A stretch of DNA of 64,000 nucleotides from Allocoleopsis franciscana PCC 7113 (GTDB lineage: Bacteria; Cyanobacteriota; Cyanobacteriia; Cyanobacteriales; Coleofasciculaceae). The DNA is taken from contig NC_019738.1 in NCBI RefSeq assembly GCF_000317515.1, positions 161,501 to 225,500 of the forward strand, read 5' to 3'. Shown here piece after piece: positions 1 to 64,000 of this stretch; the first letter of the stretch is position 1, and each line of letters opens with the position of its first letter. The notes under the pieces were generated by a model that worked only from the letters and a program-made list of their open reading frames with translations, did not search any database and was not told the DNA's origin. The position numbers and the translations under genes are program-made.

Positions 1-419
1 TTTAACATCCTTTCTATTTCCGCCGTTGTTACCACTCCTTTTTTCGCTACGCTGTGGATATCGTTTTCTAAAACGTCTTGAATTATTTGATTAGCCAACC
101 GTTTTGTGTACGTTCTTCTTGAACTGACAAATTCTAACTGTTCACTAAACGGTTTCTCACACTTTTCACACTTAAATTGTCGTCTGTTTATTTCTAAAAA
201 CACTGGCATTTCTCCCCAAGGTAAATCTTTTACTATGTGTCGATGATTTTGGTGTAATCTACGACTTTTTGCTCCACAACGAGGGCAATTACTTTCTTTG
301 CCAATTAATTCCACCTGTACAATTATGCCAATCCCTTCATGTTGACGATGTGAAATTACTTTTATTCCTTTTATATTCAAGAGTTCTGTCAGCAGCTTTA
401 TTCTCTTTTTTGTGGCCAT
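1..419 (-). CDS. ISL3-family transposase, N-terminal part (cut by window edge)
   Basis: Reading the minus strand from the ATG at 419, the frame stays open to the window edge, about 139 residues. It begins MATKKRIKLLTELLN and carries a zinc-ribbon with CPRCG near residue 46 and CEKCEKPF near residue 83, followed by a basic helical segment. This N-terminal zinc-finger layout is typical of ISL3-type transposases, which act by a DDE mechanism; the catalytic part lies outside the window. An in-frame extension upstream of 419 exists but has no ATG. The element abuts a LysR gene that has lost its start. Family assignment is from the zinc-ribbon and the basic region only. Confidence 0.7.
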   Translation of the reverse strand, partial: MATKKRIKLLTELLNIKGIKVISHRQHEGIGIIVQVELIGKESNCPRCGAKSRRLHQNHRHIVKDLPWGEMPVFLEINRRQFKCEKCEKPFSEQLEFVSSRRTYTKRLANQIIQDVLENDIHSVAKKGVVTTAEIERML

Positions 420-555
420 CTCACTATCTATGCGTTCAATCCCTGTTTTGACGGTTTATAGTTAATAGGATATGACCTTCTTTGTCAATACCGACAACCA
501 CTTGGTTGACTTTCTTTCGCATTTATTCATCTTTATTGACTTATTTAGCTATTGA
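1..555 (-). mobile_element. Insertion sequence end (ISL3-like), partial
   Basis: This is the promoter-proximal end of an insertion sequence whose transposase reads leftward out of the window. Between the transposase start at 419 and the first LysR-like codons at 556 there is only an AT-rich stretch and a 28-codon minus-strand frame (436-522) I do not recognise. The right boundary is inferred from where LysR similarity begins; I did not identify the terminal inverted repeat or a target duplication, since the other end is not present. Confidence 0.5.
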
Positions 556-1380
556 TTTAGCATACTGACTCATGAAGAACCGAAACTCTTTCATCGGATT
601 GGTCGCCACATTGAAATAACTGAGGCTGGAAAGTTATTACAAGCAGAAGCCCAAAAAATTATCGACCAAGTCGCTTTGACAGAGCGGGGTTTACAGGAAT
701 TAAATAATCTCCAAAGAGGTGAATTAAAATTAGGTTCGAGTCTCACAATTGGCAACTATTGGTTGCCGGATAAGATTAGCCAATTTAAGCACAAACATCC
801 TGGAATTTCAGTCCATTGTACACTCGCTAATACGGAAGAAATATGTGAAGGGACGGCGACGGGACTGTTTGATTTAGGCTTAGTGGAAGGAGAGGTTAAA
901 CCAGCCGTTAAAAATATTCTAGAAGAAGATAGTGTAGGGGGCGATCGCTTAGTGATTATTGTAGGTCAATCTCACCCTTGGTTTCCGCAGGGAGAGGTTG
1001 CCCTGACCGAACTTTATCACACCGATTGGGTGATGCGAGAAGCAGGTTCTGGAACTCAACAAAGATTTGAGCAAGCCCTGCAAAATTGGGGAATTATGCC
1101 CTCGGATTTGAATACTGTTTTAGTCTTGCACAGTGGCGAAATGGTCAAAGCCGTCATTGAAAGCAGTGTTGGTGCAGCCGCCATTTCTGAATTGATGGTC
1201 AAAAAAGAACTCCAGCTTGATAGCCTGCGTGCAATTCAAGTTAAAGACCATAGAAATGGCGCTGCTGTGACGTTGGAAATCGTGCGTCCTTTTTTGAAAC
1301 TGAAGCATCAACGACGTTTTCAAACTCGTCTTTCAAAAGCTTTTGAACAGATGTTGACTTTCGGGACGCACTCTCAATAA
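556..1380 (+). pseudogene. LysR-family transcriptional regulator, 5'-truncated
   Basis: The frame from 556 reads LTHEEPKLFHRIGRHIEITE, which matches the second half of a LysR winged helix, and continues through a complete periplasmic-binding-like effector domain to the stop at 1380. The first 45-50 residues, including the recognition helix, are missing, and an in-frame TGA lies at 553-555. The only later start is a TTG at 676, inside the linker helix. The gene therefore cannot make a normal DNA-binding LysR protein. It converges on a DUF1634/TauE pair; LysR proteins of this type often control sulfur or anion genes, but that link here is inference. Confidence 0.8.
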
Positions 1381-1419
1381 TTGAAAAAAATGTTTAGGAT
1401 GTAAACATCGTGATACATC

Positions 1420-1881
1420 CTAAACATAGGCTCCTATCATGCTGTAAATCAGCGCCATGAGTACACACAAAGTGACAATAATATAAGTAAAATCCCGTTG
1501 TCGTAGAAATACCAAAAAGGAAAATATAACTCGTGCGATCGGTGTGGCAATCAGTATCAGTAGTCCAAGTTGAATTAAGCCACGCCGACTTCCAGAAAAA
1601 ACCGCTTTCAGCACACCCTCTGGAGAACAAAATTCAGAAGGCGTTCCTTGAAAAAACCGATAGTCAGCCGGTTCAGTCCCGTGGCGAATTAAGTACAAAA
1701 TGCCGCCCAAGAAAACGATGGCGCTAGCGAGAAGAACCCCGTATTTGAGTAAATTACTGATAAATTCCTCCAAATGGCGATCGCTCTTGGCGTTGTGCGG
1801 CGTGCAATCACTAGATAGAGGGGTAAGGTTACTCTCGCTCTCAACTTGTTCCTCATTCGCTAACTTCCCTAATGGATACAC
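1420..1881 (-). CDS. DUF1634 membrane protein
   Basis: The 153-residue product has a hydrophilic N-terminus and three membrane helices (about residues 46-66, 96-120 and 128-150), including the stretches LLKYGVLLASAIVFLGGILY and GLIQLGLLILIATPIARVIF. This is the DUF1634 pattern, a family commonly encoded beside TauE/SafE permeases. The start is a GTG at 1881, three bases after the stop of the upstream permease gene, so the two are almost certainly cotranscribed. The role is unknown; it may be an accessory subunit of the permease (inference). Confidence 0.8.
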   Translation of the reverse strand: MYPLGKLANEEQVESESNLTPLSSDCTPHNAKSDRHLEEFISNLLKYGVLLASAIVFLGGILYLIRHGTEPADYRFFQGTPSEFCSPEGVLKAVFSGSRRGLIQLGLLILIATPIARVIFSFLVFLRQRDFTYIIVTLCVLMALIYSMIGAYV

Positions 1882-1884
1882 TCT

Positions 1885-2721
1885 CTATTGCCCCCCAGTT
1901 AGACTGTTGTAAACCATCTTGAACGCCATTACCACGAGGACAAAACTGAAAATCGTCCTCAAAATCTGAGTTTTAGCTCCGACCAAAACCCTAGCTCCCA
2001 AAAAAGCCCCAGGCAGTACTCCTAACATCACCGGCATTGACAAACCTGGATCGATGTAACCCCGCGCCAGGTAAACTCCTGCTGAGGCAGCGGCTGTTAC
2101 ACCTATCATAAAATTGCTAGTAGTAGTGGAAACTTTAAAGGGCAGACGCATAGCCTGATCCATTGCCAGCACCTTAAATGCGCCCGAACCAATACCCAGT
2201 AATCCGGAAAGCACCCCAGCGACTAACATCACACTAAACCCAACCGGAACCGCATGAACCTGATAAGACATTAATCCATCGGTAGTGGGATAAGTTCCAT
2301 TCAGTCTGAGATGATCCACGAAAGGGTCAGAAGATTCCGTATCCGGGGATTCAATTCGCGGTTGTTGTGACAAATAGGCGGAATAAAGTAAGACAATAGC
2401 CAACACAATGGTGAGGGCTTTAACCGAAACAAAGGTGGCAATCAATGCACCGATTATGGCTCCAATTGTGGTCGCGACTTCTAAAAACATTCCCAGTCGC
2501 AGATTGGTAAACCCCTTCTTAATATAGGTCGATGCTGCTCCGGAAGAAGTTGCAATAACAGAGACTAAGGAAGCGCCAACAGCGTAGCGAATATCAACAC
2601 TAAACACTGAAGTTAAGAGGGGCACAATCACCACTCCACCCCCTAAGCCAGTGAGTGACCCTAAAAAGCCAGCCGTAAACGCTCCAACCCAAACGAACAG
2701 AGAAAATTCCAGGATGTTCAA
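1885..2721 (-). CDS. TauE/SafE family anion permease
   Basis: The 278-residue protein is an integral membrane protein with about eight hydrophobic segments arranged as two halves, each with a glycine-rich motif (FLGSLTGLGGGVVIVPLLTS near residue 20 and VLSGLLGIGSGAFKVLAMDQ near residue 170). That internal duplication is characteristic of TauE/SafE/YfcA permeases, which are linked to export or uptake of sulfite, sulfonates and other organic anions. Length is normal. It starts at a TTG (2721) seven bases after AAGGA and is followed closely by the DUF1634 gene. The substrate cannot be deduced. Confidence 0.88.
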   Translation of the reverse strand: MNILEFSLFVWVGAFTAGFLGSLTGLGGGVVIVPLLTSVFSVDIRYAVGASLVSVIATSSGAASTYIKKGFTNLRLGMFLEVATTIGAIIGALIATFVSVKALTIVLAIVLLYSAYLSQQPRIESPDTESSDPFVDHLRLNGTYPTTDGLMSYQVHAVPVGFSVMLVAGVLSGLLGIGSGAFKVLAMDQAMRLPFKVSTTTSNFMIGVTAAASAGVYLARGYIDPGLSMPVMLGVLPGAFLGARVLVGAKTQILRTIFSFVLVVMAFKMVYNSLTGGQ

Positions 2722-2946
2722 TGTTTATCCTTTTTGTTGTGGATGCACAGAAAGAATGCCAGATCATTAGAGAAACAGTGTGAAGTTTTTCAAGCAAGAC
2801 AGCAGCAATGACTTTCCGAGAACTAGAGGCTATTGACAAAGCTACGCCAACGGATTTTGTTAAAAACGATGGGCAATGAAGTAGCTTTTATGCTAGCTCC
2901 TACGGAGCCGCTACACTCATGTATGACATTTCACACCGAACAAACT
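2722..2946. other. Intergenic region with short palindromic repeat
   Basis: No convincing gene is seen. Positions about 2890-2915 contain GCTAGCTCCTACGGAGCCGC, a short palindrome-like motif; a related core (TCCGTAGGAG) recurs near 61710. It is probably a dispersed short repeat. Confidence 0.35.
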
Positions 2947-3363
2947 TCAGTGTTTCATGCTTTTGGTAACGGATGAATGCATCAAGGAGTACTCCTTTTG
3001 TAATGGAAAAAGACAAAGGTTAACCCAACTTAATTTTTGGTTACGGATTGTAAGCGTCTGTTCATCTGGATCAGCCTCCATCAAGCCGAAACAAGTAACC
3101 CCTCGTGGGAGTGGCGTTAAAGCCTGATGTTCCCAGACCATAAATACGCCTAATTTAATTAAAACAAAAGGAACGAGATTATTACCGGAGCTTTTCAGAC
3201 TAGCTTTAAACAAACCCAAGTAACTGCATCGAAATACTTTACATAAAAATTTCTGATAAAGATTATTGAGTTTTTCAGCAGGGGCAAGAATCAATTGATT
3301 CTTGCCACGGGCACCGCCCCAAAGTCCAAAATAGAGTTGCAGCCGTTGTGAACTCTTTTGCAT
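2947..3363 (-). CDS. Hypothetical protein
   Basis: A 138-residue minus-strand frame starts at the ATG at 3363 (MQKSSQRLQLYFGLWGG); a longer start at 3390 is possible. The composition looks protein-like, with a predicted alpha/beta mixture and no signal peptide or clear membrane helix. I do not recognise the family. It is divergent from the thioesterase gene, sharing about 70 bases of upstream DNA. It could be a cyanobacterial orphan or a chance frame; support rests on composition and on absence of a competing gene. Confidence 0.45.
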   Translation of the reverse strand: MQKSSQRLQLYFGLWGGARGKNQLILAPAEKLNNLYQKFLCKVFRCSYLGLFKASLKSSGNNLVPFVLIKLGVFMVWEHQALTPLPRGVTCFGLMEADPDEQTLTIRNQKLSWVNLCLFPLQKEYSLMHSSVTKSMKH

Positions 3364-3430
3364 GATCAAGAGGTGGATGATCACAGTCAATTCATCCTGC
3401 CGTATTCAATACACTAAAATCATTGGTCAA

Positions 3431-3922
3431 ATGCCGGAACAATCATATACCTCAGCTCAATTGCCACCCAGTGCCGAAATCCAAAACTATTCTTTAACAG
3501 CTACTACAGAGAACTGGTTTGAATATCTGGTGCGGGCACAACCCCATCACACCGATTATTCGGGTGTTGTTTGGCATGGCGCTTACCTAGCCTGGATGGA
3601 AGAAGCACGAGTTGAATGCTTGCGCTCAATCGGCATCGATTATGCTGAGTTAGTCGCCTTGGGATGTGAGTTACCGGTTGTCGAACTTTCCATCCGCTAT
3701 CACCGCTCCCTGCGGATGGGAATGGCAGCCGCTGTTAGAACCCGTATGGCAGATATGGAAGGTGTGCGAATCAATTGGGATTATCAGATTCAATCCCTCG
3801 ATGGAGAAGAACTCTATTTAACAGCACGTATTACATTAGTTGCCGTTGATCGTGAAAAAGGCAAGATTTTGCGACAATTGCCTTCAGCCGTGAAAGATGC
3901 ATTGGTGAAGCTTTCCGTATAA
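3431..3922 (+). CDS. Acyl-CoA thioesterase, hot-dog fold (YbgC/FadM-like)
   Basis: The 163-residue product has the hot-dog thioesterase signature HHTDYSGVVWHGAYLAWMEE near residues 38-57, in which the D of the HxxD segment is the expected catalytic residue of 4-hydroxybenzoyl-CoA-type enzymes, followed by a long helix and the remaining strands. The family hydrolyses acyl- or aryl-CoA esters in the cytosol. The start at 3431 is preferred because the extension to 3362 overlaps the divergent gene and is not conserved-looking. Length is slightly above the usual 130-150 because of an N-terminal tail. The exact substrate is unknown; a role in DHNA-CoA hydrolysis is possible but not shown. Confidence 0.82.
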   Translation: MPEQSYTSAQLPPSAEIQNYSLTATTENWFEYLVRAQPHHTDYSGVVWHGAYLAWMEEARVECLRSIGIDYAELVALGCELPVVELSIRYHRSLRMGMAAAVRTRMADMEGVRINWDYQIQSLDGEELYLTARITLVAVDREKGKILRQLPSAVKDALVKLSV

Positions 3923-4430
3923 AGACCAACATTCAGTAGGGAAATTGCCGAGCGTTTCCTAACTGAGGTATCAGATAAGACTTGCAAGGTGCGATCGCTT
4001 CCTGTAGCAAATTCAGAGGCAATCGCACTTTTATTTTTGAATAAAATCCTACAAAAGAAACAAGACTTAATTTATAAAGTATATAATTCTCTATCTAAAG
4101 AAGTACTTCTCTAGTCACGGAGAAATGAATTAGTAGAATGCAGATACGATGTGTTTGTGAACATCCAAAATAACAAAGTGAGTCCGTCAAAGCGTTGACG
4201 ACTGACATCAACGGGATATTCCAAAACATTTTCAAGCTCTTTCGTAACATCGGGGCTGAAGTTGTGTTCGCTAAGCCCGAAACCGCCTCAGCCCTTGAAG
4301 CGAAAGTTAGCGATTGCAGCGCTTTATCATTGATCAAGAGGTCATGGGTCATTTTTTGACTTGTACTGAATCAATCACTTTTAACCTAACTGCTTCAAAA
4401 TTGCAAAGTCCACAAGGCAGAAATTAAGTT
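3923..4430. other. Intergenic region upstream of phosphoketolase
   Basis: About 500 bases without a convincing gene. An 85-codon minus-strand frame at 4095-4352 lacks family features and was not accepted. The promoter for the phosphoketolase gene must lie here, but I cannot assign the -35/-10 boxes reliably. Confidence 0.4.
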
Positions 4431-6914
4431 ATGATTCAAGCGACCACTCCCAGAGCACAACAAGGCTCTCTTTCCGCAGAAGAATTACACAAAATGAACG
4501 CCTATTGGCGTGCGGCTAACTACCTTTCTGTAGGACAAATCTATTTATTAGATAATCCACTGCTTAAGGAACCTCTCAAGCTAGAACATGTTAAGCCTAG
4601 GTTGCTGGGACATTGGGGCACGACTCCAGGACTTAACTTTATCTACGTCCACTTCAACCGCATCATTAAGAAATACGACCTAAACAGCATCTACATTGCA
4701 GGACCTGGGCATGGGGGGCCTGGGCTAGTTGCCAATACCTACCTAGAAGGCACCTATAGCGAGTACTATCCCAATGTGTCTCAAGATGCGGCAGGGATGA
4801 AGCGATTGTTCAAACAGTTCTCCTTCCCCCGTGGCATTCCCAGCCACGTTGCCCCTGAAACTCCGGGTTCAATCCACGAAGGGGGTGAACTGGGTTATGC
4901 GGTTTCCCATGCTTATGGTGCTGCCTTCGATAACCCTGACTTATTAGTCTGCTGTGTAGTGGGTGACGGGGAAGCAGAAACCGGCCCCCTGGCTACAGCT
5001 TGGCACTCCAATAAGTTCCTCAACCCTGCCACCGATGGGGTTGTACTGCCCATCCTGCACCTGAACGGCTACAAAATTGCGAATCCGACAGTCCTATCCC
5101 GGATTAGCCATGAGGAGTTAGAAAGCCTGTTTGTTGGCTACGGTTACAAGCCCTATTTCGTCGAAGGTTCAGAACCCGAAGCCATGCACCAATTGATGGC
5201 GGGAACCCTGGACACCGTAATTGAAGAAATTAAGGCCATCCAGCATGATGCCCGTGTTAATGGCAACACCAAGCGTCCTCAATGGCCCATCATTATTTTG
5301 CGATCGCCCAAGGGTTGGACAGGCCCGAAAGAAGTGGATGGCAAGAAAACCGAGGATTTTTGGCGGAGTCACCAAGTTCCCTTTGCCGAACTCGCCAGCA
5401 AGCCAGACCATATTAAACTGCTCGAAGACTGGATGAAGAGTTACAAGCCTGAAGAACTCTTCGATGAAAATGGCAAGTTAATTGACGAACTCGCAGAACT
5501 CGCTCCCAAAGGACATCGGCGCATGGGTGACAACCCCCACGCCAACGGCGGAATTCTGCTGCGTGATTTGAAGATGCCCGACTTCCAAGATTATGCGGTG
5601 GAGGTGACCCATCCCGGCACTACCAATGCAGAAGCCACTCGCGTCATGGGTCAATTCCTACGGGATGTGATGAGGCGCAACCAACAAAGCCGCAACTTCC
5701 GGATTGTTGGGCCAGATGAGACGGCGTCCAACCGCTGGGGCGATGTGTTTGAAGCCACAGATCGCACCTGGATGGATGAAACCTACCCCTACGACGATCA
5801 TCTTTCTCCCGATGGGCGAGTCATGGAAATGCTCAGCGAACATACCTGCCAGGGTTGGCTGGAAGGCTATTTGCTCACAGGGCGTCATGGCTTCTTCTCT
5901 TGCTACGAGGCGTTTATTCACCTCGTTGACTCGATGTTCAACCAGCACGCCAAGTGGCTGGAGAGTTGCCGTCACATTCCCTGGCGCAGACCGATCGCTT
6001 CTCTCAACTACCTCTTAACCTCTCACGTCTGGCGACAAGACCACAATGGTTTCAGCCACCAAGACCCCGGTTTTATTGACCATGTCGTCAACAAGAAAGC
6101 CAGTGTAATCCGGGTTTACCTGCCACCGGACGCTAATACCCTATTGTCTGTGACCGACCACTGTTTGCGTAGCCGTCACTATGTCAACGTCGTCGTCGCT
6201 GGAAAACAGCCCGCGTTGCAGTATTTAGATATGGATGCAGCGATTAAGCACTGTACAGCAGGTGTTGGTATTTGGGAATGGGCTAGCAACGACCAGAACA
6301 GTGAACCCGATGTGGTCATGGCTTGTTGTGGCGATATTCCCACCCTGGAAACGTTGGCGGCAGTTGATTTATTGCGCCAGAACTTCCCTGAACTCAAGGT
6401 ACGGGTGGTGAACGTGGTGGACTTGATGAAACTCCAACCTGAAACCGAACATCCTCATGGTCTGAATGATAAAGATTTTGACTCGATCTTTACACCCGAT
6501 AAACCTGTGATTTTTGCCTATCATGGCTATCCCTGGCTGATTCACCGCCTAACCTACCGCCGGACAAACCACAAGAACCTGCATGTGCGGGGATATAAGG
6601 AAGAGGGTACAACGAGCACGCCTTTTGACATGGTGGTACGGAATGATATGGATCGCTTCCATCTAGTGATGGATGTGATCGATCGCGTGCCCGGACTTCA
6701 GTATATCGGAGCGCATGTCAAACAGAAGCTCCACGATAAGTTAGTCGAGCATGTGCATTACATTTCCAAATATGGGGATGATTTGCCTGAAGTTCGCGAC
6801 TGGAAGTGGCCTTACTCTGGCGGTGCTCAACCTGAAACACCCAGTGAAACGAAATCAACAGATGCTGCTGATGAAGGGGGAACGGTGCGATCGGGTGCTC
6901 CGGCTAAGAAGTGA
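4431..6914 (+). CDS. xfp: Phosphoketolase (xylulose-5-P / fructose-6-P)
   Basis: The 827-residue protein is a full-length phosphoketolase. Visible motifs include [20 protein letters not shown] near residue 91, the thiamine-diphosphate motif [20 protein letters not shown] near residue 179 and the central [10 protein letters not shown] near residue 425. The enzyme cleaves xylulose 5-phosphate (and usually fructose 6-phosphate) with phosphate to acetyl phosphate plus glyceraldehyde 3-phosphate (or erythrose 4-phosphate). Acetate kinase, which uses acetyl phosphate, lies 3 kb downstream on the same strand. The C-terminus is a low-complexity tail. A strong hairpin terminator follows, so it is probably monocistronic. 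Confidence 0.97.
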
Positions 6915-6954
6915 TACCGTTTTCCCAAGCAATTGCAACAGTTCTCGTTAAGAG

Positions 6955-6988
6955 AAGGGGGCGTTAATAACGCTCCCTTTCTTTTCTG
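6955..6988 (+). terminator. Rho-independent terminator of xfp
   Basis: An 11-bp stem (AAGGGGGCGTT paired with AACGCTCCCTT, one G-T pair) with a three-base loop is followed by TCTTTTCT. It sits 40 bases past the phosphoketolase stop. Confidence 0.8.
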
Positions 6989-7021
6989 ATAGACGGTGGT
7001 TGATTAATTTTTCTTTCTGAC

Positions 7022-7771
7022 CTATGACCCAACTTTAACATTCCAGGCTTTTGTCTCCTGTTCTGTGTAAAACTCTGCCCTCACTCGCTGACAAAATCGT
7101 TGTAAATTATCGAGTTTTAGCGCTTGCTCTTTGAGAAGGGATTGCGAATTATCATAGATTAATCGTGAGAGCAAGCCATAGGCAGCCGCATCAAGAGTGG
7201 TTGCTTTTGCACCCATGAAAAACGGCTTATCTCCCAAGAAATCAGACAAAGCGGACAAATCACGCTTTCCAATTTCATAGATTTCCGACTCAGAATGACG
7301 ACCCATACCATGACCCCATAATTGTTTTAAGATTTGGTCATGTAACTCTTCAAGAATCTGGTTTTGAATAGATTCTGGAAATTCCTTTAATATTAATTCT
7401 TCTAGAATCGTTCTATAGGATAACCAGTTATCTTCTATTTTATAGATATAATAAATCGCCACCCAATAAAGATTTTCTTCTATTAGCCGTAGGAATGCTA
7501 AGGAAACAGCTTTTTCTTCCTTGCTTAAGTTTCCATTTGGCTCAACTTCCAAGGTTTTATTCAGATAATCAATAATTAAATTCGAGTCGCCAATAAGTTT
7601 ACCGTTGTATCGAATAAATGGGATCTTCCCTTTAGGCGCATCTTGAAACGTTAGTTCCCTGCTCACTTCATAGGGCAATTTAGCAATCCGAAAATATGTA
7701 TGTAGTTTGATACAAAAAGGACTTAAATCGGGTAATCCCCAACAGGGTGAAGATTGGTAAAGCTCAATCAT
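7022..7771 (-). CDS. Glutathione S-transferase family protein (metaxin-like)
   Basis: The 249-residue protein has an N-terminal thioredoxin-like domain (about residues 1-77) with the SPFCIKLHTYFRIAKLPYEV segment and the cis-proline region GKIPFIRYNGKLIGDSNLII, then an all-helical GST C-terminal domain. The spacing resembles the metaxin/Tom37-like GST branch rather than classic dehydroascorbate-type enzymes. Presumed cytosolic; it may conjugate or bind glutathione adducts, substrate unknown. It is convergent with xfp. The stop lies at 7022, and the start is the ATG at 7771. Confidence 0.85.
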   Translation of the reverse strand: MIELYQSSPCWGLPDLSPFCIKLHTYFRIAKLPYEVSRELTFQDAPKGKIPFIRYNGKLIGDSNLIIDYLNKTLEVEPNGNLSKEEKAVSLAFLRLIEENLYWVAIYYIYKIEDNWLSYRTILEELILKEFPESIQNQILEELHDQILKQLWGHGMGRHSESEIYEIGKRDLSALSDFLGDKPFFMGAKATTLDAAAYGLLSRLIYDNSQSLLKEQALKLDNLQRFCQRVRAEFYTEQETKAWNVKVGS

Positions 7772-8354
7772 GGTTTATCCTTCCGATTGCTAAATCTCAA
7801 AAGGTGATGAAGACTTATTATCAGATATCGTGGCTCCGAAGCTTATTTATCAATAAAATCTTAAGGATTTCGTTCTGTTTTGAAAATGGCTAACCAACAC
7901 ATATTTGCCATTTTTTAATATTTTTAGGATAAAGAATTAATACATATAAAAGCTTATTGATATAAGTTGAAAGAGCATTGAATCTCTTGCTCCAACATGC
8001 CTTATCCTCTTACTCTCTGTCGCCAGAGAGATTAATACCCCAAAATTTTCATGCTATAAAAAATACTCTCTACCTATAGAAATTCAGTGAAAAAGTTTGA
8101 GTTAGCCCACTCTAAGAGCGGGTGACACTATCTATTGCTTTGAATCCAAGGATCGGAATGATGGGGCGGCTTACTGGCTGTCCAGATAGGATGTCACTGA
8201 AATTTATTGTTGACTAACTACGCACTTGAAATGCGCTGCATTAGGCTGGTGCTGTTCGCGAAATCGGGGTGTAATTCGTAGGCGATCGCAAAGTTCAATT
8301 CAAGCGCAACCCCATTGAACCAATGATGTTGATCAAACGTTTAGGAATAAAATC
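7772..8354. other. Intergenic region between GST gene and sugar transporter
   Basis: About 580 bases with no supported gene. It holds AT-rich DNA, one GCGATCGC site at 8283 and a small hairpin (CTCTCTG / CAGAGAG, near 8016-8030). It should contain divergent promoters for the GST and transporter genes, but no boxes could be fixed. Confidence 0.35.
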
Positions 8355-8372
8355 ATGTTTACTCAAAGGTAG
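8355..8372 (+). other. Probable original start of the MFS gene, ended by TAG at codon 6
   Basis: An ATG at 8355, preceded by AGGA about eight bases upstream, is in frame with the transporter and reads M-F-T-Q-R followed by TAG (8370-8372). The same frame then continues DIAAKPKTSYLILIAGAA, which has the form of the cytosolic tail and first membrane helix of sugar porters. So the natural start is separated from the rest by one nonsense codon. A sequencing error is possible. Confidence 0.7.
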
Positions 8373-8441
8373 GATATTGCTGCTAAACCCAAGACTTCTT
8401 ATCTGATTCTAATTGCTGGTGCCGCCGCCCTTGGTGGCTTT

Positions 8442-9767
8442 TTGTTCGGGTTTGATACGGCAGTAATCAATGGTGCCGTCGGAGCACTACAAAAAGCCTA
8501 TAACGCGACTAGTGGGATGACGGGTTTTGCCGTGTCTTCTGCATTGTTGGGTTCTGCACTAGGAGCCTTCTTTGCTGGCCCCCTCGCTGATCGCCAAGGA
8601 CGCATCAAGACCATGGCGATGGCATCTGTGTTGTTTACCCTCAGTGCCATTGGTTCGGGTATGGCGTTTGGCATCTGGGATTTCATCTTCTGGCGTGCCT
8701 TGGGTGGAATTGCAGTGGGTATGGCTAGCGTGATTGCACCGGCTTATATTGCAGAGGTGGCTCCCGCTCACCTACGAGGAAGGCTGGGTTCGCTGCAACA
8801 AATGGCGATTGTCGTGGGTATCTTCATTGCCTTACTGAGTGATTACTTTATCGCGTTGGGAGCAGGCGGGTCAGCCGAAGCACCGTTTTGGTTTGGGGTG
8901 TCTGCTTGGCGCTGGATGTTTTGGTCAGAAATTCCGCCAGCCATCCTCTACGGGGTAGCGGCTTTGATGATTCCCGAATCGCCTCGATATCTGGTTGCTC
9001 AGGGTCAAGACCGGAAAGCGGCGGATGTTCTCGCCAAGGTTGTGGGGGGTGATGTACTCTCCAAAGTTGAGGAAATCCGCCAGACGGTTAACATGGAGCG
9101 CAAACCTCAATTCTCTGACCTCCTAAGCCGACGGGGTGGTCTATTGCCGATTGTCTGGGTGGGAATGGGTCTATCTATCCTCCAGCAGTTCGTGGGTATT
9201 AACGTTATCTTTTATTACAGCAGTATTTTGTGGCAGGCTGTCGGATTCTCAGAACGGGATTCCCTATTAATTACGGTAATCACAGGCATTGTTAATATTG
9301 TGACCACCTTTATTGCGATCGCTACCGTAGACAAGTTTGGTCGCAAGCCTCTCCTGCTGTTAGGGTCAATTGGGATGACCGTTACCTTAGGAACACTGGC
9401 GCTTGTTTTTGGCAACGCGGCGATCGACCCTGCCACTGGTAATCCAAGCCTGACGGGTTCTGCTGGCATTATTGCCCTTCTCGCCGCTAACCTCTATGTC
9501 GTCTTCTTCGGCTTCTCTTGGGGGCCGATTGTTTGGGTGTTGTTAGGGGAAATATTTAACAATAAAATTCGAGCGGCTGCACTTTCACTTGCTGCCTCGA
9601 TTCAGTGGATTGCTAATTTTATCGTCTCCACGACCTTTCCTCCCTTGCTTAACACCTTCGGCCTCGGTTCTGCCTATGGTATTTATACGATCGCAGCCGC
9701 CATCTCCATCTTTTTCGTGGCACTTTTTATTAAGGAAACCAAAGGTAAGGAACTAGAAGAAATGTAA
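8442..9767 (+). CDS. Sugar porter family MFS transporter (5' end interrupted)
   Basis: The 441-residue frame has the MFS sugar-porter signatures: GPLADRQGRIK after helix 2, ALGGIAVGMASVIAPAYIAE, PESPRYLVAQGQ near the end of the sixth helix, GINVIFYYSS in helix 7 and the terminal KETKGKELEEM. Such proteins import hexoses by proton symport at the plasma membrane. The TTG at 8442 lies inside the first membrane helix; codons from 8373 onward are clearly part of the protein but follow an in-frame TAG. Unless translation begins at a non-canonical codon (for example ATT at 8376 or CTG at 8394), helix 1 is lost. It lies between xfp and ackA and may feed hexose into that pathway (inference). Confidence 0.88.
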   Translation: MFGFDTAVINGAVGALQKAYNATSGMTGFAVSSALLGSALGAFFAGPLADRQGRIKTMAMASVLFTLSAIGSGMAFGIWDFIFWRALGGIAVGMASVIAPAYIAEVAPAHLRGRLGSLQQMAIVVGIFIALLSDYFIALGAGGSAEAPFWFGVSAWRWMFWSEIPPAILYGVAALMIPESPRYLVAQGQDRKAADVLAKVVGGDVLSKVEEIRQTVNMERKPQFSDLLSRRGGLLPIVWVGMGLSILQQFVGINVIFYYSSILWQAVGFSERDSLLITVITGIVNIVTTFIAIATVDKFGRKPLLLLGSIGMTVTLGTLALVFGNAAIDPATGNPSLTGSAGIIALLAANLYVVFFGFSWGPIVWVLLGEIFNNKIRAAALSLAASIQWIANFIVSTTFPPLLNTFGLGSAYGIYTIAAAISIFFVALFIKETKGKELEEM

Positions 9768-9854
9768 TATGATGTCCAGTTGATTACCCTTAATAAAAGC
9801 ATGTTTGTAGTGAGCGATTGAGCGCCCACAGTGAGAGTAAATTAAGGGATGATC

Positions 9855-11075
9855 ATGAAAATCTTAGTACTCAATGCGGGGTCGAGTAGTCAGAAGAGTT
9901 GCCTGTACCAACTTGGTGATACATTGCCAGAATTGCCACCGATACCGCTTTGGGAAGCGAAGATAGATTGGACAAAACGCCCAGGAATAGCAGAACTTGA
10001 GGTCAAAACGTCCAGTTCAATTGGCTTGGAAGAAGAGTTAAAAACCGATTCGCGACCGGATGTGATGGCTCAGATGTTAGAAACCCTAACAAGTGGACAG
10101 ACTCAGGTGATTGATCATCTAGCTGAGATTGCTGTTGTCGGTCATCGCGTGGTGCATGGAGGGCAGGAGTATCGGCAGGCAACCTTGATTAAGCTAGAAG
10201 TCAAGGATGCGATCGCGAATCTTTCCAGTTTCGCCCCTGTTCACAATCCAGTCAACCTGGAAGGGATCGAAACAATTGAGAAAATCCTGGGAACGGCTAC
10301 ACCTCAAGTTGCTGTCTTTGATACCGCCTTTCATGCCAATTTGCCGTTGGTGGCGGCTACTTACCCCATTCCCTACGAATTCTTTGAGCAAGGGATTCGG
10401 CGCTATGGATTTCATGGTATCAGCCATCAATACTGTGCGAATCGCACGGCTCAGCTAATGGGTAAAGACTTAGCCTCCTTGCGTCTGATTACCTGTCATT
10501 TAGGGAATGGTGCTTCCCTTGCTGCAATCCGCGACGGTGAGAGCATTGATACCACAATGGGATTCACTCCCCTAGAGGGCTTGATGATGGGCAGTCGTTC
10601 TGGCTCCATCGACCCTGGTATCCTCATTCACTTGTTACGAAAGGCTGATTACGATGCCCAATCCTTAGATGAAACCCTGAATAAAGCATCTGGCATGAAG
10701 GGAATTTCAGGAGTATCAGGTGATTTACGCCAGATTATCAGTGAAATGAACCAGGGCAACTCACGGGCAAAATTAGCCTTGGATATGTACATCCATTCTC
10801 TGCGGAAGCATATCGGTGCCATGCTTGCCTCTTTGGGAGGATTGGATGCTTTGGTGTTTACGGGTGGGATTGGGGAAAACTCAGCCGCCATTCGATCCGC
10901 TGCTTGTGAGGCGTTTGGATTTCTCGGTTTGAAACTCGATTCCCACAAGAATGATGCCTCCCCTGTGGATATCGATATTGCCGCCACCGATTCAGCGATT
11001 CGTGTGTTTGTTGTACATACGGAAGAAGATTGGGCGATCGCACAAGAATGTTGGAAATTGCTGAAAAGGCAGTAG
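9855..11075 (+). CDS. ackA: Acetate kinase
   Basis: The product of about 406 residues carries both acetate-kinase signatures, MKILVLNAGSSSQK at the N-terminus and RRYGFHGISHQYCANR near residue 180, with the ATP-site segment FTGGIGENSAAIR near residue 333. It converts acetyl phosphate plus ADP to acetate plus ATP (reversible) in the cytosol. The ATG at 9855 is preferred over the ATG at 9849 because AAGGG (9844-9848) is spaced correctly only for the former. With the phosphoketolase upstream it completes a route from pentose phosphate to acetate and ATP; no phosphotransacetylase gene is present in the window. Confidence 0.97.
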   Translation: MKILVLNAGSSSQKSCLYQLGDTLPELPPIPLWEAKIDWTKRPGIAELEVKTSSSIGLEEELKTDSRPDVMAQMLETLTSGQTQVIDHLAEIAVVGHRVVHGGQEYRQATLIKLEVKDAIANLSSFAPVHNPVNLEGIETIEKILGTATPQVAVFDTAFHANLPLVAATYPIPYEFFEQGIRRYGFHGISHQYCANRTAQLMGKDLASLRLITCHLGNGASLAAIRDGESIDTTMGFTPLEGLMMGSRSGSIDPGILIHLLRKADYDAQSLDETLNKASGMKGISGVSGDLRQIISEMNQGNSRAKLALDMYIHSLRKHIGAMLASLGGLDALVFTGGIGENSAAIRSAACEAFGFLGLKLDSHKNDASPVDIDIAATDSAIRVFVVHTEEDWAIAQECWKLLKRQ

Positions 11076-11129
11076 CACTCCAACCCAGACTCACGCTTGA
11101 CAGCCTGGTCGAAGGTCGTTACACTCAAA

Positions 11130-11149
11130 TTAACGTTAACGTTAAGGTT
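11130..11149 (+). promoter_or_regulatory. MerR-type operator upstream of merR
   Basis: A 20-base palindromic core TTAACGTTAACGTTAAGGTT lies 28 bases before the merR ATG, with a possible -10 (TGATAC) at 11149-11154. A near-identical copy precedes the next gene (11571-11590). MerR regulators bind such dyads between widely spaced -35 and -10 boxes and usually autoregulate. Confidence 0.6.
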
Positions 11150-11176
11150 GATACGAAAGAAAACTTGACTGAAAAA

Positions 11177-11554
11177 ATGCGTATCGGGGAACTTGCTGAG
11201 AAAGCTGGCGTTACTCCTCGAACAATTCGCTACTACGAAAACTTGGGACTCTTAAGTCCCAGCGAACGCGAGGGAAAGGGCTTTCGGTACTACACCGAGG
11301 CTGAACTAGCCAGACTCCGCAAAATTGATGCGCTCCAATCTCTTGGGCTATCTCTAGAAGAGATTGGCAGTATCCTCGACCTGTTTTTTCAAGAACCGAC
11401 AATGTTACGGGGGAAGCAAAAATTGTTGGAAATTCTCATGGCTCATCTCCAGGAGACAGATGAGAAAATCATCGCCCTAACGCAGTTCCGTTCAGAGCTG
11501 CAAGCCAACATTGCTAAAGTACAGCAATACATAGAGCAAGTCAGCCAGCCCTAA
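11177..11554 (+). CDS. MerR-family transcriptional regulator
   Basis: The 125-residue protein starts MRIGELAEKAGVTPRTIRYY, the canonical MerR winged-helix N-terminus, followed by the FRYYTEAELARLRKIDALQ segment and a long C-terminal coiled coil (about residues 75-120). There is no cysteine pair typical of metal sensors, so it is more like the drug/stress or metabolic MerR subgroups. The start at 11177 is chosen because the longer frame from 11030 runs back through the operator and the ackA end. It probably regulates itself and the dinB gene through paired operators. Confidence 0.88.
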   Translation: MRIGELAEKAGVTPRTIRYYENLGLLSPSEREGKGFRYYTEAELARLRKIDALQSLGLSLEEIGSILDLFFQEPTMLRGKQKLLEILMAHLQETDEKIIALTQFRSELQANIAKVQQYIEQVSQP

Positions 11555-11570
11555 TTTTTTTAGGTCAATA

Positions 11571-11590
11571 TTAACGTTAACGTCAAAGTT
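11571..11590 (+). promoter_or_regulatory. MerR-type operator upstream of dinB
   Basis: TTAACGTTAACGTCAAAGTT differs from the 11130-11149 site at only two bases. It is 26 bases before the DinB ATG, with TACTTT-like sequence directly after it. The repetition at two adjacent promoters supports a real operator for the MerR protein. Confidence 0.6.
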
Positions 11591-11616
11591 ACTTTAGAGT
11601 GGGGGAAATCTTGAGT

Positions 11617-12108
11617 ATGCTCCTACAGCATTTTCAAATGCTTGCCCGATACAACACCCTAGCCAACCGCAGAGTTTATGAGAGTTGCTCACAACTAACC
11701 GATGCAGAACGCAAGCGTATCCGACCAGCCTTTTTTAAGAGTATTCATGGGACGCTGAACCACATCATGGTGGGCGATCGCATTTGGCTGACAAGATTTG
11801 AGGGTGGAGAGATTCCGTCTACGGGACTCGACGCAATTCTCTATGAAGACTTCGACGAGTTGCGAGAGGTGCGGATAGCGGAAGATCAGCGGATTGAAGC
11901 GTTTGCCTCAGGTTTAGCTGAAGAGTTTTTAGCGAGTACGATTACCTACCGTAATAACGCCGGAAATATTCATAGCGATCCCGTCAACTTGCTCGTGGCT
12001 CACTTTTTTAACCATCAAACCCACCACCGGGGACAGATTCACGAGATGCTGACGCAGACTGAAATCGCCCCACCGGTCTTGGATATGCATCGAGTACTGC
12101 GACCTTAG
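11617..12108 (+). CDS. DinB/DUF664 family protein
   Basis: The 163-residue protein is an all-helical DinB-fold protein: LQHFQMLARYNTLANRRVYE in helix 1, HGTLNHIMVGDRIWLTRFEG in helix 2 and HFFNHQTHHRGQIHEMLTQT in helix 4. The histidines in helices 2 and 4 (NHIM, HQTHHRG) form the usual metal-binding triad. DinB-like proteins include thiol-dependent S-transferases and damage-inducible proteins of unknown activity. The ATG at 11617 has GGGGGA about ten bases upstream. It sits behind a MerR operator and before a methyltransferase gene 20 bases on, suggesting one regulated transcript. Confidence 0.85.
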   Translation: MLLQHFQMLARYNTLANRRVYESCSQLTDAERKRIRPAFFKSIHGTLNHIMVGDRIWLTRFEGGEIPSTGLDAILYEDFDELREVRIAEDQRIEAFASGLAEEFLASTITYRNNAGNIHSDPVNLLVAHFFNHQTHHRGQIHEMLTQTEIAPPVLDMHRVLRP

Positions 12109-12128
12109 CAACTAGAGAGTGAACTACT

Positions 12129-12833
12129 ATGAGCGTACTTCCTGCATGGTTCTATAACGAATTTCAACAAATCGGAGTTGACTTTGAGGATAGGTTACAA
12201 GTTGAGGCATACGACTGTAATCAGCGATCAAGTAGCGAACAAGCTGAACGCAAATTAATTGAGTGGCTAGGTATCTCAGCCAGTCATACCGTCATTGACT
12301 TAGGTGCGGGTACTGGAACGTTTGCCATTCAAGCCTGTAAGGCAGGTGCCTGCGTCCATGTGGTGGACGTGTCACCAACCATGCTGGCTTATGCCCAAAA
12401 AAAGGTTGGCGCTGCTAAGGCTGAGAACATTAAGTTCCATCATGCTGGATTTCTGACTTACGAGCATCAAGGCAATCCGGCTGATTTCATTGTCACAAAG
12501 GCCGCGTTCCATCACTTGCCGGACTTCTGGAAGATGGTAGGACTGTTGCGTATGGCATCGATGTTGAAGGTTGGAGGGATTCTTTACCTGCGGGATGTAG
12601 TGTTCTCGTTCAACCCCAGTGACTATTATTCCCGTATTGATGCCTGGATTGAACGAGTGGCAAACCCAGCGGGTGAAGGTTTTACCGTCAGCGATTTCCA
12701 GACTCATGTTCGCGAAGAATACAGCACATTCGCATGGATTCTTGAAGGGATGTTGACTCGTGCTGGTTTTGAGATTGAACAAGCTGATTACCTAACCCCC
12801 GAATATGCCCAGTATGTCTGTCGGAAACGTTAG
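12129..12833 (+). CDS. Class I SAM-dependent methyltransferase
   Basis: The 234-residue protein has the Rossmann methyltransferase motif I VIDLGAGTGTFAIQACKAGA near residue 55 and motif II region VHVVDVSPTMLAYAQKK; the segment FIVTKAAFHHLPDFWKMVG marks post-motif III. It transfers a methyl group from SAM to an unknown acceptor, probably a small molecule. It starts 20 bases after dinB, is followed 42 bases later by an aldo/keto reductase gene, and is likely part of the MerR-controlled unit. Confidence 0.85.
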   Translation: MSVLPAWFYNEFQQIGVDFEDRLQVEAYDCNQRSSSEQAERKLIEWLGISASHTVIDLGAGTGTFAIQACKAGACVHVVDVSPTMLAYAQKKVGAAKAENIKFHHAGFLTYEHQGNPADFIVTKAAFHHLPDFWKMVGLLRMASMLKVGGILYLRDVVFSFNPSDYYSRIDAWIERVANPAGEGFTVSDFQTHVREEYSTFAWILEGMLTRAGFEIEQADYLTPEYAQYVCRKR

Positions 12834-12875
12834 ACGACAACAGATGAAATTGATCAAGAAATTAGGAGAAAAAGC

Positions 12876-13856
<981 letters not shown>

Positions 13857-13873
13857 TTCAATAACAAAAAAAT

Positions 13874-13903
13874 AGCTGTCCCTAGATGCGCTAGGCGACA
13901 GCT
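13874..13903. terminator. Bidirectional terminator
   Basis: AGCTGTC-CCTAG pairs with CTAGG-C-GACAGCT around a five-base loop, with a single bulged C. The minus strand follows it with seven T residues and the plus strand with TTCTTGATT, so it can end both the aldo/keto reductase gene and the convergent hypothetical gene. Confidence 0.7.
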
Positions 13904-13983
13904 TTCTTGATTAGGTCTTTAGAGCCAACGATAACCATAAAACCTGTACCGAAAGCTCTCAGTCCTAAATCCCTAATGGCTAA

Positions 13984-14625
13984 TTAATCGTAATCTATAT
14001 GCTCAACTTGTCTCTCCATAACTGGAGGAGGCATATACTCTCTTCGTCTGGTTTGTATAGTCGGGGGAAGAGCCGCCGAATAGGGATGTTGCACCACATA
14101 GGTTGTCCGAGGCGGACGTTGTTGTCGAGAAAGTACAGATAATGCCCCAATGACGACAACACCGCCACTAATCGTGACTGCCATACCTCCTAACGCCCAG
14201 ACTAATCCTGAAAGCATCGGATTTTCTTGCTGCCCCACTTGAGTTTGCTCGGATTGGGGTTTAGTTTGTGCAAACAAACTATTCGCATTCGTCTCGTTTT
14301 GCGCCGTCATCCTTTGCATGAACGATTGCTGATTTTGCAGTTGCTGCTTAAGCTGCTCAATTTCAGTTCGTTGTTGCTCTAGCTGCATGACAAGCCGTTG
14401 TTGGTCAGGGCTGTATAAAGCTGAGCCGGGTGAAACCGTAGGCATAGCCTGCGGTTGTGTGCCATTCATAAAAGGAGTGGTCAAAGGAGGCTGTGAGACT
14501 TGTGGGAGTTGTGCAACAGGTGGAACTGTTGCGCCAAGATTTGCCCCGGCCCCTCCTCTCATCAGAAAAAGAACTGCCACCCCAGCGAAGGCAGCTCCTG
14601 TCAGGAAAGCCATACCATCACTCAT
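13984..14625 (-). CDS. Hypothetical membrane protein with coiled coil
   Basis: The 213-residue protein has an N-terminal hydrophobic segment (MAFLTGAAFAGVAVLFLM, residues 4-21), a Pro-rich linker, a glutamine-rich coiled coil (about residues 74-105, LEQQRTEIEQLKQQLQNQQS) and a second membrane helix (about 140-165) before a basic, Pro/Tyr-rich tail. The family is not recognised. Architecture suggests an envelope-anchored scaffold. It is convergent with the aldo/keto reductase gene. Confidence 0.65.
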   Translation of the reverse strand: MSDGMAFLTGAAFAGVAVLFLMRGGAGANLGATVPPVAQLPQVSQPPLTTPFMNGTQPQAMPTVSPGSALYSPDQQRLVMQLEQQRTEIEQLKQQLQNQQSFMQRMTAQNETNANSLFAQTKPQSEQTQVGQQENPMLSGLVWALGGMAVTISGGVVVIGALSVLSRQQRPPRTTYVVQHPYSAALPPTIQTRRREYMPPPVMERQVEHIDYD

Positions 14626-15251
14626 CGCCCTTACCTCTAAACTGCAACTGAATCATCAATAATGGGAATGGATGCACTCTGATACTCCTCACTTGGACAT
14701 TACTTAACCTCGGATTAATACGCCATTTCCTTACGGAAGGGGGGGTAGTCGCTCTTGCCCTGTTAATATCTGCTCATTCATTCAAAACTACATTTGTTAA
14801 ATTGTCCACCTTAGCGAGGTCTAAAACTTTTAAGTCCCCTGATCAGCCATTTTTATACTAATTATCTCTTTTGAATAGATGAGACTGCCTGACTTGACGC
14901 CCAGCCGATTGACTTGCTGTGCCCTGAAAATAATACACTGATGCCAGCCACTGGAGTAAAAGCCTTGAGATTTTTTTAAGCGTGAAACGGTCTATCTCTA
15001 CAAGTACGATGCTAATGCTCGTCAAACCCAATCTCACAGCCCTCCTAGCTCATTAGGTAAGGTACACCCAATCCAACTCAGAGAATTGCCTAGGAATGCA
15101 GCCGATGGAGCAACAACTAGGTTATTAGAATCTCGCAGGAGCATTATTGGCGCTTTTCACGTCAAAAGGTTCACAGCTTTGCTGCTCCTTTCGGGTAGCA
15201 AGGTTTAACACCCATCTATTCAACCATTCACTGATACCCTTCTCAACGCTT
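14626..15251. other. Intergenic region before lepB
   Basis: About 625 bases with no gene I can support. The frame at 15147 extends the signal peptidase upstream, but that part is cysteine/histidine-rich and unlike the family. The region should carry promoters for the two divergent genes. Confidence 0.35.
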
Positions 15252-15863
15252 ATGCCTGATCCGGACAACCAAGATTTTAACAATGATGCCCAGCTAAACC
15301 GCAACAATCTCTGGTTAGAGGGATGTAAGACAGTGGCACTGAGTTTGGTGTTCTCTTTTGGGTTTCACATCCTTGTCGCAGAATCTCGCTATGTTGCCTC
15401 CGGGTCGATGCTTCCTACTCTAGAGGTTAATGACCGCCTGGTAATCGACAAATTAAGCTATCGTTGGTCAAACCCGGAACGAGGGGACATCATTGTATTT
15501 TCTCCCACCGAAAAGCTCAAGCAGCAAAATGTACGCGATACGCTGATCAAACGAGTGATTGGTTTACCAGGAGAGAAAGTCGAGATTAAACAGGGCCGAG
15601 TCTACATTAATGATGGACTCTTGTCAGAAAAATATATTGCAGAGAATCTGAGCTATCAGTGGGGACCCGTCACCGTGCCAGCCAAGTCTTATCTCGTAAT
15701 GGGTGATAACCGCGATTACAGCTATGACAGTCGTTCCTGGGGATTTGTTCCTCACGACTATATTATTGGCAAGGCCTTTGTTCGCTTTTGGTCTCCTAAG
15801 CGCCTAGGCAAAATCGATCCAGTTCCGCTGTATCCAACATCCCAACCCTCCTCCTCAAAGTAA
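15252..15863 (+). CDS. lepB: Signal peptidase I
   Basis: The 203-residue protein is a type I signal peptidase with one N-terminal membrane helix (about residues 25-43), catalytic Ser52 in [10 protein letters not shown], catalytic Lys100 in [14 protein letters not shown], and the [17 protein letters not shown] box near residue 150. It removes signal peptides of exported proteins at the plasma or thylakoid membrane. The ATG at 15252 gives the normal short cytosolic tail; the longer frame from 15147 does not resemble the family. Cyanobacteria usually have two such genes. Confidence 0.95.
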
Positions 15864-16683
15864 TTAACCGAATTGAGAATTGAGAATGGGAAAAGTAGAA
15901 GAATAGAGTATAGAAGTTTGCCATCTTTACAATGTCCTTGAGAAGAGAATGGGCTAATGGCAGAGTTCGGCTATCGCAATTTTTAAACATAACCAGCGAT
16001 ACGGGTTAAGCTACTTTTAGCCTCTTCTCTTAACTCTGGCAAGAGAATATTAAAAAAGTACAAAGTAACAAGGAAGAGCCAGAAAGAAGAATCAGGACAA
16101 ACTCCGCCCACCTTCTATTCCAGGATTTAGGCTCCAGTTTGGATTCCGGCAATTCCTTCACAATTTCCTCCCGAATTCCTTCACAATCTTCACATAATCT
16201 CTTTATAGTTATACTTACTATTCTGGGAATATTAGTTGTACTATCGAAAGTAGAAGAGTAGATTGAGATTCTACCTCAACAAGAATTCTAGAAGGTGAAA
16301 GTAGTCATAGTCCATAAAGTCTCTCAATTTACTCGATTGCGACAACTTGTAAATTAAGCCTTTCTGGAGATATTTTTCGAGACATCAGTTTTCTTCGACT
16401 AAAGTAGAGTTACCCATCTATAGGGGTTACCCTTAGTCAGCTTAGTGAGTAAGAAGCGTAGAACCTTAGACTAATCCAAACAGTTCTGGAAAGTCCAAGC
16501 CGATTTAAAAGCTTCTCGTTTTCATGCCATGTGTCGAGTTAAACGCCTTTAATCGACACCGAATACCTATGTGAGTTTTTCCAGGAAAATACCCAAGGCT
16601 AGAGTTTTTATCTCGCCAGAGCTTGCTATGTCAAGTTTCAATCATTCCACTCTTGAGATTCAGTAATTTCAAAGGAGACATCC
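15864..16683. other. Long intergenic region upstream of the DegT gene
   Basis: About 820 bases without a convincing gene. Near 16150-16190 the phrase AATTCCTTCACAAT occurs twice, 27 bases apart, followed by AT-rich, promoter-like DNA. AAGGAG at 16672-16677 is the ribosome-binding site of the following gene. The unusually long leader may hold regulation of the glycan genes (inference). Confidence 0.4.
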
Positions 16684-18030
16684 ATGACTCTAGAGGCAGA
16701 AATTCAAGATTTCCTAACTAATGTTGGCAACAACCATCAGATCTTCAAGTATCTGTACAATACAACTCCAGATACTTTTGTTCCCTTTGAAACCCCCGTA
16801 TACTACTCCGGCCCTTACTGGGATAACAAAGAAATCATAGCCATGATGAAGGCTATTTTAGAAGGTAAGTGGATTACCAGCGGAGAAATGGTTCATAAGT
16901 TTGAAGCTCAGTTTTCTAAGAAATTCAAACTGAATCATTCCGTAATGGTTAACTCCGGTAGTTCAGCCAATTTAGCTCTGATTGGAGCGGTTAAAAAGTA
17001 TCTTGAATGGCAAGACGGAGACGAAATTATATTGTCTGTCGTTGGATTCCCTACAACTCTAGCTCCGCTTCTCCAAAATAACCTCAAACCCGTCTTCATC
17101 GATATTGAATTAGATTCTCTTAACTTTGATTTAGAGTTGATTGAGGAAAAAATCACTCCAAAAACTAAAGCGATTTTCTTATCTCCAGTTTTAGGTAACC
17201 CTCCGAATATGGATAGGTTACTGGAAATTTGTAAGAAGCATAGCATCGAACTCTTGCTCGACAATTGTGATAGCCTAGGCAGCACTTGGCGAGGAAAGTA
17301 CCTCAATGAATATGCCATCGCCTCATCTACCTCCTTCTACCCAGCACACCATATCAGCACTGGGGAAGGAGGCATGGTTTCCTCGAATATCAAGGAAATT
17401 ATTAAAATTGCCCGATCGCTAGCTTGGTGGGGACGCGCTTGTGATTGCGTTGGAGCAACCAACTTATTGCCTTGTGGAGGCTGTGGCAAGCGATTCGATC
17501 ATTGGTTGCCTGATTATGATGGCGTTGTTGACCACAGGTATGTGTTTACAAACATCGGCTATAACCTGAAGCCGTTAGACTTTCAAGGAGCGATTGGTTC
17601 AGTACAGTTAGAAAAGTTTGAGGAAATTGAACAAAGAAGAATTCAGAGTAAAAAGCGACTACAAGGCATTCTAGAAGAATATGTAGAGGGAATCAAAGTC
17701 CCCAATGAATTGCCAGAAGCAACCACCTGTTGGTTTGGCACGCCTATTGTATGTCCCGACTCTGAATCCAAGCGATCGCTTGTGGAATACTTCGAGAAAA
17801 ACAAAATCCAAACGCGGAACTATTTCGCCGGCAACATTTTGCTGCAACCCGCTTATAAACACTTAGAGAATGCTGAGAATTATCCCAATGCTAATGTAGT
17901 TTTGGATCGGGTGTTCTTTATCGGTGCAGCTCCACACTACCACGAGCAAATCTTTGAATACATTCAAGAAAGACTCAAAGCACGGTTTGAAAGCCAGAAA
18001 ACAAATAAAGTCTTGAATCTCTCCTGCTAA
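16684..18030 (+). CDS. DegT/DnrJ/EryC1-family enzyme, RfbH/E1-like dehydrase
   Basis: The 448-residue protein has the PLP sugar-aminotransferase fold (HSVMVNSGSSANLALIGAVK near residue 84), but the position of the PLP lysine reads FYPAHHISTGEGG: His222-His223 instead of Lys. Together with Cys253, Cys255, Cys264 and Cys267 (ACDCVGATNLLPCGGCGKRF) this matches the RfbH/E1 type, a PMP- and [2Fe-2S]-dependent enzyme that removes the C3 hydroxyl of CDP-4-keto-6-deoxyglucose in 3,6-dideoxyhexose synthesis. Its usual flavin/iron-sulfur reductase partner (E3) is not nearby. A glycosyltransferase and an acyltransferase follow, so a surface glycan role is likely. Confidence 0.88.
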   Translation: MTLEAEIQDFLTNVGNNHQIFKYLYNTTPDTFVPFETPVYYSGPYWDNKEIIAMMKAILEGKWITSGEMVHKFEAQFSKKFKLNHSVMVNSGSSANLALIGAVKKYLEWQDGDEIILSVVGFPTTLAPLLQNNLKPVFIDIELDSLNFDLELIEEKITPKTKAIFLSPVLGNPPNMDRLLEICKKHSIELLLDNCDSLGSTWRGKYLNEYAIASSTSFYPAHHISTGEGGMVSSNIKEIIKIARSLAWWGRACDCVGATNLLPCGGCGKRFDHWLPDYDGVVDHRYVFTNIGYNLKPLDFQGAIGSVQLEKFEEIEQRRIQSKKRLQGILEEYVEGIKVPNELPEATTCWFGTPIVCPDSESKRSLVEYFEKNKIQTRNYFAGNILLQPAYKHLENAENYPNANVVLDRVFFIGAAPHYHEQIFEYIQERLKARFESQKTNKVLNLSC

Positions 18031-18245
18031 ACGGGTCAGATTCACTTGCACTGTATGAAATCTAAAGGTTGGGGAATGAGAAATTCTTGCCCAGTTCCAT
18101 CCCAAAAAATCATTCGTCATCGTTTGTTGAGGGTCGTCTTTCTCCTTCCCCATGAATCAAGAATTTTTCCTCCCATTATGCGGCAATTGCTACGTCCTAT
18201 ATCCTTTATTTTTGGTTTCCTCAGTAGCCTATAAAGCAGAAACGT

Positions 18246-19466
18246 ATGTACAAAATCACTTTTCCTATTCCGGTTTTCCTTATTGACGAAAAACACATAT
18301 CCATTCCTACCGGGTTAGCTCGCGATATTCTCACACAACTCAAATACGAGCCAAAACTACGACTGATTTGTCCGCAGGTTCCTGATGGCACAATCATCCA
18401 AGATTCCTACACCATTTCCTTGGATGATTACCCAGGACTTTCGTTTCGCCTGTTACCTTGGAGCGGGGGAATGCGTAGTTGGCCTCTGCATTATCTAGCC
18501 GTGAGAGCCGCCTTAATTGAGGAAGTTCGTGATGCGACAGTTTGGCATACAGTTTGCGGCATTAATTTGTGGGATGTCACAACATTAAGTTACGAGATCG
18601 GACGCTTATACAGCAAGGGAATCCGAGTATTTTACTTGGACAGTGACCCAACATCCATACTCGAAAAAAGTGGCGGTTTGTCATCGCTCAAAGCTAAGTT
18701 AGTAGACTCACAAATCAAGCAGCGTGTAACGGATGCTGATGCTACATTTTTCCTAGGACTTGGAGTACAAAAAAGGTATGGGCACTTAGCACGTCGCTCA
18801 AGCACCAATCAAGCCGTCTGGTTGCAAAAAGAAGATGTTGCCAATGAAGAGGACGTAAGGCGCAAGTTTGAACAATCATCAGATCAACCAATTCGGATGA
18901 TTCTTCCCGTTCGACTTGAGGCATGGAAAGGTGCGGACGACGTGATTCAAGCGCTGATTAACCTCGGCGATCAGTTACCCGCTTACCAACTCGATATCAT
19001 GGGTTCTGGTCCGTATAAAGAACAACTAATCGCTCTGGCACGCAACCATACCGACAAGATTCGCTTTGTCGATCCCGTTCCCTACGGCCCAGTCTTCTTT
19101 GAACGTCTGCGCTCTTATCACATTGTTTTTGTTCCAACTCGCGGCTTAGAGGAACAAAGAGTCGCTTACGATGCAGCCGCTTCGGGTTGCGTATTGCTCC
19201 ATTCACGCACGGTTACCCTAGAAACCTCGCTGCGTGATTTACAGCCGCGCTGGAGTTTTGAACCCGCTAATATTAACAGCCTATCGAGTGCCATTCAGTC
19301 TGCGATAGGCGAGCGATCGCGTTGGACACAAGCCGGACTAGCGGGAATTGGATTTATGCAGGGCAGAACCATCGACGAGATGCACCGTTCGCGGGCTGAG
19401 TTCATCCGTTCTGTACAACACTCAGTCTATCCCAACGCCAAAAATCTAGTCGCTAGTGCTACCTAG
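18246..19466 (+). CDS. Glycosyltransferase (GT-B, group 1-like)
   Basis: The 406-residue protein has a C-terminal half like GT4-type glycosyltransferases: RMILPVRLEAWKGADDVIQA near residue 218, LDIMGSGPYKEQLIALARNH, IRFVDPVPYGPVFFERLRSY and the acceptor-side segment VPTRGLEEQRVAYDAAASGC, where the usual E-x7-E is represented by the two glutamates and the following region. The N-terminal half is divergent. It probably transfers an activated sugar to a lipid- or saccharide-linked acceptor at the cytosolic membrane face. The donor is unknown. Confidence 0.72.
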   Translation: MYKITFPIPVFLIDEKHISIPTGLARDILTQLKYEPKLRLICPQVPDGTIIQDSYTISLDDYPGLSFRLLPWSGGMRSWPLHYLAVRAALIEEVRDATVWHTVCGINLWDVTTLSYEIGRLYSKGIRVFYLDSDPTSILEKSGGLSSLKAKLVDSQIKQRVTDADATFFLGLGVQKRYGHLARRSSTNQAVWLQKEDVANEEDVRRKFEQSSDQPIRMILPVRLEAWKGADDVIQALINLGDQLPAYQLDIMGSGPYKEQLIALARNHTDKIRFVDPVPYGPVFFERLRSYHIVFVPTRGLEEQRVAYDAAASGCVLLHSRTVTLETSLRDLQPRWSFEPANINSLSSAIQSAIGERSRWTQAGLAGIGFMQGRTIDEMHRSRAEFIRSVQHSVYPNAKNLVASAT

Positions 19467-19525
19467 TCCTCAAACCCTGTGACTTAAAGCTTGAGTAGGG
19501 TAGCAGGGAAAGATTGATATCAGTG

Positions 19526-19597
19526 TAAGACGCGATCGCCCAAAAATTGCCTGCGAAACCGTTCACTAATTTTTCAATCAGAGAGCATCGCGTCTTA
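19526..19597. repeat. Inverted repeat TAAGACGCGAT
   Basis: TAAGACGCGAT (19526-19536) and its exact reverse complement ATCGCGTCTTA (19587-19597) flank 50 bases between the glycosyltransferase and acyltransferase genes. The arms lack a T-run, so this may be a small inverted-repeat element or an mRNA structure rather than a terminator. Confidence 0.5.
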
Positions 19598-19670
19598 TAC
19601 CAAACGAAAGCAAACACTCTCTATGTAAATGTACTCCCTATATTTGAATTGAAGATTGAGGAACAATTAG

Positions 19671-20393
19671 ATGTCAAGTAATGAACTTGGAATCCCAGCC
19701 ATCATCAATCCTGCCGAGGAGATTCAAAAAGCTCAATTAACCCCTTCTCGTCGGTTGAGTCTCAAAGAACGATTGATAACCAGCCTAATCGGATGGATAC
19801 CAGGAGCAGCAAGAGGTCATGTATTGCGAAGAATTTTTTATCCAACCATTTTTGCCCGAATCGGTGATTCTGTTTTCCTGGATCGTGGCATTGAATTTGT
19901 CGGTACTTCTAATATTGAAATTGGAGATTCAGTAGTGATTTCTCCTAACGTTACTCTCAAGGCTCCAGGTGAGAATAATAAGATTAATCTTGGTCGTGGG
20001 GTTTGCCTCCTGAAGGGGGTTAATATTGTCGGTCTTGATAACACAACAGTCGAGATTGGTGACCGTACCTTCGTTAACGTTAATGTATGGCTCAATGGCC
20101 CCGGTCATATCAAAATTGGGCAAGACTGTCTGCTAGCACCGCGTGTATCTCTGATTGCTGTTAATCACATCTTTTCTGACCCCAATCGACCCATCAATAC
20201 CCAAGGACATACAGCAAAGGGAATTACGGTTGAGGATGATTGCTGGCTCGGATATGGGGTGACGGTAGTCGATGGAGTTACGATTGGTAAGGGCAGTGTG
20301 ATTGGAGCTGGAGCCGTTGTGACTAAAGATATCCCCCCCTATTCAATCGCGGTTGGTGTACCCACCAAGGTAATCGGTAAACGAGGGGAATGA
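19671..20393 (+). CDS. Hexapeptide-repeat acyltransferase
   Basis: The 240-residue protein has a left-handed beta-helix made of hexapeptide repeats (for example IGDSVFLDRGIEFVG, IEIGDRTFVNVNVWL, IKIGQDCLLAPRVSL) and ends with the CAT/NodL-like closing segment TIGKGSVIGAGAVVTKDIPP. The H in AVNHIFSDPNRPINTQGHTA is positioned as the catalytic base of the maltose/galactoside O-acetyltransferase group. It likely O-acetylates a sugar, fitting the neighbouring DegT and glycosyltransferase genes. GAGGA lies shortly before the ATG. Confidence 0.85.
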   Translation: MSSNELGIPAIINPAEEIQKAQLTPSRRLSLKERLITSLIGWIPGAARGHVLRRIFYPTIFARIGDSVFLDRGIEFVGTSNIEIGDSVVISPNVTLKAPGENNKINLGRGVCLLKGVNIVGLDNTTVEIGDRTFVNVNVWLNGPGHIKIGQDCLLAPRVSLIAVNHIFSDPNRPINTQGHTAKGITVEDDCWLGYGVTVVDGVTIGKGSVIGAGAVVTKDIPPYSIAVGVPTKVIGKRGE

Positions 20394-20504
20394 AACTCTG
20401 GAGGCTCTGAACTCCAAGTTAGACCCCAACTATGAGCTAGCTCAGAGACTTTATCAAACACTTCAAGCAATATAAGGGTAGAGACGATTCAGGAGGTCAC
20501 ACCA

Positions 20505-21281
20505 ATGACCAACGCTACCCTCAACTTCAAAACGGCACCCGCTCATCAAGTCTTAGCAGCGGCTGGTAAGAAGATTTTACGACCCGGTGGACGTACTGCG
20601 ACAGAACAGTTATTTAGTTGGGCGAATTTCCAACCTGAAGAGACAGTACTGGAGCTAGCTTCGAGTTTTGGTTACAGTGCGATCGCATTAGCCAAACGTT
20701 TTGGCGTCCGTGTGGTTGGCGTTGAAAAAAATCCCAGTAGTGTGGCACGCGCACGAGAGAATATCCAAGCGGCTGGGTTAGAAGGACAGGTAGAAGTCAT
20801 TGAAGGGGATATTTTTCACCTAGAAATGATTTCTGGACAGTTTGATTATGTGTTTGCAGAAGCCATTTTGTCCATGCAATCTCCTGCGGGTAAAGCCAAA
20901 ATCTTGCAGGGTATTCGTAACAAACTCAAACCAGGGGGTAAGTTTCTTTCTCATGAATTGTTAGTTTACGACCATGAAGAAGAAGTTCATCACACATTGT
21001 CCCAGGTTATTCGGATGAACACCAAACCTCTTTCATTGGAGAACTGGAGTAAAGCCTGTGAAACGGCTGGACTAAATGTGCAACAGCATCAAACTGGAGC
21101 GATGGGATTATTAAACCCCCTGCAAATGCTGCGGGATGAAGGTGTTGTTGATACGGCTCGAATTGTGTGGAATGTCTTAACAAAAGCGCCTATTCGTGAG
21201 CGAGTTCTACAAATGCACCATGCATTCAAGCAACATCAGCAAGATTTGGGCTATATCTCGCTATGTGCGGTTGCTGATTAA
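20505..21281 (+). CDS. Class I SAM-dependent methyltransferase
   Basis: The 258-residue protein shows motif I as VLELASSFGYSAIALAKRFG near residue 47 and acidic loop VVGVEKNPSSVARARENIQA; the usual GxGxG is degenerate (ASSFGYS). The C-terminal third is helical and specific to this group. A strong AGGAGG precedes the ATG. It starts a closely spaced group with a cupin, an unknown 162-residue protein and a YwiC-like membrane protein. The substrate is unknown. Confidence 0.78.
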   Translation: MTNATLNFKTAPAHQVLAAAGKKILRPGGRTATEQLFSWANFQPEETVLELASSFGYSAIALAKRFGVRVVGVEKNPSSVARARENIQAAGLEGQVEVIEGDIFHLEMISGQFDYVFAEAILSMQSPAGKAKILQGIRNKLKPGGKFLSHELLVYDHEEEVHHTLSQVIRMNTKPLSLENWSKACETAGLNVQQHQTGAMGLLNPLQMLRDEGVVDTARIVWNVLTKAPIRERVLQMHHAFKQHQQDLGYISLCAVAD

Positions 21282-21309
21282 CGGGAATTGATTGAACTAA
21301 TTGTTTTAT

Positions 21310-21335
21310 ATATTGTTGATTGTACACAACAATAT
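21310..21335. promoter_or_regulatory. Dyad symmetry ATATTGTTG-N8-CAACAATAT
   Basis: A perfect 9-bp inverted repeat with an eight-base spacer sits between the methyltransferase and the cupin gene, 33 bases before the cupin ATG. Size and spacing suit a dimeric regulator operator; no T-run follows, so a terminator is unlikely. The regulator is unknown. Confidence 0.5.
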
Positions 21336-21367
21336 TTCTCACACCTACCTTAAGAGGTATATTCATC

Positions 21368-21703
21368 ATGACTTCTACAATCAAAGCCGATTCATCTTGT
21401 TATTTTCCCCTACGAGAACGAATTGAATATCCAGCAGATGGAGTATTGAGTAAAGTTTTATTCAAGGATAATAATTGTCAGTACACGCTGTTTTGTTTAG
21501 CCGCTGACACGAGTATTTCTGAACATACCTCAACTCGCAATGCTGTCATCAATGTTATTGAAGGTCAGGGGATTCTGACTTTAGAGGGAAAAGAGATTAA
21601 ATTAGAACCAGGTTTGTTTGTTTTCATGAAAGCTCACGCTCCCCATGCGTTAAAAGCGGAGCAAAACTTAGGGTTTCTCCTAACGCTATCTGAAAGCCAT
21701 TAA
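21368..21703 (+). CDS. Cupin-domain protein
   Basis: The 111-residue single-domain cupin contains the conserved beta-barrel motifs: YTLFCLAADTSISEHTSTRN (a partial cupin motif 1, with one clear His), VIEGQGILTLEGKEIKLEPG and FVFMKAHAPHALKAEQN (motif 2, with His residues). The metal-ligand set HxH...E...H is incomplete in motif 1, so metal binding is uncertain. The start is the ATG at 21368; the longer frame begins inside the operator-like dyad. It may sense or bind a small ligand in the same pathway as the neighbouring methyltransferase. Confidence 0.8.
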   Translation: MTSTIKADSSCYFPLRERIEYPADGVLSKVLFKDNNCQYTLFCLAADTSISEHTSTRNAVINVIEGQGILTLEGKEIKLEPGLFVFMKAHAPHALKAEQNLGFLLTLSESH

Positions 21704-21751
21704 CAGATTTAATAACGTTAATCCAGTCTGATCAATTTAGTTTTCTTGTCA

Positions 21752-22237
21752 ATGCTGAACATTTTTTCTCAACACCTTGGACTATCCACCGCTGAGTTAG
21801 AAACATTACTATCATTCAGTTTGCAAGAGTTTCTGACCTTTCCTGCCGTCAACGAATTATTAGGAAGTTTGGACACTCAACTCCTCAAAGAAACTTTACC
21901 GACAGCCGGAGGTGTTTTGGCTGAGAAATTACCAGCTTTTTACGATTGGCTGAAAAATGAGTTAAACCTCCAGCGAGTTCCTGATAGCCCAGACCATACA
22001 ACTACGTGGGTGATTGGTTTCCTCAACCATCAAGAAAGCCTGACTCGCTTAGTTGAACTACATCGTCCCGTACCTCGTCCGGCTTTAGAACGGTCAATTC
22101 CTCGCTTGCTCGCGACCTTTGATGGGGTTGAAGAGGAGAAGGTACGGAAGGAATGGCAAAAAGCGATCGCAGCCCTTTGTTTAGTCCTTATTGTTGCCGC
22201 ACGTAATGAAAAACCGTATGTGCAATCTGCCGCTTAA
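21752..22237 (+). CDS. Hypothetical protein, mostly helical
   Basis: The 161-residue product (ATG 21752; a TTG at 21746 is possible) is predicted helical and has no signal peptide. It has a hydrophobic segment near the C-terminus (AIAALCLVLIVAARN). I do not recognise the family. It follows the cupin gene by 48 bases in the same direction and precedes a YwiC-like gene, so it probably belongs to that operon-like group. Confidence 0.6.
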   Translation: MLNIFSQHLGLSTAELETLLSFSLQEFLTFPAVNELLGSLDTQLLKETLPTAGGVLAEKLPAFYDWLKNELNLQRVPDSPDHTTTWVIGFLNHQESLTRLVELHRPVPRPALERSIPRLLATFDGVEEEKVRKEWQKAIAALCLVLIVAARNEKPYVQSAA

Positions 22238-22537
22238 CGAATTTTGAATCAGTCGTTGTAGTGATCCAACTTTTTGAGGATTAGTTTTCTACCTTGAGGG
22301 TGTATTCTACAGAATGATAGACAGATGTAACAGGTTAAAACGATGATTGCTTGTCAAAGAAATGATGCTCAATAAACCTTCAATAGTCTTCATAGTTTTA
22401 ACCATAGAGATTTGCCTGAAGGAACTAAGGCTGTAATTAACAAACAAAGTGGTAAATCGCGCAAGAGGTAGTTGAAAAAGAGCCAATACAGATGTCATAA
22501 CAATTTGAGATTTTAAACTTTGAATGCAAGTATTGAC

Positions 22538-23386
22538 ATGACTCAGCCAGCCATCAATGGGGTAACAGAAAAACCTTTATCGGATGCAAGCAGTACTAAA
22601 TCCAATTCTCAAATTTGGTATCGACCGACAATTTCTCATGAACATGGGGTTTATGTCGTGTTGCTGGTATCTTTCCTGACTGGAGCTGCATTAGCGCAAG
22701 CTTGGACACTGGCAACTACATTGGCTTTGGTGTGTGCGTTCTTTGGCTTTCAGGCTGAGCATCCCATTGTCCTTCAAATCAAGCAACGGCGGAGTCTCAA
22801 GCCTCGTTTTCTAGTGTGGGGCGGGGTGTACTCTGCTGTGTCACTTGCGATCGCATTTTACCTCTATCTCAGTTTCCCGATACTTTTGTGGCTCTACTTA
22901 GGAGCCGTTGCAGCACTGGTTGTGGATGCGGTTTCCGTTTTCCACCGCGAACAAAAATCCATTTTCAATGAGTTCATTACCTTTGCAGCGGTTTGCCTTT
23001 GTGCTCCTCTTGCCTACGCCGCTACCACTGGCACCCTTTCAGCTACGGCAATGGGGTTATGGGTACTCAACACGCTCTACTTTTCCAGCACCATTTTTAC
23101 CGTCAAGTTGCGTAAGCCGAAAACGAGTTCCATCGTTCCGGGAGTGGTTTATCATGCGATCGCAACCTTAATTGTTGCGACCCTCTACTATCTGGGTTGG
23201 CTACCTTTAATCGCGGCTTTAGCATTTGGATTAGCGCTGCTCAAATTTGGTCTTATTGCCTTAAATCAGGAATGGTATCGCACTGCAAAAATTCAATGGG
23301 TAGCGATGCTCGAAACGGGAACGGCTTTCTGTTTCCTCACCCTTGTTGCTCTTTCAATTTTGCCAGCTCATTTAACGAGATTTTAG
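22538..23386 (+). CDS. YwiC-like integral membrane protein
   Basis: The 282-residue product (ATG 22538; TTG 22520 also possible) begins with a short polar tail, then RPTISHEHGVYVVLLVSFLT, the EHG signature of YwiC-like proteins, and about eight membrane helices. The family is of unknown function; in Bacillus its gene lies near anaerobic/nitrate genes. The neighbouring cupin, methyltransferase and unknown protein suggest a shared small-molecule or stress role, but this is inference. A clear terminator follows at 23450. Confidence 0.78.
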   Translation: MTQPAINGVTEKPLSDASSTKSNSQIWYRPTISHEHGVYVVLLVSFLTGAALAQAWTLATTLALVCAFFGFQAEHPIVLQIKQRRSLKPRFLVWGGVYSAVSLAIAFYLYLSFPILLWLYLGAVAALVVDAVSVFHREQKSIFNEFITFAAVCLCAPLAYAATTGTLSATAMGLWVLNTLYFSSTIFTVKLRKPKTSSIVPGVVYHAIATLIVATLYYLGWLPLIAALAFGLALLKFGLIALNQEWYRTAKIQWVAMLETGTAFCFLTLVALSILPAHLTRF

Positions 23387-23449
23387 ACCTAAGCGTTCAG
23401 TAGAATTAGAGGCTATTGAATAGTGAATCGATACTAAATTTCTGGGATT

Positions 23450-23478
23450 CCCCAATCCTCGATGATTGGGGATTTTTT
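23450..23478 (+). terminator. Strong Rho-independent terminator
   Basis: CCCCAATC and GATTGGGG form a perfect 8-bp stem with a six-base loop, followed by ATTTTTTG. It ends the YwiC-like transcript. Confidence 0.88.
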
Positions 23479-23625
23479 GTACGGGGTGTGTTCAGCTCTG
23501 TATTCTGCCTGGTGGTAGACTTGTTCTTCGATGGGCTAGAATCGACTTGCAGCAATTCATGTGTGGTGCCGGATCGGCACACAGCCTGTGTGTTCCGATC
23601 AGATAAATTCTGAAAGGACTACATC

Positions 23626-23790
23626 ATGAAACCGTCTGTGAACTTGTTCACTCGACAAGTGCCACCTATACTGCTCGTTCTGTCGCTACTGAGTGGCGGA
23701 GTGGTCTATAAGGATGGACAGAGAGAGATATCTATCTGGCTATCTCGACCATTAGAGCAGCTTCAACTTCCCGCTGACACTCAAAAGTAA
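23626..23790 (+). CDS. Small membrane protein (54 aa)
   Basis: An ATG at 23626, preceded by GAAAGGA with seven-base spacing, opens a 54-codon frame (MKPSVNLFTRQVPPILLVLS...) with one hydrophobic helix at about residues 13-27 and a polar C-terminus (EQLQLPADTQK). It is bounded by terminators at 23450 and 23824, as expected of an independent small gene. It was too short for a 60-codon cutoff. Family not recognised. Confidence 0.55.
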   Translation: MKPSVNLFTRQVPPILLVLSLLSGGVVYKDGQREISIWLSRPLEQLQLPADTQK

Positions 23791-23823
23791 AAGCGGGACA
23801 GCACGCATGAATTGTTGTTCAAA

Positions 23824-23858
23824 ACCCCTGGAGAGTTTTCTTTCGGGGGTAATTTTTT
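23824..23858 (+). terminator. Rho-independent terminator after the small ORF
   Basis: ACCCCTGGAG pairs with CTTTCGGGGGT around a short loop (some G-T pairs) and is followed by AATTTTTT. It lies 34 bases past the small gene's stop. Confidence 0.72.
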
Positions 23859-23920
23859 AAGGGAGTTACAGCAGTAGCTTACTGCTCATACGAAAAACTC
23901 AGTTTTAGGGAGAAGGAATA

Positions 23921-25123
23921 ATGAATCAGGAAGAATTTGAGAACAGAATGCAAGAAATTGATACTGAACTCATTAAACAAGGTATTACCGTTAAATTTCG
24001 CCGTCGAATAGAAGCTCTAAAACTGTTTTGTCCGAATTCTAGTTTTAGTCTTTCTCCGGAAGATAAAAAAATTTTTGGAGAGTTTGAAGGTTCTAATCTT
24101 TTCGACAAAATAGGGATTTGGTATTGGGATATGTATTCCAAAAAGACGCTATCAATTTTTGATATTGGCAGAAAACCATTTAAACTAAGAGGAGAAATTT
24201 ATTATATTAACTATCCTACTGTTTGTTGTGCCGCAGGAATTGATGTTTTGAATTTTGTGGAAAATTTAACAGAAAAAATGAAATGTTCTTTGAATTCAAT
24301 CGAACAAGATCAGATATTACAAGAATTTGAACTAGGATATTACGCTTTCAATGCAATTTGGAGTTTAGGTAACTTCTTACAACATTTACGCGAAGAAGCA
24401 AAGGATTTTCTTGAAAGAGGGGCTGTAGATATTGAAGCATCAACCTCAAACCTAATTGACATCCAGAATACAATATTTCATTCACATCAAGCAGCAGAAA
24501 AGTTTTTGAAAGCTCTTTGGGTAGAGTTAGATTATCATAACGCTGTCGTTAAAAAGTATGACAGAGGTAAAAATGGATTAAAGATGTGTGGTCATCACCT
24601 AATAATGCTGTACGAAAGATTACCTAAAACGCAACCCAAAAAGAAACATATCCACGAGCAAGTTAAGTATCTTCATGATTTAGTTCCAGATATGGATATC
24701 CGGTATAAAATTCAAGCTAAAACCCTGGATGAAGCTGTGAAAGCAGTTAATAGTATGCTTATAGTCTGTAAATTTGTTAGCGAACAAATTGCTAAAATTC
24801 ACCAAAGCAAGGAGATTTTTAGCGTACAAGAATACGAAGAAGGATTATTGAAAATTTATCTAGACAAATTTCTATCGCTTGGTGTAGCAGCAAACCGAGG
24901 TCAGGATATTACGACAGATATTGATAATGCGGTAAGAGAATGCACAGAACATTTGGCTATTGTTAAATCAAGTACAGAAATTGGAAATTTGAAGCAACTT
25001 GTAGGAAAAATAAAAATTATTCTTTCAGATCAACATTATAGTCAGCAGCATAAAGAGTGGAGCGATACTTTAAACAAGGTATTGAAATTATTAGAAGTAA
25101 AGATAACTGAAATAGAAAGATAG
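23921..25123 (+). CDS. HEPN-domain-like hypothetical protein
   Basis: The 400-residue, largely helical protein has in its middle (about residues 190-225) IFHSHQAAEKFLKALWVELD followed by GHHLIMLYERLP, a pattern typical of HEPN domains (A/HxxQAAEKxLKAL ... HxLxxLxxxL). HEPN proteins are often RNases or nucleotidyltransferase partners. The usual RxxxxH motif is not in the expected last helix of that domain; one RECTEH occurs further on, near residue 343. The gene is clearly more AT-rich than its neighbours, suggesting lateral transfer. Function unknown; no MNT partner gene is adjacent. Confidence 0.65.
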   Translation: MNQEEFENRMQEIDTELIKQGITVKFRRRIEALKLFCPNSSFSLSPEDKKIFGEFEGSNLFDKIGIWYWDMYSKKTLSIFDIGRKPFKLRGEIYYINYPTVCCAAGIDVLNFVENLTEKMKCSLNSIEQDQILQEFELGYYAFNAIWSLGNFLQHLREEAKDFLERGAVDIEASTSNLIDIQNTIFHSHQAAEKFLKALWVELDYHNAVVKKYDRGKNGLKMCGHHLIMLYERLPKTQPKKKHIHEQVKYLHDLVPDMDIRYKIQAKTLDEAVKAVNSMLIVCKFVSEQIAKIHQSKEIFSVQEYEEGLLKIYLDKFLSLGVAANRGQDITTDIDNAVRECTEHLAIVKSSTEIGNLKQLVGKIKIILSDQHYSQQHKEWSDTLNKVLKLLEVKITEIER

Positions 25124-25266
25124 GTAAGGAATCTCACAGGCGCTGAATCTATGATCGCACCTCCCCTCCTCTGCAACGAAAAAAGCGATCGCTTTTTGTC
25201 CGAGATTTTACTCAAAGGGACTTCTCGCAGTTGTTATAGTGATTCCAAAGCCTCCGAGAGGTCATC

Positions 25267-25629
25267 ATGCAGATTACACTCGATCTCCCCGAAGAATTCG
25301 TATCGCGACTGAGTTTGCTAGAAGACAAACTACCGCAAATCTTGGAATTGGGATTGCGGGAGTTGAATGCCAGTTCTCAAACGGGATTTACAGGTGTAGC
25401 TGAAGTCTTGGAATTTTTAGCAACACTCCCTACACCCGAAGAAATTATTGCCCTGCGTCCCTCTGAAAGCTTGCAAGCTCAAATCAGTAGCCTGCTAGAC
25501 AAGAACCGCACCCAAGGTTTAACGCCTACTGAGTCACAGATTTGGGAGCAATATCAATACCTTGAACACTTAATCCGGATGGCAAAGGCGAAAGCATACC
25601 TAAAACTCAAGGAATTGAGTCAGAAATGA
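25267..25629 (+). CDS. Small hypothetical protein paired with HNH gene
   Basis: The 120-residue protein starts MQITLDLPEEFVSRLSLLED, resembling the short helical regulators or antitoxin-like proteins with a ribbon-helix-like N-terminus, and ends in a basic helix (MAKAKAYLKLKELSQK). Its stop overlaps the start of the HNH gene (ATGA), so the two are translationally coupled. This pair is a recurrent cyanobacterial arrangement in my recollection, but function is unproven. Confidence 0.65.
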   Translation: MQITLDLPEEFVSRLSLLEDKLPQILELGLRELNASSQTGFTGVAEVLEFLATLPTPEEIIALRPSESLQAQISSLLDKNRTQGLTPTESQIWEQYQYLEHLIRMAKAKAYLKLKELSQK

Positions 25630-25871
25630 GCAGCACATATATTCCATCTGCGCTAAGACGCCTCGTTTGCGAGCGTGGCAAAGGATGCTGTGAATACTGC
25701 CTGATTTCTGAAGCAACTGCATTCGCCCCTCACGAAATAGACCATATCATTGCTGAAAAACATGGCGGATTAACCGAAGCTGATAACTTGGCGCTCTCAT
25801 GCACGCTGTGCAACAAACATAAGGGAAGCGATATAGCTTCAATCGATGCTCATGTAGCAGTAGAGAGTTAA
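25626..25871 (+). CDS. HNH endonuclease-like protein, C-terminally truncated
   Basis: The 81-residue product has the HNH zinc-finger pattern CCEYC ... HEIDHIIAEKHGGLTEADNL ... CTLCNKHKGSD, so the catalytic beta-beta-alpha core is complete. Members of this family are usually about twice as long; here the frame stops right after GSDIASID, with AHVAVES as an abrupt end. It could be a functional short nuclease, but truncation is more likely. It overlaps the preceding gene by four bases. Confidence 0.75.
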   Translation: MSSTYIPSALRRLVCERGKGCCEYCLISEATAFAPHEIDHIIAEKHGGLTEADNLALSCTLCNKHKGSDIASIDAHVAVES

Positions 25872-25999
25872 GGCAATCATCTGCGATCGCCTAGATTCTA
25901 AAAGATTATGCCTTGAGACGGGTAGAAGTTATAGCTTAAAACTTTGATGATGAAACTATCCACTCCTGACCCTATCCACTGCTTCCTCAGAGCTTCTCA

Positions 26000-26530
26000 A
26001 TGTCTCAACCTTTATTAATCGTCGATGTGCAGGTCGGTTTCATCAACACATTTACACATCATATCCCCCAACGAATCGTCAGTTTAATCGAACGCGATCG
26101 CTATTCACCCCTTTTGTTTACTCGATTTGTGAACGCACCCGATGGCCCATATAATCGCTTCCTCAATTGGCATAGTTGTAATCGGGAGCCAGAAACCGAC
26201 GTTGTTCCGGAACTCCAACCCTTTGCTCAACAGGAATTCATCTTTTCCAAACTGGGACTATGCGGGATGCCGGATGAGTTAACCGACTACCTCCGCCAGC
26301 AGCGTATTGAACAGATCTCGATTGTTGGCATTGATACCGATATGTGCGTTCTGAAAATCGCCATGGATTTGTTCGACATTGGCATTGAACCCATTGTCTT
26401 CACAGATTGCTGTGCGAGTACAGCAGGGTTACAGGCACACCTTGCAGGATTGGCGGTACTCAGCCGGAATATTGGTGCGATGCGACTCCGCGATGCTGGA
26501 CTCAGTGGGGGTTCCCTAGCTGCACCTTAG
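26000..26530 (+). CDS. Isochorismatase-family cysteine hydrolase
   Basis: The 176-residue protein has the isochorismatase-fold catalytic triad: Asp9 in LLIVDVQVGF, Lys84 in FSKLGL and Cys116 in GIDTDMCVLK. Members hydrolyse amides or vinyl ethers such as nicotinamide, N-carbamoylsarcosine or isochorismate; the substrate here is not deducible. Cytosolic. It stands alone between the HNH gene and a repeat-rich intergenic region. Confidence 0.88.
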   Translation: MSQPLLIVDVQVGFINTFTHHIPQRIVSLIERDRYSPLLFTRFVNAPDGPYNRFLNWHSCNREPETDVVPELQPFAQQEFIFSKLGLCGMPDELTDYLRQQRIEQISIVGIDTDMCVLKIAMDLFDIGIEPIVFTDCCASTAGLQAHLAGLAVLSRNIGAMRLRDAGLSGGSLAAP

Positions 26531-26563
26531 AACAAAGTGCGATCAGGATGGGAGATTAGCGAA

Positions 26564-26579
26564 CTAGTGCAAGAAGGCA
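26564..26579 (+). repeat. Solo end of the CTAGTGCA repeat family
   Basis: CTAGTGCAAGAAGGCA is identical to the left end of the element at 61690-61818. No matching right end is visible within a few hundred bases, so it is probably a decayed copy. Confidence 0.5.
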
Positions 26580-26590
26580 AGCCAATGTAA

Positions 26591-26619
26591 AGAGGGTGTC
26601 CGTGTGATGGACACTCTCT
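26591..26619. terminator. Hairpin between convergent frames
   Basis: AGAGGGTGTCC and GGACACTCTCT pair over 11 bases (one G-T) around a seven-base loop. It lies 60 bases past the isochorismatase stop. T-runs are weak on both strands, so terminator function is likely but not certain. Confidence 0.5.
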
Positions 26620-26633
26620 CTGATGAAGACAAA

Positions 26634-26780
26634 TTAGAAGTTAAAAATTCTGTAATAAGCACTGGCAGCTAGAAGAACAATGAGTAAAACTCCGATTAAA
26701 GTGCTGACTAAATATTGAACAGCGGATTTTTGAACAGGATCAGTGTCACTCTGATTTACATGGGTTGATTTTTCAGTTGC
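26634..26780 (-). pseudogene. Remnant of a small single-helix membrane protein
   Basis: The minus strand reads ATEKSTHVNQSDTDPV and then a clear membrane helix (YLVSTLIGVLLIVLLAASAY) before the stop at 26634. There is no start codon in this frame; an ATG one frame off at 26784 is interrupted by TGA after three codons. Removing one base near 26781 would give a continuous 49-residue protein, so a one-base indel has probably broken the gene. Family not recognised. Confidence 0.4.
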
Positions 26781-26897
26781 TCATAAATGCCTTGACTTTA
26801 GATAGAAGTAGAAAAACATAGTTTTTCTTATTTTTAATGTGAACAGGTTTAGATTCCTGAGCGACTGAATGTACTTAGAGTCCATTGAGGTGCCAAA

Positions 26898-26987
26898 ATG
26901 GAGTACAGTGAATACCTCACCTTCTGCCTGATGGTTTTAGCTTTATTAAGCTGGGCGCTTTCGGAGTGTTTGCTCTTTTTGAGTTGA
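26898..26987 (+). CDS. Possible 29-aa membrane peptide
   Basis: ATG at 26898 is preceded by GAGGTG with good spacing and reads MEYSEYLTFCLMVLALLSWA..., a single hydrophobic helix ending in a stop at 26987. Small one-helix proteins are common in cyanobacteria. Evidence is limited to the ribosome-binding site and hydrophobicity. Confidence 0.35.
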   Translation: MEYSEYLTFCLMVLALLSWALSECLLFLS

Positions 26988-27316
26988 TGTTAATAAAGCT
27001 TTCTGGACTTTCTTGCTTTTTCACCCAATCGGGTGAACTCTTCAGGTGAAGCCTTATTTCTTAAAACAACCTATAATCACCCTCATACCCAAGATTGTTT
27101 CAATTTTAGAGACATGAGGGATGTTATGACAAAGATTTGGTAAAGTAACCGGAGCAGTCTATAACGTTCAGTAGTTGTGTCTAACAGTAGAATTGCATAA
27201 CCAGGACATTCTCTCGTTGAGCCAACGCTCAGTCAGTGATCATTTCCAGGATAGGTGATTTTCCTGTCAGGTTTCAGGACTAAGATGCTCAAAATTTTTG
27301 TTTCACGTTCAAGTTA
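26988..27316. other. Intergenic region before the DUF2949 gene
   Basis: No gene is seen. TTCACCC-AATC-GGGTGAA at 27020-27037 is a perfect 7-bp hairpin without a following T-run. Confidence 0.35.
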
Positions 27317-27508
27317 ATGAAGTCTACACGGTTCCACAGTTTAATTGGTTTTTTGCAAGATGAGTTGGCGATTCCATCGGCTTCTATTGATCTAGCTATC
27401 CGTCATCATCCCGATACCGCCAATGTATTGCCGATGATTCTTTGGCAATACGGATTGGTGACGTTGGAGCAGTTAGATAGAATTTTTGAGTGGTTAGAAA
27501 CGGCTTAG
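27317..27508 (+). CDS. DUF2949 family protein
   Basis: The 63-residue protein has the DUF2949 pattern: FHSLIGFLQDELAIPSASID, then HHPDTANVLPMILWQYGLVT and LEQLDRIFEWLET. This is a small cytosolic helical family found in cyanobacteria with no known function. It is convergent with the sensor-kinase gene, with an 17-base gap. Confidence 0.8.
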   Translation: MKSTRFHSLIGFLQDELAIPSASIDLAIRHHPDTANVLPMILWQYGLVTLEQLDRIFEWLETA

Positions 27509-27525
27509 CGGTTTTTAGGTATACT

Positions 27526-29415
27526 TCACTCCATGCCGATTTCCTTTTCACCACTAGAAGTAATGAGTGGGAGCGTCACGGTAAAGGTTGTTCCCACACC
27601 CATTTGACTGTTGACTTTGATAGAGCCACCATGTAACTCAACAGCATTTTTCACAACCACTAAACCTAGCCCTGTCCCAGGAAACTTACTGGCATTGTTA
27701 GCGCGATGGAATGCTTCAAATAAACGGGGCTGGTCTTCTTCTGGAATCCCGATACCTTGGTCTTGTATCTGAAATTCCAAATGGCTGTCGAGGCAGGTGA
27801 GAATAAAGCCAATGGTACTACCAACCGGGGAATACTTGATAGCATTTGAGAGTAAGTTACTCAAAATATGGAACAAGAGTTTTTCATCCAGAGCCACGGA
27901 AATACAAAGATTTAAATCGGGAGAGCTATCGGATTTACAACCTGAACCTTGAGGCGTAAAGATGATGGTGTGTTGACGACCCGTAGAGAGTTGTAACTCT
28001 TCCACCAAACCGTGACAGAACTCAATCACGTTCATCGGAGCAGGATTAAACTCTAATTTTCCGGCTTCAGCCTTACCGACTAGTAAGACATCATCCAACA
28101 TTTGAGTCATGTGTTTGACGCGGGAGTAAATCCGCTCAAAGTGAACTTGTTTTTTCTGGTCACTCCACTTATCGCTGTAACACTCTAGTAATTCCGCTGA
28201 CCCTAAAATGGCCGTTAGAGGAGTGCGAAATTCATGGGATGCCGTGGAAATAAAGCGAGATTTGAGTTCATTAAGTTCTTTCTCTTTTTTGAGAGTCTCA
28301 CGTAGTTCGTCTTCTACCTGTTTACGTTCCGTGATATTACGTAGAATCGCCACGATTTCATCCCCTTCACAGACTGCCAACCGCGCTTCCCAATACGATG
28401 TGTTTCCTTGCCAAGACCATTGATACTCCAAAACTTGTAGTTCACCCGTTTGTCGAGCTTGTTCCATACCCTCCAGAAAGGGTTGAGCGATGGAACTGGG
28501 CAGAACCTCCTGTACTTTTTTGCCCAGGAAATCAGCTTCGTAGAGAAACAACTGGCTCTCTTTTGGTGCTTGGTAGTTCACAAAAACACCATCTCGATTG
28601 AGGCGAAACATCAAGTCGGGGATGGCATTCAACAGAGCACGATTGGTTGCAACACTGCTGAGCAGTGCTTCCTCTGTACATTTCTGCTGCACCACTGTCT
28701 GCTCTAACTTAGCGAGATTCAGCCGTAGCTCTAGCTGGCTGATCACTTGCCGCGCCAAAGCTTGAAGCGCAGTGAGTTGCTGACTGGTTAACTGGCGTGG
28801 AACCCGGTCAATCACACAAAGGGTGCCCAAGGGGAAGTGATCCGGTGTCACGAGGGGAACTCCTGAATAAAACCGAATGTTAGGGTCACTTACAACGAGC
28901 GGATTGGAGGCAAACCGCTCATCCTCTAAAGCATTGGGCACAATCAGCGGCTCTGAAGGCGAAAGAATGGCATGAGCGCAGAAAGCCATTTCTCTGGGTG
29001 TTTCTGTGGCTTCCAGTCCAACTTTTGACTTAAACCACTGCCGTTTTTCATCCACTAGGCTGACTAAGGCAATGGGTGTGTCGCAAATCGAGGCAGCTAG
29101 CACGGTCAGATCGTCAAATGCTTGTTCCGGTAAGGTATCGAGAATTTGATAACGCTGGAGTGCCAGAAGCCGTTGATTCTCATTGTCAGGGTATGGTGCG
29201 GACATGGCTTTTGGTGTGGGAAGCCTCTGCAATCTAGGGGTAGGTATTGTGATGTTTTCCTGCCGGCGGTAAAGCTGGAACAATGAAAACAAGGAGTTGT
29301 TCAGGGCTTGCTGTGTATGGCGGAGAGCTTTAGGAATAATACTCAAAATGTTGCTATCTATCCTTAATTCGAGGGGGATTTGAGAGTAGATGCGGTTGCT
29401 ATCTCTCAACTGCAT
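27526..29415 (-). CDS. GAF-PAS sensor histidine kinase
   Basis: The protein of about 629 residues (ATG 29415; TTG 29427 possible) has a basic N-terminal extension, a GAF domain (about 95-235; IALVSLVDEKRQWFKSKVGL, LGTLCVIDRVPR), a PAS domain (about 255-365), a HisKA box with phospho-acceptor His394 (STASHEFRTPLTAILGSAEL) and a HATPase domain with N box NLLSNAIKYSP, G1 DQGIGIPEED and G2 GTGLGLVVVKNAVELHGG. No membrane helix is clear, so it is probably cytosolic. No response regulator gene is adjacent. It is the distal gene of the minus-strand signalling block. Confidence 0.92.
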   Translation of the reverse strand: MQLRDSNRIYSQIPLELRIDSNILSIIPKALRHTQQALNNSLFSLFQLYRRQENITIPTPRLQRLPTPKAMSAPYPDNENQRLLALQRYQILDTLPEQAFDDLTVLAASICDTPIALVSLVDEKRQWFKSKVGLEATETPREMAFCAHAILSPSEPLIVPNALEDERFASNPLVVSDPNIRFYSGVPLVTPDHFPLGTLCVIDRVPRQLTSQQLTALQALARQVISQLELRLNLAKLEQTVVQQKCTEEALLSSVATNRALLNAIPDLMFRLNRDGVFVNYQAPKESQLFLYEADFLGKKVQEVLPSSIAQPFLEGMEQARQTGELQVLEYQWSWQGNTSYWEARLAVCEGDEIVAILRNITERKQVEDELRETLKKEKELNELKSRFISTASHEFRTPLTAILGSAELLECYSDKWSDQKKQVHFERIYSRVKHMTQMLDDVLLVGKAEAGKLEFNPAPMNVIEFCHGLVEELQLSTGRQHTIIFTPQGSGCKSDSSPDLNLCISVALDEKLLFHILSNLLSNAIKYSPVGSTIGFILTCLDSHLEFQIQDQGIGIPEEDQPRLFEAFHRANNASKFPGTGLGLVVVKNAVELHGGSIKVNSQMGVGTTFTVTLPLITSSGEKEIGME

Positions 29416-29427
29416 CGTTGCACCCAA

Positions 29428-29859
29428 GGAACTGAGGAGTGAAGCTCTAGTTCTTTCTCAATGAAAGGTCAAATAAAATAAATTCTGCAACCGTATATTT
29501 ACGGAGGGACTTGGTATTGAACTCACCAAAGCGCTTTTGTGGCTCTCTCGTGCGTTGGTGACAGCGACTCTTAGAGTGTCGGTTCAGTCATCCAAAATGC
29601 CGAAGCTAACAGATGAATGGGGCGATCAGTCGGTTTTCGCACTAACGGTGGGGAAAAGATCTATCTTCACCCAGGAGACTGAATACAAACTCTGTCAAAC
29701 CTAAAAATCAATTACCAAAAAAAATGCCCTCTCGTTCCCATCGAGGCGAGAGGGTTTCAGTGTCCAAAGGCTTATATTTAAAGAGTAAAGAATAAGTGTG
29801 AAGAATTTGTGAAAACTTCAAACAAGATTGCTTTTTAAAGGTTTTGATGCCCAGAAGGC
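29428..29859. other. Intergenic region between kinase and Crp-type genes
   Basis: No gene is seen apart from the terminator at 29716-29754. It must hold the promoter of the histidine-kinase gene. Confidence 0.4.
29716..29754 (-). terminator. Rho-independent terminator (minus strand)
   Basis: CCCTCTCG and CGAGAGGG form an 8-bp stem; on the minus strand it is followed by CATTTTTTTTGG. It lies about 105 bases past the Crp-type gene's stop and likely ends that transcript. Confidence 0.78.
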
Positions 29860-30564
29860 TCATACAAAACTGTCATTACCAGAGGCAATCGCGGCTAAAG
29901 CTTCTAAGTCTAACACCGTAATTTTACCCCCACGACTGTACGTGACAACTGACTGAATCGTCTTAAACAACCGCACGCACTCTTCATAGGTAATCCCAAT
30001 ACTGCGGGCAATTTGATAATAGGGAAGTTTGATGTTCAGTCGCTGACCTTCCGGAGTGATTTCGGTTCCAGAGTGAGAAACAAAATACTGAATGAACTGT
30101 GCCAAGCGCACGATCGCTCGTTCGGAGACTAATCCATGAACCGTATCATGAAGCAGTTGGAGTCGCTGATTGAAGACACTCAGCATTCGCAAAGCGATCT
30201 CAGGCGTTTGGCGAATAGCCTCTACTAAGCCATCCCGTTCAATCGTGAGAATCTGGCAATTCGTCTCGGCGGTGACAGTGGCGGGAGCAATCCCATTGCC
30301 AAAAATAGCGGGTGCTGCAAAAATTTCTCCAGCGAATAAGGTGCGGAGGATGGTTTCCTTGCCAGTTGGCGCTGTCTTGGTGACACGCAAAGAACCCTTA
30401 AGCAGACTGTGCAGTTTTGAGGAAAGGCGATCGCCTTCTTGCATGAGGATTTCCCCTTGCTGGTATTGCTGAACTTGGCTAAAGGGTTGTAAGCGTTCTA
30501 ACTCTGAAGGCTCTAAATGCCGAAAAACCAGAATTTGAGAGAGTTCCTCGATGGTGGCTTGCAA
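29860..30564 (-). CDS. Crp/Fnr-family transcriptional regulator
   Basis: The 234-residue protein has an N-terminal cyclic-nucleotide-binding-like beta-roll (about 10-120; GEILMQEGDRLSSKLHSLLK, RTLFAGEIFAAPAIFGNG), a dimer helix, and a C-terminal winged helix (about 170-225; YYQIARSIGITYEECVRLFK). The phosphate-binding cassette reads GEIF...GIAPATV where cAMP-binding CRPs have an arginine (R-T/S-A), so cAMP binding is doubtful. No iron-sulfur cysteines are seen. It starts at a TTG (30564). It lies three genes from an adenylate cyclase on the same strand. Confidence 0.87.
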   Translation of the reverse strand: MQATIEELSQILVFRHLEPSELERLQPFSQVQQYQQGEILMQEGDRLSSKLHSLLKGSLRVTKTAPTGKETILRTLFAGEIFAAPAIFGNGIAPATVTAETNCQILTIERDGLVEAIRQTPEIALRMLSVFNQRLQLLHDTVHGLVSERAIVRLAQFIQYFVSHSGTEITPEGQRLNIKLPYYQIARSIGITYEECVRLFKTIQSVVTYSRGGKITVLDLEALAAIASGNDSFV

Positions 30565-30638
30565 GGTTATCTTAAAATATTGCAGGGTGGAGGTTGAAGG
30601 TTGAAATCAAAATTTTATTTTTCATACTTGACATTTTA

Positions 30639-31646
30639 TTATTTAACTAACGTTGATTCAGCTTCCGCTAAAGCTCCGATAATCACAAACTTGCCGTACA
30701 ATTTAGTTCGGGTTCCGCAAATTTTTAGCTCAATCTGTCTGCCATCTTTCCGTTGCCCTTTAAATCGACATAAAAGGCGTTGAATTTGCCCCTGAAGACA
30801 TTGATTAATTTGCTTAGCTATAAAACCACGATTCTTGGGAGTAACGAGGTTGATTACTGACTCCAAGGAGATGAGTTCCCCAAAGGTATAGCCAAAAATT
30901 TCAGCGAACCGATGGTTAACGTAGAGAAAATTCCCATCTCCAAACATAATATAAATGCCGAGCTTCGATAATTCATCCTCACTCGTCATCTCTTCTTCAA
31001 TGAGGTTTAACTCTTTATGCTGTAATTCTGAGTCAGCGTGTCGGAATTTACTATAAAGTTCGGCATTTTCCAGAATTATAGCCATTTGCTGAGCCGTCAT
31101 CTGCATTAAACGTGCGGAATCGGGACTAAAGTGTTCTGGCTGTGAGTGCATTAGCGTGAGAACACCGAGTAATAGCTTACCCTTGAGGATGGGAACACAG
31201 AGTGCAGAGCGAACTTCGTAAGGCTGATTGTGTAGTGTGATCCAGCGCTCATCCTTTAATGTGTCGGTGATCAATCCAACTTGGCGGTTTCGGACAACCC
31301 AGCCTGCCAATCCTTTGTTTAAAACTTCGCCAATTAGTCGTTGTTTCTGTGCGCGGATGGTAGCGCCGCGAGCTAGGATACTCTCGGTGACAATACCGGA
31401 CTCATCAAGTAAAAATAGACTCCCTTCTTCAGCGTTGGTGATGCGACGAGCAATGCTCAACGTTTGTTGCAACAATCCCCTTAACATTAAGGTTCCATTT
31501 GATGTTTGCAACATGGTTACTAAACTCCTCATGAGTTCCTGCTGAGCATCAAACACGGTTTTTACGCCCCTAAGGTGGGCAACTTCTCGGCGTAGTTCAG
31601 TTATTTCCTGAATGAGTGGGTTTTGTGTTGGGCTGCGATCGCTCAT
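30639..31646 (-). CDS. GAF-PAS domain sensor protein without output domain
   Basis: The protein of 335 residues (ATG 31646 after GAGGGAAAG) has a coiled-coil start, a GAF domain (about 65-200; EEGSLFLLDESGIVTESILA, LCVPILKGKLLLGVLTLMHS) and a C-terminal PAS domain (about 225-330; IYIMFGDGNFLYVNHRFAEI). No kinase, cyclase, GGDEF or DNA-binding domain follows, so it must act through a partner protein. It lies between the Crp-type gene and the channel gene, all on the minus strand. Confidence 0.85.
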   Translation of the reverse strand: MSDRSPTQNPLIQEITELRREVAHLRGVKTVFDAQQELMRSLVTMLQTSNGTLMLRGLLQQTLSIARRITNAEEGSLFLLDESGIVTESILARGATIRAQKQRLIGEVLNKGLAGWVVRNRQVGLITDTLKDERWITLHNQPYEVRSALCVPILKGKLLLGVLTLMHSQPEHFSPDSARLMQMTAQQMAIILENAELYSKFRHADSELQHKELNLIEEEMTSEDELSKLGIYIMFGDGNFLYVNHRFAEIFGYTFGELISLESVINLVTPKNRGFIAKQINQCLQGQIQRLLCRFKGQRKDGRQIELKICGTRTKLYGKFVIIGALAEAESTLVK

Positions 31647-31792
31647 CTTTCCCTCGTTAGTAAAATGCACCTTAGCTGAAAGCTGGTAATGATGGTTCAG
31701 GAGGCTTTGCCGAACAAGCAGGACGCCTGTCACTTAGGATATCTCGATGCCCAACTCAGTACTATCAGCTTTCTTTTTGACTTATTACTAAC

Positions 31793-33250
31793 TTAAAGGC
31801 TAAAGAGGTTATTTAACCGTTTCCGAACCCAAGCTACAGGATTTTTATCATCCTCTGCGGCATCCACTAACCCCATCGCTCGTAACTGCTGTTGCCGCTC
31901 CGCTAATTCTTCTTGATGCTTGCCTAACTCTTCAATGATAATTTCGGCTAACTCTGGCTGTTCGTGCAATAGTTTTTCAAATCCCTTGTTATTGATCACA
32001 AATAAAATAGTATCTTCTAAGGCTCGAACGGATGCTGTCCGAGGAATGCCTAACATTAAAGAAAGTTCTCCAAAAAAATTCCCTGTTTCTAGGGTTGTGA
32101 GCCGCTTATCCAACTTCTCGACAAAGACTTCGATAGAACCCGAAAGAATAATATAAAAGGCATCCCCTGGATCGCCTTCTCGAAATAAGATTCTGGATTC
32201 TCCTAGACGTTTGCGATACCCGATTTCAATCAATTGCCGTAATTCTAAGTCAGTAAAATTGTGAAAGTAAGTAACTTGCCTGAGCAAATCTCTAATCGCT
32301 AAGGGCTTTGACAGTTGTTTAGGTAATTCTTGCTGCACCATTTGAGGTGTATCGTGTCCATTACTCCTAGAAATCGGGCTTGGGCTGAATACTTCAGCAT
32401 TACGAAACCACAAATCCATTTGTGGGAAGGGAATCGTGATTCCTTGTTGGCGTAAGTTATATTCAATGATAAAATTCAAAGAGCTTTTAATCTGAGGTTC
32501 TCGGTCAATTCGATTTACCCATACCCAGAGTTCAAAACCTAAACAACTATCCATAAAGCCCTTAAAAATAACTTCGGGAGTCGGCTCATGAAATACGGCT
32601 TTTTCCATATACGCTGACTTTAAAAGAATTTCTGTTACGACTACTGGATCGCTGTTGTAGGAAACACCCACAGGAACTTTAATTCTTGACTTGAAGCCAT
32701 CATAGCTCCAGTTGACAATTCTATCCTCTGCCAGTTTGCTATTAGGAACGACTACATATGCTCCATCTCTTGTACGAATTAAAGTAGAGCGAATTGAAAT
32801 TTCTCTTATAAAGCCTGAAAGACTATTAAGTTCAACAAAGTCTCCCACCTTCAACTTTCTTTCCAGCAATAAAGTTAAACCACTGACAAAGTTTTTTGTT
32901 GCGTCTTGTAATCCTAATCCAATTCCAACACCTAAGCCACCGACTAAGACGGCTAAAGAAGCAAGATTAAAGCCAGTTGTTTGCAGGACGACGATTAAAC
33001 CTAATGTGCCAAAACTATAACTAATGATGGTTGCGATCGCTTCTCGATTACCCTCATCAATGTTCAATCTAATAAGCAGTCGATGCTTAAGGAAATTCTT
33101 GCAAGCACGAGTAATAAAAAAAACGAATAGTAATGATAAAATAAGTTGAAATATTGAGCCAATTGATACAGGAGTGTCCCCAAGTTTAAAAAGGGGTGAA
33201 GCCACAATATGGTAGATTCTTGTGAAAATTTCCTGCGGAATATTGTTCAT
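31793..33250 (-). CDS. MscS mechanosensitive channel with cyclic-nucleotide-binding domain
   Basis: The 485-residue protein has three membrane helices (about 30-50, 72-95 and 95-120), the MscS pore-helix and beta-domain (VGGLGVGIGLGLQDATKNFV, LKVGDFVELNSLSGFIREIS, VVVPNSKLAEDRIVNWSYDG) and, after a linker, a C-terminal cNMP-binding domain (about 345-465) with the complete cassette NFFGELSLMLGIPRTASVRA, including the Arg that contacts the cyclic phosphate. Such fusions are thought to be channels gated or tuned by cyclic nucleotides. The next minus-strand gene upstream is an adenylate cyclase, a natural source of the ligand (inference). Confidence 0.92.
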   Translation of the reverse strand: MNNIPQEIFTRIYHIVASPLFKLGDTPVSIGSIFQLILSLLFVFFITRACKNFLKHRLLIRLNIDEGNREAIATIISYSFGTLGLIVVLQTTGFNLASLAVLVGGLGVGIGLGLQDATKNFVSGLTLLLERKLKVGDFVELNSLSGFIREISIRSTLIRTRDGAYVVVPNSKLAEDRIVNWSYDGFKSRIKVPVGVSYNSDPVVVTEILLKSAYMEKAVFHEPTPEVIFKGFMDSCLGFELWVWVNRIDREPQIKSSLNFIIEYNLRQQGITIPFPQMDLWFRNAEVFSPSPISRSNGHDTPQMVQQELPKQLSKPLAIRDLLRQVTYFHNFTDLELRQLIEIGYRKRLGESRILFREGDPGDAFYIILSGSIEVFVEKLDKRLTTLETGNFFGELSLMLGIPRTASVRALEDTILFVINNKGFEKLLHEQPELAEIIIEELGKHQEELAERQQQLRAMGLVDAAEDDKNPVAWVRKRLNNLFSL

Positions 33251-33841
33251 TATTGTCCGTTACATGTGTAGGGATGAAAGAAAATCTTCTGTAACTGAAG
33301 AACTCTGGCTTGTGGAGGATAAGGGAGGTAGCTATTTCTAAATGATAGGATGAAATATTTTTAAAGACATCGGTAGCTTCAGCAGGATTCAAGATTCAGG
33401 TGTAAAACAATGAGATTTGTCATGTCTCCCCCTGATTTCTTTGGAGGTGATGTAATGGCATACTTCATATTTCATAATGCGCTAACATCCTTTATACTTT
33501 ACCCTTGAGTTAACTTATTACTTAAATACCGATTATAAAAGAATTATAAAATTCATTAGCCAGATTAATTTAAAAAGATTAATTTAGGGTTATGAGATAA
33601 TTTATGTTTCAATCCCGCCCAATGTATTCATAACTTCATTTGGCTGGAGCTAAATAAAGTATCTTAGGGCGTTTCAGCGCCAGATTAAATTACTCGATCC
33701 GACTTCGACTTAGGCTTAGGGATTCTTGTTTTACCATTTCCTGCAATGTGAGGAGCAAATCAGGATGTATTACTCAGAACCTACCAATATTAACTTCAAT
33801 CTATCTCTTTCATCGAGGGTTATTATTTCACTATCTCGGCA
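33251..33841. other. AT-rich intergenic region between channel and cyclase
   Basis: About 590 bases. No long gene is present. It holds a 17-codon frame with a perfect Shine-Dalgarno on the plus strand (33455-33508) and AT-rich DNA that should carry the channel promoter. Confidence 0.4.
33455..33508 (+). CDS. Possible 17-codon peptide with perfect ribosome-binding site
   Basis: GGAGGTGAT (33443-33451) is a full anti-16S match, three bases before ATG at 33455; the frame reads MAYFIFHNALTSFILYP and stops at 33508. No downstream plus-strand gene follows, so it is not an obvious leader peptide. It may be a chance match. Confidence 0.22.
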   Translation: MAYFIFHNALTSFILYP

Positions 33842-36079
33842 TTAATGATGAGAAGAGGTAGATTCGTAAAGTTCATCGAGCATTGCTTCTATATCTGGGG
33901 GTAAAGAAGTAAAATGAATGCAAAAATTTCCATTGTCCGTCTTTTTTTCGATAACTTTTGCATAGATATCTTCAGTGGCTGAGTCTGGGGTATTTGAAGT
34001 TAATAAATTGAATTTAATATTACTTAAAGCAACGACAGGAGATTGAGAACTGACTTCAGCCCCTTTAGCCGATAGTTTGACTAAATTGCCTCTTAACATA
34101 ACAGCACTAACATGCTTCCCATCGAGAATAGCGTATTGAATCGGAATAGCTTCAGCCAATGGAAAGAATTCTTCTTCTTGTTGTTTCAAAAATAGATTGT
34201 ATTCTCCACTAATCCCGACAATATCATAGATGGTGACGGGCTTTTTAACACCTTTGGTATAGACCTCCTTTTGCCCCTCCACTTTAACAATTGAGCCAGC
34301 TTCTTTTAAGGTTAATTCTGATATCAGTACTTGACCTCCTACTGTATAAGATTCAATGCGGTAAGTTAGGTTAACTTGGCTACCTACAACACCGTACTTG
34401 GTACGTTTCTCTGAGCCAATATTCCCCACGACTACATCACCCGTATTGATTCCAATACCCATTTCTAGGTGTGGCAAGTCTAATTGCTTCATTTTTTCAT
34501 TAACTGAATCCATGGCTAGCTGCATGGCAATTCCACAGGCGATCGCTCTTTGAGCATCATCCTCTCTCGCCGTAGGAGCACCAAACAAAACTAAAATTCC
34601 ATCCCCCATAAACTCATCAATAGTTCCCTGGTACTGAGTAATCACATCTGCCATGTACCCTAAGTAAAGGTTGAGAACTTTAATCACCTCTTCAGGAGAT
34701 AATCGTTCCGATAGAGCTGTGAATCCTCTTAAATCCGACGTCAAAATTGTAATTTTCCGTCTCTCGCCACCGAGTTTTAATCCTTCAGGATGTTCTAGTA
34801 AATTAGCAACCACTTCATCCGTCAAATAGCGCCCAAACGTCTTACGAATTCCTCTAGCCGTTTGAGCAATATAAGCCATAATGACCAAGGCAGAACCCGA
34901 CAAAGCTAAAACGGGTGGAATAACCGGTATCCACCATCCCCCCACAAAAGCTATATAGGTGCTGCCGACCAAAGTTCCGCCAGCTAGAAGTGGCCCCAAT
35001 GCGCGATGGATGGACAAATTGGTAACCCCACCGGTGTATCGTCCCTGCCAACTTAAAACACCACCTACGGTAGCCCAAACCAAAACCCACAGCCACTCTA
35101 AGGGTTCAGGCCAACTCTTGAGCAGAGAACGACCTTCAACAGCGGCGCTGAGTACCTGACTGGTGATATTAGCATGAATTTCTACCCCAGCCATGCGCTC
35201 TGGGCTGCTGAGCAGAGTGCTACTGTAAGGGGTAAAGTATAAATCGGGGAAAGTCTCACTCACTCCACCAATTAAAATGATGCGATCGCGCCCCCAATCC
35301 TTCGGCACCTTATCGTTGAGAATATCTCTCATCGGGACAATGGTGAAGCGATTGCTCGGTCCCCGGTAATTCAACAATACCTGGTAGCCTCCATCATCTG
35401 CTCGGATATATCCCCCATCATGGGATTGAAAGCGCTCAAAAGTTGTTTTACCCAACCGCCAATTGGTTGTTTCTGGAATTTCTTGGATCTGGATGCCTTC
35501 CTTCTCCAGATACAGCAACGCCAAATACATACCCAAACTGGGCATCATTTCCCCTTGTGGAGTCTGTACAAATAACAAATCACGCCGTATTTTGTTATCA
35601 GCATCCACGATCAAATCATTAGAACCCACTTGTCCTTTCGCTTTGAGTACGGGGGGAGGTGCCACTGCCTCTCGGCTGCTATTTCCTACTACCTTTTGAA
35701 TTCCAATGAGATTCGGGGTAGATTTAAACACCTGAACTAATTTCTTATGACCCGGTTCTACAGGTAAATCGCGATAAATGTCCAACCCGATAGCTCTCGG
35801 CTGCATCGCTTTGAGTTTTTCTAATAATCGCGCATACACTTCATCGGGAATAATGGGTTGTCCAATGGCTCGGATATCGGCTTCATCAATACCGACAATC
35901 ACAATTCGCTCGTCTTTTGATTCAAGGGGACGCAGCCGAAAATACTGATCATAAGCAGTCCACTCCCAAGGCTGTAAAAGGCCCAGCATTCGCAGGAGAA
36001 TCACTAATCCTGCCGTCGTGGGAGCCGTAATCCACACCCCGCGCCAATTCCAAAGCAACCGCTTGAATCGTTCTTTCAT
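33842..36079 (-). CDS. CHASE2-domain adenylate cyclase with C-terminal PilZ-like region
   Basis: The 745-residue protein has an N-terminal membrane helix, an extracytoplasmic CHASE2 domain (about 45-320), three membrane helices (about 325-425) and a class III cyclase domain (about 445-620). Both metal aspartates are present (LTSDLRGF and DEFMGDGILVLFGAP), as are the adenine-specifying Lys in EKRTKYGVVG and the transition-state Asn/Arg (SQVNLTYRIES), so it should be an active cAMP-forming enzyme. The last 110 residues look PilZ-like (inference). CHASE2 is thought to sense an unknown external signal. It lies upstream of the cyclic-nucleotide channel gene and downstream of a DUF928 gene. Confidence 0.93.
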   Translation of the reverse strand: MKERFKRLLWNWRGVWITAPTTAGLVILLRMLGLLQPWEWTAYDQYFRLRPLESKDERIVIVGIDEADIRAIGQPIIPDEVYARLLEKLKAMQPRAIGLDIYRDLPVEPGHKKLVQVFKSTPNLIGIQKVVGNSSREAVAPPPVLKAKGQVGSNDLIVDADNKIRRDLLFVQTPQGEMMPSLGMYLALLYLEKEGIQIQEIPETTNWRLGKTTFERFQSHDGGYIRADDGGYQVLLNYRGPSNRFTIVPMRDILNDKVPKDWGRDRIILIGGVSETFPDLYFTPYSSTLLSSPERMAGVEIHANITSQVLSAAVEGRSLLKSWPEPLEWLWVLVWATVGGVLSWQGRYTGGVTNLSIHRALGPLLAGGTLVGSTYIAFVGGWWIPVIPPVLALSGSALVIMAYIAQTARGIRKTFGRYLTDEVVANLLEHPEGLKLGGERRKITILTSDLRGFTALSERLSPEEVIKVLNLYLGYMADVITQYQGTIDEFMGDGILVLFGAPTAREDDAQRAIACGIAMQLAMDSVNEKMKQLDLPHLEMGIGINTGDVVVGNIGSEKRTKYGVVGSQVNLTYRIESYTVGGQVLISELTLKEAGSIVKVEGQKEVYTKGVKKPVTIYDIVGISGEYNLFLKQQEEEFFPLAEAIPIQYAILDGKHVSAVMLRGNLVKLSAKGAEVSSQSPVVALSNIKFNLLTSNTPDSATEDIYAKVIEKKTDNGNFCIHFTSLPPDIEAMLDELYESTSSHH

Positions 36080-36197
36080 AAGATTGTGTTCAAAATTGAA
36101 CAGTAAGGATGAAGTAAAGCCAGAAGTTAAAGTATGAAGTATGAAACAATTTTCGGGTTCATTTTGTATCTTCTATCCTTCATCCTTTTTGTTCAGT

Positions 36198-36340
36198 TAA
36201 GTAGGTAGGTACAAATAAGCGCAGGTATGTGAACAAATGTTAAGAGCTTAAAACCCTTATTCCTTCTGCCTACTCCTGGGGAGAACGCTGCGCGAACTGC
36301 CTTCTGCCTTGCCTCAACGACAAATATGCCAACCTACTTA
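36198..36340. repeat. Short inverted-repeat element (MITE-like) at the DUF928 3' end
   Basis: TAAGTAGGTAGGTACAAATA (36198-36217) and a related inverted end (reverse complement of 36321-36340, TAAGTAGGTTGGCATATTTG) frame about 143 bases. The interior includes GAACGCTGCGCGAACTGCC, which recurs inverted in the element near 61700. The right end supplies the stop codon of the DUF928 gene. A further copy of the left end lies at 37451. Confidence 0.55.
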
Positions 36341-37086
36341 TCGACTCTACAGCACTCAATCAGTGGTGCATTCGCGATTTCTTTTAGCTCCACTGACTCT
36401 AACAGTTCTTTCCAAGCCGCATTAATATTGCGATCGCTCGGACGATCATGGCGTAATTGAGCCAGAATACTGATAGTTTCTTGCCAAATTCCCGCTTCTG
36501 CATAAATCTCTGCCTGCTGTAGAGGTTGTCTGGCGGCGGCTAACTGAGCTTTTTGTGTTGCAGTGAGGGCAGTACGCTTGATCTTCCCTCCCACCGACCG
36601 ATTCTGTTCTTCATTTTCCGGACTCTGATCGAGCGCTAATGTCCAATCGTATTCTTGACCCATTTTCAACTCTACAGTTCTGGGAAGGCTAAGCTTCACC
36701 ACACCCGGAATACCTTCGAGTGCCACCTTGGTTTGGTAAACAAGCTGTCCCTCAGGGTCATAAACCACAAAATCTGCGGATTTTGCTTCTGTTTTAGGAA
36801 TATACCAATATAAAGTTGGCTGGTCTGAAACGGTTGTTACTATATTGTTTTGGGGAGACAAGACAGTTAAATGGGAAGACAAGCTGACTCCAGACATGAG
36901 TCGTCCTCCACGCGTCCCTCCCCCGATTGCTGTCCGGGGAGACCCTACAGGCGTGCTAGGAAATTTGATACTAACGTATAGCGGCTGTGCGCTGAGTGGT
37001 GGTGTTTCCAAAGACAACGGCGCAAGTGCAACACACAAAGCAACGGAAAAAGTTGCCACATAAGAACTCAACTTGTGATACCCCAT
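36334..37086 (-). CDS. DUF928 domain protein, exported
   Basis: The 250-residue protein has a signal peptide (FSVALCVALAPLSLETPPLS, probable cleavage after AQ), then the DUF928 domain: GGTRGG near residue 57, PTLYWYIPKTEAKSADFVVY, LSLPRTVELKMGQEYDWTLA and helical C-terminal repeats (AEIYAEAGIWQETISILAQL). DUF928 proteins are typical of cyanobacteria and commonly sit beside CHASE2-protein genes, as here; function unknown, probably periplasmic. The final codons and TAG stop come from an inverted-repeat element, so the native C-terminus may have changed. Confidence 0.88.
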   Translation of the reverse strand: MGYHKLSSYVATFSVALCVALAPLSLETPPLSAQPLYVSIKFPSTPVGSPRTAIGGGTRGGRLMSGVSLSSHLTVLSPQNNIVTTVSDQPTLYWYIPKTEAKSADFVVYDPEGQLVYQTKVALEGIPGVVKLSLPRTVELKMGQEYDWTLALDQSPENEEQNRSVGGKIKRTALTATQKAQLAAARQPLQQAEIYAEAGIWQETISILAQLRHDRPSDRNINAAWKELLESVELKEIANAPLIECCRVDK

Positions 37087-37450
37087 ACTTCAAACCCCTC
37101 TTAGTTAAATCATTAGAGCTTAGCGATTGACAAAAAGACAAGAATATGAATTAAGAAAATCCCTGGCAGTTTATTGATCTGGCAAAGACGTTCACCCTAG
37201 CTTTTTGTCAGTAGATGTCGTTATGAAAGTAGAGTCGGAAACTATACGAAATCGTTCCTGATACTTCTTATTTTCATCCTTGGTAGCGGCATTTCCACCA
37301 TGAGGGACTATCTGGAAAGCCAAGACTCATGGAGTAGTAGAAAGAGACTCTTCGGTTTCCGTTATGTATGAAGTTCATACCGTCTCTTGCCATTGGGTTG
37401 CGTAGCCTAGTTATGTTTACTTATCTCTCAGGCTCTTGTGACTTATGCAT

Positions 37451-37481
37451 AAGTAGGTAGGCACAAATAAACGCAGTTATG
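37451..37481 (+). repeat. Direct repeat of the AAGTAGGTAGG element end
   Basis: These 31 bases match 36199-36229 with three differences, in the same orientation. The two copies flank the DUF928 gene. Confidence 0.6.
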
Positions 37482-37535
37482 GTGTCATACCAAATCTGCA
37501 TTGATAGCCCCCCCTTTCTAAATTCAGTATTTTTC

Positions 37536-37560
37536 TCCCCCGCTCCCCCGCTCCCCTGCC
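37536..37560. repeat. Short tandem CCCCCGCT repeat
   Basis: Two to three units of CCCCCGCT; the complementary tract (GGGGGAGC units) occurs inside the element at 56811-56914. Such heptamer/octamer tracts are common in cyanobacterial spacers. Confidence 0.5.
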
Positions 37561-37681
37561 CGTCCAGGAATCAAAGGGTTTTCTGACCGGATTGAGTATC
37601 ACTCCAGTCTTGTCATTAGGCAAAGATTGGTGCCCCTCTTAAAGGATATGGAATTGAACGACAACCCGCTCTGCCTGTTGA

Positions 37682-38479
37682 CTAATCCCTAATGGCTGAC
37701 TTCAAGCTTTGGCAAAACTCACCAATGGCAGACAATCCCTCAGCGGGTGTGCCATCTGCCAATCGTTTGACAAAGGCACTACCGACAATTACCGCATCCG
37801 CTCCCCAAGCTTTGATCTGTCGAGCTTGTTCGGGCTGGGAGATACCAAAGCCAACACCAATGGGCTTATCGGTTACAGTACGCATCTGCTGGAGAATATC
37901 TTGAACTCGTGATTCTATCTGGTTTCGGACTCCCGTGACGCCTGTAACGCTAACCAGATAAATGAAGCCCTGAGATTGATGGGCGATCGCTTCGATGCGT
38001 TCTTTTGAACTGGTGGGTGCAACCAGTAAAACCACCTCAATCCCAATTTTTGCCGCAGGTGTGAGGAGAGATTCTGCCTCTTCCAAAGGCAAGTCAGGTA
38101 CCACTAACCCTTTGATCCCCACTTCCGCAATCTGCTTTAAAAATGATTCAATGCCTCGATTGAGAATGGGGTTGTAGTAAGTAAACAGGATAATCGGCGC
38201 TTTGAGTTGGGGCGCAACATCCTTTACCATCCCTAACACATCATCCAAGCGCACGCCCTGTTGTAAGGCTCTCGTTGCTGCGGCTTGAATGGTCGGGCCA
38301 TCCGCCAGGGGGTCTGAGTAAGGCACCCCTAATTCAATCAAATCAGCACCCGATTGGTCGAGAATGCGTAACGCTTCCGCTGTCGTCTTCAAATCGGGGT
38401 CGCCAGCCGTGATAAAGGGAATCAGGGCGCACTGAGAAGCATCGTGTAGGGATTTGAAACAAGCGGAAACCGAGGTCAT
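37682..38479 (-). CDS. trpA: Tryptophan synthase alpha subunit
   Basis: The 265-residue protein carries the TrpA catalytic region [20 protein letters not shown] (Glu and Asp), FITAGDPDL near the N-terminus and [20 protein letters not shown] near the C-terminus. It cleaves indole-3-glycerol phosphate to indole and glyceraldehyde 3-phosphate, passing indole to TrpB. ATG 38479 is the natural start; the longer frame from 38560 translates a GGGATTTGGGATT repeat and is not conserved-looking. DUF3007 and ndhL genes precede it, a familiar cyanobacterial order. Confidence 0.96.
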
Positions 38480-38483
38480 TCGA

Positions 38484-38515
38484 TTTTGAATTTGGGATTT
38501 GGGATTTGGGATTGA
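38484..38515. repeat. GGGATTTGGGATT short repeat
   Basis: Directly upstream of trpA there are tandem GGGATTTG-like units (TTTGGGATTTGGGATTTGGG). This type of short tandem repeat occurs often in cyanobacterial spacers and explains the spurious 5' extension of the trpA frame. Confidence 0.5.
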
Positions 38516-38562
38516 CCCCACGACGTAATCTAGGGGTGAAAAAACTGGAGCAATGTTCATTA

Positions 38563-38883
38563 TTACCGATCAGGGGACTCGGAACGTTGCTCCTGTTCAA
38601 TTTCTGCTTGCAGTTGGGCTAGTTCTTCAGGAGTCATCTCGTCGAAGCGCTTTTGCAGGACAGCGTCCTTATAGTCTTTCACTTGTTGGTTGTAGGTCAT
38701 ATTCTTGGTGCTAACTCGGAATAAATAGGTCAACAGCCAGCCAATCAAACCGCCAACCAGTAACGCCTGACTCCAGATGCCTGCTTTCAGACTATCCAGC
38801 CCAGCAAACTGTAACAGTACATAGATGATTCCGCCAGCGGCAAAAACACCAAAGGCAATTCCAATCGCGTCAATTCGTCGCAT
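38563..38883 (-). CDS. DUF3007 family membrane protein
   Basis: The 106-residue protein has two membrane helices (about 6-25 and 38-58) and a charged helical tail ([32 protein letters not shown]). This is the DUF3007 pattern, a cyanobacteria/plastid family that sits between ndhL and trpA in many genomes. A role linked to the thylakoid NDH complex is suggested only by context. It starts 25 bases after the ndhL stop. Confidence 0.88.
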
Positions 38884-38908
38884 TTAGCAATAATTCAGCA
38901 GATGCCAT

Positions 38909-39121
38909 TTATGCCTGAATCTGACGCCGCTTAGGGCGAAAGTTCAGGAAGGGACTCAGGAGCAACAAACCGGGAAAGAAAAAGAACACGAGGAAGTACA
39001 TAAAACCCCGCTCAAAGGAGCTAGCAATATACCACCGTTTTTGTAGATAGAGATACAGAGCGGCAGGAACGACTAAAAGGTAGACTCCGCTCAAGGCCAG
39101 GTACAGCAGTGCAACAAGCAT
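38909..39121 (-). CDS. ndhL: NAD(P)H-quinone oxidoreductase subunit L
   Basis: The 70-residue protein has two membrane helices and the NdhL pattern [40 protein letters not shown] and [11 protein letters not shown]. NdhL is a small membrane subunit of the cyanobacterial/plastid NDH-1 complex, needed for its assembly or ferredoxin-plastoquinone electron flow in cyclic transport and inorganic carbon uptake. It is the first gene of the ndhL-DUF3007-trpA set. Confidence 0.95.
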
Positions 39122-39358
39122 AGTTTCTGTTCAGGGCAAACCACGAAAAAGTGCTGGTAAAGGGTGTGCGGGGCATATTCGCACGCTGAGGAGCAGCCGA
39201 CTCGCTTCAACTTAAGACTCAAAGCGGCTTGCTCAACTTTCCCATTCTACAGTGTGACAGTTCGTTACGGTTCTACTTGCATATAAGACCTACTTAGTGG
39301 TGCAATAGATAATTGCGAGGGTTCTATAGTATTATTAGAATTCTGTGCAGCCTAGCAC

Positions 39359-39443
39359 GGGGGCGTGGCGGAATGGTAGACGCTACGGACTTAAAATCCG
39401 TTGACCTTAAACGGTCGTGTGGGTTCAAGTCCCACCGCCCCCA
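39359..39443 (+). tRNA. tRNA-Leu (UAA), intronless
   Basis: GGGGGCG and CGCCCCC form the acceptor stem; the anticodon arm is ACGGA-CTTAAAA-TCCGT (anticodon TAA), followed by a long class II variable arm and a T arm GTGGG-TTCAAGT-CCCAC. Discriminator base A. The gene is 85 nt without CCA. In many cyanobacteria this gene carries a group I intron between anticodon bases; here the loop is uninterrupted. Confidence 0.95.
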
Positions 39444-39523
39444 TCAAAATTTATTCCTCAAATGTTGTACTAGTTGTAATTTGAAGTTTGACTTTGCCGC
39501 ACTGGCAAGCGGATGGAAGCATT

Positions 39524-40264
39524 TCAAGACCAACGAACTACGTACAAGTCAAACAACTCACCTGATTGTCGCCTCGCCACCTTAGCGCCTGCGGCTTTAA
39601 TCACATTTTCCCACTCAGCAATAGGTTCTAAAAACACCTCCGCACCCAGATACATTTCCAAAACAGCCCAATCCTCGGCTAGTGGTTGCTCTGGATTAAG
39701 GATATCAAACACAAATTGCCCCCCCGGCTTCAGTACCCGCTTGACTTGGGTCATCACATCAGCCCAATAATCAAGGGGGTAATAGCAACTCCATCCTGTT
39801 GCGATCGCTAAATCAAATTGCCCAGATTCATAAGCCAACTGTTGTGCCGTCCCCAATGCCACCCCCTTGAACAGCTTCGAGTTCAACTGAGAACCTCTGG
39901 CATTCAGGGCATCCCGTGCCACAACACTAATTTCCTGACCATAAAAATAGGCATCCCAATCCCGCCAGGGATAAATCAAAAAGCTAACCCCACAACCAAT
40001 ATCCAAACAACGCTGATTCTTTTGAGGTTTCGCAATTTCCCAAAAATTTGAAGCAACTTTACCCGTCAGGGTTCCCCCCACCCACTCCTGAAAAATGGGC
40101 ATCGCCTCCACTTCCTCCGGCAGTTCAAAGGCTTCACCCTGATACTGTCGATTAAAACGAGACGCTATCTGTGCCTCTCGCTGAGTCATCTGGTAATTTG
40201 AGGAAATACCAGTCCCTGGGGCTGGGCTAGAACTGTGTAACGACTCATCGCGCTTTTTCGACAT
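39524..40264 (-). CDS. SAM-dependent methyltransferase
   Basis: The 246-residue protein (ATG 40264) has motif I CLDIGCGVSFLIYPWRDWDA near residue 87, acidic-loop FYGQEISVVARDALNARG, DLAIATGWSCYYPLDYWADV and LKPGGQFVFDILNPEQPLAE (motif III). It is a class I methyltransferase; an N-terminal helical region precedes the fold. Homologues in cyanobacteria are uncharacterised. It is divergent from the kinase-NTPase gene, whose start is about 180 bases away. Confidence 0.87.
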   Translation of the reverse strand: MSKKRDESLHSSSPAPGTGISSNYQMTQREAQIASRFNRQYQGEAFELPEEVEAMPIFQEWVGGTLTGKVASNFWEIAKPQKNQRCLDIGCGVSFLIYPWRDWDAYFYGQEISVVARDALNARGSQLNSKLFKGVALGTAQQLAYESGQFDLAIATGWSCYYPLDYWADVMTQVKRVLKPGGQFVFDILNPEQPLAEDWAVLEMYLGAEVFLEPIAEWENVIKAAGAKVARRQSGELFDLYVVRWS

Positions 40265-40443
40265 CGGGACAATACGCCTGATCACATATTTGCCACTATA
40301 ACGACTCTCACAAGGCGATCGCTCCTTTGATCGGAAGATAGGATGCCTACCCCACAATCTGTGGAAAATCTGAATAAATCTAAGTGGTCAAGTTACACTC
40401 AATTATCGAGAAGCCTGCTCCTTGTCACGAGCAATTGCACTAT

Positions 40444-42537
40444 ATGGAAACCACACTAGCGGGTCATTATCAGGTTGTCGAACCCTTGGGGATGGGGGGA
40501 TTTGGTCAAACCTTTCTGGCTAAAGACATGCATTTACCTGGGAACCCCTTGTGTGTCGTTAAGCAACTCAAACCTAGAGATAGCGATTCCGCAACCTTGG
40601 CTATAGCGCAACGCTTATTTGAGCGTGAGGCGGAAATGTTATACCGATTAGGCGAACATGACCAAATTCCTCGCCTTTTAGCTCACTTTGAACAAGAGGG
40701 AAAGTTTTATTTAGTCCAAGATTATATAGAAGGTCAAACGTTAGAAAAAGAACTGGCTCACCGCAAAACGTTAAGCGAAGCCTCCGTCATGCGGATTTTG
40801 CAAGATATCTTGCAAGTATTAACCTTTGTCCATCAACAAAATGTCATTCATCGCGATATTAAACCCGCTAATTTAATTCGACGTAATAGAGATGGCAAGA
40901 TTGTTCTGATTGATTTTGGCGCGGTTAAACAAGTTCGGCACCAGGCGCGTTATACTCCCCAACAAACCAGCCTCACCATTCCCATTGGTTCTCCTGGCTA
41001 TATGCCTAGCGAACAACAAGCTTCTAATCCCCACTTTAGTAGTGATATTTATGCTGTAGGGATGGTTTGTCTGCAATCTTTGACCGGATTATCTCCTAGA
41101 AAACTACCGCAAGATGCCAACACGGGTGAGTTGGGTTGTAAGTTAGTCAGCGATCGCGCTTATATTAGCCCGGATTTAGCCGCTATTTTAGATAAAATGG
41201 TGCGCTATGACTATCGCCAACGTTACAAAAATGCCAGCGAAGCACTGGAAGCCTTAGAACAATTGTTTGATCGTACAGAACCCGATTCGATTGAATCGTC
41301 AACTCTAATTGCTCCAACCTGTCCACCTCCATCCTCAAGCGGCGAGGAACTAGAAACTCAAGGGATTCCCCTGCCTTTTCAATCTCTCATTACCGATAAA
41401 ACCGAAGGATTTGTCGGACGAAATTATGTGTTTGAGGCGATTGAAGAGTTCTTGCAGCATGAAGCTTGCGGCTATTTTATTATTGAAGCTGACCCCGGTG
41501 TGGGAAAAAGTGCAATCCTTGCCGAGTACGTCAAGCGGACACGATGTGTGGCACACTTTAATGTGCGATCGCAAGGCATCAATCGGGCTGAAGAATTCTT
41601 GAAATGCGTCTGCACTCAACTGATTGAACGCTACAAACTCCCCTATTCGCTCCCCTTAACCCCTGAACATACTCGCGATGGCAACTTCTTAGCACGGCTG
41701 TTGAATGAAATTAGCAGGCTAGACACGAGTGTAGACGATACCTATGCCACGACAACCCTAAGTACAGGAACAAAATCGACTTCTAAATTAGTGATTGTCG
41801 TTGATGCCTTAGATGAAGTGGATTTGAGTAGCCAGACGCCCGGTGCAAATGTCCTGTATCTCCCCGCCTCTTTACCCCATAACGTTTACTTTATCCTAAC
41901 CAAACGCATGACACCCGTCCCCTTGGTGGTGAACCACCATCGTGTGTTTGAGTTAATGCAGTATGCGGCAGAGAGTTTACAAGATGCCAAAACCTATATT
42001 CGATGCCGTGTTCAACAAAGTGAGGCTTTACAGATATGGATTGGCAATCAGGAATTGACGGTTGAGGCTTTTGTGACCATCTTAGCTGAGAAAAGCGATC
42101 ACAATTTCATGTACTTGCGCTATGTATTGCCAGCCATTGAAAGCGGTACTTACCAAGATTTAAGCATCGAGAATTTACCGGAAGGATTGGAGCAATATTA
42201 CTACCAACATTGGCAAAATATGGGCATGACAGCCAAACCCCTGCCCCGAACCAAGATTAAGATTGTCTATGTTTTAGCAGAAGCCCGAAAACCCGTCTCC
42301 CGTCAGTTAATTTCCGAATTTTCCGGGGAGGATGCCTTGACAGTGCAAGAAGTATTGGATGAATGGCAGCAGTTTTTGCGCGAACAACGCCTTGATGGAG
42401 AGACTGGGTACAGCATCTATCACACGAGTTTCCAGGATTTTCTGCATTGCCAAGATATCGTACAGGCGGCTGGGATCACGATACAGGGAATTAATGCGAT
42501 GATTGCCGATAACTTAGCACAAGAATTGGGGCTGTAA
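40444..42537 (+). CDS. Ser/Thr protein kinase fused to STAND/NACHT-like NTPase
   Basis: The protein of 697 residues (ATG 40444; GTG 40384 possible) has a Hanks kinase domain (about 8-275) with GMGGFGQTF, CVVKQLK, HRDIKPANLI, IDFGAVKQ and SPGYMPSEQ, followed by a linker and an NTPase domain (about 315-520) with Walker A EADPGVGKSAILAEY and Walker B KLVIVVDALDEVD, then a helical STAND-type extension that ends with YSIYHTSFQDFLHCQDI. In such proteins the NTPase switch is usually followed in the same polypeptide by sensor repeats; here the WD40 repeats are in the next gene, in a different frame. Probably cytosolic; signal and substrates unknown. Confidence 0.92.
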   Translation: METTLAGHYQVVEPLGMGGFGQTFLAKDMHLPGNPLCVVKQLKPRDSDSATLAIAQRLFEREAEMLYRLGEHDQIPRLLAHFEQEGKFYLVQDYIEGQTLEKELAHRKTLSEASVMRILQDILQVLTFVHQQNVIHRDIKPANLIRRNRDGKIVLIDFGAVKQVRHQARYTPQQTSLTIPIGSPGYMPSEQQASNPHFSSDIYAVGMVCLQSLTGLSPRKLPQDANTGELGCKLVSDRAYISPDLAAILDKMVRYDYRQRYKNASEALEALEQLFDRTEPDSIESSTLIAPTCPPPSSSGEELETQGIPLPFQSLITDKTEGFVGRNYVFEAIEEFLQHEACGYFIIEADPGVGKSAILAEYVKRTRCVAHFNVRSQGINRAEEFLKCVCTQLIERYKLPYSLPLTPEHTRDGNFLARLLNEISRLDTSVDDTYATTTLSTGTKSTSKLVIVVDALDEVDLSSQTPGANVLYLPASLPHNVYFILTKRMTPVPLVVNHHRVFELMQYAAESLQDAKTYIRCRVQQSEALQIWIGNQELTVEAFVTILAEKSDHNFMYLRYVLPAIESGTYQDLSIENLPEGLEQYYYQHWQNMGMTAKPLPRTKIKIVYVLAEARKPVSRQLISEFSGEDALTVQEVLDEWQQFLREQRLDGETGYSIYHTSFQDFLHCQDIVQAAGITIQGINAMIADNLAQELGL

Positions 42538-42551
42538 ATTTAAAATTGCCA

Positions 42552-44918
42552 ATGGGTGAATTAGGCGATCGCTTAGCTAAAATGTCACCAGAAAGGCGAC
42601 AGTACGCCTTGGAAACTTTACCGAGTCACTTGGCGAAGGCGTCTCAGTTTGAGCGATTGCACCGCTTACTCACAGATTTCGATTTTATTGAAGCTAAGCT
42701 TTTGGCTTTGGGAGTGCAACTTTTAATTGAGGATTATGACTTAGCCACCCCTTCAGTTTCTCCCAACATCCCGGACGACGGAAAACAAAAAGACGAATAT
42801 CATCCCTCTATTTCTCCAAACGGACAACGACATAAGCATCATCCTCCTTTTGTTAAGGGATATCTAACCCATCAAGCAGAGACTAAACATTGCCAATTAG
42901 AAGCGGATGCGGATCGAACAAGGATAAAGGGAAATCAAAAGGCTAAAGCCGACACCTTAAAGTTAATTCAAGGAGCATTAAGACTCTCAGCCCACATTCT
43001 CGCCAAGGACAAAACTCAACTGGCAGGGCAATTACTGGGGCGTTTGCTGTCGTTTGAAGTCCCAGAAATTCAAACTCTGTTACAGCAGGCTAAACCCCAA
43101 CAAACCCCCTGGCTACGTCCTTTAACTTCTAGCTTGATGCCTCCGGGCGGCGCATTGTTACGCACTCTCACAGGGCATACTGAGGCAGTACAAGCTGTTG
43201 CCGTGACACCCGATAGTCGGTGGGTGATTTCTGGGTCGAATGACACAACCATTAAAGTCTGGAATTTAGCAACCGGAGAGGAACTCTCAACCCTTACCGG
43301 ACATACTAAAGCTGTCAAAGCCGTTGCCGTGACTCCAGATGGGCAACTCCTGATTTCCGGTTCCAGTGATAAAACGCTTAAAGTTTGGGATTTGACAACA
43401 GGAGAAGAACGGTTCACCCTGACAGGGCATCTCGGTAAAATACAAGCGATCGCAGTCACTCCCGATAGCCAACGGGTGATTTCCGCTGCTGATGACACCA
43501 CGCTCAAAATATGGAATTTGTCAACAGGGGAGGAAGTATTTGCCCTCAGTGGTCATCTCGACTCTATCCAAGCGATCGCACTGACTCCTGATAGCAAGCG
43601 AGTGATTTCCGGTTCTGATGACACCACATTGAAAATCTGGCATCTCAAAGCCAAAAAAAAGGAACGTTCGACCCTGATTGCTCATTCCGAAGCGATACAA
43701 ACAATCGCGGTTTCACCGAATGGTAAGTGGATGATTTCCGGTTCTGATGACACCACATTGAAAATCTGGCATCTGAAAACGGCGAGAGAACTGTTCACCC
43801 TAACCGGTCATACTCAATCAGTACGTGCGATCGCTGTAACCCCTGATGGCAAACGTCTGATTTCTGGGTCTTACGATAAGACACTCAAAGTCTGGAACCT
43901 GAAAACGGGAGAGGAACTGTTCACACTGATCGGTCATACTGGCAGGGTTAACGCCGTGGCGGCAATCCCTAACGGTACAGGAGTGGTTTCCGGGGCAAAT
44001 GACAAGACGATTAAAGTTTGGAATTTAGACATTAAACAGAAAGAACAGTTCACACTTGTCGGCTATATGGGCGGTGTGAAGGCGATCGCCACAACACAAA
44101 AGTGGGTGATTTCCGGTTCCGATGACACGACGCTTAAAGTCTGGGACTGGGTAACGGGGAAAGAACACTTCACCCTGACAGGACATACCAGTAAAATTCA
44201 TGCGATCGCAGCTACGGAAAATTGGATTATTTCTGGGTCAGAAGATAGCACGCTCATCCTTTGGAATCTGGAAACGAGAGAGAAATTTTTTACCTTTACC
44301 GGTCATAACGGTAGGGTTAATGCGGTAGACGTCACACCGGATGGTCAGTGGGTGATTTCTGGTTCTTATGATAAGACCCTTAAAGTTTGGAATTTAGAAA
44401 CAGGAGAGGAACTCTTTACCCTCACGGGACATAAGAGAGGAATCGATGCGATCGCCGTAACTCCTGATGGTCAGCGCCTGATTTCCGGTTCCTATGACAA
44501 TACATTTAAAATTTGGGATTTGAACAGTCGGCGAGAACTGTTTACCCTCATCGGTCATAGGAGTGGAGTCTGTTCTCTGGCAGTCACGGCTGATGGCAAT
44601 TTCCTGATTTCTGGTTCTTATGATAAAACGATTAAAGTCTGGGATTTGAAAAAGAGAAGGCAATTATTCACCCTCATCGGTCATACTGAGCCGGTCTTAA
44701 CGGTAGTGGTAACGCCAGATGGTAAGCGAGTGCTTTCAGGTTCTTGGGATAAGACATTTAAAGTTTGGGATTTGGAAAGCCGACAGGTTATTGCTACTTT
44801 CATCGGAGATGGTGCATTGTTGTCTTGTGCCGTTGCACCGGATGGGGTAACAATTGTGGCGGGTGAGGCGTCCGGACGAGTGCATTTTCTGCGCCTTGAA
44901 GAATATCGCGAGTCCTGA
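42552..44918 (+). CDS. WD40 repeat protein (14 blades)
   Basis: The 788-residue protein (ATG 42552; TTG 42546 possible) has an N-terminal helical part (about 1-190) with YALETLPSHLAKASQFERLH and LLTDFDFIEAKLLALGVQLL, which in related kinase/NACHT-WD40 proteins links the NTPase to the repeats. From about residue 200 there are 14 consecutive WD40 repeats (typical unit TLTGHT...ISGSYDKTLKVWNL), enough for two seven-bladed propellers; blades 8 and 9 are slightly short and the last is degenerate. It likely serves as the binding/sensor half of the preceding kinase-NTPase. Several blades are nearly identical at DNA level. Confidence 0.93.
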   Translation: MGELGDRLAKMSPERRQYALETLPSHLAKASQFERLHRLLTDFDFIEAKLLALGVQLLIEDYDLATPSVSPNIPDDGKQKDEYHPSISPNGQRHKHHPPFVKGYLTHQAETKHCQLEADADRTRIKGNQKAKADTLKLIQGALRLSAHILAKDKTQLAGQLLGRLLSFEVPEIQTLLQQAKPQQTPWLRPLTSSLMPPGGALLRTLTGHTEAVQAVAVTPDSRWVISGSNDTTIKVWNLATGEELSTLTGHTKAVKAVAVTPDGQLLISGSSDKTLKVWDLTTGEERFTLTGHLGKIQAIAVTPDSQRVISAADDTTLKIWNLSTGEEVFALSGHLDSIQAIALTPDSKRVISGSDDTTLKIWHLKAKKKERSTLIAHSEAIQTIAVSPNGKWMISGSDDTTLKIWHLKTARELFTLTGHTQSVRAIAVTPDGKRLISGSYDKTLKVWNLKTGEELFTLIGHTGRVNAVAAIPNGTGVVSGANDKTIKVWNLDIKQKEQFTLVGYMGGVKAIATTQKWVISGSDDTTLKVWDWVTGKEHFTLTGHTSKIHAIAATENWIISGSEDSTLILWNLETREKFFTFTGHNGRVNAVDVTPDGQWVISGSYDKTLKVWNLETGEELFTLTGHKRGIDAIAVTPDGQRLISGSYDNTFKIWDLNSRRELFTLIGHRSGVCSLAVTADGNFLISGSYDKTIKVWDLKKRRQLFTLIGHTEPVLTVVVTPDGKRVLSGSWDKTFKVWDLESRQVIATFIGDGALLSCAVAPDGVTIVAGEASGRVHFLRLEEYRES

Positions 44919-45001
44919 AGTACCAAGCTTAGTAAAGTTACCTTGATCACAGCCATCATCGAGATCAAAAGGGGACAATGTAGGCTTGTGTTAGAAAGTA
45001 A

Positions 45002-45118
45002 GGAATACCCTTGAGCTGGGAATATCGCCTGTTGCTCCCTGATGATACGACTCGTTGGGCGGCAGAGAAGGGCGATTTTGTGTTTGATGAAATAAGGTCA
45101 ACCCAGGAGATTAAGTAG
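45002..45118 (+). pseudogene. Remnant of a PAS domain upstream of the histidine kinase
   Basis: In a frame different from the kinase gene, the DNA reads SWEYRLLLPDDTTRWAAEKG and then DFVFDE, the end of a PAS core, before TAG at 45116. A matching continuation, MMDVTERK, opens the kinase gene in another frame just after. The kinase has thus lost an upstream PAS domain to a deletion and frameshift. Confidence 0.5.
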
Positions 45119-45122
45119 TGTG

Positions 45123-46328
45123 ATGATGGATGTTACTGAGCGCAAGAGTGTAGAAGATCAACTGAAAAAGTGTGAAGCTCATCTGGTTGCGGCACAAAGA
45201 ATTGCCCATTTCGGAATCTGGGAGTTGGATGTGCGATCGCAGCAGTTGATGTGGTCAGAGGAAAAGTTCCGCATTTTTGGTCTTGACCCCGCAGGTCCCC
45301 AACCCACTTATACCCAACTCATCGAGATGATGCATCCCGATGACCGAGACAGTTTTGAGCAATCCGTCTATCGAGCACTCACCCATGGGGAATCCTACGA
45401 AGTCGTCTTTCGGATCAAGCGACCGAATGGTCAAATCCGGCATATCGAGACTAAGGGAGAAGCTATTCTTAACAGCGCTGGGCAAGTTATCCAACTGTTC
45501 GGAACAGTAGTAGATATTACTGAACGCAAGCAGGTGGAGGAAGAGACGTTAAAGGCACTTCAGCGGGAACGAGAACTCTCAGAAGCCAAGTCACGCTTTA
45601 TCGCTATGACCTCTCACGAGTTCCGCACTCCTCTCACAACAATACAGTCTTCTGTAGACTTGCTCAGACGTTATTCAGACCGCCTCTTACAGGAAAAACG
45701 ATTGGAGCATTTAAGCCGCATCTCTAGTGCGATCGAGCAGATGAACTCGATGGTAGAGGATGTCTTGCTCCTTTCCGAGGCCGAAGCGGGCAACTTGCAA
45801 CTTCAACCCGCTCCTGTAGACTTAGTGCAACTGTGTCGCTCTTTGGTTAGTGAACTAATCGTAGCGGATAGAAATCAACACAACATTACATTCACTCCGA
45901 TGGGAGAGTGTAAAGTGGAGCTTTCTGACACGACCTCACTGGAGCATGAACCAGCCAGCTCCATGGTGTATTTTCTCGATGAAAAGCTTGTTCGATACAT
46001 CCTCATAAATCTCCTGGGTAACGCCCTCAAGTACTCTCCCCCAGGAAGCGCCGTCCAATTAGACCTAACTGGTCATCCTGACAAAGTGGTCTTTCGGATT
46101 CAAGACGAGGGAATTGGCATTCCCTCCAAAGATATGCCCCGATTATTTGAGTCCTTCCACCGGGCATCTAACGTAGCTGCCACTCAAGGGACGGGTTTAG
46201 GACTAGCGCTCGTCAAACAGTGTGTGGACTTGCAAAGAGGCCATATATCTGTCGATAGCTTTGTGGGCAAGGGTTCGACCTTTACCGTCACGCTACCCTC
46301 GCTCCACTCTATTGGGGTTCAGGATTGA
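45123..46328 (+). CDS. PAS-domain sensor histidine kinase
   Basis: The 401-residue protein starts MMDVTERKSVEDQLKK, which is the typical linker after a PAS domain rather than a natural N-terminus. It then has one PAS/PAC domain (about 25-140), HisKA with phospho-acceptor His165 (AMTSHEFRTPLTTIQSSVDL) and a HATPase domain (NLLGNALKYSP, DEGIGIPSKD, GTGLGLALVKQCVDLQRG). Cytosolic; no adjacent response regulator. AGGAGA lies about 12 bases before the ATG (GTG 45120 also possible). It closely resembles the kinase half of the 27526-29415 gene. Confidence 0.9.
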   Translation: MMDVTERKSVEDQLKKCEAHLVAAQRIAHFGIWELDVRSQQLMWSEEKFRIFGLDPAGPQPTYTQLIEMMHPDDRDSFEQSVYRALTHGESYEVVFRIKRPNGQIRHIETKGEAILNSAGQVIQLFGTVVDITERKQVEEETLKALQRERELSEAKSRFIAMTSHEFRTPLTTIQSSVDLLRRYSDRLLQEKRLEHLSRISSAIEQMNSMVEDVLLLSEAEAGNLQLQPAPVDLVQLCRSLVSELIVADRNQHNITFTPMGECKVELSDTTSLEHEPASSMVYFLDEKLVRYILINLLGNALKYSPPGSAVQLDLTGHPDKVVFRIQDEGIGIPSKDMPRLFESFHRASNVAATQGTGLGLALVKQCVDLQRGHISVDSFVGKGSTFTVTLPSLHSIGVQD

Positions 46329-46543
46329 AAATTGAGTCCCACAGAAAAGCCAAAAGTATTACCGAAACAGCGATCACCCAGCGATACCGTTGCCTAACCG
46401 GGCGACCTGCTACAATGGCATCTTCGCTTTTCTCTCGTGAGTGACATTTAGCGAGATGAAGGCGAAGTGGCATAACCCACGCATACGTTCTGCATGAGCC
46501 TATGCCAAGATTGGAAAATGAACTATGCGAGCGCGTCACCCCC

Positions 46544-48493
46544 ATGTTAGGCAAGCTACTTGACAGGCGTTACGAAGTCACTCAAGTACTCGGTGCTGGT
46601 GGATTTGGTAGAACCTACCTGGCACAGGATACCAGGCGTCCTGGTAACCCAACTTGTGTTGTCAAGCAACTGAAGCCTCTGAGCAGCGATCCAAATTTTT
46701 TGGAAACAGCGCGACGTTTATTCAACAGCGAAGCTGAAACTCTGGAACAGCTAGGACATCACGACCAGATTCCTCGCCTTTTAGCTTATTTTGAGGAAGA
46801 CCAAGAGTTCTACTTAGTGCAAGAGTTTATTGAAGGTCATACGCTTTCTCAAGAGCTGCAACCAGGGCAGCGGTGGGAAGAAAGCCGAGTTATGACGCTG
46901 CTCGAAGAAGTCTTGGGTATTTTAGACTTTGTCCACTCTCACGGCGTTATTCATCGCGATATCAAACCCGACAATCTGATCCGGCGCAACTCAGACCATA
47001 AATTAGTCTTAGTGGATTTTGGTGCGGTCAAACAAATCCGTACTCAGTTTGCGGCGACTCAGGGCAGAGCCAGCAACACTGTTGCCATCGGGACTCCTGG
47101 CTATATGGCAAGTGAACAGGCTCTAGGCCAGCCACGCCCTACTAGTGATATTTATGCATTAGGAATTATTGCGATCCAGGCTCTTACAGGTCTGATGCCC
47201 ATTAATTTCCAAGAAGACCTCAGTACAGGCGAAATCCTCTGGCAGCACTTAGTGCCGATCAGCCGAGGGTTGGCAACGATCTTATCAAAGATGGTGCGCT
47301 ATCACTTCAAAGACCGTTACCAGTCAGCGGCAGAAGCGTTAGAATCACTGCGCCTGCTGAACAATACTTACTCACCCCCTACTCCTTACCCTGCCGTCCC
47401 CAGGACTCCATCGGCAAATGATGCCCCTCCGTTCGGACAAAGGGAACAGGTATCGCCGCCACCTTATCCACCCGCCTCAATCTCAGAACGCCAAACTTTG
47501 GCAGCTAGTCCAGGAGTACCTCCCAGACAACCTGTTGCTACTCCAGTAAGTACTCCTAGAGGTGGTTCTTCTGATAAAATGCCCCTTCTGGTTGGCATCG
47601 GGATGGCGATCGCCGTCGGTGCAGTTGGCATGGCTTTCGCGCTGCGTGATGGTTCCTTGTCATCCAACTATAGTGGTAATGGGACTCAGGTGGCAGATAC
47701 ATCCCCAGGACGTTGCACAGTAGCTAGTAGGGGATTAAACATCCGCTCCGGACCCAAAGGCTCGGTCGTTGCCACGGTTAAGCAAGGTACCTCTCTTTCT
47801 CTCACTGGCGCAGAACAAAATGGCTGGGTGGAAATTAGCGCACCCAAGAAAGGATGGGTTTTTAACGATAGCCAATACATCAAATGTACCTCAGCGAATC
47901 AGACACCCATCGAGACGGCTCAAGTCAATCCAAAGCCGATTGAAACGACCGTGAGTCCAAAACCTGTGGAGACGACAGTAACTCAGAAACCAATTGAGAC
48001 TCCCCAGCCGAAACCCTCAACGACCCCGCCAAAACCTGTTGATAACAGTTCCAAGACGTTAGACACAGCAGCGGATAAGTATGAGAATGGAGACTTGCAA
48101 GGCGCGATCGCTGACGCTCGGAAAGTCCTCCCAGGCAGTGAGGCTTATAAGGAAGCTCAAGCCAAAATTCAAAAGTGGCAGGACGATTGGAAAGCGGCTG
48201 AAGCCAAATATAACGAACTGCAAAAAGCTGTTGATGAAGGTGACTGGAAGAAGGTACTCATTGTAACAACTGATCCAAAGTTTTTTGAGCAACGCTATTG
48301 GCGAGACAAGTTTACTCAACTCATTGAGGAAGCTAAAAAAAGAAAAGCCGAAGCTGACGCCGAAGCGAACAAAAACCCAACCACTCCCCCTGAAGAACCC
48401 CAACAACAGAAGCCACTACCTGATGCCAAGTCATCAGGGAATGTTTCACCCACTCCCGCAGGGGAAACTCAGGACAACCCGACGAATCAATAA
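46544..48493 (+). CDS. Ser/Thr protein kinase with SH3-type sensor domain
   Basis: The protein of 649 residues (MLGKLLDRRY at 46544; ATG 46502 possible) has a kinase domain (about 8-275; GAGGFGRTY, CVVKQLK, HRDIKPDNLI, VDFGAVKQI, GTPGYMASEQ), a Pro-rich linker, one membrane helix (about 347-367, LLVGIGMAIAVGAVGMAFAL), and an exported bacterial SH3 domain (about 385-450; CTVASRGLNIRSGPKGSVVA, GWVFNDSQYI). A Lys/Pro/Thr-rich tail with repeated KPIET/KPVET units follows, then a helical region. The topology suggests sensing of the cell wall. Confidence 0.93.
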   Translation: MLGKLLDRRYEVTQVLGAGGFGRTYLAQDTRRPGNPTCVVKQLKPLSSDPNFLETARRLFNSEAETLEQLGHHDQIPRLLAYFEEDQEFYLVQEFIEGHTLSQELQPGQRWEESRVMTLLEEVLGILDFVHSHGVIHRDIKPDNLIRRNSDHKLVLVDFGAVKQIRTQFAATQGRASNTVAIGTPGYMASEQALGQPRPTSDIYALGIIAIQALTGLMPINFQEDLSTGEILWQHLVPISRGLATILSKMVRYHFKDRYQSAAEALESLRLLNNTYSPPTPYPAVPRTPSANDAPPFGQREQVSPPPYPPASISERQTLAASPGVPPRQPVATPVSTPRGGSSDKMPLLVGIGMAIAVGAVGMAFALRDGSLSSNYSGNGTQVADTSPGRCTVASRGLNIRSGPKGSVVATVKQGTSLSLTGAEQNGWVEISAPKKGWVFNDSQYIKCTSANQTPIETAQVNPKPIETTVSPKPVETTVTQKPIETPQPKPSTTPPKPVDNSSKTLDTAADKYENGDLQGAIADARKVLPGSEAYKEAQAKIQKWQDDWKAAEAKYNELQKAVDEGDWKKVLIVTTDPKFFEQRYWRDKFTQLIEEAKKRKAEADAEANKNPTTPPEEPQQQKPLPDAKSSGNVSPTPAGETQDNPTNQ

Positions 48494-48532
48494 TCAGGCG
48501 GGTCAGTTCATGAGCCGTAGGGATGTAATGAA

Positions 48533-49144
48533 TTAAGCCTGTAGCTGTTTATACCGCTGTTGGAGTTCTTGAATCGTAAACAAGGTCTGAAATTTCAGTC
48601 CGGTTGACTCGTACAACTCGGCACCACCTTGTTGTCGATCCACTAACGCCATTACCTGTTCCACGCTGTAACCGGCATCCTTGAGACGCTCGACAGCCTT
48701 CAGTGCGGATTGCCCAGTGGTCACAACATCTTCTAAAACCACCACCTTCGCCCCAGGGGGCAGACTCGGTCCTTCAATATAGGCCATTGTGCCATGCCCT
48801 TTGGCTTCTTTACGGATAATCAGCGCTGGGATGGGTCGATTTTCAAGCGCTGACACAACACTGACAGCACTCACAATCGGGTCAGCCCCTAGGGTCAAAC
48901 CAGCAACCCCTGCGGTATCCAAGGGCAGAGAGGATAATAGCAGACGCCCAATCGCTAAGGCTCCTTGGGGATGGAGCGTAACTTGCTTGCCATTGATGTA
49001 ATAGAAACTTCGCTGTCCTGACGAGAGAACAAAATCCCCCTCTTTATAAGCCAGTTGGCACAATAAATCCAACAGGAATTGACGCTGTTGAGTTAAATCA
49101 ATGGTAGTGCTGGAGTCCGGTGAGGGTTGAAGTGAGTCAATCAT
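48533..49144 (-). CDS. pyrE: Orotate phosphoribosyltransferase
   Basis: The 203-residue protein has the PRPP-binding motif VVVLEDVVTTGQSALKAVER near residue 135, the N-terminal DFVLSSGQRSFYYINGKQVT and catalytic-loop RKEAKGHGTMAYIEG. It transfers ribose 5-phosphate from PRPP to orotate giving OMP, step five of UMP synthesis. The length fits the cyanobacterial form. It is convergent with the kinase gene, with 39 bases between stops. Confidence 0.95.
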   Translation of the reverse strand: MIDSLQPSPDSSTTIDLTQQRQFLLDLLCQLAYKEGDFVLSSGQRSFYYINGKQVTLHPQGALAIGRLLLSSLPLDTAGVAGLTLGADPIVSAVSVVSALENRPIPALIIRKEAKGHGTMAYIEGPSLPPGAKVVVLEDVVTTGQSALKAVERLKDAGYSVEQVMALVDRQQGGAELYESTGLKFQTLFTIQELQQRYKQLQA

Positions 49145-49263
49145 TAGTTACAGTCAAACAGTGGAAAATGGGCACTGGTGAAGAGAGCCAATTGGCGCGA
49201 TCGCCCTCTGCCACCGCCCCTCAACAATCTTAAACTGCAATATCAGATATTATTGAGAAAATT

Positions 49264-49785
49264 ATGAGTGTGAGGATTATGCCAATGCGGTTGACCCAGT
49301 TGCTCAGTTCGTTGGTTCTTACTGCCGCTTCTAGTGGGCTTTTCTCAGCAGCAAACGCCCAAACCACTGTCCCGAACCCAGCCGTAGAATATACTGGCCC
49401 TAGAACTTTAGAGCTTGATGCATCCTTCAGTACCCCACCCAGGCGTCTCGAAACCATTCCAGAGGCATTTAATCGCGCTTTTTTCCGAGAATCTGGAGAC
49501 TTCTACCGCAACCGCAAGATTGATCGGCAAATTAATTACATTATTGGTGCCGGTGTACCTTGGGGTGCAGGTTTTCCTGATTTAGAACTTGAACGGGATG
49601 CTGAACGTGTCTTTAAGCTTTATCAAGAACTTTTAGAACTACAGGCTTCCACTGGCCCTGTCATTCGTACCCCCGACTTGGCTAATCCCTTCGATACTTC
49701 AGTACGGCTCCTTTCTGGCCCCCCCCGTTTTGGTAATCGGCTGGAGGGAGGTGAGTTTATTTTCGATACCGTACCCCCTCGATAG
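49264..49785 (+). CDS. Hypothetical exported protein
   Basis: The 173-residue protein has a signal peptide (MRLTQLLSSLVLTAASSGLF, cleavage after AANAQ) starting at ATG 49264, 49279 or 49285. The mature part includes IPEAFNRAFFRESGDFYRNR and LERDAERVFKLYQELLELQA. No family is recognised. It is probably periplasmic and may be specific to cyanobacteria. Confidence 0.7.
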   Translation: MSVRIMPMRLTQLLSSLVLTAASSGLFSAANAQTTVPNPAVEYTGPRTLELDASFSTPPRRLETIPEAFNRAFFRESGDFYRNRKIDRQINYIIGAGVPWGAGFPDLELERDAERVFKLYQELLELQASTGPVIRTPDLANPFDTSVRLLSGPPRFGNRLEGGEFIFDTVPPR

Positions 49786-49836
49786 CCCTGTGTTGGGGTC
49801 ATTGACGAAACGGGCATTGAAACGCGAGTTGTCCAA

Positions 49837-49909
49837 TCCAGGGTGCAGGAGTTGAACCTGCCTTGCGCGAATTATGAGTTCGCTGCCTCAACCGCTCGGC
49901 CAACCCTGG
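49837..49909 (-). tRNA. tRNA-Ile (CAU)
   Basis: On the minus strand CCAGGGT/ACCCTGG is the acceptor stem, GCGAA-CTCATAA-TTCGC the anticodon arm (anticodon CAT) and GCAGG-TTCAACT-CCTGC the T arm; 73 nt with discriminator A. The GGCCGAGCGGTTGAGGC D arm resembles plastid trnI-CAU rather than the elongator Met tRNA, so the C34 is probably modified to lysidine to read AUA. Confidence 0.85.
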
Positions 49910-50264
49910 TTAATCTATTATTACCATATTGGCACACCCACTTTATCTAGGGGCGAGGATTCTTCAATCAACTCGTTATGGATGGGAGCCTCCTACTAAG
50001 GGCATACCTTTCGTTATGCGTGAAAAAACAGCACTAGAATGTCTCTCCCACTCTCCCCTTGTGTTTCTTGAAAATAGAGATTGACTTTTTTTGAGTAAGT
50101 GCTAAAACAGACAACTAAGATAGAAACGGCTTGTTAGTTTTGGCAGCAAGCCCTTTTCTATGAATTTTTATGTCAAGATTTTGTGTTGAAAGGCTATCGA
50201 GCTGTAAGAGAAGCATAGCTGACAGCCACTTCACGGAGCATGTGCGGAGTAACTTGAATCACTC
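49910..50264. other. Intergenic region with promoter-like boxes and a hairpin
   Basis: TTGACT (50081-50086) and TAAAAC (50103-50108) are 16 bases apart and could be a promoter. GGCTTG/CAAGCC (50128-50133 and 50147-50152) then form a hairpin followed by CTTTTCT. This may be a leader element or a short RNA; evidence is weak. Confidence 0.35.
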
Positions 50265-51008
50265 ATGAAATTAAACTCAACTGTAGCTCTCACTTTAATT
50301 CTGCTGGCAATGATGTTAGGTGCCGGTTTTGTGAGTTCGATGTGGGGATTCACTCTCGGTCACGAAGCCCTCAAAGGCGTTACCCAGCCGGATGTTCGCC
50401 CAATCAAAGATATCGCGGATAAACAGAAAGCTGTTCCTGGGAAAGAAGGGTTAGCTATTTTGCGGGAAGAAGACATCCTGACGAAGGTTAACGAGTACAT
50501 CAAGAATAGTGGCAAGGATGCCAAACCAGAGAACAAGAACAACTCCAAACCGGAGGACAAGGACGAGCAAGCTAACAATAGCAGCTCCTCTGCTCCAGAT
50601 AGCCAGCCATCGCCTGAGCCAACGTTCACACAGGCATCCTTTGCCAGTGCCAATCCTAATCTCAACTTACCGATCAAAAGTGAGGATCGGGGCGTGATGT
50701 TAGAGTTACGCTCCGCTACTCAGCAGGGAGGTTCTTTATTGTTGAATGTGACGCTCAAAAATCAGGGAGCCAATGCAGTACGATTTCTCTATAGCTTTTT
50801 GAACGTTACGGACGAGCAAGGTCGTGCCTTGAGCGCGATTACTGAAGGCTTGCCAGGAGAATTGCCTCCCGATGGGCAGGAATATTCAGGAACAGTGAGT
50901 ATTCCCTCCGCTTTGATTGATAATGCCCAAAAGCTTTCGTTAACATTGACAGATTATCCTGATCAAAGACTTCAGCTAAAAATGTCCGAAATTCCCGTCG
51001 CCCGATAA
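50265..51008 (+). CDS. Hypothetical membrane-anchored protein
   Basis: The 247-residue protein has an N-terminal membrane anchor (VALTLILLAMMLGAGFVSSM, residues 7-26), a polar Lys/Asn/Ser-rich linker (about 85-125) and a C-terminal beta-rich domain of about 110 residues (VMLELRSATQQGGSLLLNVT, FLYSFLNVTDEQGRALSAIT) resembling a small immunoglobulin-like fold. Family not recognised; probably periplasmic and anchored. Confidence 0.68.
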   Translation: MKLNSTVALTLILLAMMLGAGFVSSMWGFTLGHEALKGVTQPDVRPIKDIADKQKAVPGKEGLAILREEDILTKVNEYIKNSGKDAKPENKNNSKPEDKDEQANNSSSSAPDSQPSPEPTFTQASFASANPNLNLPIKSEDRGVMLELRSATQQGGSLLLNVTLKNQGANAVRFLYSFLNVTDEQGRALSAITEGLPGELPPDGQEYSGTVSIPSALIDNAQKLSLTLTDYPDQRLQLKMSEIPVAR

Positions 51009-51113
51009 GCCCTTAGAGTCCATCAACCGTAAAAAGTAACAATTCTTTTAGGACAAGCTTTAGATTTTTCTACTTTTGATACAGTTGCCAAATCCGATCG
51101 TTCTTCCCATAGG

Positions 51114-51146
51114 GATGGGTAGAGACAGCACCGCTCTCTACCCATC
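51114..51146. terminator. Strong hairpin (12-bp stem)
   Basis: GATGGGTAGAGA and TCTCTACCCATC form a perfect 12-bp stem with a nine-base loop, followed by GTTTCC. It lies about 105 bases past the upstream gene's stop; likely a terminator despite the weak T-run. Confidence 0.6.
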
Positions 51147-51218
51147 GTTTCCAGGTGCGGTGTCGTTCTTTCTCCCATTCCTGCAAGGGATGGGCTGCCC
51201 CAGGTTGCGAAAGTTTTT

Positions 51219-52688
51219 GTGAGCGTTTATTCTAACCTCACCGGTCAAGACATTGTACTGCGATTGTTATCAGTGCTGCTTCTGATTGCAATCAATGCCT
51301 TTTTTGTCACGGCTGAGTTTGCCATGGTTTCCGTGCGGCGATCGCGCATCAATCAGCTAGCAGATGCGGGTGATGTTCAGGCGAAAACCGTTCAATCCTT
51401 ACAACGCAGCATCGAGCGTTTACTCTCGACCACTCAGATCGGAATTACGCTTTCCAGTTTGGCATTAGGCTGGATTGGGGAGAGTACTATGGCAGTTCTG
51501 GTAGCGGCGGGACTTAGGCAATTGCCCTTGCCACCATCAGTTAGCCAGTTTATGGCTCATTCTCTAGCCATTCCCATCACTTTTTTTCTGATTGCCTATC
51601 TGCAAATTGTTCTCGGCGAACTCTGCCCCAAATCCGTTGCTCTGCTTTACTCAGAACAGTTGGCACGGTTTCTCGGTCCTCCTAGCCTCGCGATCGCCCG
51701 TTTTTTTAATCCCTTCATCTGGATTTTAAACCAATCAACTCGCTTGCTCCTGCGGCTTGTGGGTATCCAATATACCGGTCAAGGCTGGTATAACCGGGTG
51801 ACTCCAGAAGAGTTACAACTGATTATTACCACCGAACGCGAGTCTACCGGACTAGAGGCGGAAGAACGCGAACTCCTGAAAAATGTGTTTGAGTTTGGTG
51901 ATGTGGAGGCGGTGGAGGTGATGGTTCCCCGCACCAGCATTGCGGCTATTCCCAGTACGGCAACCTTCCAGACGTTGTTAGAGGAAATTGACCAAACGGG
52001 TCACTCGCGCTATCCAGTGATGGGCGAATCCCTGGATGACATTCAGGGAATTATTTACTTCAAAGAATTAGCCCAACCCCTCTCCCAAGGACAGCTTACG
52101 CCAGAAACACCCATTCTGCCCTGGATTCGTCCCGCTCGGTTTGTACCAGAATCAATTCCGCTTTCGGAACTCTTGCCCTTGATGCAGCGATCGCACCTGG
52201 TTATGGTGATGGTTGTGGATGAGTTCGGTGGTACAGCCGGGTTAGTCACCCTGAAAGACTTAATTGCTGAAATTATTGGTGACAACTCTGAACCCGAAAG
52301 TCCAGAGGAATTACCCGTACAAATTCTGGATGAACAGACTTTTCTGGTGCAAGCCCAAATGGATTTGGAAGAAGTCAACGAACTTTTGGATTTAAACTTA
52401 CCCTTAGCTGACGAATACCAAACCTTAGGAGGCTTTCTCCTCTACCAATTTCAAAAAATTCCCCTACAGGGTGAAACCCTCAATTATGACAATCTGGATC
52501 TAACTGTCGTTTCTGCGGAAGGTCCACGTGTACATCAAATTCGCATTAACCGTCTAGAGTCAACAACCACGCCCCAAGAAGAGATTTCCATCCCCGATAT
52601 GGTGATAGAAACGGACACAGCAGAGGAGATTCCAAAAGATGAGGCAACGCGGAATCTCGATGTAGATTCCTACAAAGACTCCGAATAG
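51219..52688 (+). CDS. CNNM/HlyC-CorC family membrane protein
   Basis: The 489-residue protein has an N-terminal DUF21/CNNM domain with about four hydrophobic segments (INAFFVTAEFAMVSVRRSRI, LVSLALGW-like region, ILVL segments), tandem CBS domains (about 215-345; VEVMVPRTSIAAIPSTATFQ, LVMVMVVDEFGGTAGLVTLK) and a C-terminal CorC_HlyC domain (about 360-440). Such proteins are linked to Mg2+/Co2+ efflux and often annotated hemolysin. It starts at GTG 51219. The stop overlaps the convergent kinase gene by 19 bases. A second, shorter member is at 58977. Confidence 0.92.
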   Translation: MSVYSNLTGQDIVLRLLSVLLLIAINAFFVTAEFAMVSVRRSRINQLADAGDVQAKTVQSLQRSIERLLSTTQIGITLSSLALGWIGESTMAVLVAAGLRQLPLPPSVSQFMAHSLAIPITFFLIAYLQIVLGELCPKSVALLYSEQLARFLGPPSLAIARFFNPFIWILNQSTRLLLRLVGIQYTGQGWYNRVTPEELQLIITTERESTGLEAEERELLKNVFEFGDVEAVEVMVPRTSIAAIPSTATFQTLLEEIDQTGHSRYPVMGESLDDIQGIIYFKELAQPLSQGQLTPETPILPWIRPARFVPESIPLSELLPLMQRSHLVMVMVVDEFGGTAGLVTLKDLIAEIIGDNSEPESPEELPVQILDEQTFLVQAQMDLEEVNELLDLNLPLADEYQTLGGFLLYQFQKIPLQGETLNYDNLDLTVVSAEGPRVHQIRINRLESTTTPQEEISIPDMVIETDTAEEIPKDEATRNLDVDSYKDSE

Positions 52689-54277
52689 CGGTCGTGCCAC
52701 TCCGATTTATCGAGAGAAAAAGCCCACCAGTAGGGCAGTTGATTGGGGGATTGTCCCTTACCCATCATTTGCAGCCCATCTAACGACAAAATGCCTTGAC
52801 TTTCTCCCAGTACCCAATGACCTGATGCCGCTTTTGAGGCAATACGCATGACCCAGTTTTCTGAAGTCGATTGTGTCGGTTGTGAGAGGACACGAAGTTT
52901 TCGTAGGGTTACCTTATTCGTCTGGGGATCAACATTTCCCTGAATCGCAATCCGATAAAGCCCCTTAAAATTAGAGGATTGGATACTCAACGTTCCACTC
53001 AATGAGTTACCGGACTCAGGCGTAACCGTCAGCATCGCTGCTTGATTGTCAAACTCGCCATACCAAATTTCCACTCTTGTCCCCATCTTAAAGAATGACC
53101 AGGAGTATGAATTTTGCAGTGAATCTTGCCCCATTCCGGACATTTGCTTTTGATCGGATGACAGCGTTCCTGAATTTCTTCCCAAATTCCACAACCCTGA
53201 ATAAGGTTCTGAGAGGACGCGTACTTCTCGCATTTGGATGGTCTGTGTTCTGTAGTCAAGATTACCCTGAATCCCAATCCGAGAAAGGCCATTAGGAGAA
53301 TGAACGGTTAAAATTCCACCAAACCAACTCCCTAAGTGGTAAGTAATCGTAAAATTTGCCAATTTATGGTCAAACTCGCCATACCAATTCCCAATCATGG
53401 GAGAGGTTAAGTCTTGAAGTACCTCCTCGGCAGATTGATATCGTGCTTTCACCTCAACCTTGAGCATCTTGTTCAACATCTGCCTGAGCTGCTTACTAAT
53501 AGCAGCACCTTGGGACTTGTCTTGCCATAACCAACGGGCTTCCTTCGGGTCGTAGAGGAGATGAGGACTCATGCCAGTCAATAGATGAATACAGGTCGCC
53601 CCTAAGCCATAAATATCACTGGCGGGATAAGCTTCGCCATAGGTTATCTGTTCGAGTGGGGCATAACCCTGAGTTCCGCAGTAAGTCTTTGGTATCACGA
53701 CTGTGCCACTCAAATATTTGGCTACACCGAAGTCGATCAGCACCAACTTCCCATCCTGCCTGCGGCGCATGATATTGTCTGGTTTAATATCCCGATGAAT
53801 GACACCCTGTTGATGGATAAACTTCAATACAGCTAAAAAGTCAAACAGCAATTCTCGAATTTTGAACTCATTAAATGTCCCGTGCTGTTCCAACTCTGTT
53901 AGCAATGTTTGCCCCTCAATAAACTCCTGTACTAAATACAGATCATCACCGTCCTTAAAATATGCCAATAGTGCAGGAACCTGTGGATGTTGACCTAACT
54001 GTTGCAGTCGCCTTGCTTCTTGCTCAAACAGTTGAGTTGCCTTCTCAATAGCTCCACTTCCTTTAATTTGTGGTGTAAATTGCTTAATGACGCAACGTTC
54101 ATTCAGCTTGTCTATATCTTCAGCCAGATAAGTTCTGCCAAATCCCCCACGACCCAGAGGCTGAATGGGATGATAGCGGTTTCGCAACAGCGCCAGTTTT
54201 GTCCCGCAACAGTGACAAAATTTGAAGCCATCTGGATTTAAGGGATTCTGGCAATCGGGATTAAGGCAGCAAGTCAT
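52670..54277 (-). CDS. Ser/Thr kinase with N-terminal zinc ribbon and duplicated C-terminal domain
   Basis: The 535-residue protein starts with a four-cysteine zinc ribbon (CLNPDCQN ... CHCCGTK, residues 4-26), followed by a Hanks kinase domain (about 34-290) with GRGGFGRTY, CVIKQFT, HRDIKPDNIM, IDFGVAKYL and GTQGYAPLEQ. The C-terminus has two repeats of about 110 residues, each starting WYGEFD (about residues 295 and 405) and including RIGIQGN/RIAIQGN and R-VRVLS/KLRVLS. I do not recognise this domain. No membrane helix is seen. The signal is unknown. Confidence 0.9.
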   Translation of the reverse strand: MTCCLNPDCQNPLNPDGFKFCHCCGTKLALLRNRYHPIQPLGRGGFGRTYLAEDIDKLNERCVIKQFTPQIKGSGAIEKATQLFEQEARRLQQLGQHPQVPALLAYFKDGDDLYLVQEFIEGQTLLTELEQHGTFNEFKIRELLFDFLAVLKFIHQQGVIHRDIKPDNIMRRRQDGKLVLIDFGVAKYLSGTVVIPKTYCGTQGYAPLEQITYGEAYPASDIYGLGATCIHLLTGMSPHLLYDPKEARWLWQDKSQGAAISKQLRQMLNKMLKVEVKARYQSAEEVLQDLTSPMIGNWYGEFDHKLANFTITYHLGSWFGGILTVHSPNGLSRIGIQGNLDYRTQTIQMREVRVLSEPYSGLWNLGRNSGTLSSDQKQMSGMGQDSLQNSYSWSFFKMGTRVEIWYGEFDNQAAMLTVTPESGNSLSGTLSIQSSNFKGLYRIAIQGNVDPQTNKVTLRKLRVLSQPTQSTSENWVMRIASKAASGHWVLGESQGILSLDGLQMMGKGQSPNQLPYWWAFSLDKSEWHDRYSESL

Positions 54278-54454
54278 TCTTGGGAGACAAACATCAGATT
54301 AATCTATCCTAATTTTTCCCCTGATGAAACCTAAAATAATTCTTATAAAAGGTAAAAGGATGAGTTTGTTGTGCAAAAATCAAAGTCAAATAAAGGCTAA
54401 AGTGTCAAGAATGAAAAATGAAATGACACGGCTAAATCCAGACTTAATGATTCA
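54278..54454. other. Intergenic region between kinase and queC
   Basis: AT-rich, no gene. It should carry the promoter of the kinase gene. Confidence 0.3.
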
Positions 54455-55150
54455 TCAGTTTAGTTCTTTGCTTCTCACTGAATAAGGGAGCGGGTCTTGC
54501 AATCCCAATTCAGCAAAAGCCGCCAGCCGCAAACGGCAGGAATCACAAACACCACAAGCCAAATCACCACCAGCATAGCAAGACCAAGTGTGTTCCCAAG
54601 GGACACCGAGCTGATTACCTAGCTGAATTATCTCAGTTTTTTTCAGGTCAATCAGAGGCGTCGCAATCTCAATAGCGGTTCCCTCCCGACCTTGCTTTGT
54701 ACCTAAATCAAAAACTTTTTGCATGGCTTGGATATAGTCCGGACGGCAATCGGGATAACCGGAATAATCCAACGCATTGACTCCGACATAAACTCTTTGA
54801 GCATCGATCGCTTCCGCATAAGATAAACCAAAGCTCAAAAAAATTGTATTCCGAGCCGGTACATAGGTAATTGGGATGTTTTGAGACATCTCATCCAAGG
54901 TACGTTCTTCGGGTAAATCTAGGTCATTATCTGTTAACGCAGAACCGCCCCACTGTCGCAAATCAAAACTGACGATTTGATGCTCCTTTACACGCGCACA
55001 ACCTGCGATCGCTTTAGCATATTCGAGTTCTCGCCGGTGGCGCTGTTGATAGTCAAAGGAAATGGCATAGCATTCATAACCATCTGCCTTGGCTTGATAG
55101 AGAGTTGTCGAAGAGTCTAATCCTCCAGATAACAAAATAACGGCTTTCAA
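54455..55150 (-). CDS. queC: 7-cyano-7-deazaguanine synthase
   Basis: The 231-residue protein has the PP-loop ILLSGGLDSSTTLYQAKADG, the FDYQQRHRRELEYAKAIA segment, VPARNTIFLSFGLSYAEAID, and a C-terminal zinc site of four cysteines (CYAGGDLACGVCDSCRLR). It converts 7-carboxy-7-deazaguanine with ammonia and ATP to preQ0, a queuosine precursor. It starts at TTG 55150. No other queuosine gene is adjacent. Confidence 0.95.
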   Translation of the reverse strand: MKAVILLSGGLDSSTTLYQAKADGYECYAISFDYQQRHRRELEYAKAIAGCARVKEHQIVSFDLRQWGGSALTDNDLDLPEERTLDEMSQNIPITYVPARNTIFLSFGLSYAEAIDAQRVYVGVNALDYSGYPDCRPDYIQAMQKVFDLGTKQGREGTAIEIATPLIDLKKTEIIQLGNQLGVPWEHTWSCYAGGDLACGVCDSCRLRLAAFAELGLQDPLPYSVRSKELN

Positions 55151-55687
55151 AATCTAATTCCTTCATTCATGAGCTACTAGGTTTTAGGCTATATCTTCGA
55201 GGCTAACTAGCCAACAAGTTAATCATTATTACATTTGAAATGACCACATACCAGTAATAAACCTGCTGCCCTCTGCCTCCTCACAGGAGAGAGCCGGTGT
55301 CTTCTTGTCTTGTGCTATATTTCCGTCTCATGGACGCACAGACCGAACAAGGAATCGCGGTTTTTCAATCAGCCGTGTGAATGGCTGTAAAACTGCGTTG
55401 TGAGATGACAGGGGAGTTGAAGTAGTCCAAAAGTACTGGAAATCGTAGCCTTAATGGACAACCCAGAAACTGACACATCTATCCGACGCTCTAGAAGTAG
55501 TAAAACCACAATGAAAAGAAAATGACCGCCCCAAAGACCTCCTGAAATTTTGAGGGATCTAGGCAAAACTTTGGAATTCTTCACACTTAGAGGGGCTGTG
55601 GTACTATCTGGATGGTTTAAGGCGGCTCAGAATAAGCAAATCGACTTAGTTCCCGTGGTGGAGGAGCAGACAAGAGTGCAAGATAGA
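55151..55687. other. Intergenic region upstream of the oxidoreductase gene
   Basis: No supported gene. The oxidoreductase frame extends upstream to 55550, but that part does not resemble the family. Confidence 0.35.
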
Positions 55688-56764
55688 ATGTGCCAAAGAC
55701 ATCTGGATGCCCATGTGCAGCGCAGCCTGCCGCAGCCAATTAAAATTGGCGTTATCGGCGTTGGCAATATGGGACAACATCATGCCCGCGTTGTAAGTTT
55801 TCTCAAAGACGTAGAACTTGTAGGGGTGGCAGACATTAATGTCGAACGTGGTTTGGACATGGCAAGTAAATACCGTGTCCGTTTTTTTGAGGATTATCGA
55901 GACCTTCTACCGTATGTAGATGCCGTCTGTGTTGCCGTTCCCACAAAGTTGCATCACCAAGTTGGGATAACTTGTCTGCAAGCGGGGGTTCATGTCTTAG
56001 TAGAAAAACCGATCGCTGCCAGTATTGCCGAAGCCGAGTCTTTGGTGAATGCCGCAGCCGAATCTCAATCCATCCTGCAAGTTGGGCACATTGAACGCTT
56101 TAACCCCGCTTTTCAGGAACTGGGCAAAGTTTTGAAGACAGAAGAGTTACTCGCTCTTGAAGCTCACCGGATGAGTCCCTATTCGGATAGAGCCAATGAT
56201 GTCTCCGTTGTCCTGGATCTGATGATTCATGACATTGACCTGCTGTTAGAACTTGCAGCCGCGCCTGTGGTGAAGTTGACAGCCAGTGGCAGCCGTGCCG
56301 ACAATTCTGGCTATTTAGACTATGTGACGGCTACCTTGGGTTTTGCCAATGGAATTGTGGCGACCTTAACCGCGAGCAAAGTGACACACCGCAAAATTCG
56401 GCGAATTGCGGCTCATTGCAAAAACTCGCTGACGGAAGCTGATTTTCTCAACAATGAGATTTTGATTCATCGGCAAACGACAGCAAATTGCATGACAGAT
56501 TATGGTCAGGTGCTTTATCGCCAAGATGGGTTGATTGAGAAGGTTTACACCAGCAACATTGACAAACTCTGCGCCGAGTTAGAACACTTTGTAGGCTGTG
56601 TGCGAGGCGGAAATCAACCTTCTGTCGGGGGTGAACAGGCACTAAAGGCTCTCCGCTTGGCGAGTCTGATTGAGCAAATCGCTCTGGACGGTCAAGTTTG
56701 GCAGCCCTTGGACTATGATCGCCGCGATCTGCATGTTCGCCCTGTGTCAGTTGTCACCTATTAA
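55688..56764 (+). CDS. Gfo/Idh/MocA family oxidoreductase
   Basis: The protein of 358 residues (ATG 55688; the frame opens at 55550) has the NAD(P)-binding Rossmann motif IKIGVIGVGNMGQHHARVVS near its start, the EKP motif HVLVEKPIAASIAEAESLVN, and a C-terminal dimer domain with LDLMIHDIDLLLELAAAP, containing the His expected at the active site. Family members oxidise or reduce sugars and related compounds. The substrate is unknown; no sugar operon is adjacent. Confidence 0.9.
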   Translation: MCQRHLDAHVQRSLPQPIKIGVIGVGNMGQHHARVVSFLKDVELVGVADINVERGLDMASKYRVRFFEDYRDLLPYVDAVCVAVPTKLHHQVGITCLQAGVHVLVEKPIAASIAEAESLVNAAAESQSILQVGHIERFNPAFQELGKVLKTEELLALEAHRMSPYSDRANDVSVVLDLMIHDIDLLLELAAAPVVKLTASGSRADNSGYLDYVTATLGFANGIVATLTASKVTHRKIRRIAAHCKNSLTEADFLNNEILIHRQTTANCMTDYGQVLYRQDGLIEKVYTSNIDKLCAELEHFVGCVRGGNQPSVGGEQALKALRLASLIEQIALDGQVWQPLDYDRRDLHVRPVSVVTY

Positions 56765-56810
56765 CCCCTATGAGTAGCCTTGAGGTTTGACTTGGGGCTA
56801 CAACCAGGGA

Positions 56811-56914
56811 CTAGTGCATCCCGGCAAAAGTTTCTGACCACCTCTGTACAAGCAGGGGAGCGGGGGAGCAGGGGAGATTTTAGCTGGTCAGTTATTTTTG
56901 CCATGCTGCACTAG
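56811..56914. repeat. MITE-like element, CTAGTGCA ends (copy A)
   Basis: The 104-bp unit has imperfect terminal inverted repeats of about 33 bases: CTAGTGCATCCCGGCAAAAG at the left and the reverse complement CTAGTGCAGCATGGCAAAAA at the right, continuing into CTGACCA/TGGTCAG. The centre holds GGGGGAGC tandem units. It encodes nothing. Related ends occur at 26564 and 61690-61818. Confidence 0.68.
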
Positions 56915-56932
56915 GAGCGATGAGGCTTATGT

Positions 56933-58165
56933 TTAAGACTGACTCATTCCCTCTTCCCCAGCCGTGAACTTGGCTGATTCTCGCAACACTTGCTGAAGCG
57001 ATCGCGAGATCGCTTCACTCACTCTCTCATTTCCTAGAGGACTCAGGTGTATGTGGTCACGGTATAACCTCTGAGGCGTATCCCAGTGGTTGAACAAAGG
57101 CAAAAAATCTAGATAGTGAATGAATTCATCTTGGGTTAGCTGAGTGAGACGAGCGCGTGCTTTCAGCTCGTAGTCAAGCGGTCCAGGTTCACCCAATTCT
57201 CGCAATAGAGGTGTCATAGCGAGGATAAACTCAGCACCAGCACGTGTGGCAAAGGACTGAATTTGACGAATGGCATCCAAATTGCTATCCAAGGGATTGT
57301 TCTTTGAGGCTTCTGTGGGCGGCTGCGCTAAGCCAGAAAGGGGTGTTATGCCTGGTGAAACCTGTGGCTTCCAATCAATAGCTCCGTTGGTGTCAGAGCC
57401 TTTTTGGCAGGTGTCAAGCTGCTCGTTCGCAACGGATGGGGTATTGTCCAAGGAAGTAGGGGGTAGTAGAGGCATCAGCGCCAATTCTCCGCTTTCTTGA
57501 GCTCTCAATTCCTCAAGTTTTGGGTTAACAGCCTTCATTCCGATGCGCGATAGCTGCGGTGACAGGTAACGAGTGTACACTTCAGCCAAAGCACACGGGG
57601 GTTTGCGGTTCGGATAATTGAGAGCGTGTCCTACCGCTTGGGAAGTTGGTGCGGCGGCAAACAAATCATCGGTATTGAGCAACAATACGATCGCCTGAGC
57701 CTCAAAGGTTCCAAAACGTTGTAAATACGCTAACTCATTACGAGGCCCCCAAGAGTTAGCCGAGGCATTGAGAACTTCTACTTGTGCAAATGGCGTTTGT
57801 CGGTTCAGATTTTCGCCTAAAGCTTCGGGAATTGAAAGTTTGAGGTGAAGCGTCATCAGTGCGGAAAGGGTTCGATCTTGGTCAGTCCACCACGCCCCAT
57901 TCGCAACGGAATCTCCCAGTAATAAAACCCGCAGTGTTGAGGGGGGTCGCGTCCTGGTAATGGTCGGACTTCGCATGGAATACTCGTTAATGGCAATACG
58001 CTTGCCAAATCGCTTCGTGCGTTGGTTTGGGGCTAGCAAATACCCCATTTCCGGATCGGCTAAATAAAGCAGGGGATTGCCGAAGCCAAAAAGCCACCGC
58101 AATCCCGCTTCTAGCATCAGTAATAACCCAACCCACACGAGCAAACTCACCAGTAAGATGTTCAC
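56933..58165 (-). CDS. SGNH/GDSL-type hydrolase, membrane anchored
   Basis: The 410-residue protein has an N-terminal membrane helix (VSLLVWVGLLLMLEAGLRWL), block I LLGDSVANGAWWTDQDRTLS (catalytic Ser near residue 87), an Asn-containing segment and a C-terminal DHIHLSPLGNERV with the Asp and His of the triad. The family deacylates or deacetylates lipids and glycans; with the anchor it likely works in the periplasm on cell-surface polymer. It starts at GTG 58165 preceded by GAGGTGAGG. Confidence 0.85.
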   Translation of the reverse strand: MNILLVSLLVWVGLLLMLEAGLRWLFGFGNPLLYLADPEMGYLLAPNQRTKRFGKRIAINEYSMRSPTITRTRPPSTLRVLLLGDSVANGAWWTDQDRTLSALMTLHLKLSIPEALGENLNRQTPFAQVEVLNASANSWGPRNELAYLQRFGTFEAQAIVLLLNTDDLFAAAPTSQAVGHALNYPNRKPPCALAEVYTRYLSPQLSRIGMKAVNPKLEELRAQESGELALMPLLPPTSLDNTPSVANEQLDTCQKGSDTNGAIDWKPQVSPGITPLSGLAQPPTEASKNNPLDSNLDAIRQIQSFATRAGAEFILAMTPLLRELGEPGPLDYELKARARLTQLTQDEFIHYLDFLPLFNHWDTPQRLYRDHIHLSPLGNERVSEAISRSLQQVLRESAKFTAGEEGMSQS

Positions 58166-58294
58166 GCCTCACCTCTATCGCTTCTCAATCGCTCCCATAA
58201 AGTATGGATTTATCCTCCTTTGATCGATAATCTAGACCAGGATATATTCGAGTTGTTACATGCCTTAAATTTTAAAGATAGGAGCCAAAGCAAT

Positions 58295-58435
58295 ATGTCA
58301 GACCTAAATCGTGGAATCATGAAATTTAAGGGAGCTGATAGCCCGAAGGCGATCGCGATTTCGGCGGTACTGGTTTTGGGCAGTATTGGCTTGCTTCTTT
58401 GGTGGGCACTTCAAAGTGCCTACACAGTGGGCTAA
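58295..58435 (+). CDS. Small single-helix membrane protein (46 aa)
   Basis: ATG 58295 has GGAG ten bases upstream and gives MSDLNRGIMKFKGADSPKAI followed by one membrane helix (ISAVLVLGSIGLLLWWALQS). The frame from 58220 is less likely. The clean ribosome site and amphipathic start suggest a real thylakoid- or membrane-associated small protein; family not recognised. Confidence 0.7.
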   Translation: MSDLNRGIMKFKGADSPKAIAISAVLVLGSIGLLLWWALQSAYTVG

Positions 58436-60116
<1,681 letters not shown>

Positions 60117-60450
60117 AGGTGTGATTCTTTGTACAAGATGAGATGGCTGATGGGGATTAGGAATAATATGCGTGGCGACGCACCCTACAAGTCGTGTAAT
60201 CTTTTACCTCTACCTCGCTTATTCCCACGCTTGCCGCAGAACACATACAGTCAAGCGTAGGGCATACTCTAAAATCCTCCCATGGATGGAAGATCTTTTT
60301 GTTAAATCTCTTCCAGAGTAGGTAGCGTTAAATCGTAGAATCTTTTAAATTGACCTCAGGGATTTTAGTGATCTCAAGACTATAATCCGAGAAAATTGAC
60401 GAATAAGTTGAGTTTCTTGCCGTTTCTGACATCATTGTCGAGGGGTGACC
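60117..60450. other. Intergenic region
   Basis: No gene is seen in about 330 bases; the ribosome-binding AGGGG at 60441-60445 serves the next gene. Confidence 0.35.
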
Positions 60451-61479
60451 GTGAACAGTATCTCTTTTAAACTCGTTTCCTTCCTACTCGGTATGACAGC
60501 GTTAACCGTTGTCAGCAGCACCGGGGCTGCTAGGGCGCAAACACCTAGCACTGATTTATCCTTAGGGCGTTCCGCACCGACTGATGCACCGATGCAAGTC
60601 GATGCGCCTACTGTGACACCCATGGCTACTGTTAATCCACTGCTAGCTGATTCCACTCCTCCTGTGGAGCCTGCGGTACCCGCTTATGCACCGATGCAGA
60701 CGGTTGAGCCTGCCCAGACATCGGCTACAACGATTGACCCACTCGCGACTAATCCTACTTCCGTAGCAATCCCAGAACAAATGGTCGTTGAGCCTAATCG
60801 CCCACAAGCCAACGTCTCAGACTCCACTTCTGACCTAGCTGAAGCTCAAAAACTACAAGCCGCAGCGATAGATGGCGACCTGCAAGCGGCACCGGAGGCA
60901 ACGGTAGGCGTGAGTGAAAGCAGCCTGATGCCCGGAACCGTCTCGACCTCTGCAACCCATCTCACCGCGCAGCCAGAGACGGTTCCCCAGACTGAGGTAG
61001 CCCCTGAGCAGGCAGATATGACTGTAGCTCAAGACCTGGAAAATGTTGATCCGGGTCGAGCTACTCGTGGGGGTCGGAGCTACGTTGGGATTGGTGGCAA
61101 TCTCGGTTTGAGTGGTGGTACTGGGATAGGTCAGGGTGGCTTTTTAATTAACAGTAAAATTGGTTTGACTCGTGCCATTTCCTTTCGACCTTCCGTCATC
61201 ATTGGAGAGAGTACCGATTTTCTGCTCCCGCTTACTTACGATTTCTTTCTTCAGTCCGCCGATCCCTTTGAGCCAATTCCGTTCGCTCCGTTTGTGGGTG
61301 GGGGTGTTGCCTTTTCTACATCGGATGATAACACTGTGGGTTTCTTGCTCACAGGTGGCGCGGATGTCCCTCTATCTAGACAATTTGTTGCCAATGCCAC
61401 GGTTAATGCGGGTTTCTTTGGAGACACAACCTCTATTGGAATTGCCATCGGCGTCGGCTATCAGTTCTCTGGTTTCTAA
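60451..61479 (+). CDS. Outer-membrane-like beta-barrel protein
   Basis: The protein of 342 residues (GTG 60451, five bases after AGGGG; GTG 60445 also possible) has a signal peptide (FKLVSFLLGMTALTVVSSTG, cleavage after ARAQ), a long Ala/Pro/Thr-rich linker (about 30-200; units such as DAPMQVDAP and YAPMQTVEP) and a C-terminal domain (about 205-342) of alternating polar/hydrophobic strands ending in GVGYQFSGF, a terminal aromatic typical of outer-membrane barrels. No family is recognised. It may link to the envelope through the linker. Confidence 0.7.
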   Translation: MNSISFKLVSFLLGMTALTVVSSTGAARAQTPSTDLSLGRSAPTDAPMQVDAPTVTPMATVNPLLADSTPPVEPAVPAYAPMQTVEPAQTSATTIDPLATNPTSVAIPEQMVVEPNRPQANVSDSTSDLAEAQKLQAAAIDGDLQAAPEATVGVSESSLMPGTVSTSATHLTAQPETVPQTEVAPEQADMTVAQDLENVDPGRATRGGRSYVGIGGNLGLSGGTGIGQGGFLINSKIGLTRAISFRPSVIIGESTDFLLPLTYDFFLQSADPFEPIPFAPFVGGGVAFSTSDDNTVGFLLTGGADVPLSRQFVANATVNAGFFGDTTSIGIAIGVGYQFSGF

Positions 61480-61514
61480 CGTTCGGTTATAAACCTCTAG
61501 GTTCTTAACTTAAC

Positions 61515-61555
61515 AGCCCGCCCTCTAGATGAAATTATTTTTCCTAGGGGGCTTT
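61515..61555 (+). terminator. Imperfect hairpin after the barrel gene
   Basis: AGCCC pairs with GGGCT, with further C/G and CTAG pairs after a small bulge; followed by TTTATC. Location suggests transcript end. Confidence 0.45.
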
Positions 61556-61689
61556 ATCTATAGTCGGTTTCCATCAAAAATTTAGGGACTATTCTAGTCA
61601 AATATCACAAGACTGTGCCTTTTCAGGTTGCTGCTTTTAGCAGACAGTATATATACAAATTCATTAGCCTTGTGTACTTCACGACCGCA

Positions 61690-61818
61690 CTAGTGCAAGA
61701 AGGCAGTTCGCGTAGCGTTCTCCGTAGGAGTAGAAAAAAGGCAGAAGGTAAGAACGTTTGTACAGTAAGCTTTTTAACCTTTTTGGACTAGTGGGGTATT
61801 TTCGCCGCGCTGCACTAG
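61690..61818. repeat. MITE-like element, CTAGTGCA ends (copy B)
   Basis: The left end CTAGTGCAAGAAGGCA and the right end (reverse complement CTAGTGCAGCGCGGCGAAAA) frame 129 bases. The right end matches copy A (56811-56914) closely. The interior contains GTTCGCGTAGCGTTCTCC, also seen inverted at 36280-36300. Confidence 0.6.
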
Positions 61819-61934
61819 ACAGAAAGTCGGTATCTATTTTGTTCATAGTTGTCATGCAATCTATGATTAGATTCTCACCGAGAGAATCAATACAGTAAAA
61901 ACATCATCTGAAAATTGAAGAGAGGTTAAAGCTC

Positions 61935-62294
61935 ATGCGTTTAGGTATGAGTTATCGGGTTGCCAAGATTTTCTTTTTATCACCCCTTTTAGGGTCTTTC
62001 GGCTTTTGCTCAAATCGATTTAGAGATTTTACTAATCTAATTCAGGGCAATCTAAAGTCTTTTGTTTCTGCTCAATATACCCTCGAAACGGGTAAACTAT
62101 TTCGGATTCCTTCAGTCTGCCAACAACTCCATGTATTGTCAGGTAGTGCTTGGCTAACCGTTGCTGGAGAAGATATTATTTTGACCTCTGGAGAACAAAT
62201 ACTACTGGATGCCAATCAAGGCTTGGCTATCTTATCCGCTTTAGGTGGCAAGCCATTGGTTTTAGAAATTAGTTGGATGAGTATGGGTTTTTGA
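61935..62294 (+). CDS. DUF2917-like small protein
   Basis: The 119-residue protein (ATG 61935) has a hydrophobic N-terminal segment and a compact beta-rich domain: YTLETGKLFRIPSVCQQLHV, GSAWLTVAGEDIILTSGEQI and LSALGGKPLVLEISW, matching the DUF2917 pattern (a small cupin-like fold). Function unknown. It stands alone between a repeat and the ABC transporter genes. Confidence 0.65.
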   Translation: MRLGMSYRVAKIFFLSPLLGSFGFCSNRFRDFTNLIQGNLKSFVSAQYTLETGKLFRIPSVCQQLHVLSGSAWLTVAGEDIILTSGEQILLDANQGLAILSALGGKPLVLEISWMSMGF

Positions 62295-62362
62295 GAGATA
62301 CTTGTTTGAGGTATGGAAGTTTTGCTTTACTTGCCAACAAAGTAAAATCTGAACAGCCAATT

Positions 62363-63070
62363 TTAAGTTTCGCCTAAATATGCCTTGCGAACTGTCTCAT
62401 TTGATTGTAAGTCTTTCGCTGTGCCGGTGAGTACAATCTCACCCGTTTGTAGGACATAACCTCGATGGGATACAGTCAAAGCCATACGAGCATTTTGTTC
62501 GACTAATAAAATTGTAGTTCCTTGGATGTTAATATCCCGAATAATCGAAAAAATTTGGCTAACCAGCATAGGGGCTAAACCCATACTTGGCTCATCTAAC
62601 AATAATAAGCGGGGTCGTGCCATCATAGCTCGTGCGATCGCTAGCATTTGTTGTTCGCCACCACTCAACGTTCCCCCTTTTTGATTAATTCGCTCTCTCA
62701 GGCGCGGAAAAAGATGTAATGCTTTTTCCAGATCGGACTTAATTCCAACAGCATCCCGGCGCGAAAAAGCCCCCATTTCGAGATTTTCTTGCACCGTCAT
62801 CCGGGGGAAAATGAGACGACCTTCAGGACTTTGAGAAATGCCTAAACGGACAATCGCTTGTGCCGATAATGACTCTAAAGAATTTCCTTCAAATAGGATT
62901 TTGCCCTGACGAGGTTTTAATAAGCCTTGAATTGTGCGAAGTGTGGTGGTTTTACCTGCACCATTACTGCCAATTAAACTAACAACTTCACCCTGTTCAA
63001 CCTCTAAAGAAATTCCCTTGAGGGCATGAATGTTACCATAATAAGTGTGAAGGTCTTTGATTTCCAGCAT
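62363..63070 (-). CDS. livF: Branched-chain amino-acid ABC transporter ATPase (LivF/NatE type)
   Basis: The 235-residue ATPase has Walker A IGSNGAGKTTTLRTIQ near residue 33, the signature LSGGEQQMLAIARAMMARP, Walker B LLLLDEPSMGLAP and the LivF-type start MLEIKDLHTYYGNIHALKGI. It pairs with LivG as the nucleotide-binding heterodimer of the HAAT importer (in cyanobacteria the NatABCDE or urea system). The next gene upstream in the operon is livG (67 bases apart). Confidence 0.92.
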   Translation of the reverse strand: MLEIKDLHTYYGNIHALKGISLEVEQGEVVSLIGSNGAGKTTTLRTIQGLLKPRQGKILFEGNSLESLSAQAIVRLGISQSPEGRLIFPRMTVQENLEMGAFSRRDAVGIKSDLEKALHLFPRLRERINQKGGTLSGGEQQMLAIARAMMARPRLLLLDEPSMGLAPMLVSQIFSIIRDINIQGTTILLVEQNARMALTVSHRGYVLQTGEIVLTGTAKDLQSNETVRKAYLGET

Positions 63071-63137
63071 TTTTAAGGGCTAATAGCTAATTGAGCATTG
63101 GTTATTGCAAAAGATTGATAATATTTTTTGATTCCCA

Positions 63138-63926
63138 TTAACGATTAGCCATTGGATCTTCTTCTTCTTTACCTAAATAAGCTTCAATGACACGAGGATC
63201 AGATTGAACTTCAGCGGGAGTGCCTTCAGCAATTTTAGTACCATACTCCATCACACTAACCCTGTCGCTAATGCCCATCACCACCTTCATATCATGTTCA
63301 ATGAGCAAGATGCTCAAATTTAATTCATCCCGGATGCGATGGATAAAACGAGTTAAATCAGCCGTTTCGTTGGGGTTCATTCCAGCCGTTGGCTCATCTA
63401 ATAGGAGTATCTTAGGTTCAGAGGCTAGCGCTCTGGCAATTTCCAAGCGACGCTGATCACCATAGGAGAGGTTTTTGGCTAACTCTGGCCCTTTGGAGGC
63501 ACCTAAACCCACAAAATCAAGCATAGCCAGTGCTTTTTGCCTCGCTTGACGCTCCTCCAGACGCACCTTGGGGGGACGAAGTAAGGCACCGACTAAACCC
63601 GTTTTAAGACGGCTATGTCTACCCACTAAGACATTTTCTAACACCGACATGTTATTAAATAGGCGAATATTCTGGAACGTCCGAGCAATTCCCAGACTTG
63701 TGAGCTTATCAGGTTTTGCCCCAGTAATCTCTTGATTCTCCAGCCGTAATTGACCCGATGTAGGGACATAAATCCCCGTGAGCATATTAAAAAAGGTCGT
63801 TTTGCCTGCTCCGTTTGGGCCAATTAGACTCGCAATAATACCTCTTTCAATCGTAAAATCAACCTGTTTAACGGCGGTCAGTCCCCCGAAACGCATGGTC
63901 AGTTGACGGGCTTCCAGTAGTGACAT
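63138..63926 (-). CDS. livG: Branched-chain amino-acid ABC transporter ATPase (LivG/NatA type)
   Basis: The 262-residue ATPase has Walker A IGPNGAGKTTFFNMLTGIYV near residue 35, signature LSYGDQRRLEIARALASEP, Walker B LLLDEPTAGMNPNE and the long LivG tail (EHDMKVVMGISDRVSVMEYG). It is the second nucleotide-binding subunit of the importer. Its ATG overlaps the stop of the upstream permease gene by one base, indicating translational coupling. Confidence 0.93.
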   Translation of the reverse strand: MSLLEARQLTMRFGGLTAVKQVDFTIERGIIASLIGPNGAGKTTFFNMLTGIYVPTSGQLRLENQEITGAKPDKLTSLGIARTFQNIRLFNNMSVLENVLVGRHSRLKTGLVGALLRPPKVRLEERQARQKALAMLDFVGLGASKGPELAKNLSYGDQRRLEIARALASEPKILLLDEPTAGMNPNETADLTRFIHRIRDELNLSILLIEHDMKVVMGISDRVSVMEYGTKIAEGTPAEVQSDPRVIEAYLGKEEEDPMANR

Positions 63927-64000
63927 TATTGACTCCTTGCCTCTGCTAAAGACTCTTTCATCGCATCATCCTGAGAGTGCAGTTCGGCACGATGTAGGGC
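63926..64000 (-). CDS. C-terminal end of ABC permease (LivM/NatC-like), partial
   Basis: The last 24 codons of a minus-strand gene are visible, ALHRAELHSQDDAMKESLAE followed by four residues, and its TAA overlaps the livG start by one base. Identity as the LivM-type permease is inferred from operon order only. Confidence 0.5.
   Translation of the reverse strand, partial: ALHRAELHSQDDAMKESLAEARSQ

Follow-up and report, generated by a model that had tools for sequence, protein, structure and literature searches.

A gene for a kinase-headed STAND NTPase (gene A) and the arm-WD40 gene behind it (gene B) are divided at the same boundary in many bacteria. They probably encode a conserved split STAND receptor, in which the arm-sensor protein would act in trans on the effector-switch protein. 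The pair described here lies in the window, the whole 64,000-nucleotide stretch of Allocoleopsis franciscana PCC 7113 DNA that was analyzed.

Two adjacent genes encode a kinase-NTPase and an arm-WD40 protein

An earlier note, made from the sequence, had described a kinase-NTPase and a WD40 sensor in two adjacent genes, and the open reading frames (ORFs) and Pfam matches bear this out. The features are as follows.

40444-42537, plus strand: gene A, Hanks Ser/Thr kinase and STAND NTPase, 697 amino acids from ATG 40444
40468-41247, plus strand: kinase head of gene A, PF00069, catalytic motifs intact
41389-42534, plus strand: STAND switch of gene A, comprising nucleotide-binding domain (NBD), helical domain, and winged helix, from Pfam, model, and motifs
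42535-42551, plus strand: junction, the TAA stop of gene A and a short spacer before the ATG of gene B, the frames of the two genes differing
42552-44918, plus strand: gene B, APAF1_C-type arm and WD40 sensor, 788 amino acids from ATG 42552
42552-43130, plus strand: helical arm of gene B, matched by Pfam APAF1_C, its model aligning to APAF-1 468-596
43167-44915, plus strand: WD40 array of gene B, 14 repeats by eye

Gene A could also start at GTG 40384, giving 717 amino acids, but ATG 40444 is the more likely start because the closest kinase paralogue also begins METTLAGHYQ. The gene ends with TAA at 42535-42537. Pfam places a Pkinase domain (PF00069) at amino acids 29 to 288 (E 1.8e-36), and the VVKQLK, HRDIKPAN, and DFG motifs are all intact. 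This head is 71% identical to a kinase of the same genome that is fused to a different region, which suggests that it was recruited from a resident kinase family. The host genome (7.97 Mb in nine contigs) contains 74 Pkinase matches to Hanks kinases. The PADLOC PD-T4-6 models match the kinase part with an E value of 3.6e-101, in a genome that holds dozens of similar kinases.

The NTPase part of gene A has intact GVGKS and DALDE motifs, with Walker A at 41488 and Walker B at 41788 in the NBD. Pfam matches NPHP3_N at amino acids 355 to 483 and AAA_lid_TANC1 at amino acids 530 to 607, and AAA_16 is matched as well. The Walker A motif, the DxxDE Walker B motif, the helical lid, and a winged helix, the last seen in the model, identify gene A as a STAND NTPase. 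Gene A has no Pfam match to NB-ARC (PF00931) at E 1e-3; a distant relative (L052) matches it weakly (E 5.8e-4).

Gene B begins at TTG 42546 or ATG 42552, 8 or 14 nt after the stop of gene A and in another frame, as had been noted, and no promoter- or terminator-like site was found between the two genes. The helical linker that the earlier note had seen ahead of the WD40 repeats is a significant match to APAF1_C, the Pfam family of the APAF-1 arm (PF17908; E 1.9e-8, 34.7 bits against a cut-off of 22.8). With WD40 directly after it, gene B belongs to the APAF1_C/WD40 modules. Of 29 family members tested, 21 match APAF1_C, as does gene B of the window. Pfam finds 12 WD40 stretches; the count of 14 repeats by eye agrees with the 14-blade sensor proposed before, and this number would be enough for two seven-bladed propellers. 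The repeats have a mean pairwise identity of 53%.

The arm contains an insertion of approximately 45 residues (about 42753-42880) that is modeled with low confidence, is common to the sibling genome G001, and is missing in most relatives. An origin of this insertion from a repeat was rejected, as it is present in a single copy in the genome. Elsewhere in the same genome, outside the window, fragments of a second NTPase (G000:C1:4517525-4517725, with a stop) and of a second linker (G000:C1:3361370-3361516) appear to be the remains of a lost copy.

In a Pfam scan, the neighbors of the locus are housekeeping and signaling genes (tryptophan synthase, methyltransferase, histidine kinase), and no known defense gene was found among the ten neighboring genes scanned. 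This ordinary neighborhood is kept in the sibling genome. Two further Hanks kinases lie close by (window 46502-48493 and 52670-54277), and a CHASE2 sensor joined to an adenylate/guanylate cyclase is encoded at 33842-36079.

The split is conserved

Searching 57 genomes, namely the window's own and those of relatives, with the NTPase gave matches in 26. A scan of one genome per species yielded 80 named loci, and 20 further stretches were mapped. One layout holds across the mapped loci: one gene stops where the NTPase stops, and the next opens with the linker and runs on into WD40. We counted 104 distinct junctions from many genera, the window included, mostly from Cyanobacteria, with some from Chloroflexota and one from Actinomycetota. 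The two genes overlap in 77 of the 104 (34 by 8 nt and 33 by 4 nt, as ATGA or GTGA). Gaps at the others range from 0 to 341 nt, exceeding 80 nt at about 15 loci, and the junctions fall into frame-offset classes of 55, 41, and 8. None of the 104 is an NTPase-linker fusion, and a layout that recurs this often is not a chance arrangement. Fusions in the reverse direction do occur, with gene B running on into a second NTPase in L053, L146, and L147.

Profiles applied without regard to gene context gave a consistent picture. Of 339 genomes from the phylum, 44 were matched by the NTPase profile, and all strong matches sat in frames no longer than about 780 amino acids. The arm profile matched 35 of the 339, nearly always near the start of the frame. 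Noncyanobacterial members with both parts are also split (Anaerolineae L079 and L100; Phytohabitans L148), as is the sibling genome, where 115 nt separate the stop from the ATG. Comparison with the sibling gave dN/dS values of 0.06 for the NTPase, 0.17 for the kinase, 0.20 for the linker, and 0.145 for WD40; these low values indicate that both genes are maintained by purifying selection. The distances of A and B covary (r = 0.68 over 99 pairs; best of 2000 shuffles, 0.11), which could also be expected from shared descent alone.

A few NTPases are without a recognizable arm-WD40 neighbor: L035/L069 and L067/L070, both on short contigs, as well as L102, L112, and the truncated L133. In L112 (Lentzea), a gene 9 nt after the NTPase (7117-9141) has an arm-like start and neither WD40 nor any Pfam match; it is possibly a different sensor on the same scheme.

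The earlier note had read the gene pair as a fission or frameshift that yields a two-part receptor, and had proposed a comparison with fused homologues. The halves of a STAND/WD40 receptor do lie in two neighboring genes, and a two-part receptor is most likely, but the proposed origin is not supported. The 8- to 14-nt spacing, the different frames, and the existence of single-chain NB-ARC/APAF1_C/WD40 proteins would fit a single-chain receptor that was recently broken in this genome by fission or frameshift, or that was misassembled. The probability of this is nevertheless close to nil, given the same boundary at all 104 junctions with their mixed offsets, the purifying selection on both genes, and the lack of any fused form of this NTPase among the 104 junctions or the 339 genomes. 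An assembly error or fresh lesion is ruled out because the split is conserved, also in the sibling, and both genes are maintained. It is very unlikely, too, that programmed frameshifting or translational coupling produces a fused A-B protein besides A alone. The short overlaps at most junctions are in its favor, but the offsets differ between loci and some spacers are long, so that no single slip would join A and B. Moreover, making two separate proteins by termination-reinitiation requires just such overlaps of 4 or 8 nt.

The cut lies between switch and arm

A PDB sequence search with both profiles gave no useful match; we therefore compared folds. AlphaFold models had a mean pLDDT of 85 for the NTPase and 81 for the linker. 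The NTPase model ends in a winged helix, in agreement with the earlier observation that the first protein ends in a STAND region. In alignments by VIA-align, it superimposes on APAF-1 119-470 (3sfz; Z 16.9, rmsd 6.5, 317 residues aligned). The linker model continues on APAF-1 469-586 (1z6t; Z 9.2, rmsd 2.9, 117 aligned) and 468-596 (3sfz; Z 8.0, rmsd 3.1, 122 aligned), and its first four structural matches are all APAF-1 among the 72 chains re-aligned. The NTPase model also aligns to NLRC4, CED-4, and Avs3, and its best structural match is repressed MalT (8bob, Z 18.4). Since helical folds inflate Z, the arm is assigned from the Pfam match in combination with the order of the hits. According to these models, A and B tile APAF-1, with the cut at approximately residue 470, between switch and arm.

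Heads, additional sensors, and a third gene

The earlier note had proposed a Hanks kinase driven by a STAND switch and a 14-blade sensor as a candidate signaling or defense module, but the kinase is not the defining part. The N-terminal heads of 111 distinct gene A NTPases form about 20 clusters unrelated to one another, and the kinase is one of these interchangeable heads, found in this sample only in the genus of the window. Named heads are HEPN_Swt1, TIR, DUF4062, EAD4, EAD10, NNH5, and HTH_26/31, and a further head is a weak transglutaminase-like match. HTH heads are present on 27 NTPases. In an abortive antiphage system, DUF4062 acts as a TIR-like NADase (PMC13174449). The NTPase tree calls for no fewer than 24 head changes and places the kinase pair together with two proteins bearing an unrelated head. 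The commonest head cluster (34 proteins of 245 to 400 amino acids, in L041, L044, L092, and 31 others) has no Pfam match and contains a glycine/alanine-rich hydrophobic stretch; it is perhaps a membrane-acting effector.

More than one arm-WD40 gene lies behind a single NTPase gene in L071, L105, L115, and L189 (2648-12343). In L100 (1-13076), three NTPase genes are followed by three arm-WD40 genes, and in L083 (7034-12055), two arm-WD40 units share a single 1673-amino-acid frame. In many loci, the arm-WD40 gene is followed downstream by gene C, which encodes a second NTPase that has no head (for example, L138 9316-10464, L141 9844-11007, L186 8819-9937, and L187 3155-4339, with about 20 more loci); the window locus is without it. 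Walker A is retained in gene C, but almost every copy has lost the glutamate of Walker B (DALDAID versus DALDEVD), whereas DxxDE is kept in 129 of 130 copies of gene A. From these motifs, gene C looks like an ATP-binding, hydrolysis-deficient partner.

A model for the pair and its alternatives

The arm of MalT keeps the nucleotide-binding domain closed and changes partners on activation, and a separately made arm-sensor fragment (336-806) binds the inducer roughly a thousandfold better than does the isolated sensor (PMC4381067). Taking this fragment as the counterpart of B, we propose by analogy a model of docking, closing, and release. A consists of an output head, here a kinase, and an ADP/ATP switch made of NBD, helical domain, and winged helix; B supplies the arm and WD40 sensor, which in single-chain relatives such as APAF-1 form one polypeptide with the switch. 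B may dock on A at the surface where switch and arm ordinarily meet, and at rest the arm-sensor would keep the switch closed, inhibiting it in trans. Binding of a trigger to the propellers would make the arm let go, and A would then exchange nucleotide and oligomerize, so that the clustered kinases become active. Judging from the heads of relatives, the trigger might come from phage or another invader, with growth arrest or death as the outcome. The separation would let several sensors serve one switch, as the tandem arm-WD40 genes suggest.

A broader claim, in which we have even confidence, is that the pairs belong to a widespread bacterial split apoptosome-like system. Here the switch, fused to an exchangeable effector, and the arm-WD40 sensor would be separate subunits by design; one switch could have several sensors, and many loci would add a further NTPase subunit, probably deficient in hydrolysis. 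Counting against the split-receptor model, a few close NTPases (L035, L067) on short contigs are without an arm-WD40 gene, no known defense genes lie beside the window locus, and the HTH-headed NTPases could point to transcriptional control.

The pair probably has a role in defense or cell death, because the relatives carry heads such as DUF4062 and because heads are swapped, but this reading is weakened by the ordinary gene neighborhood and the many HTH heads. These same facts would suit a two-part regulator of normal physiology (development, stress, or transcription), as would the precedent of MalT, itself a STAND regulator (PMC4381067), and the abundance of Hanks kinases in the genome. We hold such a role to be rather unlikely, since the HEPN, TIR, DUF4062, and EAD heads and the frequency of head changes point to conflict systems, and the presence of the family is patchy. 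Less likely again is that B is mainly an antitoxin-like inhibitor in trans without a specific ligand, whose loss or cleavage frees A. Arm contacts do keep the STAND switch closed (PMC4381067) and the arm here is on B, and the A-B order with overlap resembles co-translated pairs. However, ligand binding is a better fit for a WD40 array of 14 repeats and for the loci in which one A has several B genes. Inhibition of this kind is compatible with the split receptor that we prefer.

STAND receptors (APAF-1, NLRs, plant R proteins, and Avs) are usually regarded as one-chain proteins, with the arm linking sensing to the switch. Where nature has made a conserved cut at the switch/arm boundary, this coupling can be tested in trans, by asking if A is locked or active on its own and if one sensor can replace another. 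The roughly 20 head types of the family also offer material for effector mining.

Comparison with known systems

STAND receptors with swappable effectors are well known, as are the EAD and inactive-STAND themes described in passages of PMC7159879 and PMC8195603. The literature searched, which leaves out most subscription papers, does not describe any STAND NTPase with its arm and WD40 sensor in a conserved gene of their own. The ternary and inactive-STAND conflict systems of those two papers share the EAD4 or EAD10 heads of some relatives, and their inactive STANDs are comparable to the Walker-B-less gene C; an arm-WD40 gene beside a STAND gene is not described in these passages. The window locus does not belong to the MoxR-vWA ternary systems: a Pfam scan of its ten neighboring genes found no MoxR, vWA, or VMAP gene.

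The antiviral STANDs (Avs, bNACHT) follow the same tripartite effector-STAND-sensor logic, and NTPases of relatives match PADLOC Avs1b over profile residues 200 to 530. The sensor here is instead a separate WD40 gene, and the NCBIfam Avs1b score of 22 bits, against a cut-off of 1500, places the protein outside curated Avs. In MalT, the arm likewise couples sensor and switch, but in a single chain with a TPR sensor.

Read across A and B, the order of switch, winged helix, APAF1_C arm, and WD40 is that of APAF-1, the cell-death protein of the animal apoptosome, and other APAF1_C/WD40 receptors. The differences from APAF-1 are the two genes, an NTPase that matches NPHP3_N and the TANC lid rather than NB-ARC, and a kinase head in place of CARD. 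The earlier note had stated that single-chain kinase/NACHT-WD40 proteins are known. Five cyanobacterial single chains of 983 to 1407 amino acids (L179-L183) have the homologous arm directly before WD40, an architecture which implies that this arm and WD40 belong behind a STAND switch; their NTPase, however, is an NB-ARC of another clade, not that of gene A. On the arm tree, their arms lie on one side of a single branch (support 83, from few columns), which fits one old event, fission or fusion, in either direction.

The nearest published parallel is an APAF1_C/WD40 protein of Ulva that has no NTPase in its chain (PMC8891106). As in gene B, arm and WD40 are encoded apart from the NTPase. A separate NB-ARC partner was sought in Ulva and not found, nor was an adjacent NTPase partner, whereas here the NTPase is the neighboring gene. 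The A/B pairs are thus a bacterial precedent for stand-alone APAF1_C/WD40 proteins such as that of Ulva.
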